Source of the DNA: Heterostelium album PN500
Lineage: Eukaryota > Evosea > Eumycetozoa > Acytosteliales > Acytosteliaceae
NCBI RefSeq assembly: GCF_000004825.1
Contig: NW_008805068.1
Span: 1,364,001-1,428,000, forward strand
Length of the DNA stretch: 64,000 nucleotides
Reading direction: 5' to 3'
Shown here: piece after piece, positions 1 to 64,000 of the stretch
Layout: every line of letters begins with the position of its first letter
Position numbering within the stretch: position 1 is the first letter of the stretch
Made by a program: the position numbers and the translations under genes
Notes under the pieces: generated by a model
What the model saw: only the letters and a program-made list of their open reading frames with translations
Databases searched by the model: none
Told to the model about the DNA's origin: nothing

Positions 1-651
1 TCAATTCCAATTGATGGTGTTCCAGTTTGATGATGTTTGTGATTGCTTAAAGTCTAAATCTGTAAATACTCTATCGCTGTACGCAACCACATTGTAAGCT
101 TCACCAATAACTTCAATCAATGAAATAATCTTTTTATCTACATCTGCAATGCTATCGTTCTCATCGGATGATGCTAAAATAATAGAGATCTCTAATGAGT
201 GAATTTGAAATACAACCATCATTTGAAAAATATACTTACCTCTAACAGAAACACTAATCTTTAATTGTAATGACGATGTCTTTAGTTTACTTAGATGCTC
301 TTGGAATTTGATTTTAGCTTTACCGTCTGGAACACTTTGAAGTGCCTGTGTGACATCGGTGTTTAATTGAGTGGCTACATCGGAGAGGCTACGAACACAA
401 TGAATCATAGCGGATCTCGATGAATTGTTCAACGAATCACCAAGACCAGAGAGATGCTCTGCAAACTTTTGTAGTTGTCCAACTGTTTTGGTTTTAGTTG
501 TATTCTGAACAAAAGGTATCTTTAAAGCTGGAATCTCAGAGTTATCTTCATCTTCCTCTGCTACATTTGTTTCAATACAATAACCAAGATCTTCAATCAC
601 CTTTTCAATGATTGATTTTAACTTTGGATAATCTGTAAATGATGTTGTCAT
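1..651 (-). CDS. Hypothetical helical protein, probably one intron
   Basis: I do not recognise the family. The frame runs from ATG at 651 to a stop that falls exactly on the window's first bases, so the gene is complete. A donor GGTAAGTATA at 240-231 and an acceptor ATTTTAG ending at 174 define a likely 66-nt intron (239-174). It has a length divisible by three and no stop, so either splice form stays open: 216 aa unspliced, about 194 aa spliced. The protein is soluble and acidic, mostly predicted helix, with leucine/serine-rich stretches such as LQKFAEHLSGLGDSL that suggest a helical bundle. There is no signal peptide or membrane segment. A talin/vinculin-like bundle is possible but unproven. 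The next gene upstream (the helicase) lies on the same strand. Confidence 0.6.
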   Translation of the reverse strand: MTTSFTDYPKLKSIIEKVIEDLGYCIETNVAEEDEDNSEIPALKIPFVQNTTKTKTVGQLQKFAEHLSGLGDSLNNSSRSAMIHCVRSLSDVATQLNTDVTQALQSVPDGKAKIKFQEHLSKLKTSSLQLKISVSVRGKYIFQMMVVFQIHSLEISIILASSDENDSIADVDKKIISLIEVIGEAYNVVAYSDRVFTDLDFKQSQTSSNWNTINWN

Positions 652-890
652 AGCTAATATTAAACTTTATTTTATATTATAATACAAACAAACAAAAATA
701 AATAAAGTAAATAAATAAATAAGTAAATAAATAAATGAAAATTTCAATTGATCTAATCGGAGTTATTGTGTGTTGTTTTTTTGATCAAACTGTTTGTTTT
801 AACAACACCCACTTTCATCAGAATTAAAAATTTCAAATAAAAACATGATTGATCAGGGTGGTATGTTTAATTAATTAATAATTATGTATT

Positions 891-3177
<2,287 letters not shown>

Positions 3178-3512
3178 TTATAAATGATTTTGAAGAATAG
3201 TGATTAATCGATTTTAATCAATTTAATACAAAAATAAACTAGAATCGTCGTTTTTTTCTCCCTAGTTGTGAAAAAATGAAAAATTAAAATTTAATTTTTT
3301 TAAAATCATTTTTGTTTTGTTGAATTTTTAAAAAACAAACAAATTTAATTATCTTTTTTTTATCTGTACAGATAAACAACCTCATATATAAATATTACAT
3401 AATAATATATTTGTTTTTTTATTTTTATATTGTTGAAATTTTATAAAACCAAATTTTGATAATTTATTTTATTTATTACAATATTACTTAAAATATTATT
3501 ATTTTAAAATTT
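3178..3512. other. Intergenic, 335 bp
   Basis: AT-rich sequence between the helicase start and the 3' end of the next minus-strand gene. I see T/A homopolymer runs but no gene, tRNA or clear repeat. It presumably holds the helicase promoter. Confidence 0.6.
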
Positions 3513-6233
3513 TTATTTGTTGTTGGAATTTGAAGATTGAAGATTGAACATCATTGAATGTGACATAAATGATGAGTATTCCTCCCATTTCGATTTCATG
3601 TTATTATGCCAATTTACATATTTTGATATATTTTGGAAAAGGATTTGGTTGTTTGAAAACAATCTCTCTTTATCCAACTGAAGTTGAACGATTTGTTGTT
3701 GTTGTTGCTCTGCCAACTTGGTAAGATGTTCAATTCTCTTACTGTCACTATCCATTTCCTTTAGTTTGCCACCCAGTTGATCGGAAAACTCTTTACATGA
3801 ATCAATCTGGTGTTGTCTTTGTTGCTTATTACTCTTTGGTACCAAAACTGTTTTATTAGGTTGTTGTGTTGTTTGTGGAACTGGTTGTTGCTGTGTTGGT
3901 TGTGGAGCTGGTTGTGGAACTTGTTGTTGTTGTTGTGGAGCTTGTTGTTGCTGCTGCATATGAGATGATTGTTGTAATATTGACATTGGTATTGGAAGTG
4001 GTTGTGGCAGTGGTGTTATTGTTTGTTGTTGTGGTAATGGTAATGGATATGGTTGTTGTGTTTGTGGTGGTGGTATTTGTGGTTGTTGCACATTTGGAAC
4101 AAAAGGAGCAGCATTAACATTAAGTTGACCTGAAGATGATGCCATTGCACTTTTAACCGGGAATGGATTGTTACTATTATTATTATTATTATTATTGTTG
4201 TTATTGTTTGTTTGGTTATTTTGTTGTTTAAATATTGACTTCATCTTTCCATCGAATTCATTTCTGTTGTTGATAATTGATTGTATCTCTGGTGAGTTGT
4301 ATTTCTTTATAAGTTTGACATCGCCTGGTGATTGAATGATCTTGTCGGTCTCAACCAAGATTGATCGTAGTTGTTGTGAGTGATCTGTGTGTGTCTCTGC
4401 TGAGATGTCTGCTGTTAGAGTGGTACGATGAAGTTCTATGATCTTATCGATTGAATCGGAAGAGTCGATGGATCTCATGGAAATGGGTATACCAACAATA
4501 AAGTTCAACAGAGACTGTGCCTTGCCCACCAGTAACAAAAGCATCCTTGACATCACATGTATATTGGAAAGATTGAACTTCTTGTGAGTCTTACCTGCCA
4601 AGTATTGATCTTCGGTGATCGATTGGTATGATTTGATAATAGTATCAATTTTACTCATGCTACTTGACAATTGTAACAATTTACCATTGTTTAACATCTC
4701 ATTAAATAGTTTACCTTCATCATCTAATAATAATAAAAGATAGAAAAGTTAGTTAGACGAAAAAAAAGGATTAAAATGATATTATGTTATAATATACATA
4801 CTCTTGGGTGTAGATTCAAATATAACATTGGAGAATAATGATAGTCTAACAACTGCCATTAGTAAAAGTGAAGCATCTGATTGTGGAGAATGACTTAGTA
4901 TAGTTTTGCAATTGAGGATTGATACACCCGTGAGTGCATCACGTAGCTTTACATGCAATGAAACTTTAGATGGAAATAGCTTCTTCCATTTAGTTGATTG
5001 TCCAACGTTTTGGTTACTAGTACTACTACTACTAGTTGTGCCACTACTTGCGTTTAGATTCAATTTAATGGGTGGTAGATTAGATGCTTGTCCATCGATG
5101 TTGGTGGAATATCTCTGTTGGTATGGACTCTTAAAGGCTGAACCAGGTGTAGGTGGAGCTTTTCTCTTGTCACCCAAATCATGGTGATACTTGGTTGGTG
5201 TCACCGTATTGTATCGATATGTATTGTTTGTGGTAGTAGTTGTAGTTGTTGATGTAGTTGTTATCAATGGATTACTTCCATCATGAATTAATTCAATTGT
5301 ATTTGTATTGTAATGATTATTATTATTATTAATATTTTGATTATTTTGATTATTATAATAGTTATTAACATTTACACCTAATGATGTTAGCGACATCATT
5401 TGTGCACGTAGTTCAGGATCGTCAATATCAGAGAATGCGTTCAATTCATCTTGCTTCTTTCTGCGCTTTTCGAATTTGGTTGGTGTGATATAGGGAGCTG
5501 GTGCACCTCCAGTGATTTTGTCAAACATTTCGTTTAGTTTCTGTTCTCGAAGATATCGCTGGCGATTGTTACGTAACTTTACTTGCTCATGGAGATCTTT
5601 GAATTTGTTTGGGTCAAAGAGATCGTCTGGTATAAAATTGACTGGATCTGGATCACAATCCTCTGGATCAGATCCTTCCTCATTCAAATCTACATCTTTA
5701 CTCTTCTTGGCTTGTCCTGAAGTCTCTGGTTCTTCTTCTTCCTCTTCCTCCTCCTCCTCCTCTTCCTCGACGACAAGAACCTGATTAGTCTCCAAGTCAT
5801 CGTCGATGAACTGTTGTTGCTCTCCAATATCCTTCAATTCTAACTCTGATTGTTGGCAGTTGTCATTGCTAATGTTACTGGCGTTACTCTCTACTTCATC
5901 TATTGGTATTGATTCTGTTAAACTGATATTTAAGTTGTGTGTTGGCTGTGGTGGTGGTGGTTGGATTATCTCTAATTTGTTTAGAAGATTTACAACATCA
6001 TCAGTTGGTACTCTTTTCAACTCTGTCACTTGAGAGTTGGAGTCTGTAAAATGTTCAACTGGTTGAATATTTCTATCAATCTTTGGAGTGAGTTGAATGT
6101 GTTGTTGCTCCAATTCTTTGGCATTGTCATCACATAAATCGATAACGCCATTATTAAGATTCATATTTTCATCCAAAATACTATCAACAACTGTTTTTGC
6201 AGGTCTTCTCCTTGATATCGGTTTAAATGACAT
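3513..6233 (-). CDS. Unknown Q/N-rich protein with an E2F-type promoter site
   Basis: Family not recognised. Exon 1 is 6233-4802 and exon 2 is 4723-3513 (intron donor GTATGT, acceptor TTATTAG, phase 1), giving about 880 aa. The N-terminus is basic (PISRRRPAK). Then come an acidic run of Glu around residues 160-170, a charged conserved-looking segment (FDPNKFKDLHEQVKLRNN and the KFEKRRKKQDEL stretch), Asn- and Thr-rich filler, and a globular part spanning the splice junction (VSLHVKLRDALTGVS, then KIDTIIKSYQSITEDQY). After that are Pro/Gln-rich repeats and a C-terminal coiled-coil-like segment with a Gln run. No membrane segment. A palindromic E2F-type site lies 110 bp upstream of the start, which hints at a role in S phase or the cell cycle; that is inference only. 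The basic head and acidic patches would suit a nuclear protein. Confidence 0.75.
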
Positions 6234-6342
6234 AATTACAATTAAAACAAATATTCTATTATTATTATTATTATCATAGGTTAATTATTTAAAAAATTCT
6301 TTCATCCCTGATACACCATATTAAATATTCCATTAACAATTT

Positions 6343-6360
6343 AGTTTTGGCGCCAAAACT
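6343..6360. promoter_or_regulatory. Palindromic E2F/DP-type site
   Basis: AGTTTTGGCGCCAAAACT is a perfect 18-bp palindrome containing the E2F core TTTTGGCGC on both strands. It is a GC island in otherwise AT-rich DNA, 110 bp upstream of the minus-strand start at 6233. Dictyostelids have E2F and Rb homologues (established knowledge). Use of this site is inferred. Confidence 0.55.
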
Positions 6361-6569
6361 CCACCACAAAAAATTTAAATAGCTATTTCCAATAATTTAT
6401 AATCCCACCTTGAATTATTTACATAACCCATCATTATTATGTGATGTATTTGCAGGTGACATTAATAGATCTGTATTAATTACTAATTAGTAAAACTTAT
6501 TATTATTTTTGTTAAAAAAAATGTTAAATTAAATTTTATTTTATAAGGGATAATCACTTTTTACCTTAC

Positions 6570-7730
6570 TTAGGTAGAAGTTAATACGAGTCCAATGGTT
6601 ACGATTATACAGGAATATAATTTTTCTTTGATTCTTTTGACATCTCTGCCAAAGTTGAAGAATTTCTTTAGTATGATCGCCAGAATTAAGTTGAAGAGTT
6701 GGTTGAGTGCTCCTTCGGTGGCACTCACTACACCACTGTTGTAATAGAGGTGGTACGATATCGAAACAAAAAAGTAGCCAGACAGTGAAAAGAGTTCACC
6801 AAGTGCAGAGAGTAATATAAATTTTCTTTTGATGTGTAGGAGACTGAAGGCAGCGCGACGGTAGCGCGGCACAAACAGCACGAGCGTTAGGAATGTAAAT
6901 GAATTGCCATAGATCGATATAATGAGGAAGGAAAGCGATGTCATTCCACCGTTGGCATTGGTGCAAAACGATACGAAAACATAGTATATCGCAATGAGTA
7001 GATCGGAGAGCAGCACCTGTGTGACGGCACGCTGTCGCCAGAACGATTTCGAGAATTGCGACCATTCACCTTCGATCGCAGGGTAGAATCCACCGATGAA
7101 AATCAAGAGGAATGCCAACAGATGTATTGGCGAGATGATCTTGTTGAAGCTGGACAGTGTCGGGTAGTAGTTGCTGAGAATAGAGAGCACGATGCTGAGC
7201 GGCAGCACAAACACAGAATTTAACTGGATGAGTGGCACGATAACAGTGCTCGACGACGACTCGAACGCCTTGAGCAAGTAGATGAGTGAGAACGCCTGGA
7301 AGATTCCACTGATAAGACACGACCAATAGACCGTGGAACTAGCTATCATTGTGATTCCGTCGTTCAAACGCTGCTGGTGATCGATGTTCATGAAAGCAAA
7401 CACCTGGTCACTGCCGTAGTAGTAGTGCATGAGCACACCAATCATAAACATGACGATGCCTGAGAGCAGTGCATCTTGCTCGCCAGTCAACTTTATTTCG
7501 CTCTCTGCAACCTCTGTGGCACCGTCTTTCTCTAGCTTTGCTCTGGCGTCGCCCTGTTGGTCCGATAGCAAATCGAGTGCTATCTCTGGATCGTCAAGTG
7601 CTGCTGTCTTCTTGTTGGAGCCAGACGTTGGACCAGCATGTGATTCACCAATAACACCATCAGAGATGACATCTGCCGCTGCCCAAAGAACTGCACCAAC
7701 TATCAATGGAAGTATCCACAATAACTCCAT
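6570..7730 (-). CDS. Multi-pass membrane transporter, EamA/DMT type
   Basis: Single-exon 386-aa protein with about ten hydrophobic segments, as expected for the drug/metabolite transporter fold. The first segment is at residues 3-20 (LLWILPLIVGAVLWAAADV). A polar loop with acidic residues follows (about 25-85), then paired membrane helices to the C-terminus. The last helices carry the GVVSATEGALNQLFNLILA stretch, typical of the second EamA repeat near its end. The short C-terminus after the last helix is Thr/Ser-rich. Substrate cannot be told from sequence; nucleotide-sugar and metabolite carriers share this fold. Start chosen at the first ATG directly before the first helix. No intron needed. 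Probable location is Golgi, plasma or endosomal membrane (inference). Confidence 0.7.
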   Translation of the reverse strand: MELLWILPLIVGAVLWAAADVISDGVIGESHAGPTSGSNKKTAALDDPEIALDLLSDQQGDARAKLEKDGATEVAESEIKLTGEQDALLSGIVMFMIGVLMHYYYGSDQVFAFMNIDHQQRLNDGITMIASSTVYWSCLISGIFQAFSLIYLLKAFESSSSTVIVPLIQLNSVFVLPLSIVLSILSNYYPTLSSFNKIISPIHLLAFLLIFIGGFYPAIEGEWSQFSKSFWRQRAVTQVLLSDLLIAIYYVFVSFCTNANGGMTSLSFLIISIYGNSFTFLTLVLFVPRYRRAAFSLLHIKRKFILLSALGELFSLSGYFFVSISYHLYYNSGVVSATEGALNQLFNLILAIILKKFFNFGRDVKRIKEKLYSCIIVTIGLVLTST

Positions 7731-8375
7731 ATCATATGTTAGTTATAAAGTTGTTTTGATTGAAACAACTTGTTTTTTCTTAGTACTAAAGATTATTTTT
7801 ATTAAATAAATAAACTATGATTAAATTTAAAATTTAAACAATAACATTTAAAATATAAAATAATTCAATATTAATTTATCAACATGAAAAAAAAAATCTT
7901 GGTTCAATACAGGTCAAAAAATATTAAAAGTTGCAACCTTGTCAAAAAAAATTTTAGTTCAAGTCGACTCAAAAACATTACTAATTATTTTTATTTATTG
8001 TGCTGTGACACAGTAATAGTTATTAGTAGCAGTTTATAGTGTGTTGGTTACTATTACTTTTATTTTAGAGTATCCATGTTTTGTTTCGCTAGCACTGACA
8101 CCACTCGAAACAAAAAAAGAAGCTCCAACACTCTGTACCACTAGGACCCAATATATAGTTCGAATCGTTCTAACAATGAAAAAGGTATTATTCCCATTTT
8201 ATTCAACTTAGACTTCTCATTAATTAGCTGCCATTCAAGAATTGGTGATGGCCATCGAGAAAATGTAAAATATTATTAAATAAATTGTATTTTTTTATTT
8301 TATTTTTTAAAAAAAAAAAAAAAACAAAAAAAACAGAATTGAGGAAGCAAATTTTCTTTCTCGCATCATCAAAAA
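7731..8375. other. Intergenic, transporter promoter and tRNA 5' side
   Basis: AT-rich 645-bp stretch. I see no gene. A slightly GC-richer patch around 8080-8260 could be eroded mobile-element sequence but has no frame that I can identify. The nine bases directly before the tRNA (CATCAAAAA) also precede the second tRNA in this window. Confidence 0.5.
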
Positions 8376-8456
8376 GACAGCTTAGCCAAGTGGTTACGGC
8401 GACAGACTTGAAATCTGTTCCCTTCGGGGGCGCAGGTTCGAACCCTGCAGTTGTCG
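8376..8456 (+). tRNA. tRNA-Ser (anticodon UGA)
   Basis: 81-nt cloverleaf. Acceptor arms GACAGCT and AGTTGTC pair with one G-U. The D-arm sits in TAGCCAAGTGGTTACGGC. The anticodon stem ACAGA/TCTGT encloses loop CTTGAAA, reading TGA. The long variable arm TCCCTTCGGGGGC is diagnostic of the Ser/Leu class, and the T-arm is GCAGGTTCGAACCCTGC. Discriminator is G, as in serine tRNAs. No run of four or more T follows within about 300 bp, which is unusual for a Pol III gene. Confidence 0.93.
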
Positions 8457-8474
8457 AAAATTATTACAACCAAT

Positions 8475-8491
8475 CACCCATAAAGCGCGCA
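8475..8491 (+). promoter_or_regulatory. Motif shared downstream of tRNA genes
   Basis: CACCCATAAAGCGCGCA begins 19 bp after the tRNA-Ser 3' end. A 14/17-identical sequence begins at the same distance after the tRNA-Met at 47024. Function unknown: a possible external Pol III element, processing or termination signal. Confidence 0.4.
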
Positions 8492-8529
8492 GTTTGAAAC
8501 ATTCAAGGAAAGAAACACAACAATCTACG

Positions 8530-8830
8530 AAAGAGTTAGAACAACGGTCTCATTCCTGTCCGGTGCAGCGGCAAGCTGTTATTTGTAAATGCACCGTGCG
8601 TCAATCATTGAGTCACTGAGGATTCTCCCGTTTCTTCAACACACCAAGAGACCAAGATCCAGACCCGGAACAAATGGATGTCAACACCGTTCCTTACTCA
8701 AAACCAAGACCAGGACTCTGCCTGTACTGCCGTAAGTCTACTCAATATAGAATAGCTGACTGCTCTCTGAAAAAGAATAGAGACATAACTTTTAAATGAA
8801 ACTGTCCCGCACCAATAGGGACTTCAACTG
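8530..8830 (+). mobile_element. Ty3/gypsy-like gag fossil beside tRNA-Ser
   Basis: A short, broken relic, GC-richer than its surroundings. It encodes a stretch resembling the end of a Ty3/gypsy gag (a MDVNTV lead-in followed by a CLYC zinc-knuckle-like segment). No pol or LTR was recognised, and it looks old. Its place just downstream of a tRNA gene fits the known tRNA-linked integration of dictyostelid retroelements. Confidence 0.45.
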
Positions 8831-9096
8831 CAATCACCTCACCATAACAACCTTATCAAACTTTAATAACTTGAAGCAATATATGTATAACAATGATATC
8901 TTTATTTATCTTTTATTATAAAACGTGATTTAAGAAAAGTGTTGGAATCGATATTAAACCATACTCAAAAAACATTCGAAGGTTGTCAATGGTGAGGTGA
9001 TTGTAGTTGAAGTCCTAGTTGATCAATAGTTTTATTCTTTATAACCTTGTAAATACTCATTTATAATGTCCTTTTATAATTTAATATAAAATAAAT

Positions 9097-10544
9097 TTAT
9101 TGGTTTTTTAATTTGTATTCATTTAACTCTTTAACTGTATATTGCTTTGTAAAGTCAACTTTGATTCCATTGCAATATAAACTACCCAATGATTCAAGGA
9201 ATGATATTCTTTCATCTTTTCCAACCTGGAGTGGAGATATTATCGATTCGAACTGATCAATGCATGCCTTGATTTGTTTTGAGTAGACAGGACGTGGTGC
9301 TATCTCCAAGAAAACATGATCATCGAAACTGTCTTTTATATCTCGATGAAGAGAGTTTAGTGCTTGTTCAAATTTCACAGGTCTTCTAAGATTGTCATAA
9401 ACATATTTAGCAGTGAAGCGATCCTTATACACATCACCAGTCACTGTTGAATACCATTGGATCTTTGGTGGTTGAGCGTCGTCCATCGGTGACAATGACG
9501 AGAGTACTTTTGGTTTCAATGCCTTTTGCTTTCTGGAATGAAATGAACCTGGTAATAGCGAGTCGATCGATCCAATATGTTCTTGTTCCAATAGTAATTT
9601 AAGTTGATCTATCACCTCGGGATCACCTGATACAAAGAATAGGCTCGGTGCATTATAACATATGATTTCAACAGTTGGAAATCTCTCTGTGTATTTCTCT
9701 ACGAATAGTTGATGACTCATTCTGACCAACATCATTTTACCAACACTATCGTCATTACTCTTGATAATTGATCGATGATATATTATTTTCACTGATGTTT
9801 CAAGTGAAATACAACCTGCAACATAAGCAGCAGTAATTTCACCAAAGCTATAATTATGAAACACACAACTAAAGTTAGTATTATTCTATTTTATAGTTTA
9901 CAATTGTAAGTGTTAAATCGAACATAAGCAACATACCTTTGAGCAAGTGTAATATCAGCCTCAATACCATAATGACGATAAAGTTCTATTATACCAATGT
10001 GAAACATAAGCAATGCTGGTTGTGCAATTGATTGATCATTAAAGATCTCTTTTCTATCTGAAGGTATATGCTTTATCTTTTCAAAAATACTGAATCCAAT
10101 GAAACGATTGAACGTGTTATCGATTTTGTCCACAATTTGTTTATAGGTAGGTTCAGATTTGTACAACTGATTGCCCATTTCACTAGTCTGATATCCTTGA
10201 CCACTAATAACCATAATCACTTTCATATTCTTTGTTCTTGTATTTGAATCGGTGGCTATTACAGATTTTGTTGACAGTTTTTGAAGAAAATCATCCCAAT
10301 CACATGCTACAATTGCTTTCCTAATTGTACTAGATCTGCTTAGATCCAACAATGATTGTCCAATTGCAAAGTCTTTGAATGATTCATATCGGTTGCTAAA
10401 CTCGATGAAAGACTCTTCTCCAATCTCTGAATCTATTGGAATTAAAAAATATTTACTAAAAAGAGCATGCTTGTATTAATATATATTTAGTTTAAAAAAT
10501 AATTCACAACACAATAGTCTTTTACTTTACTTTTCTGAAATCAT
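9097..10544 (-). CDS. Stand-alone acyltransferase (PKS AT-domain) protein
   Basis: Three exons: 10544-10531 (14 nt, encoding MISE plus two bases), 10455-9937 and 9847-9097; 427 aa. It contains only the linker that follows a ketosynthase and one malonyl/acyl-CoA:ACP acyltransferase domain. The AT begins with VISGQGYQTSEMG (canonical GQGxQ). The serine elbow is AQSFGEITAAY, with the Ser codon split by intron 2, so the usual GHSxG reads AQSFG. YHRS, the catalytic-His segment PGSFHSR, YSTVTG, and a terminal LGSLYCNGIKVDF close the domain. There is no KS, DH, KR or ACP. The mini-exon start matches the paralogue at 37235. It could supply acyl groups in trans, be a non-catalytic relative, or be a remnant of a larger synthase. 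The open frame and retained introns argue against recent decay. Confidence 0.8.
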
Positions 10545-10815
10545 TCAATTCTATTTTAATAAACTGTTAAAAAATATCAAACAATGCTATTTATCATTAC
10601 ATCTTCTACTCATTTTACTTATAAACTCATACTTTCTTGTGTTTTACTCAATTTTTTTTTTTTTTAAAACGAACGAAAAGCTTATACCAATTTTGTAAAA
10701 TTTAAAAGAATTTTTAAATATCTTTTTTTATTATTAACACATCATTAAAGTCTACATTTTGTTTATATTATTAACGGTTATGATTCGTTACCAAGTGTGA
10801 ATTTTCATAATAACA

Positions 10816-13154
10816 TTAAAAAGAGACATCTATTAAATTATTGATTGACTCTTCAAAAATATCTAATATATCAGTGATATTTCCATGTGATTCGGATTGT
10901 TCAATCTTTTCCTTGTTGACGTTGGATGATGACGATGTAGACGAGGTTGTTGGTGAAGGACTACTTTGTTGTGCTTTTTGTTGTAGCTTTGAGAGTTCAC
11001 TCAACATTGATTTCTGAATGTTCTTGAGGAACGGTGAAATTTCGTATTCCAGTGGGAATTTGAATTGGGCGGGTTGACTTGGGTAGGCATCTGGCACCTC
11101 CACGATCAGAGTTACCGGTGGTCTATTGGACTCCTCATTGAAAGTAAAATGAAGTCTGAGAGTAGAATCTTTTTCGTCGAGTATCGTCTCGATCGTGTAG
11201 AGATTGCGTTGAACTGCAGACTGAATTTCCTGTTTGATACGATCGCCACGCACCAACGATCGCTTGTAGTAAGAGAGAATCGAGTCGGCATTCTCCCACT
11301 GCCAATTACAGAGTGGTTGTACCAAATAGAGTTCTGCATCCGTTGAGATCTGAATGGATGGAGTATTTTGAATGAAAAGCGGTGGATTCGATTTAGATCC
11401 TTTCCACAGTGATGATACTTCAGAACTCTGGAAATGAATATATAAATTCTGTGAATGATTACTATATAATTCAGAAACAACAATTGTCTAAACAAAAAGG
11501 TTTCAGATATAAATATATTTAGTTAGTTTCCAATATTAGTATAAAAAGAATATAGTTTCTTACATCATTATCTATTAATACAGCAGGTAATAGTGTATTA
11601 TCTAATTTTGATTTCTTAATTAAATCATTCTTTAGTTCATTGATAAATAACTTTTTCTTTTCGTGTGGATCGTTGGAGGTTCTTTGCTTTTTGTAAAGTT
11701 CAGAATCTGCCAGTTCCTTTAAATATGATTTACGCTTTGGTGTGATATCTCTGCTAGGTGGTGCGTCTGTGAATGGATTATGAAGAATTGGATTCTTGAA
11801 CCATAGTATATGAGTTCTCGATGTAACTCCACCGGCCCTATCCAAATAGGAATTGGAAATGAATCTCTTTGATCGTTCAAAAGTTGAGAGAATATCCTTT
11901 TCAATGGACAACAATGTATCGTTTGATGTTCCATTAAGTGAATTAATAAAGGTTTTCATATGTTGTTCTTCATTTTGTAAATTCTATTATAACAATAAAA
12001 TGATTGATTATTAATTAATTAATTACTATTTTAAAAGCTATTTAAAAACAACTTACATGATAGATGGTTGTCAACATTTTCTCACCATTTTCAAGATCTT
12101 CATATTTAATAAGAGGTGTTTCATTGGTTTGCTTGACTAGGTTGATGAGATCGAGAAGTCGCTTCTTGTTGTTTGCCATCTGTGGATTGGATGAGTCGAC
12201 GTTTTGTATGATGGGTTCGACAGTTGGGATGATTGACTTGAGCTTCTTGATGGAGTCCCAATATTTCTGATCGGGCATTGTTGGTTTGCTTGGAAGGTGT
12301 GGTGATGGTTGTTGGTTTTGTTGGTGTTGTGGATGTACTTGAGGTGGTGGTGGTGGTGGTGTATTGGCACTGAATTTCGCTGACGATGCTACTAATGGCG
12401 ATGGTGCACCCGGTTGGAATGGGTTAGGTGGAGGTTGGTTTCCTCTGTTGAGAGCGGGTGGCTGTACTGCAGCACCTCCGATTACTCCTGCATTCGGAAT
12501 GGTATTGTTTGGTTGTGTCGCTTGTTGTTTGGCGGCGATCTTTCCAGTGGGAAGAGGTGGCATGTTAGCAGAAGGAAGTGGTTGTTGTTGTGGGTGTTGT
12601 TGCATGTTCATTGTTGATTGTTGGTTCGGTTGGGTTTGTAATTGCTGTTGTGGTTGTTGATTTGGATGTTGTTGTTGTTGTTGTTGCTGCTGTTGTTGTC
12701 CTTGTGCTTGTGCCTGGGCATGGGCTTGTTGTTGTGCAATAATCTGTTGTTTAGCGGTCTGATGAATCTGTATATATATTCCCTGCATTTCCGATTTAAG
12801 TTGTTCTGATTCGCTTTGGAACGCAGGGTTCTTGTCAATCTCGTTGTTTCTCATACTCTTTTGCTGGTAGAGTGCAAGAAGTTGTTGAAGTTGTGGATTG
12901 GTCGTTGCAAGTTTATTTAGTATAGCTATTGAAATTTGTTGTTGTTGTGGTTGTGGTTGTGTATGTGGTTGTCCTTGTTGTCCTGGTTGTTGTAAGTTCA
13001 TCATTGGTGACTGACCTGGTTGTGTCATTACTCTTTGTTGCTGTTGTGGTTGTTGTTGTTGTTGCTGTTGAGACTGACCTGCAGGACCATTAAAAAGATG
13101 TGGACTTTGTGTGGTCACAGTTGCTGCTCCAGCATTTCCAACAGGTACATGTTG

Positions 13155-13190
<36 letters not shown>

Positions 13191-13532
13191 TTGTTGTTGC
13201 TGTTGTTGTTGTTGTTGCTGTGGATTAAAATTGGTATTTTGTATTTGTTGTTGAGGTAGCATATTTTGGTTGTATTGATTTTGAAAATTAGAATTTACAG
13301 GATGATGTTGCATTTGGGGTTGTTGTTTTAAATTTGGTGGATGAGGTTGTTGTTGCTGTTGTTGTATATTCATATGTCCATTTGGTTGCTGTTGTGGTTG
13401 TTGTTGTTGTTGTTGTTGCATTGGTTGTTGTTGCATATTCATATGTCCATTTGGTTGCTGTTGTGTTTGAAACTGTTGTTGTTGCATTGGTTGTTGTTGC
13501 TGTTGCATAGGTTGTTGTTGCTGCTGCATAGG

Positions 13533-13563
<31 letters not shown>

Positions 13564-14084
13564 ATAGGCTGCTGCTGCATAGGTTGTTGCTGTTGTTGCT
13601 GCATTGGCTGTTGCTGTTGCATAGGTTGCTGTTGTTGTAAAGTCTGTTGTTGTTGCGGCTGTTGAGCTTGCATTGGTTGTGGTTGTTGCTGCTGTTGCTG
13701 TCTCTGCTTTCTGTTTTGTTTCAAGAGCCATCACCAGCTTGGCTATCGATTGAATATATTTCTCTTTCTAAACAATATTTATTGTACATCTTGATAGTTA
13801 GTCTAAAATGTAATTACTACCTGTCTAATAAAAACATATATATATATAATTACAGAATCATGTTTCATATCAAAAATCTTTTTCTCTAGATTGTTAGCTC
13901 TTTCAAATAGATTTCCATCATCTTTTTCATGCTTTAACAAATGCATCCTATTTGTAACAATTCAAACATTAGTAAAACATTAGAATTGCTATATATATAC
14001 TTATTAATACTATTATTATACATACAATCTCTGCACCAACTCTTGACGCTCAAAATCTTTAATAGTTACTCTCCAATCCTCCAT
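10816..14084 (-). CDS. med15: Mediator complex subunit 15 (MED15), apparent frameshift
   Basis: Tail subunit of Mediator that receives activator signals through its KIX domain (family knowledge). Five exons: 14084-14026, 13947-13854, 13767-12057, 11983-11564 and 11487-10816; about 984 aa. Exons 1-3 encode the KIX three-helix bundle (MEDWRVTIKDFERQELVQRL, then FERANNLEKKIFDMKHDS, then YIQSIAKLVMALETKQ). A very long Gln-rich region with CAA/CAG runs follows, then a conserved C-terminal part (WDSIKKLKSIIPTVEPI; YLVQPLCNWQWENADS; VTLIVEVPDAYPSQPAQF) typical of MED15/GAL11. The KIX frame and the Gln frame differ by one base: an extra G at 13707, between ETKQK and QRQQQQ. That is either an assembly error, a real lesion or, less likely, frameshifting. 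All other junctions are in phase. Confidence 0.85.
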
Positions 14085-14303
14085 CCTTTATATAAATAAA
14101 AATAGTGATAATAATTTTCATTAATCCACCACTTAAGTTTTTAATTTATTTTTTTGAAAACACCAAACAAAAATAAATAAAATTTTATACAATTTTTTTT
14201 TGTCGTCATTTTTCTCTTCAAAAATCTTTAAATTGTTAAAAAATAGATCAGATTTGATAATCAACCGATCAAATATAGAATAGAATATAGATAACATAAG
14301 AGA

Positions 14304-15284
14304 ATGAGTAGTAGTAATAATAATGATTTTGATGATTTCTATGGTGATGACGATCATGATATAAATATGTTTAGTAATGATGCCATAAGATCTCAAAATA
14401 ATATATTTCCTGTAAGTTTGTCTTATATATCTTTATAATTGAATAAATAGAATTTTTTTTATTAATAAACTATTTATTATTTATTTATTTATTTAAATTT
14501 ATAGATTGGATATCAAGATGGTCTTGAAGATGGAAAGAATCAAACATTACAACGTGGATTTAATGAAGGTTTGAAAGAATCGTCAGAGATTGCCTACAAG
14601 TGGTCATTGCTCATCGGTGCCATCAGCTCCCTCGATGTGTTCTATCATCATAACAAATCAATGGTCAGTGAAGAGCAATCGAAACTCATCACATCGTTGG
14701 AGGATATGCAATCAAGACTCAAAGCAATATTGAACCTACATTGCTCACCACCTACCATAGATATGTTAAAAGTGAAATTCAACAACTATAGTCATACTGA
14801 TACAACTGAATCAGATCTATCGGCACACCTATCAAAGGCAACCATTACAAGCAACAAAGTAGATTCCTGTTGTAAGAGTAGTAGTAGTAGTAGTTGTTGT
14901 GAAGATGGTGATGATAGTGGTTGTTGTGGTGGAAGTAACAACAAACAATCATCGAATTGTAAATCACAACAACAACAAGAAGCAGAAGAAGAATCATGTA
15001 ATAGCGATGTTGATGGCGACAATAGTGGTTGTTGTGGTGGTCGTGGAGATGACGGTGGTTGTTGTAAGAAATCGGAGGAAGAGGAATCAACAACAACAAC
15101 AATAAAGACAACAACATTGACATCAACATCTGCACCAATCATCCACATTGAAGAGGATAAAGAGTTGTTTAATAAGCTATGTGGAGAATGCAAAGAGATA
15201 TTCAATCGATTTGGATTGGATGGTAATGCCATCATCTCCAGCTGCGTAGAGAAACAGTTTAGAGTTATCAATACCCAAAATTAA
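14304..15284 (+). CDS. YAE1-domain protein with Cys-Cys-rich insert
   Basis: Exon 1 14304-14411 and exon 2 14505-15284; 295 aa. The YAE1 signature of spaced glycines is plain: GYQDGLEDGKNQTLQRGFNE, continuing EGLKESSEIAYKWSLLIGA. In yeast and human the YAE1-LTO1 pair hands the Fe-S targeting complex to the ribosome-recycling ATPase ABCE1/RLI1 (family knowledge). This protein resembles LTO1/ORAOV1 in that the motif lies near the N-terminus after an Asp/Asn head. Unlike family members of about 140 aa, it has a middle insert (about residues 135-205) with several Cys pairs (SCCKS, SCCED, SGCCGG twice, GGCCKK) among Ser, Gly, Gln and Asp, then a C-terminal helix (LFNKLCGECKEIF). The pairs could bind metal. 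The gene is divergent from MED15, with starts 220 bp apart. Confidence 0.8.
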
Positions 15285-15748
15285 CCCGAACGTTCTAAAA
15301 GTAGTTGTAGTAACAACAGTAGTAGTAGTAGTATCAACAACATCGATACCAATCATCTACATCCAAAAGACGATCGTTGGTCATGAAACACCACCACCGG
15401 TGGTGGTGCACTCCTATGAAAAGCAACAAACTATCAGTAACGTAAAAGAACTGCTAGCATTGTCAATCTTAGAAATGGTCATGATTCTCACCTATCTATA
15501 TGATCCACCGTAAACATTTAAAGATGTTCGTTCCTTAACAATTCTTAACAAATCTTATCAATAATTTAAAAATAATCAAACAAACAATAAATAAACAAAT
15601 AATTTTGCAAACAACAAGTCGACGACGAAAAAAATGATCTCTTCATTTTTTTATTTTATTTTTTGAACATTATCTTTTTTTATTTTTTAATATTAATTAC
15701 ATTGTTAGTTATTCTTATTTAACAGAATAATAGATAGATTGATCGATA
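15285..15748. other. Intergenic, YAE1 3' side and prefoldin promoter
   Basis: No gene seen. The first part is moderately GC-rich with AGT repeats and a perfect palindrome at 15389-15408. The rest is T-rich promoter-like sequence before the prefoldin start. Confidence 0.5.
15389..15408. repeat. Perfect 20-bp palindrome
   Basis: CACCACCACCGGTGGTGGTG is its own reverse complement, 105 bp after the YAE1-domain stop. It could form a hairpin in the 3' untranslated region. Confidence 0.7.
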
Positions 15749-15927
15749 ATGTCAGCACAAGTACAAGCACAAGTTCAAGCTATACAAGAACAAATCATTA
15801 AAGCAAGAGAAGAGTTTCAAACTCATGAAAAAGGTATATATATATATATGTTCATAGGAGAATACATTATGTATTATTTCGTTATAGTTTGAGAAGAGTA
15901 TTAACATATTATCTATTATTGTTGTTG

Positions 15928-15962
<35 letters not shown>

Positions 15963-16485
15963 AACAATAGAATTACAAAAGATAGCACAAGCTAGAACAA
16001 CATTATTGACACAACAAAATGAGAATGAACTTGTAAAGAAAGAATTTGATTTGTTGGATAGTGAAGCTAATATCTACAAGTTGATAGGTCCTGTATTATT
16101 TAAACAATCAAAAACAGAAGCTGAAACAACTATTGCTGCTCGTTTAGATCTAATTACAAAGAATTTGTATGTCTTCTTTAGATTTGCTTTTTAAAAAGGT
16201 AATCTAACCACTAACCAATCAATTAATCAATTAAAACAACAGGAAACAAGTAGAAACAAACTATAAAGATACAGAAAAGAAAGCACTTGATCAAAGAAAT
16301 AAGGTTTGATATAGATATTTTATATTATTAAAATTAAGATTACTAGAATCAATGATTATTAACTATAATAATTACTATTATACCTTTTCATTCAGATTTT
16401 TGAATTACAAAACAAGATAAAGACAATTGCTGCTCAAGTTCAACAACAACAACAACAACAGCAACAACAACAACAACAACAATAA
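15749..16485 (+). CDS. pfdn6: Prefoldin subunit 6 (beta-type)
   Basis: Subunit of the hexameric co-chaperone that passes nascent actin and tubulin to the CCT chaperonin (family knowledge). Four exons: 15749-15833, 15971-16166, 16243-16303 and 16396-16485, all junctions in phase; 143 aa, slightly longer than the usual 115-130. The family hallmark IYKLIGPVLFKQ lies in the middle, between two coiled-coil arms: residues 1-60, with heptads such as ARTTLLTQQNENELVKKEF, and 90-130, with KNLKQVETNYKDTEKKALDQR. The extra length is a C-terminal run of Gln that ends the protein. The third intron has a weak donor (GTTTGA), but phase and conservation support it. Confidence 0.9.
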
Positions 16486-16609
16486 TAATAATAATATAAT
16501 AATAAAATAAAACATATAAAGATAAATAATTTAATGTTTGGGTTTGTCGGTAGGTTAGGTCATTCATTTTATTTAAATGTTTTGTTCGATTAGGTTCGGT
16601 TTGTTTGTT

Positions 16610-17394
16610 TTAAAAGAATTGAATAGGTGTAGTATTACTACTATCACTACTATTATTATTACAATTGTTATTATTATTATTATTACTATCAATATCACTA
16701 TTATTAGTGTTTAAAAGATTATATAATTCAAATATAGATTTACAAATAATAGGTTCATATTGTTTGAAGCATCCATTGATATCAAAGAATTGTCCAGTTG
16801 TTTTGTCTAGAATATCATAGTTTATAACGAGTTGTGGCTGTATATCTAATATCTTCATTAGCAGTGAGTCTACCAACACTGGTTTCAAATGGGATGCAGC
16901 ACTTGCTCCTCCACTAAAACCATATGATATTAATACTATAATAGTAAGAAAGAAAATAAGATGAATGTTAGATTATTTTCGTATAAAAATACGTTGACCG
17001 ATTGATCGATTGAATACATACCTGCAGGTTTACCATTCCATTCTTGACGTACATGATCTAAACAATTTTTGATTGATGGAGGATAACCATAGTTATACTC
17101 TGGTGTAATGAAAATAAAACCGGATTTCTCTGCAACCTCTCGACTCCATCGACTGGTAGTCGCTTCATTGATTTTCGTGGTATTGCTATGAGCAGTGCTG
17201 GCGGTAAATTCAAACATTGGCGTTGGAGCACTTGTATTCCATGTCTTCAAATCGATCACGCTATACTCTATAAAATCTGATTTCGGCACAGTCCTAAGAA
17301 TCCATTCGGTAATTGAATTTCCAATTCTGGTGTCTCTGGCACCTGATACAATCACACCAATCTTATGTTTACTTTGTGTTGTAACAACATCCAT
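16610..17394 (-). CDS. NADPH-dependent FMN reductase-like flavoprotein
   Basis: Flavodoxin-fold oxidoreductase of the NADPH-dependent FMN reductase family (azoreductase/chromate-reductase relatives), reducing flavin, quinones or dyes with NAD(P)H (family knowledge). Exon 1 17394-17022, exon 2 16935-16610; 232 aa. The phosphate-binding region starts at GVIVSGARDTRIGNSITEW. The flavin-contact loop is FITPEYNYGYPPSIKNCLDH, and exon 2 opens with VLISYGFSGGASAASHLKP, as expected for the next strand-turn. After the conserved domain (to about residue 190) there is an Asn/Ser-rich tail ending in PIQFF, not part of the fold. No signal peptide, so probably cytosolic. Substrate not predictable. Confidence 0.85.
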
Positions 17395-18567
17395 AAATAT
17401 ATATATATTATATTAAATAAAATAAACTTTTTTATAAAAAAATAAAAATAAAATAAAATAAATAAATAAATAATAAATAATAATTAAAGAATGTAACAAT
17501 AGTAATCTAACTACTATGATGATAGTTTAGATTTAAATTCAATGTATCTTTTTGTAAAAAGAAATTTTCACGATGCTAAAAATAACTAAAATATTATTTC
17601 TATTTTGTTTGATATGTTTAACTTATGATTGAGGATCTTGTGTTGTTGTTTTATAATTAAATTATTATATTATATTCTATTATATTAATTAAGTGAATTA
17701 TTTTTAGTGTGAAGAAGTCCTCTGATTGATCTGTGGTTGTATGAAATGTGTGTATTGTGTTTGAGGGTAAGTCTATGTATTGTTTTTTTTTTAGTGTTTT
17801 GAATTATGTTTGTGGAAAAAGAGGAGGATGGGTATATGAAACCTCAAACTTAAGTATTATTACAATGACACAGATAGATATATATAAAAAAGTCAAATTT
17901 TGTTCCACCTGCACCTCAATCCAGGTGTAATTTAAATTGAAAGAAATTAATGAGATGTGGCTCTCAAACTGAAAAAAAAAACGGCACATATTTTTTTCAA
18001 AAATTTACAAAAAAACCATGGTTTTATACCCACTATTTAAAGGGTGACGAACTTTCCCTCTTTTTAAATTTATTGTTTTTGTAATTTTTTTTATTTAGAT
18101 CTGTAGATTTCACCAAAAAGCGACTTGTGACAATAGATTCTTTTTCCCAAAATGGACATACAACGGTAGATCAATTTTTTTTTTCTAAAATAAATCAAAA
18201 ACTTTCGATTTTGTATGGAACGCTTCTTCTTTTGTTTGTTTTTCACAAGACATCTAAATTTGTTAATAGCAATAATCGGCAGTTTCAAAGCTTTACTAAA
18301 TTGTTAAAGGATAGCTTATAATGCAATCAAATCAAAGTTTGTTTTATTTTTTTTTTGATGATTTGATTTAAATCGAAAAAATCTAGCCTTGTCTTTCCTC
18401 CAAATAAAGCTTAATAAAATTTCAGTTGAAGAATAATGATAATTGCTTTATTAGCTTAGCTTTGCTTACTTTTAAAACTGCAGTTGAATGACAGTGTTGG
18501 TTGGTCGATTGATTTTATTGGATGAATCGAATAGAATAATGATGATGATGATGATGATGATAAGATT
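17395..18567. other. Intergenic, 1.17 kb
   Basis: AT-rich sequence with A/T runs. Several short frames occur on both strands, but none resembles a protein and none has supporting splice sites. I see nothing definite here beyond promoter sequence for the reductase. Confidence 0.5.
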
Positions 18568-20365
18568 TTACATGTTGTCGACGTGAATTGATTTTTCCAA
18601 TTGAGTGTATTGTTCATAGAATCTTTGGAGCAAGGTGGTACTGTATGTGATATCGGCAACACCACATGTTTCTCTGATGCTGTGCATACTGAGTTGTGGA
18701 TTACCAATGTCGACAGTCTTGATACCGTAGCTACCAGAGATGATTGGACCGATGGTGCTACCGCATGCCGAGTCGTTCTTGACAAGGAACTCTTGCACTG
18801 GAACACCGTTACGCTTGGCGAGCTCGAGAATGTAAAAGGCAGAGGTGCTGTCTGTTGCGTAGCGCAGGTTGGCGTTGTACTTGATGACTGGACCCTTGTT
18901 CATCTGTGGACGATGGAGTGGTTCGTGCATGTCGGCGTAGTTTGGATGGACGGCATGAGCCATGTCCGCAGAGATCAAGAATGACTTTCTCATGGAGATG
19001 TCAGAGAGCACTGTCAGGTTGTCGGATGGCGAGGCAAAACATTGGTTGATACGGTCGACAGTGTCAACAATCAATGGAGCACAGGCACCCTGTGGCGATG
19101 TAGATCCAACCTCTTCATTGTCAAAGAGCACTGCAGAAAGAACAGATTCCTCGTTCTTGAGATGCTCATCAGAGATATTCAAGAGCGCTTCGATCGAGCA
19201 GTACGACATACAGAGATTGTCGAGACGTGGCGAGTGGATATACTCTGAGAGAGCACCACCGATGGTTCCTGGCTGAGTGTCACATACGGACAAGTCGAAA
19301 TTAACGATATCACCGACGGCACAGTGTAACTCCTTCGAGAGAATGTCAAGCAAGAGTGGGTGGTGTTTGGTGTTGTCGACGTTCTCGTCCAATCCAACGA
19401 GTTTAGAGTTGAGTTGACTGGCGATTATTGGTACGAGGTGACGTTGAGTGTTCATCTTGAAACCGTCGGTGTTGACCGAACGATCTAAATGGATGGCCAA
19501 CGATGGGATACGGAGGAGAGCACGCTTGATGTGAACCAACTTGGATTCATAGTTGTTCTCACCGACCTTGACAATGACACGACCAGCCAAAGTCAAATCA
19601 CGATCGAACCAAGTATACCAAAGTCCACCACCATAGGTTTCACAACCAACCTGTAAATATCCAACGGATTCAACCTTGGAAATTGGTCTTACTTTCAAAT
19701 TTGGACTGTCAGTATGAGCAGCTGTAATTGCAAATCCATTACCAGCAACCTTATTATTTAATTATTATTGATTAGTTTAATAATAAAACTAAATTGATTT
19801 ATCTTTATTATCAATAATTCATACACAAATTTCACTCTCACTCTCACTCTTTCTCCCTTTTTTGATCTATTCAGTTTAGTTTACTTACAAAACGACCACC
19901 AACACAGAATGCGGATAAACAAGATTGATTACGAATGAAAAAGTATTTTCCATTGGGTTTCAGATCCCATTTTGTCTTTTCAGAGAGTTGTACATAACCC
20001 TTTTGCTTCAAGACGTCGGCAAGCACCGCAACAGCGTGGTAAGGTGATGGTGAGTTATCAATAAAGTTAATGAATTTGTTGGCGTGTGGAATGAATGGAT
20101 CCATTTTCTTATATAATTGTTCTAGTGTTACTGTTGTTGTTGTAGTAGTAGTTGTTGTTTTAGATTGTTCTGATGATAATTTAATTTGACTATTAGTACT
20201 CGTAAAGTAATGATTTCGATTAGATCTGACTAAACTACTGCTATTACTGCTATTGATACCAATAAATAATCTAGTATTTATTGATTTACTAATGAATGAA
20301 GTTGGTTTTGATAAAAAAGAAGAATAGATAGAATTACAAAGTATTCTCTTACTACTATTGAACAT
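18568..20365 (-). CDS. dnpep: Aspartyl aminopeptidase (M18 family)
   Basis: Zinc metallopeptidase that removes N-terminal Asp/Glu residues from peptides (family knowledge). Exon 1 20365-19889, exon 2 19749-18568; 552 aa. The M18 core begins at FINFIDNSPSPYHAV. Zinc-site residues lie in AITAAHTDSPNLK (His), VLFDNEEVGS (Glu pair) and SADMAHAVHPNY (His/Asp), with a C-terminal GNPQLSMHSIRETCG. Compared with the usual 470-510 aa there is an N-terminal extension of about 75 residues rich in Ser, Arg, Asn and Thr, without acidic residues. It reads like a mitochondrial presequence, so a mitochondrial or dual location is possible; an internal Met (MDPFIPHANK) could start a cytosolic form. The high-GC stretch within exon 2 is normal for a conserved, well-expressed gene. 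Confidence 0.93.
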
Positions 20366-20539
20366 CTATATCAAAAAAAAAAAAAATGAAATAATTAAAG
20401 TTTTTTAAACTGATTATTAATTCGGTGATCAGTGAATGGTTTGTGTTTTCGAAAAACAAAAAAGTGGGGTGAAATTTGATGATCAAAATAATGTTAATAT
20501 CATTAATATTATTATTATTTTAAATTAATTTTTATTATA

Positions 20540-21223
20540 TTAATAACTGATAGATTCTGGTTTCTGTGATTGTTGTTTTTTATCACTATTCTCTTCATCA
20601 TCATCATCTTCTTCTTCTTCTTGTTGTTGTTTTCTTTTAGTCTTTGAAACTTCTACAGCTTGCTTGATACGTTTAATATCAAACTTCTTGATTGCAGTGT
20701 TATCAAACTTTCTCTTTACTAAAACACTGTTGTCTTTGTCTTTATCTTCCTCTGATTCCGAATCACTATCGTTGTCTTTCTCTTTACTATTATTTACATT
20801 GTTTTTGGAGTTTACTTTTGTCTCTTTGGTGGACTTTGATTGCTTCTTGCTAGCAACTGCTGGTTCACCATCGGATGACTCTTCTTCACTGCTATCGACA
20901 ACAGCTTTTTGTCGTTTATTCTTATTCTTTGAGTTGGAGTCTGAATCATCGTCGTCTGAACTATCTTGTTTCTTCTTTTTCTTCTTTTCGACAGTTTGTT
21001 TCTTTTTCTCCATCTGTTTCATCTTCTTTGAATTGACAACTCTCTTTACTCTAACAATTTCCTCATCTGAACTATCTTTACTATTCTTGCTAATCTCTTT
21101 TTCTTCTTCTTCTTCTTCTTCCTCCTCAGAGCTTTCTTTCTCTCTATTATTATTCTTTGTTGGTGGTGGTGGTGTCTTCTTAGTATTATTTTGTTTCGAT
21201 GATTTCTTTTCCTTAACTTCTTT

Positions 21224-21256
<33 letters not shown>

Positions 21257-24200
21257 ACTTGAGCTATCTTTCTTCTTTTTCTTTATCTCTTTAGCTTGTT
21301 TCTTGTTGTTCCTCGATTTAGTTTCTTTAGTTTGCTTACTCTTATTGCTCTTAACTTCCAACTGTTTACTTTTCTTTTTATTCTTATTACTTATTACTGA
21401 TCTTGTCACACGCTTGGGTTCCTCTTCACTTTCCTCATTATCTTCTTCTTTATTCTCTTCCTCTACATCATTACTAGCTGTTTCTTTTATATTAACAACC
21501 ACATTATCTACATCCATTGCATCAGATTCATCCTCACTTGTGTTTGATTTCTTTGTTGACTTCTTCTCATTATTCTTACTATTAATATTTGATTTCTTTG
21601 ATAACTCTTTTTCCTCTTGCTCCTCTTCCTCTTGTTCTTCTTCCTCTTGATCCTCCTTCTCTACTTCTTTTTCTTCTTCTTTTTCTTCTTCTTTTTCTTC
21701 TTCTTTGTCTTCCTCTTGTTCTTCTTCCTCTTTTTCTTCATCTACTTTATGTTTACTTCTATTTTGTTCCTTATCTAAAACCGATAGTTCTACTTTTTCG
21801 ATTTGTTTGTGTAGGAACGATAGATATGAGTGATTATACAGTTTGCTCTCTGGAATGGTGAATTCACCTTTCTTTGACACCTCTAATTTGAAAAGTTTGA
21901 ATAACTTCTTAACTGTCTTTGATGAACAATAATCTTTCTCGACAATCGATGTTTTGAAGGTATGCATTGTGAATTTGCCTTTGAGTTGTGAAGCTTCTCT
22001 CTCACGTAATGACATTGCACTTATCAGGTTATCCTTTACCCACATCAGTATTGCATCTCCATTCGATTTCTTTGTGATGATCTTGATGTACTTGGTGATA
22101 CGCTTCTGATCTGCCTTCTCCTCTAGAGTGACAACCTTATCGCCAAGAGAAATCTCGTCGTCAGATGAATAGTTATCGACACCCTCCTCTTCTTCTTCTT
22201 TCTTCTTCTCTTCTTCTTCCTCATCGATCTTACTGGATCTCTTAATCATAGCATCATCCTCATCACTATCCAAATAAGTTTCATTCTTATCTTCTTCTGC
22301 TTGTCTCTGTTTCTTTGTCAGCCTAGACTTGGTAGGTATCTTGTCTTGCTGGTATTCACCACTGTCACCAAGAGGATCGGATTCAATGTCAGCAAGCTTA
22401 TCATCCAAATCCATTGCGATAATGGAGTTGACAGACTTGGGTGTGAGTAGCTTGAGGTATAGTAGATTGCTGTTCTCTGCCTTCTTAAAGTATCGCTCTA
22501 GTATTTGACTGATGATCTCTAGCAGTTCGGTAGCATTCTTATCTCTGGAGATGATTGGATCATTCAAGAAACTATTGAACATATAGAATATCGATAATCT
22601 ATAAAAACAACCTTCAAGTCCAATCGAAATGAATCGCTTCACCAGCGACACCAATTGGAAGTTGGTGGTCTGTGAATTTGAGATCCACTTGCCGAGCAGA
22701 TTACACAGATTGTTGATAATGTCGGGATGAGCAAAGTCAGAGATGAAACTTTCGATACTCATTGATTTAGTAGCCAACTCTTGTTGTTTCTCATTGTCTC
22801 TCTCCAGTTCATCTTCATAGTCTTTGTCACTGTTGTCTTCATTGTCTTCATTGTTGTCTTTGTCACCAGCTTCACCTTCGTTGTCGTCATCATCACCATC
22901 CTCCTTATCAACATGAACTCTTGTAGCGGACATCTTTGATTTCTTCTTGATGGATATAGCATTGCTATCTTGCAACTTGCAGAATTGGTCGAGCATATGG
23001 ATGGTGGTGTATGCCAAATTGGTGATGTCAAGCAACATGGCATTGGAATGGACTCTGGCATCGTAACGTCTCATGAGTTTAACAACACCGGAAAGGAACA
23101 CCTCCCTATTGAAATAGATCTTCTGTTGCATCTTTCTTGACATGTTGACTATCTCCTGCTGGTCGGACGACGCCATGTACGAGAGGATCGAAACCATCGA
23201 GCAAAGCGTAGAAACAGTATTCTCCAGCGGAACATAATCAACCTTGCGTATATTGGTGTGTCCCATGTACAGCTCTATACATTCAAATATAAAATTGAAT
23301 GTATTCAATGAGAGAGTAGATGCAACACATCCAAGTATAATATTATCCAGTGATGATTGACCATCACTTTCAGTTGTATTATTATTATTATTGTTGTTGT
23401 TATTGGCAATATCACGATTTCTACTTTGTAACATGGTCAAGGCGAATGATGTAAAGAAGTAGGTGAAAGATAAAAAGTTGAAACGATCCGACTCGAGAAT
23501 CGATGATTCCGAACGAGAGAGTTCGTAGACAACGATCTCCATGAGCACATTGTAACAACCATCGAGGAATTGAGTTGCCCATTCACGGAGAATTCCTAGT
23601 AGATACTGTGAGGAGTGAGATTGAGGTCTGGAGGTCATTCCCTTCTTCTTTCCGTGTAGCAACGTTGTATTGGCATCGACACTCTTTGACAGATTCGATA
23701 GTGTCAGTGGTTGGCTGGTTAGCTGTCTTATCTCTGTGGCACCATCGGCAGATGGCAAAGCGTTATTATAGATTCTCGAGCCACCCGACACAGCACTGGC
23801 AATCTGAGTAAAAGTACCACGGAATCTCGAAGCAGAAGACGATCCTCTATTTGCATTATTCAACTTTTTCAAATTGTTTTCTTTCATTCTCAATTGTGCA
23901 AGTGGATCGACTGACTGTTGTTGTTGTTTCTTTTGTTGTTGTTGTAGTAGTTGTTGTTGAGATGTAGTGTCTTGAGTGATTTCAAGATCAATCGGTGCCA
24001 ACCAAACATTCTGTGGATTCTCACGTCCAAGTATCTCTGAGAATATCTCCAATAGCAACAAAGAAAACAATGGATTTGAACTAAACAGCTTGTTTTCCTT
24101 CATTGTCTGTGATAATGTTAAGAATAACTCTAAGAATTTCTCTCTTTATAATATAAAATTATGAATAAGAATATGTTAATATTTGTTGAGTATTTAAACT

Positions 24201-24897
24201 ATAACAAAACGACATACTTATAAAGTAATATAATGAATTCTTCTTGCATGAAGAATTGATGTTCTTTGGCATTGGAAGCATCTGGATCTGGTATCTTTAC
24301 GATGTTTCTAATTAACGAGAGCACGAGTTCGATGAGTGCACAGTCAGTCTTTGATTGCGGTGAATTAGAACGTGACTCTGAGTAGAGTCGTCCAATTGGA
24401 TCTCTAAGCAACGAGAGTAATAGAGCAATGAACTCCTTATTGATAAACGACTCTTTGAAATCACATAGAATCTCCTTTTGTTTTGCTATGTTCTGTGAAT
24501 CCCTATTGATTGGAAGTGTAAACTTTACCATAATTTTCACTGATCAAGTTAATGTTGATTGATTGGTTAGACATGACATGTTAGCATTTTAGTTTGTTAT
24601 TATTATTATTACTATCGGTATGGTACATCATAGTTACTACATACATATATTTATAATTAAAATAGTATCATCAGGATAATGTAAAGCAAGAGGTATCAAC
24701 TTCTTTGATATGATACTCCAACTGCCGATTGTGATGAATACATCTCTATATTGCTCGTCATCTCTCTTTAGTTGACGAAACAGTTCACTTAGAGCAGCAA
24801 GACACTCTTCACCCTTAACAAACACCTTTTTCTTGTCGGAGTTTGTTTCGAATTGACCCAACTCCTCCACTATATTTATAAGATTTTGTTCATCCAT
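20540..24897 (-). CDS. timeless: TIMELESS/Tof1 replication fork protection protein
   Basis: Nuclear protein that with TIPIN stabilises stalled replication forks and links them to the S-phase checkpoint (family knowledge). Three exons: 24897-24645, 24539-24218 and 24143-20540, phases consistent; 1392 aa. The TIMELESS N-terminal domain shows ECLAALSELFRQLKRDD, VFITIGSWSIISKKLIPLAL, VKFTLPI, LIELVLSLIRNIVKIPDPD and FFMQEEFIILLYKY. The middle part includes an armadillo-like all-helical stretch (ILREWATQFLDGCYNVLMEI) and VKRFISIGLEGCFYRLSIFY. The last 450 residues are Lys/Glu/Ser-rich low complexity, very long even for this family. An E2F-type site lies about 200 bp upstream, fitting S-phase expression. 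Gene ends 150 bp before the aminopeptidase start on the same strand. Confidence 0.9.
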
Positions 24898-27134
24898 AAT
24901 GATCGAACACCTTATATATTATTATTACTATATAGTTTATTATGCAAAATTCAATATTCTATCTATTTCTTAATTTAATATAAAAACAATATAATAATAA
25001 TAATTTAATATAACATTATTTATAAGATTAATAATAAACCTATATGCTATAAAATAATCCTTATAATATTATCTGCTCTGTTGTGAAAAGTTGATCGCGC
25101 GCCAAAATTTAAAAAAAAATAAATTCATTTGTTTTGATTTTTTAAAGACAGATCAACATTTCAAGATTAAGAATGACAATAACTTATATATAATTGGCTT
25201 TATATCATTAATTTAGTCAAACCGATGATCATCAGTTTTCGGAAATTGAACACTTCGAACCAAGTTGTTGTAAAAGTTTAATCATCAAGAAGAAAATATA
25301 TAAAGTTGACAACAACTTTATAATGGAATATTTAAAATCAATAGCTATATGTATTCTGTTATTTAAATTTATTTGTTTAAGGAAATAGTATAGTATTTTT
25401 ATGATACCATTCAATTATCATTTAAATTTAAGGAATATCTAATATATCTTTAAAAAAAGGAATTTTTAGATATTTTTAAAACTATAGTTTTATTTACAAT
25501 TCTTTATTAATATTCGGCTTAGTATGATTGAACTATTTATTTATTCCCACCATTCTGCATTCGGTGAGAATATATTCCTGCTAACCTTATTATTGCTTTG
25601 ACCAATTTTGTTTTCCATCTTTCTGTCTTTTATTTGGCATATTTGTAGTCCATAGTTGGAATCAATCATATCAGACTGTCGATATAAATTATGAATACTC
25701 TCTATATTTAAATAGAATTAGAATTATATTATAGATTTTGAATAAAAAGTTGTATCTTTCACTCACTGTATAACATTTAGTAAGTAATGAGACCAATTTA
25801 AAATCTATGCTGTAAATAATAGTTGATTCTTAAAGAACGATCTAGATAAATTATAATTAGAAAAAATATTAAGTAGTACTTTTGTTACTCAACTATTTTA
25901 TCTAGCTACTATTTTAATTTAAACTCCACTATAATACTATGATTGTTTGCTATTATAATACGGTTAATTCATTTTTAAAGTTAAAGTCTATTTGAATATT
26001 TTAATTGCAAAGATATTCCATTGTTTATCTGATATTTGTAGTAGTAACAACCAATTGCTTTGGTTTTTTTCTTTTTATTATTCTATCCATTAATCGATTA
26101 AATTATCTATCAAATCATGTTAATCTAGTCACTAAAAACCAATCGAAACGATAGAAAGATACAGGTGAACATGATAACAACCATCAATATTGTTATTTAT
26201 CACTACCAATGAAAATAATACAAAATCACACCACAAACACCACTCCACATCTGACAAATGATCACGAGGTGTAATATCATGGTATAATTTGATGTATTGC
26301 TGCATATATATCGATTGATCACGATGATACAATAAAAAATATATATCAATCATTTCTTGTAAAATCTTGAATAAATTATTCACACATTATTTATTCTACT
26401 CAGTAACTCTATATTATAATAAGATATCTATCAAAGTTACCGAGTATGATGAACTGTTTATCTAAACAAAAATGTGTGAAGAAGCGGAAAAAAAAACATG
26501 CTAAAAGGTTATCATTATTATTGATAATATTGTGAGTAGGTAATAATAAAGAACAATTGTTGGTGCTAATACTACATAAATCTATTCGGAAATGTTAAAA
26601 CCGACAAAACAAAGAAGGTTCTTCGAATTGGGATTAGGATTCTACAAGCTTTTTTTTTTTGTTTTTTTGATTCGAATTTTTAAATGTTTGAGATTTTATA
26701 AAGATTATAAAGGTGGTCAACTAAATAAATACTTGACAAACCATATCCAAGCCTTTGTAATGAGATTATTAGTTATCGATTTATAATGTTAAAAAATTGA
26801 CTGATCTCTCTAATTGAAGTAAAAAAAAAAAAAAATCAAAGGTTGAAATTTTAAAAGATTCTATCATGATCATAGAACATGTTTGTGGAAAAAAAAAAAC
26901 TTTCATTTTAATTTTATTATTTTTGATTTTTTTTTTATTGATTTTTTCATATTTTTAATAAGTCAATGAAGCAAAGGAAATTTCTTCTTCAGATATCTAT
27001 CGTTGTATATCAAATCATTCATTCTTTCACTACTGATATATATTAAAACTATATCATTATATACTGTTAGTTTGTTTGTTGTGCACTTGTAATACTTTAG
27101 TATTGTAAATCAAAATATATATTTAGAAGTAAAA
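24898..27134. other. 2.2-kb gene-free stretch
   Basis: Separates the divergent TIMELESS and kynureninase genes. Very AT-rich with A/T homopolymers. The open frames at 25232-25414, 26132-26383 and 26592-26786 have no recognisable protein features. Apart from the E2F-type site at 25096-25110 I see no gene, tRNA or repeat. A non-coding RNA cannot be excluded by eye. Confidence 0.55.
25096..25110 (-). promoter_or_regulatory. E2F-type site upstream of TIMELESS
   Basis: On the minus strand the bases read AAATTTTGGCGCGCG, containing TTTTGGCGC, the E2F/DP consensus. It is the only GC-rich patch in this stretch and sits about 200 bp upstream of the TIMELESS start. Use in vivo is inferred. Confidence 0.5.
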
Positions 27135-28694
27135 ATGACTTTCTCAAATCCGATTCAAGGTAATAAACTACTCCGATCGATCAATTTAGATATAATATTA
27201 TCTATATCTTTTTTTTTTGACAAAAATAAAAAACAATCAAAATCAATATCTAATCAATCAAATTTTTAAATTAATTAGACGAAGCCAATAGATTGGGTAT
27301 CAAAATCGAAGATGAAGACTTTGCACAGAAATTGGACAATCAAGACACTCTAAAGTCATTTAAAGAGAAATTTCATTTCCCAATGGTAAAGGATGTCTGC
27401 AAGTGCGATGAACAGAAAAAGAATGAATCACCAGTGATCTATATGACTGGTAACAGTTTGGGATTGCAGCCAAAGGCTATCAGATCAGAGTTGGAGGGTT
27501 ATCTTAACGATTGGCAGAGATACGCTGTCGAAGGACACCACAAGGGTGAACACCCATGGATTTCGATCGATGAGGAGATTCAAGAGTCACTCGCACAGGT
27601 CGTTGGTGCCAAACCATCGGAAGTCTGTCCAATGAACACACTCTCTGTAAATCTACACGTGATGATGTCAAACTTTTATAAACCAACTCAACAACGTCAC
27701 AAGATCGTAATTGAAGCCGGTGCATTCCCATCTGATTTAGTAAGTAGTTCAACTTCAACTTCAATTTCAATAACACATTTCTAATCCATTCACATAACCA
27801 ACCAACTTATATTTATATTAGTATATTGCAGAATCACAAATTAGACACAATGGATTCAATCCAGATACTTCATTGATTAAATTGGAACCACTCGCAAATG
27901 AATTTACAATCTCCACCGATAGAATCAAGAGTATCCTTTCAGAGCATGGTGAATCGATTGCTATGGTGATGATCGGTGGTGTACAATTCTTCACTGGACA
28001 ACTTTTCGATATGAAAGAGATCACTGCATTCGCACAATCGTTGGGTGCTGTCGTAGGTTGGGATTTGGCACATGCCGCCGGTAACGTCGAGCTGCAACTC
28101 CACGATTGGAATGTCGATTTCGCGTGTTGGTGTTCCTACAAGTACTTGAACTCCGGTCCAGGTTGCATCGGTGGTTTATTTGTACACGAGCGTCACACTC
28201 GTGAGTTTGACTCGCACACCGACAAGCGTCTACTCGGTTGGTTCGGCAACAAGTTGGCCAACCGTTTCAAAAAGGAGACAATCTTTGAGGCTGAAGAAGG
28301 TGCTCTCGGATTCCGTTGTTCCAATCCATCGGTTGCCGATTGCACATCGCTGAGAGCATCGCTTGCCATCACCAACGGTGCTAGCATCGCAGCGTTGCGT
28401 GCCAAATCGTTGTTGTTGACATCGTACCTCGAGACACTGCTGTTGAGCATCAAGGGTGACCACAGTTTCTCGATTATCACACCAAGAGATCCAACTCAAC
28501 GTGGAGCACAACTCTCACTACACATTGGAGGTAAGGTTTCAGCAGCGAAACTCAAAGTGTCACTCCTCAACGCCGGTGTTGTTTGTGACGTCAGAGATCC
28601 AAACGTAATCCGTGTCTCACCAGCACCACTCTACACCAGTTTCACAGACGTAAAGAATTTCGTAAACATTTTAATCAAATCATTGAGCGAATAG
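27135..28694 (+). CDS. kynu: Kynureninase
   Basis: PLP enzyme of tryptophan catabolism that cleaves kynurenine or 3-hydroxykynurenine to anthranilate or 3-hydroxyanthranilate plus alanine (family knowledge). Exons 27135-27159 (25 nt), 27279-27739 and 27822-28694, in phase; 452 aa, near the usual 465. Recognisable blocks are YMTGNSLGLQPK near the N-terminus, HHKGEHPWISIDE, TLSVNLHVMMSNFYKPT, VGWDLAHAAGNVELQLHDW with the PLP-contacting Asp, and the Schiff-base lysine segment CWCSYKYLNSGPGCIGG. The C-terminal small domain ends VRDPNVIRVSPAPLY. Identification secure. No signal peptide, so cytosolic. Confidence 0.96.
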
Positions 28695-28897
28695 AATACA
28701 TTAAGATAACAATAACCATCAAAAAAATAAATAGATAATCATATATGTTGTATTAATTAAATTTGCAAAAAAAAAAAAAAGATAAAGATCACTAATTAAC
28801 ATTTTTAAAGTAATGTTTTATATTTTATTTGATTGTACAAATTTGTTGTTGTTGTTGTTGTTTGATGATGATTGTTAAATAGATATCATTTATTAAT

Positions 28898-29488
28898 TTA
28901 TGTATCCAAAAAGTGAGCACACAATAAAAGATCTACTACAATCTTGTCGTTAATTGGAAACTCTGGAAGATCGGTTGTACTGTTGGTATATTTATTCTTG
29001 AAATAAAAGTATTGAATGACTTTCTCCAATACTGGTGTTGAAATCTCTCTGAATCTAATCTCTGAATTTTGATCTTCCATAAAACTTGAGTTATCTATAA
29101 ATAAAAAGTTTGTTAAAGTTAAATTGTAATTAGAAATTTGGTTCAAACTCTGTACCTGTTGTTGTATTGTTGTTAAGAGTTTACAATCTATCTATTTATC
29201 TATCTGTTTCTGTTTTCTATATACAACTATTCATTAAATCAACAAAGAAATCTCTTCATTCATGCATTCACAAATAAACAAATAGAACATGAAATATTAC
29301 AGAATAGATTGATTGTAACATCATAGCTAAACAACATTATACATATTATACATACCTCCACCACCCAACATAGATTTAATGGTACCGGATACGTATGACA
29401 TCTTTCTAGAGAGTACAAACTCGTGTCCAGTAGAAGAGTATAATCTTAAGATATCAGATTGGAAATCTGAGTCATTGTTATCAGTCAT
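28898..29488 (-). CDS. eloc: Elongin C
   Basis: Skp1-fold adaptor that joins BC-box substrate receptors and Elongin B to Cullin-2/5 ubiquitin ligases, and is also part of the Elongin (SIII) complex (family knowledge). Exon 1 29488-29356 and exon 2 29094-28898, joined in phase 1; 109 aa versus 112 in human. Conserved parts are TGHEFVLSRKMSYVSGTIKS, IRFREISTPVLEKVIQYFYF, KYTNSTTDLPEFPI and the C-terminal LLLCAHFLDT. The intron falls in the loop after the first part of the fold (SMLGGG/DNSSF). Short acidic N-terminus MTDNNDSDFQSD is the only variable part. Confidence 0.95.
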
Positions 29489-30418
29489 TATTTATTGTTA
29501 TTGTTGTGTTGTTGTTAAATTTAATTTACAAAGTGTAGTAGGTTGTTGATAATAATAACAATAATAAATTTTTAGATATTGATATATTATAAAAAAAGAT
29601 GATGTTTAATTAAATAAAAATAATACAAAAAAAAAGATTGTGAATAAAAACAAAAATTCTAGGTAAATAGGGTGACGTTACTCATGGATTTTTCTAACTT
29701 TTTTTTCAATTTTCTGCTTTTTTTGATTATTCTTATGTTGGAAAATTTTGAAAGACCATGATGATTTTCGTCTTTTCTGTTTCATTTCCAACATAAGCAA
29801 CAATAATAAGTAAGTGATCAATATATATGACTATCATTCTATCTCTTTTTCTTACTTTCTTCTATGATGAAAAACCCATTGAACACCTTGTATGAAAATT
29901 CAAAACCATGTTTATCACATGTTGCACCTGACTCTATAACAAATATACTTTCACTCTTATCATTTACCTATTTATTTAAACAAAGTTTACTAACATTATC
30001 TTATTTCTAATTTATTCAGGGTTTTACAAAATTGATCTGATCTATTAATCGAAAGAACACCATGGTTATCTCATTAAAATATTCTTTAAATAAAAAAATA
30101 ATAATATTAAACTTAAAATTTTTTAATTTGTTTTCAATTATAACTTTTATTTTGAATTTAAATTTCACTCTCACTCTCTCTTAATGTTTCTGATTTATTT
30201 GTTTTATTTTTCTTACAACTATTATTGTTTTTTGATAGTTTCATTTTCTTCTTCAATGCTTTACATTCTTTTCATTAACCAATAGTTTAATTGAATTGTT
30301 TATCGTCGTAAACCATACAAGAAACCTATAATCATAAGAGGAATCACGAAAAAAATAATGTATACTAAGTTTAAACAAATTATTTTAATTATTATTATTA
30401 TTTTCAAAAATTATGCAT
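29489..30418. other. Intergenic, 930 bp
   Basis: Elongin C promoter and 3' side of the isocitrate dehydrogenase gene. AT-rich with T and A runs; I see no gene or repeat. Confidence 0.5.
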
Positions 30419-32007
30419 TTAATTATCGATTTCGTCGATGACTGCACGAGTGAACTCTTTGGTGGTGGCATTTCCACCCATATCGGTGGTTAAGACTTGA
30501 CGGCCAGCGATGACCTTCTTTACGGCGTTCTCGACCTTCAAGGCGTAGTCGTCGAGGTTCATGTGTTTCAACATCATTGCAGAGGCAAAGAGAAGACCGG
30601 TTGGGTTGGCCTTGTCTTGACCGGCAATGTCAGCGGCGACGTGGTGAGCACCCATCTCAAAGATGGCAGCTCTCTCACCGACGTTGGCACCAGCAGCCAA
30701 ACCTGGACCACCAATCAAGGCGGCACCAACATTGGTAACCAAATTACCATAGAGATTTGGTGTAACCATAACATCGAATTGCTCTGGTTTCATAACCAAT
30801 TGCATACAACAATTATCGATAATCATTGAATCGAAAGTGATCTCTGGATACTCTTTGGCGACTTGTTTGCATGTCTCCAAGAACAAACCGTCTGTCATTT
30901 TTCTGTGTGTGCAGAGTAAAGTACAAAATGCGGTATTAATAAAATCAACTTTTCACATCATTCATTCTCCATCTCTATATTTGTTTACTTACTGAATGTT
31001 TGCTTTGTGGATACAAGTAACCTTCTTTCTTCCTTGTGCCTTGGCATATTCGAAAGCATAACGGGCAATACGAGTGGATGCCTCCTTTGTGATGATTTTG
31101 AGTGATTGAACGACACCTGGAACCAAAGTTTGTTCGAGTCCACTGTATTCACCTTGTGTGTTCTCACGAATGACGACCAAGTCGACTGGTACGTCAGAGT
31201 GACGAACAGTAATACCTGGAATCTTCTTGCATGGAATGACGTGTGCGTATAAATCGAGTGCCTTACGCAACTCCATGTTACGTGATTGCGATCCACTTAG
31301 AACAGCGGTGTAGAGTGGTCCCTTCAAGGCAACCTTGTTACGTGAGATCGAGGCGACCAACTCTTGTGAGATTGGTTGTCCACCACTGACGTCGAATACC
31401 TCCCAATCGATTGGAACCTTGGCGGCTTGGAAAACTCCCATAACCGACGAGGTAATCTCTGGACCAATACCATCTCCTGGAATTACTGTAACCTTTCTAC
31501 GTTCAGTACCTGAAGTATATCCCAAATAGTTTCTGATTGATCCGACCTAAAAAAAATGAATATAAAAATATATACATTATATGTATCATCATTATTATTA
31601 TTAATATTATATTATCAGTTGTTATTATACTAATATCATTATTATATATTCTTTTCTTAATCTAATCTAGCTTATTTATATCTTTTTTTTTTTTTTTGTC
31701 AAACATTTTCCTTTCTATTTTGTTTTTTTTACACGTGATATATCAATCTAAATCTGAGCCAAATGAATCTAAATCGATGAACAAATTCTAAAATCTAAAC
31801 TATTCATATCTAATTCCATTGCTCTTAGTGTTTTTAAATAATTTTTAGAGGTGTTGTGTTATGTCTTTAATCATTTGCTTTTTCATTTGATCATGTATCT
31901 ATTTTTTAATAAACTAAAAAAAAAAAAAGTATAACTTGATATTTTGTATTATGATTACGTACATTGCTTGAAGCAATTCTTTGGAGTGAAGAGACACGAG
32001 ACAACAT
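30419..32007 (-). CDS. idhB: NAD-isocitrate dehydrogenase, regulatory subunit
   Basis: Mitochondrial TCA-cycle enzyme subunit. Three exons: 32007-31963 (45 nt, presequence MLSRVSSLQRIASSN), 31546-30993 and 30902-30419; 360 aa. The first intron is long for this genome (416 nt). The decarboxylating dehydrogenase fold is clear: VTVIPGDGIGPEI, VVIRENTQGEYSGLE, VTCIHKANIQKMTDGLF and GAHHVAADIAGQDKANPTG. It reads NLYGNLVTNVGAALIGGPGL where catalytic alpha subunits carry NLYGDILSD plus further metal-binding Asp residues. By that criterion it is a beta/gamma-type regulatory subunit that needs a catalytic partner encoded elsewhere. High GC and codon bias suggest strong expression. Confidence 0.93.
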
Positions 32008-33251
32008 GTTTCTGTATATATCTATATTATAATACTAATATCACAAAATAAATAATTTGGTTGGTTGAGCCAATAATGTAAAAACATCATGTTATGAAAA
32101 GCGGAATCAAAAAAAAAACAAAAAATTGAAAAAAAAAAAAAAACGAAAATAGAAAAAAAAAAACAAATAAAACGATCAATGATGTTGCTCTGCTTCACCA
32201 TAATGATTATGCATTATCACTAACGAACAATAATAATCCAACTATCAAATTTAAATTGAATTTAATTAAATACCTAACGGTTATTTATATTGTATGACTA
32301 CGGAATTGATTCAACTCAACAAATACAAAAGCGCTGACCAAAGAAAGAAAGAATTATTTATTAATAATAATAATAATAATAAATAATTTCATTTATCGTT
32401 TGTTTTTTAAATGTTTACAGTAATGTGCTAAAATTAATATTCACTAGAGATATAGATAATTTATAAGATATATAATATATAGATATTTATTTTATTTTTT
32501 ATAAAAATAATACAGTAGTCAATTGGAATGATATGAAACAATAATATTATAATTAAATAAATGTTGGAAATATTTATAATGGGAAATTGCTGTTAAAAAA
32601 ACAGCAATTTATACAAAAATTGAGATAATTTGGGATGATCATATTTTTTATCCCAAGAAATTTCAATGTAGGAGTTGTTTTATTAGGCATGGTGGAGGGG
32701 TTTTTTTTTTCATTAAAAAACAACTTCACACACATTTTCAAAACACTTATTTATATTAAAATATTAAAATAAAATCTGACTGTTCTTTAGTGTGTGCTTA
32801 AAGAAGTCTGATTTTTTATTTTTATTATTAATTTAAAATATTATTAACAGTAATAAACTAAACGAATTATTTATAAACAACAATATATAATTTAGTAAAG
32901 TTTAAAAGAAAGAATTTAATATATTTTTATTTTCTTTCTAATTTTGGTAAGTTGATCACTATAACTTGTTTATTTTAAATTATTACTATTTTTATTTATT
33001 TTTTGATTTTTTTTGTTTTTGAAGATGTTTTTTTTTTTTTTCTATCCTGTGTGAAAATGGTTTGATCAGTAAAGAATATTAATTAATATCAAACTGTCAG
33101 CATTTATATGATTTAATCTTCAGTTGTTGTTGCGTGTCACCTCTAAAAACTAAACTTTGATATTAATCAATTACTCAACTTATAGAAACTATCAATTCAT
33201 TTGTGATAAAACAAAAAAAAATACAATTATAAATAATATATTATTATAGAA
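32008..33251. other. Intergenic, 1.24 kb with two hairpins
   Basis: Divergent promoter region between the dehydrogenase and the carrier. No gene seen. A perfect 10-bp stem with a 7-nt A loop lies at 32584-32610, and an imperfect longer hairpin at 32771-32817 (TTCTTTA pairs with TAAAGAA, flanked by GAC/GTC and AT-rich arms). A structured RNA is possible but unproven. Confidence 0.5.
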
Positions 33252-34560
33252 ATGAGTATGTATACGTCTTCAAACAATATCCTAATCACATTCTATTCAG
33301 TAAAGTCGATCATCATCAATTATCAACATCATAGTTCAGAAATTCAGTGACTCAATCAATCACTTTACATAAATAGAGTAGAATTTGTTATCTAATTCGT
33401 AAAATCTCAAAATTTTGTTGATTGGTCACTACAAATTAATTACATTAAGTTGGGATCAGATAGGATCGGTTTGATTTGGATTGTATTGAATAGGAAGAAG
33501 GATTGGATTTAAATTTGTTTTTTTTTAAGAAAGAAATTGAAAAATTAATATAATTTGATGATTTGATTCATTATTATGTAGCAGGTGCAGCAGCTTCAAC
33601 AGGTAAAAACGATGAGAAGAAACACGTTATCTTCCCATGGAAGAGAATGGTTGCCGGTGCGGTTGCCGGTACTGCCGATGTCTGGGCATGTCATCCATTG
33701 GATCGTATCAAGACACAACTACAAAACAACCCAGGAAAGTCAATCTTTGGAACCTTCCAAGATGTCGTCTCCAAAGGAAAGGGTTTCACAGGCGGTGTCT
33801 ACGCACTCTACGAAGGTATCCTCCCAATGACTGCCGAGGCAATCTTCAAGGTCGGTATCCGTTATTTCGCATTCTCCTGGTTCACCGAGGAGTACAACCA
33901 GCGTTACAACAACGGACGTCCACCAAAAGATCCATTCTTCCTCAATTTGGCCGGTGGTGCCTTTGCCGGAACCGTAGAGTCGTTCCTCGTCGTCATTCCA
34001 TGCGAGTTGCTCAAGGTACGTCACATGACCCAGGAACACAGTCGTTCGTTCGGTATGGTGTTCAAGGACGTCATTCGTGAGGAGGGATTCCGTGGACTCT
34101 ACAAGGGTGGTAGTGCCACACTGTTGCGTCAGATTACCAATCACATGATTCGTTTCCCAGTGTTTTACGGTATCACCGATTATCTCAAGGGTGGAGATCA
34201 CCACAAGCAACTTCCAGTCATCCAAAACTTGACTGCCGGTGCTTTGGCCGGTACTGCCTCCACACTCTTCAACAATCCATTAGACACAATCAAGACCCGT
34301 ATGCAAAAGCAAGGTCAAAACCAAACCTCAATGCAAGTGATTCGTGGAATTTACGCTGATGGTGGTGCTCGTGCTTTCTGGGCTGGTTGTGTCCCACGTA
34401 TCCTTAGAGTTGCTCCAGGTCAAGTAAGTATCATTTGTAATCGAACATATTAACAAAAATTTCAAAATCAACTAATGAGTTTCCAATAATTATCATTTTT
34501 TTCTAGGCTATTACATGGGCTGTTGTAGAATGGGTAACTGGATTATTAAATAAATTTTAA
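33252..34560 (+). CDS. Mitochondrial carrier, tricarboxylate (SLC25A1) type
   Basis: Inner-membrane solute carrier with three repeats and the signatures HPLDRIKTQ, IPCELLKVR and NPLDTIKTR; 299 aa. The second- and third-repeat features (RQITNHMIRFPVF and TRMQKQG) resemble the citrate/tricarboxylate carrier. Substrate is inferred. Exon 2 33582-34423 and exon 3 34507-34560 are firm. Exon 1 is proposed as only four bases, ATGA at 33252-33255, followed by GTATGT and a 326-nt intron. Its phase joins exactly to CA GGT GCA in exon 2 (MTGAAASTGKN); no better upstream exon is visible, and starting inside exon 2 would need Met loss. The flanking high-GC codons suggest strong expression. Confidence 0.82.
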
Positions 34561-34715
34561 TTAGTTTATTCAAAATAATAATACTTTTATAAAATAAACG
34601 TTGGTAAAGATGAACAAATATTATATTTATTTATTATTTTACAAAAATGTACATTTTTCTTTGTTTTAATTATACATGTTGTGCAAATATTATGGAAGGA
34701 TGAATTTGGATTTTG

Positions 34716-35177
34716 TTTACAAGTAGAATATTAATGTTGTACTTATGGGCAGGTGTGACATCCACCACCACCAAGGAGACCACCAACGGTTCCCAAGACA
34801 CCACCGAGAAGACCACCAACACCACCGAGAAGACCACCCAAGTTAACATTGACATTGGCATCGATGTTGATTCCATTTCCACCGCAACCACCACATGCAA
34901 CGTTGTTGGCGGATTGTGATGATCCTCCGAAACTGCTGCCACCGAATGAGCTTCTTGTCATCGAGGTTGGCTTAACATTACCCATGGTTGAAAGTGATCC
35001 TAAATATTGATTTGAGTATTAATACCATTTTATTATTAAATATTACTAATTAAACATACCTAAAATAGTCATTTTTAATAGTTTGTTTGTTTGATTATAA
35101 AAGTAATTAAAGATATTTAATTTGTTTTTTTGATTTAATGATTTACAAATGAGTTAAAACCAGAGTATTTATAGTTT
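34716..35177. repeat. Left arm of a ~460-bp inverted repeat
   Basis: Nearly identical, in reverse complement, to 36361-36822. Covers promoter, intron, coding region and 3' flank of the HssA/B-like gene. The two arms are separated by about 1.2 kb of unrelated sequence. Confidence 0.9.
34743..35072 (-). CDS. HssA/B-like small glycine-rich protein
   Basis: Exon 1 35072-35060 (13 nt, MTIL plus one base), exon 2 34999-34743; 89 aa. The layout matches the dictyostelid HssA/B family: MTILGSLSTMGNVK start, a Ser-rich segment (MTRSSFGGSSFGGSSQS), NNVACGGCGGNG, an Asn/Val stretch, then alternating GGLLGGV repeats and a Cys-containing end (GGGGCHTCP). Family members are abundant, tandemly amplified and prestalk/development-expressed in D. 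discoideum; molecular function is unknown. This copy is intact. It faces a frameshifted twin 1.4 kb away on the other strand. Confidence 0.85.
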
Positions 35178-36360
35178 TTTGATTATCATATCTTTGTAAA
35201 TTATTATTATATTTTGATTGGTTATTCTGATTGATATCTCCAATTCCCAGAATGATTTTACAGTATCATGAGATACAGTTATTTTTATCTTTCAATTTTG
35301 ATTCTACTTTAAAGTTAAAATCACATAGCTGAATAGATATTCTATTGGTGTTTGTAGATATAAAAGAAATATTAATTTAGTCATTGTCTAAATTTGTTAA
35401 CCCTTCAATTTTTGAACACCATCATATTGAATGTACATAGTTGTGATTCTCCTATCTTTCAATATTAAAAAAATTAATTTGATTGGTTATAAATAAAAGG
35501 TAGGATTATTTGATTGGTTTGATCAATAAAATTTCAGCAATAATTAAATTCACTTAATCAAATATACAAAATTATCAGTGATCACCACAAACAATATAAA
35601 CAATCAACTCAAAATTTCCATTTTAATTTAAAAAAGAGAAGAGTGACATCACTAATATTTATAGTTCTGGTGATTCGTAGGTGATAGATAGTATATCACC
35701 ATATATTAATATATAGTGACTTTCAACACACCTTTCAATAACTGTTCAGATTATCATTCAATTGAGTTTTGTCTTTTAAACTATTAGTAATCGTTATTTT
35801 AAAATTGATGAAAAAACACACAAATTCACCACTATCTAATAGAAAAAAAATATACAATCAATTTAATTATAATAAATAAATAAATAAACATATAAAGGAA
35901 TGATATATCTTTCCTCTCTTTTCATATTTTTTTTCAACCAACCTTGATCGTACTCATTTATTTAATATTGGGTAAGTTAAAGGTTTGATGATGTATGTGA
36001 TTTGTGGTTAACATGACATAAGGGTGTTGTGGTTAAAAAGTAATATATGTGTTGTGGTTTGATTGTTTTTTATATCCTTTTAACTTTGAGATAAAGTCAC
36101 ATGAAATAAACAAATGTTATTATTAAATGGACAATCTACCTATCTAACTTACAGTGTATACAATCTTTGTATCAAAAATGAAATAAATGTAAAGGTGAAG
36201 AAGTGCAACCAACTTTCCACCACACCAGATAATTCAATTCAATGATTTCAGTTATAATATCTTTTTACAAAACTACCGTCGTTTCTTAAATATATTTGGT
36301 TTAACATCTAAGATATATCCTCAAGAGTAATAAATTAATGATTTACCTAGACTCCAAAAC
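35178..36360. other. Spacer between the inverted HssA/B-like genes
   Basis: About 1.18 kb of AT-rich sequence shared upstream by two divergent genes. It contains several TATAAA-like and poly(T/A) tracts. I see no gene. Confidence 0.5.
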
Positions 36361-36822
36361 AAACTATAAATACTCTGGTTTTAACTCATTTGTAAATCAT
36401 TAAATCAAAAAACAAATTAAATATCTTTAATTACTTTTATAATCAAACAAACAAACTATTAAAAATGACTATTTTAGGTATGTTTAATTAGTAATATTTA
36501 ATAATAAAATGGTATTAATACTCAAATCAATATTTAGGATCACTTTCAACCATGGGTAATGTTAAGCCAACCTCGATGACAAGAAGCTCATTCGGTGGCA
36601 GCAGTTTCGGAGGATCATCACAATCCGCCAACAACGTTGCATGTGGTGGTTGCGGTGGAAATGGAATCAACATCGATGCCAATGTCAATGTTAACTTGGG
36701 TGGTCTTCTCGGTGGGTGTTGGTGGTCTTCTCGGTGGTGTCTTGGGAACCGTTGGTGGTCTCCTTGGTGGTGGTGGATGTCACACCTGCCCATAAGTACA
36801 ACATTAATATTCTACTTGTAAA
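36361..36822. repeat. Right arm of the ~460-bp inverted repeat
   Basis: Reverse-complement match to 34716-35177, including about 100 bp of promoter, the 13-nt first exon and the intron. The near-identity of non-coding parts implies a recent duplication or ongoing gene conversion. Confidence 0.9.
36465..36821 (+). CDS. HssA/B-like gene copy with shifted C-terminus
   Basis: Exon 1 36465-36477, exon 2 36538-36821; 98 aa as read. The first 59 or so residues match the minus-strand twin. One extra G in a glycine tract near 36716 (GGTGGGTGTT against GGTGGTGTT in the twin) moves the rest into another frame, so the GGLLGGV repeats and the CHTCP end become a Trp/Ser-rich tail (WWSSRWCLGNRWWSPWW). This is either a broken or changed copy, or a sequencing error in one arm. 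In the shifted frame the original end is still readable. Confidence 0.65.
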
Positions 36823-37234
36823 AACAAACAAACAAAAAAAACAAAAAAATATTTTGTAATACCAGAGATTTTAACAATTCATTGTACAATAATAATTAAT
36901 TTATAAATAAATAATTTATATCTTATTTGTTCAATTTTTAAAAAATATTTTTGATTTGTAATATTTATTAATTCCTGTTTTAATTTTATTGGTATATTTT
37001 TAAAGAAATGATATTATTTCATCTTATTAATTAAAATTTATAAAATGGATTCTACTACATTAAATAAAGTAATGTTCAATTTTGAGTTGCCCATTTACAG
37101 TTTTGTCATTGTGTGTCTGGGTTAAAAATGTTTATTAAATTTCTTTTTCTGATATATTGATTTCACAACCTGTTTTTAAAACTAAATAAAATTAATATTA
37201 TAAAGAAAATAATATAAAATTAATTCTAAATAAA
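36823..37234. other. Intergenic, 412 bp
   Basis: AT-rich sequence between the HssA/B-like copy and the second acyltransferase. Nothing recognised. Confidence 0.5.
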
Positions 37235-38549
37235 ATGATATCGAGTAATAAAAAGTAAAGTATTTGTATTTAAAATAAATATAAAATAACAAATTAATAA
37301 ATTGTTTTTTCTTAATTTCAGATATATTATCCCTTTTGGAGGTTCTTCATTGGATTCAATAAATAGATTAATAGAGAATTTAAAAAATGATAATTCAATG
37401 AATAGTAAACCATTTAAAGAATTTGTAATAGAACAATGTATAAAAACAGATTTAAATAATTCAAAATATAGAAAAATAATAATTGCTCAGGATTGGGAGG
37501 AGTTCCTGGTTCAAAAATATATCGTCGAATCACCTCTAAATGGTACCAATAATTTGAAAAATATTATTTTTTTATTTGGTGCGCAAGGTGATCAGACTCC
37601 AACTATGGGTATGAAGTTATATGATCACTTCAGTGCATATTCATCGACAATCGATAAACTTGATGGATTGTTCAAACAGTATATAGGATACAGTGTCATT
37701 AATAAACTATTGGATATTCCAAAGGGTTCCAAAGAAATATTCGATCAATCTGTAGCGCAACCATCACTTACACTCTATACCATTGGTATGTTTGAGCTCT
37801 ACAAGCATTTCAATATAAATCCATCAATTGTTTTCGGTCTGAGTTTTGGAGAGATTGGATGTATGTACGCAGCAAATTGTCTGTCAATGGAGAATATAGT
37901 TAAACTTGTCTACCATCGTTCAACCATTCAAAGTCTTTCAACGGGGAACGGTTGTATGATACTTATCAGAGAGAAACAAGGCTTATTGGATTCACGATAT
38001 CATACCAATGAATTAGAGGTAGCCGGTAGATTTCCAAGAACTATAGTTTACAATGCAACAAAAGAATCAGCCAATTCTCTTAAGCGAATTTTAGACCAAG
38101 ATGGTGTAAAGAATCATATTATACCGTTGCCAGGTAAATTCCACAGTCGCGCACAGAAACCACTAAAGCCGAAAATCTTGGAATCTCTCAGCCACCTCAA
38201 TTTCGATCGACCATCGATCAAATGGTACTCAACAGTCACCGGTGAGTTGAGCAGCGAAAAGGTAGACGCCAACTATATCTATAAGAACATTAGAAAACCA
38301 TTTCTCTTTGACAGTGCACTCTCATCTATTATTAGAGAGAACCAAATCGATGAATGCGCATTCCTAGTGATATCACCGGGTACCGATTACTCCAATCATA
38401 TCTACTCTGTCCTACAAAATGCAACAATCATCTCAATGTCGAAATCAACCGATGACGAAGTAACATCATTTCTGATGACACTTGGCAAACTATTTTGTAA
38501 TGGATTCAACAACATTAATTTCCTATCACAATTCCCTGAATTTGCTTGA
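37235..38549 (+). CDS. Stand-alone acyltransferase (PKS AT-domain), second copy
   Basis: Exon 1 37235-37254 (20 nt, MISSNK plus two bases) and exon 2 37322-38549, phase 2; 415 aa. It has the same plan as the protein at 9097-10544: mini-exon, post-ketosynthase linker (KYIIPFGGSSLDSINRL), then one acyltransferase domain ending at LGKLFCNGFNNINF. AT motifs are IIFLFGAQGDQTPTMG, QSVAQPSLTLY, the serine elbow GLSFGEIGCMYAA (canonical His replaced by Leu), YHRS, PGKFHSR with the catalytic His, and YSTVTGE. Unlike its paralogue there is no intron inside the serine codon. Ser and His of the catalytic dyad are kept, so activity is possible. No other PKS domains occur nearby, so it would have to act in trans or have a new role. 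Confidence 0.82.
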
Positions 38550-38952
38550 TTAGAAACTTCCAATCAAAATACATAAATAAAAATATTTATTAATATAAAA
38601 CATGTTTTAAATAATAAGTCCTGACTTTAAATATATAATGTTTTATGGTAATTATATCTTATAAAAACAAAAGAAAGATTGGAGTAAATACACTGTTTAT
38701 AATGTTTTATCTTATTTTGTCTTGAAGGAATGTAAACATATTTAATTGATGAGTTTGGTGCAATCTTAAAGTATCATGTCGTTTTTTATGAGTCACCAAT
38801 CAAAGAAACATGAAAACGAATCATATTATTTTTGAAAAAATTATTTTTTTTTTTTTTGTTTTTTTTAGAAGTTCAATGAGTCATTAAAATAGTAAAACTT
38901 TCATCTTTGAATTAATTAAATTGACACAACATCGTATAAAAAGATATTGAAA
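38550..38952. other. Intergenic, 403 bp
   Basis: AT-rich with a 14-base T run. No gene seen; it should hold the P5A-ATPase promoter. Confidence 0.5.
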
Positions 38953-41900
38953 ATGTATGTATTAACTTTTAATAATATTACTATTATTATAAATAAATTT
39001 AAACTGTAAATATATATTCTTACACTCCTCTCTCTTTATATTGTTAGGTCTTTGATAGGTGTACAATCGAAATCAATATCATCTGTTGCTCTCTATAAAA
39101 AGAGACCAACTATATTACATCTAAATGTTGTTCCATTCATTGTTTTATATTTATATTTATTCTATTTGTTTATAATAACACCTGCACCTATTAGACCGAT
39201 CGTAGAAGATATCTCAAGTGATCTAAATATCACAAGTAATAATGATAGCACCACTACTAGTAGTGGTGGTAATGTTGTAGATGCTCAATCGAACAATGTC
39301 AACATAGTTGATAACAATAACAATAATACAAACATCAATAGCACTGCCAATGGAATGACAAGTGGAATGACTCTGGACGGATCGGATTTCTATTTGTTCT
39401 TGTTGGGAGTGACCGCTTGTTTACATATTCTGTCGTGGTTGTTCAAGTACTGGTCGGTTGAGTATCGTACCGTTGTTTCAATGACTAAAGTCAGTAACAT
39501 TAGCGATGCCTCTATGATCAAGGTGGTTCCATCGTCACACGTCGGTTCCAAGACCATATGTCCGCTGATCAGAGACGACCAACGCCAACTCTATTTCGAA
39601 TTTCAAAAGCGAAAGTTCACTTACGATCCTGATCGCAAGTGTTTCAAGCGTATCAAGCTTATCGTACCAAACACCACCGAGCAACTGCTACAGTCGCGCG
39701 GTTACGACACACAGGAACTATTGACAAACGCCGTTCAACAGTTTGGATTGAATCGATTCGACATTCCACTGCCATCGTTCCTCCACCTCTATAAAGAACA
39801 AGCACTGGCACCCTTCTTTGTATTCCAAGTATTCTGCGTATTGCTCTGGTGTCTTGAAGAATACGTACTCTACTGTCTCTTTACACTTTTCATGTTGTTG
39901 ACATTTGAAGCAACCGTTGTTAAATCTGTAAGTATATATTAATATAATTTATCATTAACTAACTAACTAACTAACAAACAAAAAATACTATTACATTTAC
40001 TGTTATAACTACCTTATAGAGATTAAGAAATTTGATGTCTTTGAGAGAGATGAGTAGTAAACCATCTTATCCAATATATGTTTATAGATTGAATCAGTGG
40101 AAACAGGTAGATACAAGTGAGATTATTCCAGGTGATTTGGTTTCGGTAGGAAGAGGAGCGAATGAAGCTCAATCAACTATTCCCTGTGATCTTTTGTTGT
40201 TAAGTGGACAGTGTGTCGTCAATGAAGCAATGTTGACCGGTGAGTCGACTCCACACCACAAAGAGTCACTACAGGAACGAAGTCAATCGAGTAGCAAAGA
40301 CAATCAAATCGATTTGAAGAACGATAAGATTCATATTCTTTTCGGTGGTACTCAGATCGTGCAACACTCATGTGGCGAACGTCTCAACGCAAAGGTGAGC
40401 AAACCAACCGATCGTGGATGCATAGGTTATGCCTTAAAGACTGGATTCGATACCAATCAAGGTAGTTTGATGCGTACTATTTGGTTTTCATCGGAGCGTG
40501 TCACCGCCAACAACAAAGAGAGTTTCCTCTTTATCGCTTTCCTCTTGGTGTTTGCCATTGCTGCCAGTGCCTATTTGTTCTGGCGCGGATTCGAAGACGA
40601 CGATCGAAACAAATATAAACTTCTCTTACATTGTATCATGGTTATCACCTCGGTGGTACCACCAGAGTTACCAATGGAGTTGTCGTTGGCCGTCAACAAC
40701 TCGTTGATTGCATTGGTTCGTCTCGGTATCTACTGTACCGAGCCATTTAGAATTCCATTCGCAGGAAAGGTAGATGTCTGTTGTTTTGATAAAACAGGAA
40801 CTTTGACTACCGACGATCTCATTCTCCAAGGAATTGCCAGTTGTCCACAGCAGTCCGAGTCAGGATCGTCTTCGTCGCCATCTTCGTCCAACAGTTCTGA
40901 CTTGCTTTTGCCAGCTGATATTCCTTTGGTTATCAACTATATTCTTGCAGGATGTCACTCACTTGTCAGTATCGATGGTAAACTTGTTGGAGATCCAATG
41001 GAAACTGCTTCGCTCAAGTCTATTCCATGGAATTGCAAAGGTGATATCTCTTCACACCAACGTAAAAAGGTTTTCATTGAAATTGTTAATCGTTATCTCT
41101 TCTCCTCTGACCTAAAGAGAATGTCGACCATTGCCAATGTAAACAACGATGGCAACATTGTTAGTTATGCATTCTGCAAGGGTGCACCTGAAGTGTTGAA
41201 ACCATTCTACAGCTCGATTCCCGCCGACTATGACAACATCTACAAGCGTTACTCTCGTCAAGGATCGAGAGTTCTTGCTTTGGGATACAAGAAGATTTCA
41301 ACAGAGAATCAATCGACCATGAAACAGATACAGCGTGATGTTACAGAGTGTGACTTGGAGTTTGGTGGATTCCTCGTATTCGACTGTCCATTGAAACCAG
41401 ACTCAAAGGATGCCATCGAGAAGCTTGCACAGGCATCACACAGTATAGTTATGATTACAGGTGACAATGCATTGACAGCCTGTCACGTTGCTAAGCAACT
41501 TGGAATTCAAGACCCTAAACTTCCAACACTGAATCTCACTGCTAATGGTGGTGAGGGTGGTGTTCCCACTTGGATTTCAGTGGATGAGACTGTTAATATC
41601 AAGCTTGAACAAAATAATGGTGCTCACTTGAGAGAGTTGAGTAGATTATACAATCTCTCGGTGACTGGACAATCGTTGTCGTTGATCACCGACAATCAAA
41701 AGTTGCAAAGCGATCTCTATTTGGTACAGGTATTTGCTCGTGTCTCTCCCGATCAGAAACAGTTGATTCTTACCAATTTCAAGGAGAATGGACATCACAC
41801 TTTGATGGCTGGTGACGGTACAAACGATGTCGGTGCACTCAAGCAAGCACACGTCGGTGTTGCCATTCTCAACAAGGGTGATCCTCCACCTCCCAAACTC

Positions 41901-42758
41901 ATCGATACCAACCCACGTCAAATCATGAAGCAATATCAACAACGTGGTCCACAAGCTGCTGCCGAACTCACAAAGAAACTACAAGAGGAACTCAAAGACA
42001 GCGAAGTCCAAATGGTTAAACTTGGTGACGCTTCCATTGCTGCACCTTTCACCTCAAAGAGTTCGCGTGTCATCCCGGTCACACATATCATTCGTCAAGG
42101 TCGTTGTACACTGGTGACAACACACCAGATGTACAAGATTCTCGCACTCAACTCATTGATCTCTGCATACAGTTTGTCAGTTCTTCACTTGGATGGAGTC
42201 AAGCTTGGCGACACACAAGTCACACTTGCCGGTATGTTGATCGCGCTCTGCTTCCTGTTCATCTCAACCTCAAAGCCACTGGAGAGATTAGCACCAAAGC
42301 GTCCCAATCCAAATCTATTCTCACCGTACATGATGACCTCGATTCTCCTGCAATTCATCTTGCATCTTGGATGTCTCATATTCATCGTGCGCGAGGCCAA
42401 CGATCGTACTGTCGGTGCCAAGCCCAAAGTTGACTCTACATTCGAACCGAATCTCGTAAACTCTGCGGTTTTCCTCATTTCAAACGCTATGCAAGTGGCA
42501 ACATTTGCAATCAACTACAAAGGACACCCATTCATGCAGAGTCTCCAAGAGAACAGACCACTTCTTTACTGTCTCTCAAGTGTATGGATGCTCGGTGCAA
42601 TCCTCTCACTCGAAATCATACCATCATGGAATGAGTACCTCGAATTAATACCATTCCCAGATAACACTTTTAGATTATTAATGTTTGGAACCATCTTAAT
42701 TGATTTAGTAGGTGCTTGGTTAATTGAAAAACTTTGTTCAACTTTTTTAAAGAATTAA
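38953..42758 (+). CDS. atp13a1: P5A-type ATPase, ATP13A1/Spf1 (ER dislocase)
   Basis: ER membrane P-type ATPase that removes mistargeted tail-anchored and mitochondrial helices from the ER (family knowledge). Exon 2 39048-39927 and exon 3 40020-42758 are firm. The start codon appears split: AT at 38953-38954, an intron from GTATGT to GTTAG, then G at 39048, giving MSLIGVQSKS; 1206 aa. P5A hallmarks are PPELPMELSLAVNNS in M4 and CTEPFRIPFAGKVDVCCFDK, with the phosphorylation motif DKTGT. Others are MLTGES in the actuator domain, CKGAPEVLK, MITGDN, GDGTNDVGALKQAHVGVA, and the M5-M10 helices. The N-terminus has the extra hydrophobic helices found in the P5 group. Length fits the family (about 1150-1250). 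Confidence 0.94.
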
Positions 42759-43336
42759 ATTAATCTTAAAAAAAAAACAAATAATAATAAAACTAAATCA
42801 AACATAAAATAAAATATAACATTTAAAAAAAAAGGAAAATGACCCATCAAAAAAAAGAAACGAAAAAAAAAAGACAGATTTTTATTTTTTGGATCAACTC
42901 TTGTGCATATTCGCACTGTATAATCTTGATCAAAAAAATTACAATGATCATTTGCATAACCACAAAATGCACCTTCTTTAAAAAATTATCTGGTTTTGTG
43001 AGCTAAAAGTGGTGCTTTTAAAAAATCTGATAATTGTAAAAAATTTGTTTTTTTTATCTTTTTTTTTTTGATTAAAAGAGGAGGGAGACGAGTTAAGCAA
43101 ACTTTTTATCCTGATTTAATATCAATTTATAAATTATAATTGACACCAATCAAAACTTTCTTTTATTTATTATTATTAATTTAAATCAAAAATATTTATA
43201 AATAGTTGTTCAAACTAATTTTATCAAAAAATACATACATTTTTTTTTAGAAAAAGAATAATAACAGAAATAATAAAAATAGTAATAATTTGCAAAACTA
43301 AATGAAAATTAGTTTATAATCGCAATCTATAGAAAA
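42759..43336. other. Intergenic, 578 bp
   Basis: Homopolymer-rich sequence between two plus-strand genes. No gene or element recognised. Confidence 0.5.
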
Positions 43337-45602
43337 ATGGATACTAAATTGAGATGGAAACGTTTGACTCCCAATAATGCTATGCAAAAACGTGGTGGAC
43401 ATAGTGCAACCCTGATCGGTCAGAAATTATACATTTTTGGTGGTTGTGCTTATACAAACAATAATAATCAAAGTATGATAATATTTCGAAATGACAATAA
43501 TAATAATAATTGAATAGATGTTTGTTATTGGTTTAGCTAACAAGTTTATTGTTTTTTATTTATTATTATTATACTTGTACAGTAAACTATTTGAATTCAT
43601 TGAATGTCTATGATTTTCAGACGAACAACTGGAGTACTTTGATTCCACAGAATACACATCTACTACAAGCGAGATATGCACACACTGCAACTGACATTGG
43701 CGGAAATCGTATTCTTATCTATGGAGGATACAATGGACAACACTATTTCGATGACGTCAACATCTATGACACTGTCAACAACACATGGGTGGCGCCGGTC
43801 ACCAGTGGCAATAAGCCGGCTGCGAGATATGCGCACAGTGCAACTCTGGTGGGTTCGCATCTCTATGTGTTTGGAGGCTGCGGAGAAACTAGATTCTTTA
43901 ACGATTTGCACTGTCTAGATATTCAGACGATGACGTGGTCCTATGTACAAACGACGACTCCACCGATGGCGCGTTCCTTCCACACCACCAACCTGTACAC
44001 GAGCGGAACCATGAAGCTCTATATGTTTGGAGGACGTCAAGGATCACAGCATTTCAATGACCTCTATGTTTTCAATCTTGATTCGCGTGTCTGGACACAG
44101 GGTATTACCCACGGTGTGCTAGTCGGTCCACTGGCGAACCACGCATCGGTATTCATCGACAAGAATCTCTACGTCTTTGGTGGAATGGATGGTAAACAGT
44201 GTTACGACACTCTCTGGACACTAAACCTAGAGAGCATGAAATGGAAGTCACCAACTGTTGAAAACAAACCATCGATGAGACATAAACATACATTATCTGT
44301 CACCTCTGATGGAACAGCACTTGTATTGACAGCTGGAATGGATTTACCACCAAACTGTTATGATGATATACATATATTACAAGTAAATAATAATATCAAT
44401 ATCAATAACAATAGCAATAATAATAACAATAATATTAACAATAGTATTAATAATAATAACAACAATAACAATAGTAATATAAATACATCTGTTATTGTGC
44501 AACAACAACAACCACAACCACCACCACAACAACTACAACAGGCTCATTCAACCTCACCAAATGGAATGACAATGAAACCAATAGATTCTTCACCAAAGAC
44601 ATCTATGTCTCTATCACCACAATTGTCGCCAATTGCAGCAGCCGACCTTGAAGATCCTAAATATAAGCAACTCTACATGGAACTTCAGAGAATGAATGAA
44701 GAGGTGTTAAAGTTATCATTACAACATGATCATATTGCTGGATATACGATGCATTTAATGTCATATGAACAAATAACTGACTTGGAGAGAACCTATTTGA
44801 AATTACTAAAGAAAGCACAGAAAGCAAAGGTAGGCTTGTTTATACATTTGTTATTACCGTTAAAAAGATAAATTATTTAACCAATTTGATGTTTTTAATA
44901 GGATGCATTATATGAGAACCAATTGGAAATCAATGGAAAATATGAGAATAGAATTAAACAATATGAACACTCGCCAAGTCAACATATTCTATTACAACAA
45001 AGCTATTCACCTCCACCACCACAACAACAACCATTTAGAAATTATAAGAACAATAATGATATTCAACAACAGCAACAACAATATATAAGTTATCCACAAC
45101 CACAACCACAGCTACAGCAACAAAACTATAATACATATAAAGATAATAATAATAACTATAATAATATAACAAATAATAATAATAATAACAATAATAATAA
45201 TGGATATAAACAATATAATAATAATAATAATAATAATATGGTAATAATGGTAATAACAATAGTAATATAAGTCATGAAAGAAACCCAGTTAGAAGAGTAA
45301 ACTCTACAGAGTCTGTATTGGCTGGTAAAGATTTAATCGATTTTAACTATCAACAAGCTCTATTACAACAACAGCAACAACAACAAAACCAACATCATCA
45401 TCAACAACAATACCAACAACAACAACAACCTCAGCTACTACCTCTTAAACCCTACAGAACAACTAACAATAGCAACAACAACAACAATAACAACAACAAC
45501 AACAATAATAATAATAATAACAAATATTTAAGTAAATCCTTTGGCAATGTAAATAATCAATATAATAACAACAGCAATAACAATAATTTACAATATAATT
45601 AA
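43337..45602 (+). CDS. Kelch-repeat protein with Asn/Gln-rich tail
   Basis: Exons 43337-43472, 43583-44829 and from 44902. The N-terminal part is a beta-propeller of about six Kelch repeats (RGGHSATLIGQKLYIFGGC, YAHTATDIGGNRILIYGGY, YAHSATLVGSHLYVFGGC, MKLYMFGGRQGSQHF, NLYVFGGMDG). A coiled-coil segment follows (KYKQLYMELQRMNEEVLKL, DLERTYLKLLKKAQKAK), then Asn- and Gln-rich tails. The exon-3 frame stops at 45270 (583 aa). A second frame that fits better starts about 30 bases earlier and carries NPVRRVNSTESVLAGKDLIDF to a stop at 45602. The switch lies in an AAT microsatellite near 45240, so either repeat-length change or assembly error is likely. Role unknown; such Kelch/coiled-coil proteins are often scaffolds. 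Confidence 0.8.
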
Positions 45603-45763
45603 AATATTATTAAACATATAAGCTAAATCAATAAACACACACATATATATATATATATTATATTTTACTATTTATAATTTATTTACATATACACATTATA
45701 TTTACTAATCGAATCAATGTTGCATTATTATCAACATGTTGAAAATTAATTAATCAACTATAA

Positions 45764-46050
45764 TTATTGTATGTTTTGATCGTAAACTGAATAGGTATTT
45801 TGATCCTGTAGTTCGTCAAGTCTCCTTTGAATTGTATCTATAACCTTGTCACTTACACCTTGTAAGAATAAGTGTGTTTCATCGAGAGGCACAACCACAA
45901 AGTTTTCTTGTTTCTCTAGCCACATAACAAATTGTCTCGTTGGTGGATCACTGTCATTCAAGTACACATAAATTAATATTTAAAATGAGTATCAAGTATG
46001 TTTAAAAAGACATACCATTCTAATAGATATCCACGAAATACTTGAACCAT
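45764..46050 (-). CDS. gtf2h5: TFIIH subunit 5 (TFB5/TTDA)
   Basis: Smallest subunit of the core TFIIH complex, which stabilises p52 and stimulates XPB in nucleotide excision repair and transcription (family knowledge). Exon 1 46050-46016 (35 nt), exon 2 45950-45764; 73 aa versus 71-72 in yeast and human. The protein reads MVQVFRGYLLECDPPTRQFV, then KQENFVVVPLDETHLFL and a C-terminal VIDTIQRRLDELQDQNTYS. This matches the family pattern of LVECDP, FII-DIDDTHVFV and a final amphipathic helix ending DQN-YS. The Cys of ECDP is encoded across the intron. Confidence 0.93.
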
Positions 46051-46229
46051 TCTCGAACTGAATACAATGAAATTCAATTCGAATCAAACTTTACATTAAA
46101 AAAAACAGAGGAATTCATTTGAAGAAAAAATAATAAAAAATGTTTTAGAATCGAATGTCGTTATTGAGTGATATTAACATATTAGTTTAAATCTATTAAA
46201 GATATACAAAATTGCCTAGAATCAAAATG

Positions 46230-46900
46230 ATTAAAAAGAATACTCCCTATACGTAGATGACATCACTGACAAGCAACTCAATAGACTGAACGCGTTGATC
46301 TCTTGGTTCATGTGGGCTTCGTCATAGAACCCATTCCAACCCGGCGTACGCTACTACAATGGGATGTCAACAGACAGGTCCGTCTTTGGATGGAACGAAG
46401 GGGGATGCTATGAAGCTCAGATCTGTTGCTTACAAAATCTGGTTCTACAACAGATACCTCTACCTCATTCATAAAGGTAAGCACACCAGCCACTCCGACA
46501 GATGGAACAAGTGCATGCAGTTAAGAATTGGCATCAACCTATCTGAGTAAATGCCTCCAGCTCTGGAATTCATTCACTAGTATGTCGACAGCATTCACAA
46601 AGAATAACTACTCTAGCGATTCTCCGCTTTGCGACAAACTTGGTCCGGTCTCTATTGCTTGGATCTACGATGGCTCAAGGCACACCTTGTGCCGCTTGCA
46701 AACTGAACTACTCTGACCCATATTCTCATCACTTGTTTGATTTTCAGATGATTCAAAGCAAATTCAACACTATTAAAAACAAACTACGCGCAGCCACGGT
46801 CATTAACATCAATATCAGATGGAACATATGTACTACGATGCAATCATGCATCCTTCAAATATGACAGCATTGGTCACTCACATACTACACTTCATATCCT
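46230..46900 (+). mobile_element. LINE relic (TRE-like ORF2 C-terminus) upstream of tRNA-Met
   Basis: GC-richer than its surroundings. It reads, over several frames, like the part of a LINE ORF2 after the reverse transcriptase: LNRLNALISWFMWAS, AYKIWFYNRYLYLIHKG, then CAACKLNYSDPYSHHLF with a Cys/His arrangement like the C-terminal domain of dictyostelid LINE ORF2, followed by MIQSKFNTIKNKLR. Frames are broken by several stops and shifts, so it is inactive. It ends about 100 bp before the tRNA, the spacing expected of tRNA-targeting TRE5-type elements. Family assignment is tentative. Confidence 0.5.
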
Positions 46901-47023
46901 TAAACTAGTGAGGCAATACTGTATCACTTTTATTGAATAATTACGACAGTTATCAATTGTTTAGAAAAATTTTTGGATTGTAATTTCTGGTAATTTAAAA
47001 CGAATGTAAAAAACATCAAAAAA

Positions 47024-47093
47024 GCATCTTAGCTCAGAGGAAGAGCGGTGGGCCCATAACCCACAGGTCGGTCGATCGAAACTTCCAGATGCT
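47024..47093 (+). tRNA. Initiator-type tRNA-Met (CAU), atypical stems
   Basis: 70-nt gene. D-arm GCTC/GAGC; anticodon stem GTGGG/CCCAC with loop CCCATAA (anticodon CAT); the three G-C pairs and the T-loop ATCGAAA, in place of TTCGANN, are hallmarks of eukaryotic initiator tRNA. Odd points: the acceptor stem has only six pairs (GCATCT/AGATGC), and the T-stem GGTCG/CTTCC has two mismatches. It may be a pseudogene or a diverged copy. No T4 terminator follows within 300 bp. Confidence 0.75.
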
Positions 47094-47111
47094 AAACCTT
47101 TAAAAATAAAG

Positions 47112-47128
47112 CACCCTTTATGCGCGCA
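47112..47128 (+). promoter_or_regulatory. Motif shared downstream of tRNA genes
   Basis: CACCCTTTATGCGCGCA starts 19 bp after the tRNA-Met 3' end, at the same distance as the similar CACCCATAAAGCGCGCA after tRNA-Ser. Function unknown. Confidence 0.4.
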
Positions 47129-47169
47129 TTGCGGGTAAGATCTTTCGGATATTATATGTAATCATTTAT

Positions 47170-47193
47170 AAAAAAAAAAAAAAAAAAAAAAAA
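47170..47193. repeat. A24 homopolymer downstream of tRNA-Met
   Basis: A run of 24 A about 76 bp after the tRNA. It could be the poly(A) tail of an old non-LTR insertion, but no body of one was recognised next to it. Confidence 0.7.
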
Positions 47194-47420
47194 GATATTG
47201 AATCAGAGTGTGGTAACACTCGTCTAAATTACACTCGACTCGAATACCCACACACTCAACTAAACAAGTGTCAGATTGATGACTTAACTTATCTTCTACA
47301 ACGACTATAAATATACACTTCATCGGAGTGCGATGATCGTTTCGAAACTATCTTTATATTGTAGTGTTAAGTGTATATTCTTTCTTATAGTTTCTAACAT
47401 ATATAACTAAAGATTCTTAA

Positions 47421-47560
47421 TTGTTCTCTCTGTTCTATCTGTTCTCTCTGTTCTCTCTGTTCTATCTTTCTCTCATTTCTTTCTATTCTCTGTTCTCTCT
47501 GTTCTTTCTATTCTCTCTGGTCTCTCTGTTCTCTCTGTTCTATCTGGTCTCTAATTGCAG
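47421..47560. repeat. TGTTCTCTC minisatellite
   Basis: Degenerate repeats of a 9-bp unit TGTTCTCTC (variants TGTTCTATC, TATTCTCTC). Reverse-complement units (GAGAGAACA) reappear at about 49075-49105, on the other side of the CACTA-ended element, so that element may sit inside an older repeat. Confidence 0.75.
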
Positions 47561-47613
47561 TTTCTATGTTATTGTCTATCACTTAGTACTAGGTGTAGCT
47601 GTCTTAGAGTTTA

Positions 47614-48925
47614 CACTACAATTTTTTCGTAGTTGTTACGAAGTTTTTACATAGTATTCAACTCAATAAATGCAAAAAAAAAAAAATTTGTATGAAAAAG
47701 CATACTACGAATGGGATTCGTTATGCCCTTTTTTACACATTAAATTCGTAGTTGTTACGACAATTTATTTTTTAATGAGAAAAAAAAATGTTAAATAACT
47801 TTAAAAAGAACACTTGCAACGATTTTATAGATAATCTATATTATAAATGAGAATATTTATTTTTTTGTTAATCATAATTACTATATTAGTATTTATTCAG
47901 AAGATAAAGCTTTTAAATGTAAACATACCAATAATGCATTCATAGACATGTCTCATAGTTGAATCTACTATTGCAAAAGATCGTCAATGCATCATCGATC
48001 TCTACAATGTCAGTTTCATTTGTCTTTTGTATCTTTTCACCACCTTGTTTGAATTTCCCCCTGTTTTCAAATGAATTATTGATTATACTATTGTAGCTTC
48101 CCACCAAGTGCTATATCGACACCATCTATTTTTTTTTTTTTTTGTTAGTTCACATTCTAAACATCAATTAAATATACACTGGAATGACATACTATTTGAT
48201 TTAGCAAAGACTTTTTTGTCCATTTTGGAATAACGATGGGCGAACATCAGATGATCGATTATTCTTCTCTCTCTTTGTGTTGTTTGTCTTTGTTGTATTT
48301 CAGAAGTTCGAACGATCGTTGTTGTTCTGTGGTTGTAGTTGCTGTAATCTGAGTTGTTGCTGCTGTTGATGTTGATATTGTTGTTGTTGGTTCGTTGGTC
48401 GCATTTGTAGTGTTTGTTGGTTTAGTAGCAATATCTGCTGAGAAAGATATTCGATCTCCATATCTTGACTCTCCAAATAACTAATAAATGGATTATTTAA
48501 ATTAAAAAAACTATTGTTATAGTAATTATTGTTATTATTGTTATTATTATTATTATTATAATTAATATTGTTATTGCTATAAGTGAAGTTATTGTTATTG
48601 TTATTGTTAATGTTACTGTTATTGTTATTGTTACTGTTGACTATCTCAAATTAAATAACTATTGTTTGATATTGCTATCAAATCTGCAAATCGATAATAA
48701 ATAACTATTGTTTGAAATGATCATTTTTTTTTTTTTGATTCGAGTCATCAAAATAAATTTTTAAAATTAATGTGGTAAAAATCTCGACAAATTGTAAAAA
48801 AATGATAACCACACTAGCACACCTTAAATTTTTACTATGATCAAAATGCACGTTTCAAAAGTGAAAAACTTTTTTCACACACTGATTTGTGTGGTGCCCA
48901 TGACAACTACGAAACAATCGTAGTG
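47614..48925 (-). mobile_element. CACTA-ended DNA transposon, copy A
   Basis: 1312 bp bounded by imperfect terminal inverted repeats: left CACTACAATTTTTTCGTAGT, right the reverse complement of CACTACGATTGTTTCGTAGT. CACTAC ends are typical of CACTA/EnSpm elements. A subterminal repeat of TCGTAGTTGTTACGA occurs twice within 150 bp of the left end, also typical. No transposase is recognisable, so it is probably non-autonomous. It is nearly identical, inverted, to 55601-56992. The interior contains a Q/N-rich coding stretch and a spliced-gene-like fragment on the minus strand. Flanking trinucleotides TTA and CTA give no exact target duplication. Confidence 0.7.
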
Positions 48926-50312
48926 CTACTGTATTCATAACTGTTCTACAATATACTGTCACGTACGTCTCTCCACTGTCTTGCCGTCATCCGTATTAAT
49001 AGACCACTTCAGATAACAGAGGCGATGACTCTAGAGTCTTATTAATAACAGAGGCAGTTGAAGGTATCAGAATGGAGAGAACAGAGAGAACAGAGAGAAC
49101 TGAGAATAGATAATCATAAAGTTAAGTGTTAATGTAACTTACCTTAATGTTAGTGATTGTTTGAAAATAGATGTCTGTCATTGGTGACATCATAGTTTCT
49201 TATACTTTAATCGGAGTATTCTAAAGCTATATAGTTATATTAATTCTAATGCTTGATGGGATATTACACCGTGTAAAGTGTGTGTTGTTTTATGAACTCG
49301 ATGACATTAAATTTTCGAGTGTTGGTTTTATAATGTTCATTTTAGTTGAATATACTAGATTAGAGTTTGTTAATTTAATATGTCTTTGTGGTGACGGTCC
49401 TATTCTAAGATAAGATCTCGAATTTATATTTAAAAAAATAATTTACAATTGTCATTATTTTTAAAATTAATATCTGATTAAATATTTTTTTATTATATCT
49501 GAAAGGAAATATTAATATATTTTTGTTTTTTAAATAAAACTTAAATGGATTTGAATTATTATTTTCTAAATTTCTTTATGTATTATCTATATTTAATAGA
49601 AAAAAGACAATAACGAAATGATTAGAAGATTGGAAATAGTTTGAAAAGTTGAAAAGGAGATAATGGTGACTCTAATATAGGTTGTTGACGTTCAAATTGT
49701 AATTTTGATTGTTTTTTTTAGAATTTGATTTATACTTCCATTCTAAATATTAATTTTGAGTTATCGGCTGTTACCGCTTTTCTAAAATTTAGAAAATAAA
49801 GAGAATAGGTTTAACAGAGATAAGTTAAATAAATAATTTTTAATTTATTCAAATAAAAAATAATTCACAAATAAATAAAAGATATTGATCTAAAAAATAT
49901 TTTATATATATTTATTAATTTTTTAAGAATTTCCCTATTTTCTTATAGATAAATCTAGAATTTTGTTTTTCCAATCATAGACAAGTAAATCAAGCGAATG
50001 ATAATCAATCAAAAATACTAGTGTATATTATATTGATATACAATAAAACCTCTTGCAGAGTATTTAACATGCTAAAATTTATAAACTTTGGAAAAAGAAT
50101 TCAATCTAAATACATCTGAAGATCTTTGGACAAACTTTAACAAAAAAATGACTCATTTCAGATGATTCATCAACGCTCAGTCCAACCGAATTTTTAATTA
50201 AAAATTAAATTTTTTTTTTTATTTTTTATTTTTTATAATATGCAAAGAATCTTTTTAAATGATCCATGCAATTTCATTTTACAGATATTTACAAATAATA
50301 AATAAAACAAGA
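48926..50312. other. Intergenic after copy A
   Basis: The first 200 bp are GC-richer and contain GAGAGAACA repeats, perhaps the continuation of an older element interrupted by copy A. The rest is AT-rich with no gene recognised. Confidence 0.5.
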
Positions 50313-51081
50313 ATGGATAGAAAAGAAACAGAAAAAGAAAAGATGATTAGTTCAAAACTATATTTCTCTGGTGATGCAGAGTTGACACAAGATCGTTTAA
50401 ATGCAAAAGAGATTTGCTATGATTTCAACTTGCTGAGACCATCGTTACGTGAAGAAAGAGCTAATCTTATAAAGAAACTCTTTGGAAAAACTGGAAAGGA
50501 TATTTGTATTGAATCTCCATTCCATTGTGACTATGGTTATAATATTGAAGTTGGGTATGTCATATCTAATTTATATTAAATTATTAAAAATTTAGACAAA
50601 CACTAATATTTTTTTAAAGTAATGGATTCTATACTAACCACGGCTGCTGTTTTCTTGATGTGGCACCAATAAAGATTGGTGAAAATTGTATGTTTGGACC
50701 AAACGTCGGTCTATACTGTGCTGGTCACCCCATTGACGTCGCTACAAGAAACTCGTAAGTAAAGAATATAACTCAATGAACAGAAGTGCAAGTCTAAAAT
50801 AAATTTAATCTCAAATATTAATACTAAAAATAAATATTTTATAATTTAATAGCTATCTAGAATATGGATATCCGATCACTATTGGAGATAATGTTTGGAT
50901 AGGAGGCAATGTAACTGTGCTGCCAGGTGTGACCATTGGTGATAACACCATTATTGGAGGTGGAAGTGTAGTAACAAAAAGTATACCATCAAATTGCATC
51001 GCAGTTGGTAATCCATGTAGGGTTTTAAGAGAGATCACAGAAGAAGATAAAAACAAATATAAACAAGAAAATCCAAAATAG
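50313..51081 (+). CDS. Sugar O-acetyltransferase (maltose/galactoside type)
   Basis: Hexapeptide-repeat (left-handed beta-helix) acetyl-CoA transferase of the NodL/LacA/Maa family that acetylates sugars (family knowledge). Exons 50313-50554, 50620-50754 and 50853-51081, in phase; 201 aa, the usual length. N-terminal Mac domain ([40 protein letters not shown]), then hexapeptide repeats ([40 protein letters not shown]) and the catalytic-His segment [10 protein letters not shown]. It closes with [14 protein letters not shown]. The gene lies between the inverted CACTA-ended elements. Families of this kind are common in bacteria; an old bacterial origin is possible, but three introns' worth of host structure shows it is settled in this genome. 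Confidence 0.93.
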
Positions 51082-51632
51082 TCATTAAATTAGGAAACAA
51101 ATAAATTAAAATCAAATTTTTTTTTTTGATATTTTTTGTTTTGTTTGGTTGATTAATTAAACACAATCAATCAAACAACCACACAACCCTATTTTGGAAT
51201 ATAAATAATTTCGAAATCAATCTGATAATTTATAAATGTCTTTTCAATCTTTAAATAACAATCATAATAATAATAATATATATATTATAAACAAATAGTT
51301 TTATTCTTTAGGGATTATAAATATCAACCATCATGTAGAGTGTAGTGTAGTGTAGTCTAGTCAACTCATCTCAAGATTAGATATGTATAATATATCTACT
51401 AAGTAATAATGTTTGGATAATTAAATTAAATCATCAATTCTCTGTCTTTTATTTTATTGTTTATTTCTTATTATATTATATATTTTATTATCTAATTAAT
51501 TAATGTCAACAATTATAAATAGAAAAGTAATAATAACATTAATAACAACAATAATAACAACAATAGAAATAACAAGTAATAGCTAATAATATCTAAAAAT
51601 AAAATAAAGATATTAAAATAAATAGATAATCG
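51082..51632. other. Intergenic, 551 bp
   Basis: AT-rich promoter region of the RasGEF gene. Nothing else seen. Confidence 0.5.
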
Positions 51633-51702
51633 ATGATCAAGATATTAGTATTTTTAATTTATCTATCATTTTTATTTATAAACATAGAATGTCGTAAGTT
51701 AT

Positions 51703-51750
<48 letters not shown>

Positions 51751-54707
51751 ATAAACATGCATGATAATGAATTAAATTAATTAAACAAAAAAAAAATAGA
51801 GGTTATAAATACTATACAATATTATGTTGGACATGCAGAAATCAATGGAGATAAACTATTGGCAGCGTCAACTTGGAGAGTTGAACCCTTCTTTAATGGT
51901 AGTTCACAACCGTCGTCCACTATTCTCAGTGTGATATCATCGACCGAAACAAAGGTCGTGGTGTCGTTGAACAACAGTATAGCAGTGCCTGGTCTAATCA
52001 AAGGTTGTGTGCAATCGACATGTGCCACCAACTTTTGGAATCCTGTGGTGATAGCCAACGTATCGAGTGTACCAACCGAAGGTGGTACACTGACGGTGCG
52101 AGGAAACTACCTACAACAAACAAGTACATTGGCACCGAATGTGCTACTCTTTCAAAATCATCAGATTAAGCAGTCCGGTACCAATAGAGATGCCACCGAA
52201 ATCTACTTTCCATTTCCAACGAATATATCACAACTTGATGCCGGTAGAAACGTTAGTGTCGTTGTAAATATTAGAAATACTGGTAATAATGCTATGTTTT
52301 CTTATCAGAGTATGTTAAATTTATGATTATAAACTTTGCAAGGAGAAATCTCTTGTTATTAATATGAATCAATTTAAAAAGAACCTAGTATCGATAATAT
52401 AGCAATAGTTAATAATACAATGTTGATAAATGGTGATAGTTTTGGAGCTGACAAAGATCTAATTAACATAACCATTGAAAATACTGTAACGGCTCATCCT
52501 ACATCGTTAATCAATCATTTTAATATCTCTGTAGATCTGGAATCAAACAATAATATATCAAAACTTTTTAGTAATCCTGGTGTCTATCAATTCGAGATTG
52601 ATGTTAAAAATAATCCTTCAACTGTATATAAATATACATTATGTAAGTTTAGGTTAATAATTACATACAATTTCTATTTATTAATATGTTTTTCTTTTTG
52701 ATTAAAAAATATAGTACCATTATTAGAATCAACATCTAGAGTTGATAGTAATGGTGGTAAAATAACAATAATAGGTAAACATCTTGGTCTGGGGAATATT
52801 AGTTCAAATCAATCTACGATCATTACAATTGGAAACAATATATCATGTTTAAACATTAGCTATCCAACAACAGATGGAATATCAATCATTTGTAGTGTAC
52901 CTCCCAATGGTAATAAATCATTAGTCGATCAACTCTTACCTGTGATCATCAAAACCAATGGATATACATCTATCCCATCACTGATATTCAAATACTCAAA
53001 AGAGATAACAATAGATTCATCTGAAAAACAAACCAATATAACTAAAGGTAAAATACCAACCATTTAAATTTATAAACAATTGTTATTAATTTTATTAATT
53101 TAAATTAATAGATGTATATGTATCAAATAATACAATTATAAACACAAATCATTCGTCGGTAGTTACAAATGTTACTACTACCATACCAATAGTAACAACG
53201 AATACAGGTGAATCAGATGTAAAGTCATCGAGTGGCAGTCAATCTAGTGGAAAGAGTAGTAGACAGATGCTATGGATTATTGCACCTGCTTTGGTTGGAC
53301 TATTGGCAATTGTCGGTGTCATATTGTTCTTTATTTACTATAAACGAAAATTGAATCGTAAACAACAGAAATCAATAGATGAACTCCCTCCAGGTTGGGA
53401 TTCAAAAGAGGATTTGGAGATTGGTGGAATTGTTTTATGCTACGACGAGAAGATCGATGGAAGACGACTCAAAGCTGGTAAATTTGAAACGATGGTTAGA
53501 CATCTATCATTCTCAAAGCTTGCCAACCGTGATGTTATCAAGTGCTTCCTACTGTCCTTTAGAAGCTACGCTTCAAGAATGGAACTTCTAGACCTACTTA
53601 TCGATTGCTATCAATGCAAAAAGAGAAAACAAACAATTCAGCCACTCCCTTCAAACGAAGAGGTTCACATGAGAATAGGCTACATAGCTCAGCAATGGCT
53701 AGAGGAACATCAATATGATTTCACAGACAGCCAGGAACTCTCTGAGAAGATGACGCGTTTCATACAACGTAAATTGAAGCGAGATTGTCCAGAGATTTTC
53801 CATCGTATTTTGGTTCTACTTTCACCTGCTCCCTCTGTAATTGGAACGATGGTACAGCTTCCACACCTGATGGAGGTGGAATCTTCAAAACCTGTGGTTA
53901 CCGTTGAGAATCCCGATATACTCAATCTGGATGCAGCGGAAATAGCGAGACAACTAACATTGCTTGAAGCAAGCAACCATCTCTCTGTGGAGGACAAAGA
54001 GTTCTTCCATTTAGCGCCATCACACGAGCGTATTCTCTATAGAATACCAAAGCTTCTTACGTTGACCTCTCAGTATAATGCAATCTCTAATTGGGTCACA
54101 AGCGAAGTCATGACCAAACGTCAACTCGATAGTCGCATCAAAGTTGTAGAAAAGTTTATTCAGGTCGCCAAGCATCTTAAAGAGATTCACAACTTTAATG
54201 GTTGTTTTGAGATTCTCGATGGACTGAAATATCATTCCGTTCAGTTTTTAGCAAAGACATGGGCAAATGTCGACTCTAATCTCATCAATGACTATCAAGA
54301 ACTTTGTCAGCTATTCACAGAGGAGAATGACTATCTTCCTTATAGAGAGCATTTAAAGAATTTCATTGGTCATCAATGTATACCATTTGGTGTAAGATTA
54401 TCATATTTATACTTTCACAGAGTTGTGCATTAAAACTAACTAAAATAATTTAAAGAAATTAACAAAACTAGATATAGGAAGAAAACTAACTTTAGATCAG
54501 AAACAAGCAATATACTATGGGGACAATAATGTAAAGATGATACACTTTGATTTCTATATGGAGATTTGGAGAATCATTCAGGACTTTAAATGCTTTGACT
54601 GTAACTATCCATATGTTTTAGATATAAACACTCAAAACTATATCAAAAACTATAAATCACTTTCAAAATCTGACTATGATAAACTATCTATTTCTTTGGA
54701 AAAATAA
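51633..54707 (+). CDS. Transmembrane RasGEF with IPT/TIG-like ectodomain
   Basis: Six exons: 51633-51693, 51800-52309, 52382-52642, 52715-53047, 53112-54391 and 54456-54707, all junctions in phase; 898 aa. Signal peptide MIKILVFLIYLSFLFINIEC. The ectodomain (about 21-440) is Asn/Thr/Ser-rich with many N-glycosylation sites and IPT/TIG-like beta units (VVIANVSSVPTEGGTLTVRG; SRVDSNGGKITIIGKHLG). A Ser/Gly stalk precedes one membrane helix (WIIAPALVGLLAIVGVILFF). The cytoplasmic part starts YYKRKLNRKQ, then a RasGEF-N (REM) domain (LKAGKFETMVRHLSFSKL, VIKCFLLSFRSY) and a CDC25 catalytic domain (LDAAEIARQLTLLEASNHLS, RIKVVEKFIQVAKHLKEIHN, FNGCFEILDGLKYHSV, HQCIPFG). It should activate a Ras protein at a membrane. 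The last intron (54392-54455) is inferred from continuation of the CDC25 fold. Confidence 0.88.
51704..51746. repeat. A43 homopolymer in intron 1 of the RasGEF gene
   Basis: 43 consecutive A directly after the donor region of the first intron. Length likely varies or is uncertain in assembly. The splice sites on both sides are intact. Confidence 0.85.
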
Positions 54708-55040
54708 AATATATTTCTTAATTTTTCTTGTAAATTATTTTTTGTTTACTTTGAGTTTTCTGTTTGGCCTCGACATTTCATCTTGGAAATAAAAACCATA
54801 GAGGTAGTGAATTATATATTTATTTCAATAGGGAAGTTGAGCTATTCCACAACACATAGTTTGAGAGTCTCTACTAGAAATTAATTAAAAAGATCCCCAT
54901 TTAAAGTAGAGTTTGTTGGCTTAAAATATTCACAGATTTTTAAAAAAAAAAAATGGTGAAGTCGTTACTTTTCTCACTTGCTTTAATTGATTTTTAACAA
55001 ATTAAAAAATTAAAAAATTTCTATTTCCAACATCTAAAGT
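54708..55040. other. Intergenic, RasGEF 3' flank
   Basis: AT-rich, no gene. Its last 35 bases (AAAATTTCTATTTCCAACAT onward) are a diverged direct repeat of 57510-57540, so they belong to the repeat family that starts here. Confidence 0.5.
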
Positions 55041-55218
55041 CAGGATGGTGTGAAAGCTGGTGATCACCTAGGTGATTCCAGAATATTTTATTTCCTTGTG
55101 AATTCAATCAGATTGCCCGCAGGCTTTTTTACAAATTTATGTCATTTATAGTCTTTAGTTGATGCGGATACTCCTAGGTCGAACTCATGACTAGGAGATC
55201 ACCAGCTTTCACACCATT
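55041..55218. repeat. Small palindromic (MITE-like) element
   Basis: Two 26-bp arms, 55046-55072 (TGGTGTGAAAGCTGGTGATC...) and 55189-55216 in inverted order, with one or two mismatches. Inside lie the palindrome ATCACCTAGGTGAT and a second half-palindrome around CTCCTAG/CTAGGAG. The left arm's sequence is homologous to the head of the tandem units at 57529 onward. Confidence 0.65.
55085..55133. repeat. 49-bp perfect inverted repeat, left arm
   Basis: Exact reverse complement of 57452-57500 (begins ATTTTATTTCCTTGTGAATT). The two arms bracket the second LINE copy and the CACTA-ended copy B. Confidence 0.85.
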
Positions 55219-55600
55219 CAAATAGTATCAAACATCATCACCAACTCACATGTATTCAATGAAGAACTCCAACTTGCATTGATCGATTTAAGAAAAGCTT
55301 TCGACTCAATCGAACACTGGGCCCATCAATGGAAAAGCAATCGACACTTTAGTTAAGAGATCGACCGCCCTCAACTTGAAAGTTATCAAAAGAGTATACT
55401 GGTTTAGAAACACAACATCAAATCTCTTTCATCTCAACGACTTCCTAGGATTCGGATTAACATCACTTGTAGATGCAAACGAATACCTAACACTACACTT
55501 CTTCTATCGTACTATCAACCAAAACAATGTCCTCTTTAACAACTCGTCATTCAGCCTAATACATAAACTTCAAAACATCAAACAGAATCCACAAAATATA

Positions 55601-56992
55601 CACTACGATTGTTTCGTAGTTGTCATGGGCACCACACAAATCAGTGTGTGAAAAAAGTTTTTCACTTTTGAAACGTGCATTTTGATCATAGTAAAAATTT
55701 AAGGTGTGCTAGTGTGGTTATCATTTTTTTACAATTTGTCGAGATTTTTACCACATTAATTTTAAAAATTTATTTTGATGACTCGAACCAAAAAAAAAAA
55801 AAATGATCATTTCAAACAATAGTTATTTAATTTGAGATAGTCAATTAATAATAATATTTAAGATTTAATTTAAGATAGTCAATTAATAGTTATTTATTAT
55901 CGATTTGCAGATTTGATAGCAATATCAAACAATAGTTATTTAATTTGAGATAGTCAACAGTAACAATAACAAAAACAGTAACATTAACAATAACAATAAC
56001 AATAACTTCACTTATAGCAATAACAATATTAATTATAATAATAATAATAATAACAATAATAACAATAATTACTATAACAATAGTTTTTTTAATTTAAATA
56101 ATCCATTTATTAGTTATTTGGAGAGTCAAGATATGGAGATCGAATATCTTTCTCAGCAGATATTGCTACTAAACCAACAAACACTACAAATGCGACCAAC
56201 GAACCAACAACAACAATATCAACATCAACAGCAGCAACAACTCAGATTACAGCAACTACAACCACAGAACAACAACGATCGTTCGAACTTCTGAAATACA
56301 ACAAAGACAAACAACACAAAGAGAGAGAAGAATAATCGATCATCTGATGTTCGCCCATCGTTATTCCAAAATGGACAAAAAAGTCTTTGCTAAATCAAAT
56401 AGTATGTCATTCCAGTGTATATTTAATTGATGTTTAGAATGTGAACTAACAAAAAAAAAAAAATAGATGGTGTCGATATAGCACTTGGTGGGAAGCTACA
56501 ATAACAAACATTGTATAGTATAATCAATAATTCATTTGAAAACAGTATCAAATTCAAACAAGGTGGTGAAAAGATACAAAAGACAAATGAAACTGACATT
56601 GTAGAGATCGATGATGCATTGACGATCTTTTGCAATAGTAGATTCAACTATGAGACATGTCTATGAATGCAATATTGGTATGTTTACATTTAAAAGCTTT
56701 ATCTTCTGAATAAATACTAATATAGTAATTATGATTAACAAAAAAATAAATATTCTCATTTATAATATAGATTATCTATAAAATCGTTGCAAGTGTTCTT
56801 TTTAAAGTTATTTAACATTTTTTTTTCTCATTAAAAAATAAATTGTCGTAACAACTACGAATTTAATGTGTAAAAAAGGGCATAACGAATCCCATTCGTA
56901 GTATGCTTTTTCATACAAATTTTTTTTTTTTTGCATTTATTGAGTTGAATACTATGTAAAAACTTCGTAACAACTACGAAAAAATTGTAGTG
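55601..56992 (+). mobile_element. CACTA-ended DNA transposon, copy B
   Basis: 1392 bp, nearly identical in reverse complement to copy A (47614-48925). The main differences are an extra segment of about 70 bp near 55825-55905 and small indels near 56500. Ends are CACTACGATT... and ...AATTGTAGTG. It interrupts a LINE coding frame, which fixes its boundaries and shows it inserted after the LINE. Near-identity of the copies implies recent duplication or movement. Confidence 0.75.
55944..56294 (+). pseudogene. Q/N-rich coding stretch inside the CACTA-ended element
   Basis: Open frame of 116 codons: Asn-rich lead, then FFNLNNPFISYLESQDMEIE, YLSQQILLLNQQTLQM and a Gln-rich end to DRSNF. A following frame has SEIQQRQTTQRERRIIDHLM and FAHRYSKMDKKVFAKSN, a GTATGT donor, an acceptor AAATAG, and a last block ETDIVEIDDALTIFCNSRFN. 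This looks like an intron-bearing gene, either the element's own or captured from the host. Copy A carries the same sequence. Function unknown. Confidence 0.45.
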
Positions 56993-57451
56993 TCATTGAC
57001 ACCTCAATCAAACTTTACAACACTCAAGTTTACTCAAATTCATCAACATCTGTTCGAAGTACAACATTAAGATCAACTCTAACCACCCAATCATTAATCC
57101 AAAATCTCGAATCAACAACATAGACTTCTACCTCCCACATGAATCGGTACTCAAGAAAAAGCTAATCAACAAAGAAAAAGTAGAGATTGGAAACAACAAC
57201 AACTACATACCAATCAACAACAAAAATGCTACCAAACTATACAATCACCAATTCGAGATTTTACAATCTAACATTGGGATAGGAATAGACTAAGATATCT
57301 CAGAAAACACATATGTTCAACAAACCAACCAAAACAAATCACCCAACCAATCATTAATAATATAAATGTCATCAAGTCATTCAACAACATAACCACCAGA
57401 AATAATAATAGCAACATCAATAATTATTATAACGACAATCTCATACCCCAT

Positions 57452-57500
57452 TGTAAAAAAGCCTGCGGGCAATCTGATTGAATTCACAAGGAAATAAAAT
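57452..57500. repeat. 49-bp perfect inverted repeat, right arm
   Basis: Exact reverse complement of 55085-55133. Followed by A/T-rich sequence and the first tandem unit. Confidence 0.85.
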
Positions 57501-57528
57501 AGAAATTTTAAAATTTCTCTTTCCATCA

Positions 57529-57866
57529 TGTAATGTCAGGATGGTGTTAAGTTGGTGATCACTCCTTGGAGTGATCCTTTTTATTTCCGTAATAGTTTGT
57601 GTTGGTTGGATTAAGATTAGATAAATAAAATTAATTGGGTTCTCTTGTATGACAGGCGAGCTTAGCTGCAGGGATCTTAGTTAGGTTGTGACCCGTTGTA
57701 ATGTCAGGATGGTGTTAAAGTGGGTGATCACTCTTTGGAGTGATCCATTTTTATTTCCGTAATAATTTAAATAGTTGGTTTAAGATTAAAAAAATAAAAT
57801 TAAATGGACTCTCGTTTGACAGGCGAGCTTAGCTATAGGGATCTTAATTAGGTTGTGACCCATTGG
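57529..57866. repeat. Two tandem ~169-bp units with an internal palindrome
   Basis: Units start at 57529 and 57698 with TGTAATGTCAGGATGGTG. Each contains GGTGATCACTCCTTGGAGTG, which can fold back on itself, and ends near GGTTGTGACCCGTT. The units are about 85 percent alike by eye. No coding frame. Confidence 0.75.
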
Positions 57867-58485
57867 TTCTAATCGTTTCGTCATGAGTTCCTTCCTTCCA
57901 TTTGCGTTACCTTAGGCATTACCCTCCTTTGTTCGTATCAACTGAGTGCAAGAGCTGAAGACTAGACGACAGGGATGTCTATGTTTTTTGATTTTTTATT
58001 TTGGCTCCATCGGTTCGGCGTTCTCGGCAAATGGGAAACTTGTCCTTGGTGTTCTTGTAGATTAGTAGGTGAATCTAAGAACTTTGGTCATCCAATTGTT
58101 AATCTTGTTCTAACGGAGTGCAAGCGCGGGCATGTAGGGTCACTACTCCTCATGGATAGCGTCTAAGCAGGTTAACAACTCCTGCCAGTAAGAAGCGTCG
58201 CTGCCAGTTGACAAAGCTGGGTACGCGTACACATATCTTAACTTAACAGACCTGGGAAGAAAAAGATGTAGAAAAGGGAGAAAAAAGAAAAAAGATTTAA
58301 ATTCTAAAATAAAAGAAAGAAAGGAGTGGGTTTTGGTGCGAAAAACCACTTTACTAAAAAAAAGTTATTTAAAAACTTTGTAAGAGAGAAAAGAGTACAA
58401 AGTATTTAAATAACCACCACCTTAGACTCCTAATACAAATAAATAAATAAATATAGATAGATAGATGCCCGACAAAATTTTGAAG
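57867..58485. other. Non-coding sequence between repeat units
   Basis: GC-richer sequence to about 58260, then A-rich (AAG/AAAT) sequence. Open frames at 57975-58166 and 58143-58349 do not resemble proteins. It appears to be the body of the repeat family, because its first 130 bp recur after the third unit. Confidence 0.5.
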
Positions 58486-58770
58486 TGTAATGTCAGGATG
58501 GTGTTAAGTTGGTGATCACTCCTTGGAGTGATCCTTTTTATTTCCGTAATAGTTTGTGTTGGTTGGGTTTAGGTTAGATAAATAAAATTAATTGGGTTTT
58601 TTTGTTTGACCGGGGAGGTTAGGTGCAGGGATTTTAGTTTGGTTGTGACCCGTTTGTTTTTATTGTTCATCATGAGTTCGTCCTTTCAATCAAAATACCT
58701 TTGGCATTTCCCTCCTTTGTTTGTACAACTGTTTGTTGAGAAATTGACGACAGGGAAGTTTATATTTTTG
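58486..58770. repeat. Third repeat unit, interrupted by the LINE
   Basis: Homologous to 57698 to about 57990: TGTAATGTCAGG start, the same palindrome, then the sequence that follows unit 2 up to GACGACAGGGA. The homology stops exactly where the LINE tail begins, so the LINE inserted into this copy. Confidence 0.75.
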
Positions 58771-58776
58771 ATTTTT

Positions 58777-58894
<118 letters not shown>

Positions 58895-58930
58895 CATTGT
58901 TTTGTTGTTTTGTTTTTAGTTGGTAGTAGT

Positions 58931-61900
58931 TTATGAAGATTGTGAGTTGAATATATTTAATTGTACAGTTGGATCATCTGTATTGATGTTAGCTTGTGCA
59001 ACACTTATTCTCACTCTTTCTTTAACGATTTTGTGGTTTTTGGTAATAGTTGTTTCAAGTATTTCTTTGATTGTTGATTTGATTAGTTTTGTTGGGATTT
59101 TGAATGATTCAAGTGTTTTGATTAGATTAGATGGAACAGTTCCAATGAGTGTTATTAATGGATTTATCAAAAATACTTTATCGTTGTTTGTGTGATTGGT
59201 ATTTGTGTTGTTTATGATTGTTAATTTGTGATTGGGTGGGATTATATTGTTTAATTTGGTTGTATAAAAGTTTAAGAGTGAGTTTCGGTGTTGATTAGTA
59301 GCAGTGCATCTCAACAAGATGTGGGATGTTGTTTCTGGTTCATTCTTATCGCAGTGTATACAATTAGGAGAGGTAATTTTGGGGTGTTTGATGGTAAAGA
59401 GCGGAGCTCGCCATGGACCGTTGTTGGCAAGTAGTTTCTGTTGGAGGTACTTTGGTATTCTTGGGGAGTCACTAAGCAGTTCGAAGGTGGCTTTACGGTC
59501 AAAGTTCAGTTCGGTTAGCTTTCCTTGGGACGTTGAACGCCAATTGGTAAATCTTTTGTTCTTTTGGATTAGTTTGATGTGGTATTTGATGTTTGGGATG
59601 GCTTCATTTTCAGCGCTGGATAGGGAGAGTGGGAGCCATTGTTCGTTGTGGTAGTTAGTTGGTGGCTGGGAAATGGCACCCTTGGCAAGTCGGTCTGCTA
59701 TGTCATTGCCAGGGTTACCAGAATGTGCGGCAACTTTGGTAAGTTTGGTGTGTAGGTTTAGTTGTTTTCTTTGGTTTATTAGTTTGGTTATTGCAGACAA
59801 AACTGGGAAATATGATTTGTTGAAATGGTTGTATAGGTGGAATTTGTTTGTGGTTGATTTGGTAATGAAATTGATCGATGATTCTGAGTCAGTGATGATT
59901 TCTATGTTGGTGTTGGGTGGTGCGTGTTGTAGTGCGTGAAGGATAGCTTGCAGTTCAGCGTTTTCTATGCCTTGGATTCCGGAGACTCTATTGTTAAACC
60001 AATAGCCGGAGGAAGGGGAGTAGACACCGAAGGCTGCTTTAGCTGGTCTGATTATTATGTTGTGTGTTGATGTTAAGATTTCATTGTTGTTAATTACGGT
60101 TGTATTCTCTTTTTCAATTTGTTTATGGCAGGAGCCATCTGTGTAGATCTTGTGGATTGCTGTAGGAAGGGAAAGGGAGTTAGTAGGTAATTGTAATGTA
60201 GTATGTTGGGTGGTGGAAGGTGGGGTTATTTGGTTGGTAGGTGTGTATGATTTGATTAGGTTGATTTTGATTTTAATGCTATTTTTAATTATTCCTGAAG
60301 AAGCTTGTTCCTTATCGCATAATGTTGTTCTGAAATATCTGAGTTGAGATTTATCGATGTTGTTTAGGTTGAGATCTTCTAGTGCTTTAGGTTTTATTAT
60401 ACTGTATGTGTTGTTGTTGATAATGAATAGTTGTTTTGCGTTGGTGTTTTTGCTTTCATTATTAACTAATTTACTCTTGATTATCGAATTATGTTGAAAG
60501 TAAAAGTCAGGTTGATCGAGTCTGTTAATGGGGTTGATGAGTGGGTGGTTACTGTTGAGTTTAATTCCATATTTTTTGCAGATGGAAAAGAAGAGGAAGT
60601 GGCTAGTTTTCTTGAGCTTCTTGATGGATGTGTCAATGAAGAGGAGGGTTGGATCTGCGTGGATGGACTGGAGTTTTCTCCACAGTGAGAACGTAGATGT
60701 GTTGAGTATAGTGTTTTCCAGATTTAGAAGACGGTAGAAAGAGTGTGCTGTAAGGTATTCATTCGCGTCAGTCATGGAGGTAAGGTTCAGTCCAAACATA
60801 TCAGTAGAAGAATGGAATAGGTTAGATGCAGTGTTGTTGAGCCAGAATTTTCTATGTTTGATGACCTTGCGGTTGAGAATATCGAATTGTTTAAGTGTAG
60901 TTGGAGAGTAGTTGATGATTCCCATTCCATAGGTAATGGCAGGCGAAGTAATAGCGTTAATAGCACGGACATATTGATCAGAGTATAACGTGTTTCTTGC
61001 GAGAGATTCTAAAGTAGGTGTGATCTTGTTTTTGACATGGTTGGTGTGGTTGCTCCATGTTTGTGTTGGTAAGATGTGTACACCAAGATATTTGTAGGTT
61101 TTGCCACTGTGGTATGAAGGAAGTGGAATATCTTTTTGATGTGATTACATTGCTTGGGTTTGTTATTCGTTTGTTGGGTGTTGGTTTTTTTGGTGAGGTT
61201 GGTTTATACATGAAAGCTGATTTCTTGTTGTTGATAAGGAGTCCATGATATGTGAGGAAATCGTTGAGTCTGTTGAGGAGGAGTTGTGCTAAGTTTCTAG
61301 TTGATTCCATTAAGATAATGTCATCAGCTACGGCTAGGTTGTTGATTGGTTTATGTGATCTGAGTATCCTATAACCGCTATTAAGCCTGTTTAGATAGTG
61401 GAGGATAGGATCTATAACAAAGTTCCATAGGGCAGGGGAGAGAGGACAACCTTGTTTGACGCCACGGCCTGTCAATATCCTATTTGTTAAACCAAAAGGT
61501 GTGATAATCTGTATATAACAGTTGGTGTTGATGTTCTTGATGAAGTTGATTGTGTGGATATCGACTCCTTTCCATTCTAGACCTTCGATGATGGACCATA
61601 GTTCTATGGAGTCAAATGCCTTGATAATATCAACGAAGATAAGCCATAGATCTTTATTAAAGATGTTGGCGTCGGTGATGATGTTGTTAATTATGTGCAG
61701 TGGCATTGTGGTTGATCTCTTGTTCCTAAATCCGTACTGTGATTCTGCGAAGTTGAGGTTGGTTGGTTTATTTTCGGTTGTGTGTTGTACTCGGTTGTTG
61801 ATTATGTACATGAATAATTTGTAGGTGTTTGGTAGGAGTGTTATTGCTCTGTAGTTGTCTAGTTCGCATTGGTTTCCATCTTTGAATATGGGATAAACTA

Positions 61901-63700
61901 TACCAAGTTTCCAGTCTGTTGGGATGTCTCCAAGTAGAAGAGAGGAGTTGTAGATGTGTAGGAGTATCTTTAGTGCACTCTCTGGTAATAGCTTTATGAT
62001 CTCGTTTAGAAGGAGGTCGTGACCGGGAGACTTCCTATTGGATGAGTTGGAGACGGCAGAGGTGAGTTCATCTAATGTAATTGGTGATGTAAGTTGTGAA
62101 GTTTCTGGTTGTTGTGGTTTGGTGATATTATTAAACCAGAATTGTTTGGTGGGGTTGTTGGGATCATTGTGTTTGGGGGTGAATAGTTTCCGATAGTATT
62201 CTTCGGTTGCACGAATGACGTCTTCCACTTCACTATGTGTTGTTGTTTCACCAAATTCGTTAGTTGATTTAACGACGTGGGTTTGATGTTGGATTTGGTG
62301 AATGTTGCTTTAGCTGCTTTGAAAAACTTGTGTGAGTTGTCGTATTTAATGTTGTCTAGTTTCTCTTTCCATTTCTTGAGGAAGAATCTGTATTGTTGCT
62401 TTTTCAGTTTCAAGAATTGGTAATCTAGAAGTTTTAAAGAAGTGCGAAGGGAGTTTAGTAGTTCTGTAGGATCGTCAGAGTTGAAGTCTGGATCAAAAGA
62501 GTTGTATTTTGTTTTCAACTTGGTTGGTATTCGTTTGTGAAGAATTAATTTCCTTTCGATTGTTTTGATTAAGATGTTGAGTTGGATTCTTTGCTTGTTG
62601 ACGTGTTGTTTTTGTTTGTCGATCTCTGGATCATGTCTTTTGTTAAGACGAGGTGTTGAAGAGTGGGAGGAGATGTTATGTGTTTTCCAGTTTAACATTC
62701 TTTTTGAGGTGTCGACAATGGTATTTGTGAATTGTTTGTTAATGTTTGAGAGAGTGGAGAGGTTTGTGATTGGTGTATTAAGAATGTTTAACCAATATGG
62801 TTTTCTAAATTCATTTCCCATACTTTCGGTGAAATTCGCCAGAGTTTCTGGTTCATTTTTACCAAGTTTGGATCTTGTAATAAAGTAATTATTATTATTT
62901 TGTGTTGGTTTAGTGTGAATGTTTGGGAAATTAATCTTATCAAGTTTAATTGTGAGAAATGTGGCGAGATGATCGGATTTAATTTTTGAGTTTTTAGGTT
63001 TAGAAATATTAAATTGAAAATTTGTGTTTGTGTTAGGTGTGGAGATAAAATATCCATCAAGACGTGAGAATGATAAACCGTGTGGTCCGTTCTGTGTTCT
63101 TGTGAAATCATTGCTATAACAGGTGTCATGTAAACTAAAAGAGTTGATAAATTTAGCGAATGGGTTATCATTTTTAAATGTGTTTAGTTCATTTAAGTTG
63201 TAGTTGAAATCTCCTGATAGAATAATTAGAGATTGGTTGGGTAGGTTGAATGATTTTAGAGTTGTTGCGAGTTCATTCCAATAATCAAGTTTTTCTCGGT
63301 TATTGGAGGGTGCGTATGAGTTTATGTGTGTGATTGTTTGTTTGTTTATGGTAAATGAGATGATTATGGTGCGTGCATTATTAGATATATATTGTTTTGT
63401 TATATGTGAATAAATCTTTTTATGTACGATTGTTGTAACTCCATACTTTGGCAACTTTGTTTGATTAGGTTTCAATTTGTTAACATTGGTTAGCAATGAG
63501 AGTTCGAGTGATGAGTGTAACGCAATATGCGTTGGTGGTATGTGTTTGTTGAATTGTGTGTGTTGCGTATTAAGCAGATGTGTTTCTTGTAAGGAGATGA
63601 TGTGTTGATTATATGTTTGTACGATGGTACTGATTTTGTGTGACCAATCGCCTTGTATGTTGTGCGAAGACAGGTAGAGATTGGTGTGTGGGGTCTCCAT
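58931..63700 (-). pseudogene. LINE ORF2 polyprotein, two frameshifts
   Basis: About 1590 codons in three frames. The apurinic-type endonuclease starts at 63700: LYLSSHNIQGDWSHKIST, QETHLLN, ILSGDFNYNL, FSRLDGYFIS and the terminal KSDHLATFLT. Reverse transcriptase lies about 62000-61150: SPGHDLLLNEIIKLLPES, YRAITLLPNTYKLFMYIIN, SQYGFRNKRSTT, VDIIKAFDSIELW, GVKQGCPLSPALWNFV and LAVADDIILM (ADD in place of the usual F/YADD). RNase H lies about 60150-59700: IYTDGSCHK, NAELQAILHAL, ITDSESSINFI and AAHSGNPGNDIADRLAKGAI. A C-terminal CxxC-H-C knuckle (NCIHCDKNEPETTSHILLRC) follows. Frame changes fall near 62280 and near 61140; all catalytic motifs remain readable. Confidence 0.88.
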
Positions 63701-63718
63701 TATAATAGTTGGTTATAC

Positions 63719-64000
63719 TTAGTTCATATCCATACCGGTGGCCTCTGTAGTGGAGGTTCCCTGAGTGGGTACTGTGATAGCTGCTACATTGTTTGTTGAT
63801 GGGTTGTTGCTAGTAGCAGTTTGGGTAGTTGTGGTTGTGGTTGTGATTGTTGCAGTGTTAGGAAGTTTAGAGTTTGTTAAGATGGTATCACTATTTGAAT
63901 TATCATTAGTGGTAACGTTGACTGTTGATGTTTGTTGGCTATTAACTACAGTGTTATTATTGCTATCAGTAACGTTGTTTGTTGTTGGTATTTGCTTGTT
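63719..64000 (-). CDS. LINE ORF1, C-terminal 93 residues (partial)
   Basis: Open from the right window edge to a TAA at 63721-63719, 18 bp before the ORF2 ATG. Composition is Thr, Asn, Ser and Gln-rich (VTTNDNSNSDTILTNSKLPN, then TTTTTTQTATSNN) ending EATGMDMN. No domain is visible in this part; the RNA-binding part would lie further upstream. The close spacing suggests ORF2 translation by re-initiation or readthrough from ORF1, as in other LINEs. Confidence 0.7.
   Translation of the reverse strand, partial: NKQIPTTNNVTDSNNNTVVNSQQTSTVNVTTNDNSNSDTILTNSKLPNTATITTTTTTTQTATSNNPSTNNVAAITVPTQGTSTTEATGMDMN

What the first reader, a model, noticed from the sequence alone, without database searches (positions are those of the whole stretch)
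51633..54707. Receptor-like RasGEF: signal peptide, IPT/TIG ectodomain, one TM helix, REM plus CDC25
RasGEFs are normally cytosolic and recruited to membranes. Here the exchange factor is itself a type I membrane protein with a glycosylated ectodomain of the kind used for cell-cell recognition in dictyostelids. That would link an outside signal directly to Ras activation. All exon phases across the TM segment agree, so it is one gene rather than two fused by annotation.
Basis: partly seen in the sequence, partly recalled or inferred. Interest (0 to 1): 0.78.

Follow-up and report, generated by a model that had tools for sequence, protein, structure and literature searches.

The report
Membrane receptor with a RasGEF tail
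In a social amoeba, one gene joins a glycosylated outer domain of the cell-recognition type to an inner domain of the kind that switches on Ras, and a second species has the same fusion, which suggests a short path from cell contact to Ras, although the switching part has lost residues that its relatives mostly keep.

Summary
Six exons at 51633-54707 (+) encode 898 residues: signal peptide, sequon-rich ectodomain, one transmembrane helix, REM and CDC25. The genome is Heterostelium album PN500; the deposited model PPL_07125 shares the middle but lacks the signal peptide and has a wrong C-terminus. An Acytostelium subglobosum orthologue has the same domain order, with IPT/TIG above Pfam's cut-off. 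A second, shorter receptor-type RasGEF lies elsewhere in this genome. The three form one clade, 100/99. The ectodomain is of the Tiger (Tgr) kind: relatives elsewhere in the genome pair with TgrO1-type domains, and two that I read share the phase-1 exon cuts and show no GEF in the stretch seen. I found no report of a Tiger-type receptor with a RasGEF tail in the papers searched. Direct Ras activation from outside is plausible, not shown: in all three members the catalytic hairpin lacks the acidic residue at SOS1 position 942, which 21 of 26 other H. album RasGEF loci keep as aligned. The tail may be a GEF of altered specificity, a weak one or a non-catalytic one. Verdict: new variant of a known kind.

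The parts
51633..51693 (+). exon 1: signal peptide MIKILVFLIYLSFLFINIEC, phase-1 donor
   Evidence: hydropathy 2.1. The C32 gene with a related ectodomain shows a short signal-peptide exon with a phase-1 donor too, read by eye. The weakest exon of the model: GC 0.164, like the introns at 0.156, and the deposited model uses another first exon.
51800..52050 (+). exon 2, first part: N-terminal ectodomain module D1 (aa 21-104), Cys90/Cys95
   Evidence: no Pfam match; related sequence elsewhere in the same genome.
52051..52309 (+). exon 2, second part: TIG-like domain 1 (aa 105-190)
   Evidence: Ig_TgrO1 E=0.0033 and TIG E=0.037, both below cut-off; VPTEGG and YLQQ shared with the orthologue.
52382..52642 (+). 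exon 3: TIG-like domain 2 (aa 191-277), one domain in one phase 1-1 exon
   Evidence: same exon cut in the C32 and C14 ectodomain genes by eye. No TIG match of its own.
52715..53047 (+). exon 4: TIG-like domain 3 (aa 278 to about 380) with Cys322/Cys337, phase 1-1 exon
   Evidence: Ig_TgrO1 E=9.9e-5, below cut-off; the matching part of the orthologue is its best TIG stretch, 265-358.
53112..53266 (+). exon 5, first part: sequon- and Ser/Thr-rich extracellular stalk
   Evidence: sequons at 394, 401, 408.
53267..53338 (+). transmembrane helix MLWIIAPALVGLLAIVGVILFFIY (aa 441-464), followed by YKRKLNRK
   Evidence: Hydropathy 2.86. The orthologue (IWWIIVPVVGG...) and the paralogue C6 (KLWIIAPILCL...) have the same WII.P start.
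53468..53761 (+). REM / RasGEF_N domain (aa 508-605)
   Evidence: PF00618 E=3.4e-14, 53.4 bits against a cut-off of 28.3.
53939..54391 (+). CDC25 / RasGEF catalytic domain, part in exon 5 (aa 665-815)
   Evidence: PF00617 E=1.1e-35; SOS1 E=6e-22 by sequence; Foldseek of the orthologue's model, SOS1 E=8.5e-18.
54392..54455 (+). intron 5 (phase 0), at the site where related RasGEF genes have an intron just before the catalytic hairpin
   Evidence: PFG|K here, PYL|G in C17:707291 as read from the translations, PIF|S in C6 by eye; profile breaks at nearly the same position in five further loci.
54456..54707 (+). exon 6: deviant catalytic hairpin (KLTKLDIGRKLTLDQ...) and C-terminal helices; stop TAA
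   Evidence: Matches the orthologue KLFKLDVGRMFTIENKQ...INFDFFMDIWR...NTINYIKNYK. The deposited model replaces it with sequence encoded downstream.

Best explanation
It is one gene for a single-pass, Tiger-type receptor: signal peptide, D1 plus three TIG-like modules, glycosylated stalk and TM helix, with a REM-CDC25 module as its cytoplasmic tail. The gene arose by fusing a Tiger-type ectodomain and TM to the catalytic half of a RasGEF. Most likely the ectodomain binds a partner on another cell or surface, the receptors cluster, and the tail, already at the membrane, changes the nucleotide state of a Ras-family GTPase nearby. Shown by sequence: the gene, the topology signals, both homologies, the orthologue, the paralogue, and one clade. 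Inferred: ligand, clustering, GTPase target and catalysis. The altered hairpin makes the exchange step itself the least certain link.
For: Gene model and topology. Domains. Orthologue with the same order of domains. Paralogue C6 with signal peptide, short ectodomain, TM, REM and CDC25. One clade of the three, 100/99, and 99/98 with the hairpin columns left out. Ectodomain relatives, six of them about 1 kb upstream of an Ig_TgrO1 match on the same strand. No RasGEF match on contigs C5 or C32. Phase-1 exon cuts in two such genes, by eye. SOS1 Phe929 kept as Phe814.
Against: The acidic residue at SOS1 942 and the run after it are lost in all three members. Two of the three Tyr64-pocket residues differ (I825 to T, L872 to F), though other H. 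album loci vary there as well (T in 3 of 26, F in 3 of 26). No transcript, protein or localisation data were reachable. The orthologue's deposited model lacks a signal peptide, and its sequons are less one-sided (6 before the TM, 2 after). The exon-joined C32 relative itself gave no TIG or Tgr match in Pfam, and 4 of the 6 Ig_TgrO1 matches beside relatives are below cut-off. No ligand is known. The fold model is weak (mean pLDDT 51.6, hairpin under 50).
Confidence: 0.5

Rival explanations
1. Receptor with a non-catalytic (pseudo-GEF) tail: the CDC25 fold holds a Ras-family GTPase or a partner at contact sites without opening its nucleotide pocket, so it acts as tether, decoy or antagonist.
For: The hairpin departs from the family in all three members, and the two orthologues share the change; long stem branch of the clade, 0.88 and 0.79 changes per column.
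Against: Phe929 equivalent and Asp at 936 kept; the TM-GEF part is better conserved between species than the ectodomain (44% against 31% identity). According to a paper's review of mutants (PMC8623491, section 4 read), alanine at SOS Arg826 or Thr935 has little effect, so changes at polar positions need not kill exchange.
Confidence: 0.27
2. Constitutive membrane-anchored GEF: the ectodomain only sorts or places the protein (adhesion zones), and no outside signal controls the tail.
For: Recruitment to the membrane, which brings a RasGEF near Ras, is described as a main control step (PMC1273635, passages); the paralogue C6 has only about 110 residues of ectodomain and no Pfam match there above cut-off.
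Against: The ectodomain is of the Tiger kind, whose characterised members TgrB1 and TgrC1 bind partner cells (PMC12324515 and PMC3188802, passages), and it is kept between two species.
Confidence: 0.15
3. Annotation artefact: an adhesin gene and a RasGEF gene placed side by side and joined by the model.
For: The deposited model is wrong at both ends and joined to downstream sequence, so joining errors do occur at this locus.
Against: Stalk, TM, REM and CDC25 share one intronless frame (53112-54391); TM and REM share a 493-codon frame in C6; a deposited model in another species has the same order.
Confidence: 0.04

Closest known systems
Tiger (Tgr) proteins of dictyostelids, such as TgrB1 and TgrC1 of D. 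discoideum
   Same: Signal peptide, TIG/Ig-like ectodomain, single TM; ectodomain homologous to genes of the same genome, six of which lie about 1 kb from an Ig_TgrO1 match.
   Different: The tail is a REM-CDC25 module. The two related ectodomain genes read here end in a hydrophobic C-terminus (C32) or in a TM with a tail that runs off the locus (C14).
Dictyostelium RasGEFs (25 described in D. discoideum; 28 RasGEF loci here in H. album by my grouping)
   Same: REM plus CDC25; same intron site before the hairpin as C17:707291.
   Different: Signal peptide, ectodomain and TM; hairpin without an acidic residue at 942. The D. discoideum survey describes no TIG or receptor form in the sections read (7, 10, legends); its Figure 1, not held, marks predicted TM segments.
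D. discoideum receptor kinase rk3 (DRK family)
   Same: TIG ectodomain, one TM, catalytic cytoplasmic domain (PMC1420674, passage).
   Different: Kinase instead of a RasGEF.
SOS1 (human)
   Same: REM-CDC25 module; residues 508-873 align, E=6e-22.
   Different: SOS1 is recruited to receptors by adaptors; here receptor and exchange module are one chain. Hairpin residues differ.

Membership tests
RasGEF (REM-CDC25) proteins | RasGEF (PF00617) and RasGEF_N (PF00618) above curated cut-offs | tested here: met
   123.6 and 53.4 bits against 23.1 and 28.3.
RasGEF (REM-CDC25) proteins | Catalytic hairpin run P(F/Y)(L/F)G.YLT(D/N)L..., acidic at 942, GN (as seen) | tested here: not met
   PFGKLTKLDIGRKLTLDQ here, PFGKLFKLDVGRMFTIENK in the orthologue. 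Claim lowered from 'active RasGEF' to 'RasGEF-fold tail'. Some other H. album loci also vary from the run (5 of 26 not acidic at 942 as aligned).
RasGEF (REM-CDC25) proteins | Nucleotide exchange on a Ras-family GTPase | not testable with these tools
   Needs a biochemical assay.
Tiger (Tgr) family | IPT/TIG or Ig_TgrO1 domains in the ectodomain | tested here: inconclusive
   Below cut-off in this protein, above in the orthologue. Homology to six places on contig C5 that pair with Ig_TgrO1, best E=1.4e-11; 2 of those 6 Ig_TgrO1 matches reach the cut-off.
Tiger (Tgr) family | Signal peptide and single TM helix, type I | tested here: met
   Hydropathy and sequon asymmetry; no dedicated predictor was at hand, and exon 1 rests on sequence alone.
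Tiger (Tgr) family | Role in cell-cell adhesion or allorecognition | not testable with these tools
   No functional data.
Receptor-type RasGEF clade (proposed here) | Signal peptide, ectodomain, one TM, REM, CDC25 with deviant hairpin; one clade | tested here: met
   3 members: this gene, P0006, C6:347-2463. P0006's signal peptide is missing from its deposited model.

The most novel reading that the evidence does not exclude
A new receptor class in Acytosteliales dictyostelids: allorecognition-type (Tiger) ectodomains wired in one chain to a Ras exchange module, so that a neighbour's surface protein sets Ras activity directly, with no adaptor, kinase or heterotrimeric G protein between. The shared change in the catalytic hairpin would then reflect a different GTPase partner rather than loss of function.
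Probability: 0.35. Interest if true: 0.85.

Novelty: new variant of a known kind. Interest (0 to 1): 0.62.

Why it matters
Dictyostelids have many Ras proteins and RasGEFs but no receptor tyrosine kinases; the 2005 survey of D. discoideum RasGEFs says that few carry signalling domains and that no binding or signalling partners were then known (PMC1273635, sections 7 and 10, read). Some partners have been found since, such as the Sca1 complex with Aimless and GefH (PMC12821622, passage). A receptor that carries the exchange module in its own tail would be the shortest such link, and it can be tested in species that are grown and developed in the laboratory. It would also show cell recognition and Ras control joined by gene fusion. 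If the tail proves non-catalytic, it would be a receptor pseudo-GEF, a kind I know no example of (recalled, not searched beyond).

Tried and rejected
Separate ectodomain and GEF genes: rejected, by the one-exon argument and the orthologue.

Reading intron 5 as coding: unspliced it gives IPFGVRLSYLYFHRVVH and a stop, which resembles the canonical hairpin (PFLGVYLTDLTF). Rejected because, among the donors listed, the only in-frame way to keep that piece and still reach exon 6's frame needs an intron of 31 or 34 nt; because the orthologue continues PFGKL.KLD.GR; and because C17:707291 has a phase-0 intron at the same site. The likeness was not tested statistically.

Structure: the P0001 model (2 rows) failed, mean pLDDT 30.6. 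The P0006 model (8 rows, mean pLDDT 51.6, pTM 0.40) is usable for REM and the CDC25 core only. The ectodomain fold was not settled.

Other dictyostelids: three protein searches gave the A. subglobosum orthologue as the only other dictyostelid protein named in their lists. They returned no D. discoideum RasGEF either, and one search missed even this orthologue, so absence elsewhere is not shown.

Sister group: C17:707291 is sister with hairpin columns in (98/95) but unresolved with them out. In one search its own hairpin exon was not in the row, while C6's was added by hand.

Prior report: paper searches gave none, judged by titles and abstract starts of the rows listed (25 of 45, 6 of 7, 0 of 0, 12 of 12, 15 of 82, 15 of 81, 15 of 25). 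Open-licence papers only. One search (12 of 18 rows listed) gave nothing on pseudo-RasGEFs.

TM survey: the script looked at frames of 60 codons or more reaching to within 2.5 kb upstream of the first REM or CDC25 block. 14 of 28 loci had about 5.3 to 6.2 kb of upstream sequence, the other 14 (this gene and C6 included) 0.7 to 1.8 kb; C10:1341215 was later extended. TM-like hits at C4:287697, C3:1596061 (a poly-isoleucine run in the REM frame, taken for intron read-through) and C14:893364 were dismissed from their 19-residue strings alone; those at C38:345003, C17:551132 and C2:1209792 after reading their frames. Pfam gave no ion-channel match for the C10:1341215 upstream frames.

Full report
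What is there. The window lies in the genome of Heterostelium album (Polysphondylium pallidum) PN500: its protein matches deposited PPL_07125 at 99% identity over 90% of the query. On the plus strand, exons 51633-51693, 51800-52309, 52382-52642, 52715-53047, 53112-54391 and 54456-54707 join to an 898-residue protein with one terminal stop. It has a hydrophobic N-terminus typical of a signal peptide, a 420-residue ectodomain, a TM helix at 441-464, REM at 508-605 and CDC25 at 665-829 by Pfam. It has 18 sequons before the TM and none after; shuffled ectodomains average 10.2, p=0.005. That fits an outside ectodomain and an inside tail. Net charge beside the helix does not discriminate (+3 and +4), and the orthologue is less one-sided, with 6 sequons before and 2 after.

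The gene model against the deposited one. PPL_07125 (P0001) agrees from VINTIQ to IPFG, but begins with another first exon that skips the signal peptide, and after IPFG it runs into sequence encoded from 55292 on, which resembles part of the retrotransposon-like frames at 58931-63712 by eye. The A. subglobosum orthologue settles the C-terminus in favour of exon 6: PFGKLFKLDVGR...INFDFFMDIWR...NTINYIKNYK against PFGKLTKLDIGR...IHFDFYMEIWR...NTQNYIKNYK. The exon 5-6 intron sits at the site used by C17:707291, where the exon ends PYL and the next begins GVYLTDL, and the profile breaks at nearly the same position in five further loci. Exon 1 is the weakest part: GC 0.164, like the introns. The C32 gene with a related ectodomain shows, by eye, a short signal-peptide exon with a phase-1 donor, as here. 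The orthologue's deposited start lacks a signal peptide, as PPL_07125 does.

One gene, not two. Stalk, TM, REM and CDC25 up to the hairpin share one frame of 444 codons without an intron; the chance of staying open over the 426 codons of exon 5 is about 2e-13 at its composition. In the paralogue C6, TM and REM likewise share a 493-codon frame.

The ectodomain. Its pieces match Ig_TgrO1 and TIG below cut-off; the first module and the second TIG-like one match neither. The orthologue passes for TIG (E=2.2e-11). A search of the own genome with the ectodomain gave 37 matches at E up to 0.001. Three are this gene's own exons, the best other is on C3 (E=6.4e-16, not read further), and 11 are on contig C5. 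Six C5 places have an Ig_TgrO1 match about 1 kb downstream on the same strand, best ectodomain E among them 1.4e-11; Ig_TgrO1 has 14 matches in all, and 2 of these 6 reach its cut-off. Two relatives were read: C32 (D1 and three TIG-like modules, then a hydrophobic C-terminus) and C14 (several such modules, then a TM and a tail that runs off the locus). In C32 the introns after the signal peptide and between modules, and in C14 the two introns that I read, are phase 1 by eye, as here. The exon-joined C32 protein itself had no TIG or Tgr match in Pfam, so its membership rests on likeness to this ectodomain. There is no RasGEF match on C5 or C32, and the nearest one on C14 (105600) lies some 18 kb upstream of that gene. 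Phase-1 exons that hold one domain each, here exons 3 and 4, are a usual mark of exon shuffling (general knowledge). A published table gives 110 IPT/TIG proteins in this species and 55 in D. discoideum (PMC4931340, passage).

Relatives with the same architecture. Three protein searches returned one orthologue, P0006 of A. subglobosum: 46% identity over 93% of the GEF region searched, 31% in the ectodomain, with TIG, TM, REM and CDC25 in the same order. The own genome has 39 RasGEF exon matches, which I grouped by position into 28 loci. One, with open frames at C6:347-2463, is a second receptor-type gene: signal peptide, about 110 residues of ectodomain with stalk, TM (KLWIIAPILCL...), REM (E=7.8e-11) and CDC25 (E=6.1e-25). 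Its ectodomain had no Pfam match above cut-off. In a tree of 29 rows (30 less one short row) the three receptor-type proteins form one clade, 100/99; with the hairpin columns removed and two short rows dropped (28 rows), 99/98. The bootstrap had not settled, and C6 is on a long branch.

TM survey. Among the 28 loci, this gene and C6 are the two with a convincing TM segment in the same frame as REM. The other string in a REM frame, at C3:1596061, is a poly-isoleucine run that I take for intron read-through. C10:1341215 has hydrophobic segments in frames upstream, about five by eye, so it may be a polytopic membrane RasGEF; Pfam gave no match above cut-off for them. The survey used unequal amounts of upstream sequence, as told under Tried and rejected.

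The catalytic tail. By sequence and fold the tail is a SOS-like REM-CDC25 module (SOS1 E=6e-22; Foldseek with the orthologue's model, SOS1 E=8.5e-18 at rmsd 9.3). The hairpin that opens Ras differs. SOS1 reads PFFGIYLTNILKTEEGN. This gene reads PFGKLTKLDIGRKLTLD, the orthologue PFGKLFKLDVGRMFTIE, and C6 PIF then SIILIDFTNIIQSS. As aligned, 21 of 26 other H. album loci have Glu or Asp at SOS1 942. One of the five exceptions, C17:707291, lacked its hairpin exon in that alignment and reads IEDG in the next exon, which makes it 22 of 26. None of the three receptor-type proteins is acidic there, under the gapped alignment or under the ungapped reading from the intron. SOS1 N879 is Lys in both orthologues; in the others it is Asn in 11 of 26 and varies. 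Phe929, whose change to Ala costs more than 50-fold in Ras binding (PMC8623491, section 4 read), is kept as Phe814. The same section says that Ala at Arg826 or Thr935 has little effect and that Ala at Lys939 reduces binding; tables seen as passages list contacts of Glu942 with Ras Ser17 and Ala18 and of Asn944 with Tyr32 in simulations. So the change may weaken exchange, alter the partner GTPase or abolish catalysis; sequence cannot tell.

How it most likely works. Ectodomain engagement, by analogy with TgrB1 and TgrC1 and their TIG domains (PMC12324515, passage), would cluster receptors at contacts, where the tail meets membrane-bound Ras. This is inference. A known precedent for a TIG ectodomain with a catalytic tail is the receptor kinase rk3 of D. 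discoideum (PMC1420674, passage). For the inside half, the D. discoideum survey describes no receptor form in the parts seen, but its Figure 1, whose legend mentions predicted TM segments, is not held.

Judgement. Architecture: about 0.9 likely to be as described. Outside-to-Ras signalling by exchange: about 0.5. The modules are known; for the combination I found no report in the open papers searched. Hence a new variant of a known kind, supported by two species and two paralogues.

Noticed in passing
G000:C6:347-2463 (+), locus L033: Second receptor-type RasGEF of the same genome, near a contig end: signal peptide, one short glycosylated ectodomain, TM, REM, CDC25, deviant hairpin exon.
   Followed up: yes
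G000:C10:1338298-1341754 (+), loci L057 and L003: Possible polytopic membrane RasGEF: about five hydrophobic segments by eye in frames upstream of REM; an arginine-bearing segment recalls a voltage sensor (impression only, no Pfam match above cut-off).
   Followed up: partly
window 55292-56294 and PPL_07125: The deposited protein's C-terminus is joined to sequence encoded at 55292-55651 and beyond; the first part resembles the retrotransposon-like frames at 58931-63712 by eye. An annotation error.
   Followed up: partly
window 58931-63712 (-): Non-LTR-retrotransposon-like frames (endonuclease-, reverse-transcriptase- and RNase-H-like by eye), partly overlapping and in different frames. Described only.
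   Followed up: no
window about 55040-55221: Inverted repeat by eye: GGTGTGAAAGCTGGTGATC ... GATCACCAGCTTTCACACC, just downstream of the gene.
   Followed up: no
window 9097-10475 (-) and 37290-38549 (+): Two stretches that look like polyketide-synthase acyltransferase parts, similar to each other by eye.
   Followed up: no
window 54392-54433: Unspliced, intron 5 would read GVRLSYLYF after PFG, close to the canonical hairpin GVYLTDLTF; perhaps chance after a GGT|GTAAGA donor, but unexplained.
   Followed up: partly
G000:C5:344468-869540: Several Tgr-like matches spread along one contig; a possible cluster of recognition genes of this species.
   Followed up: no
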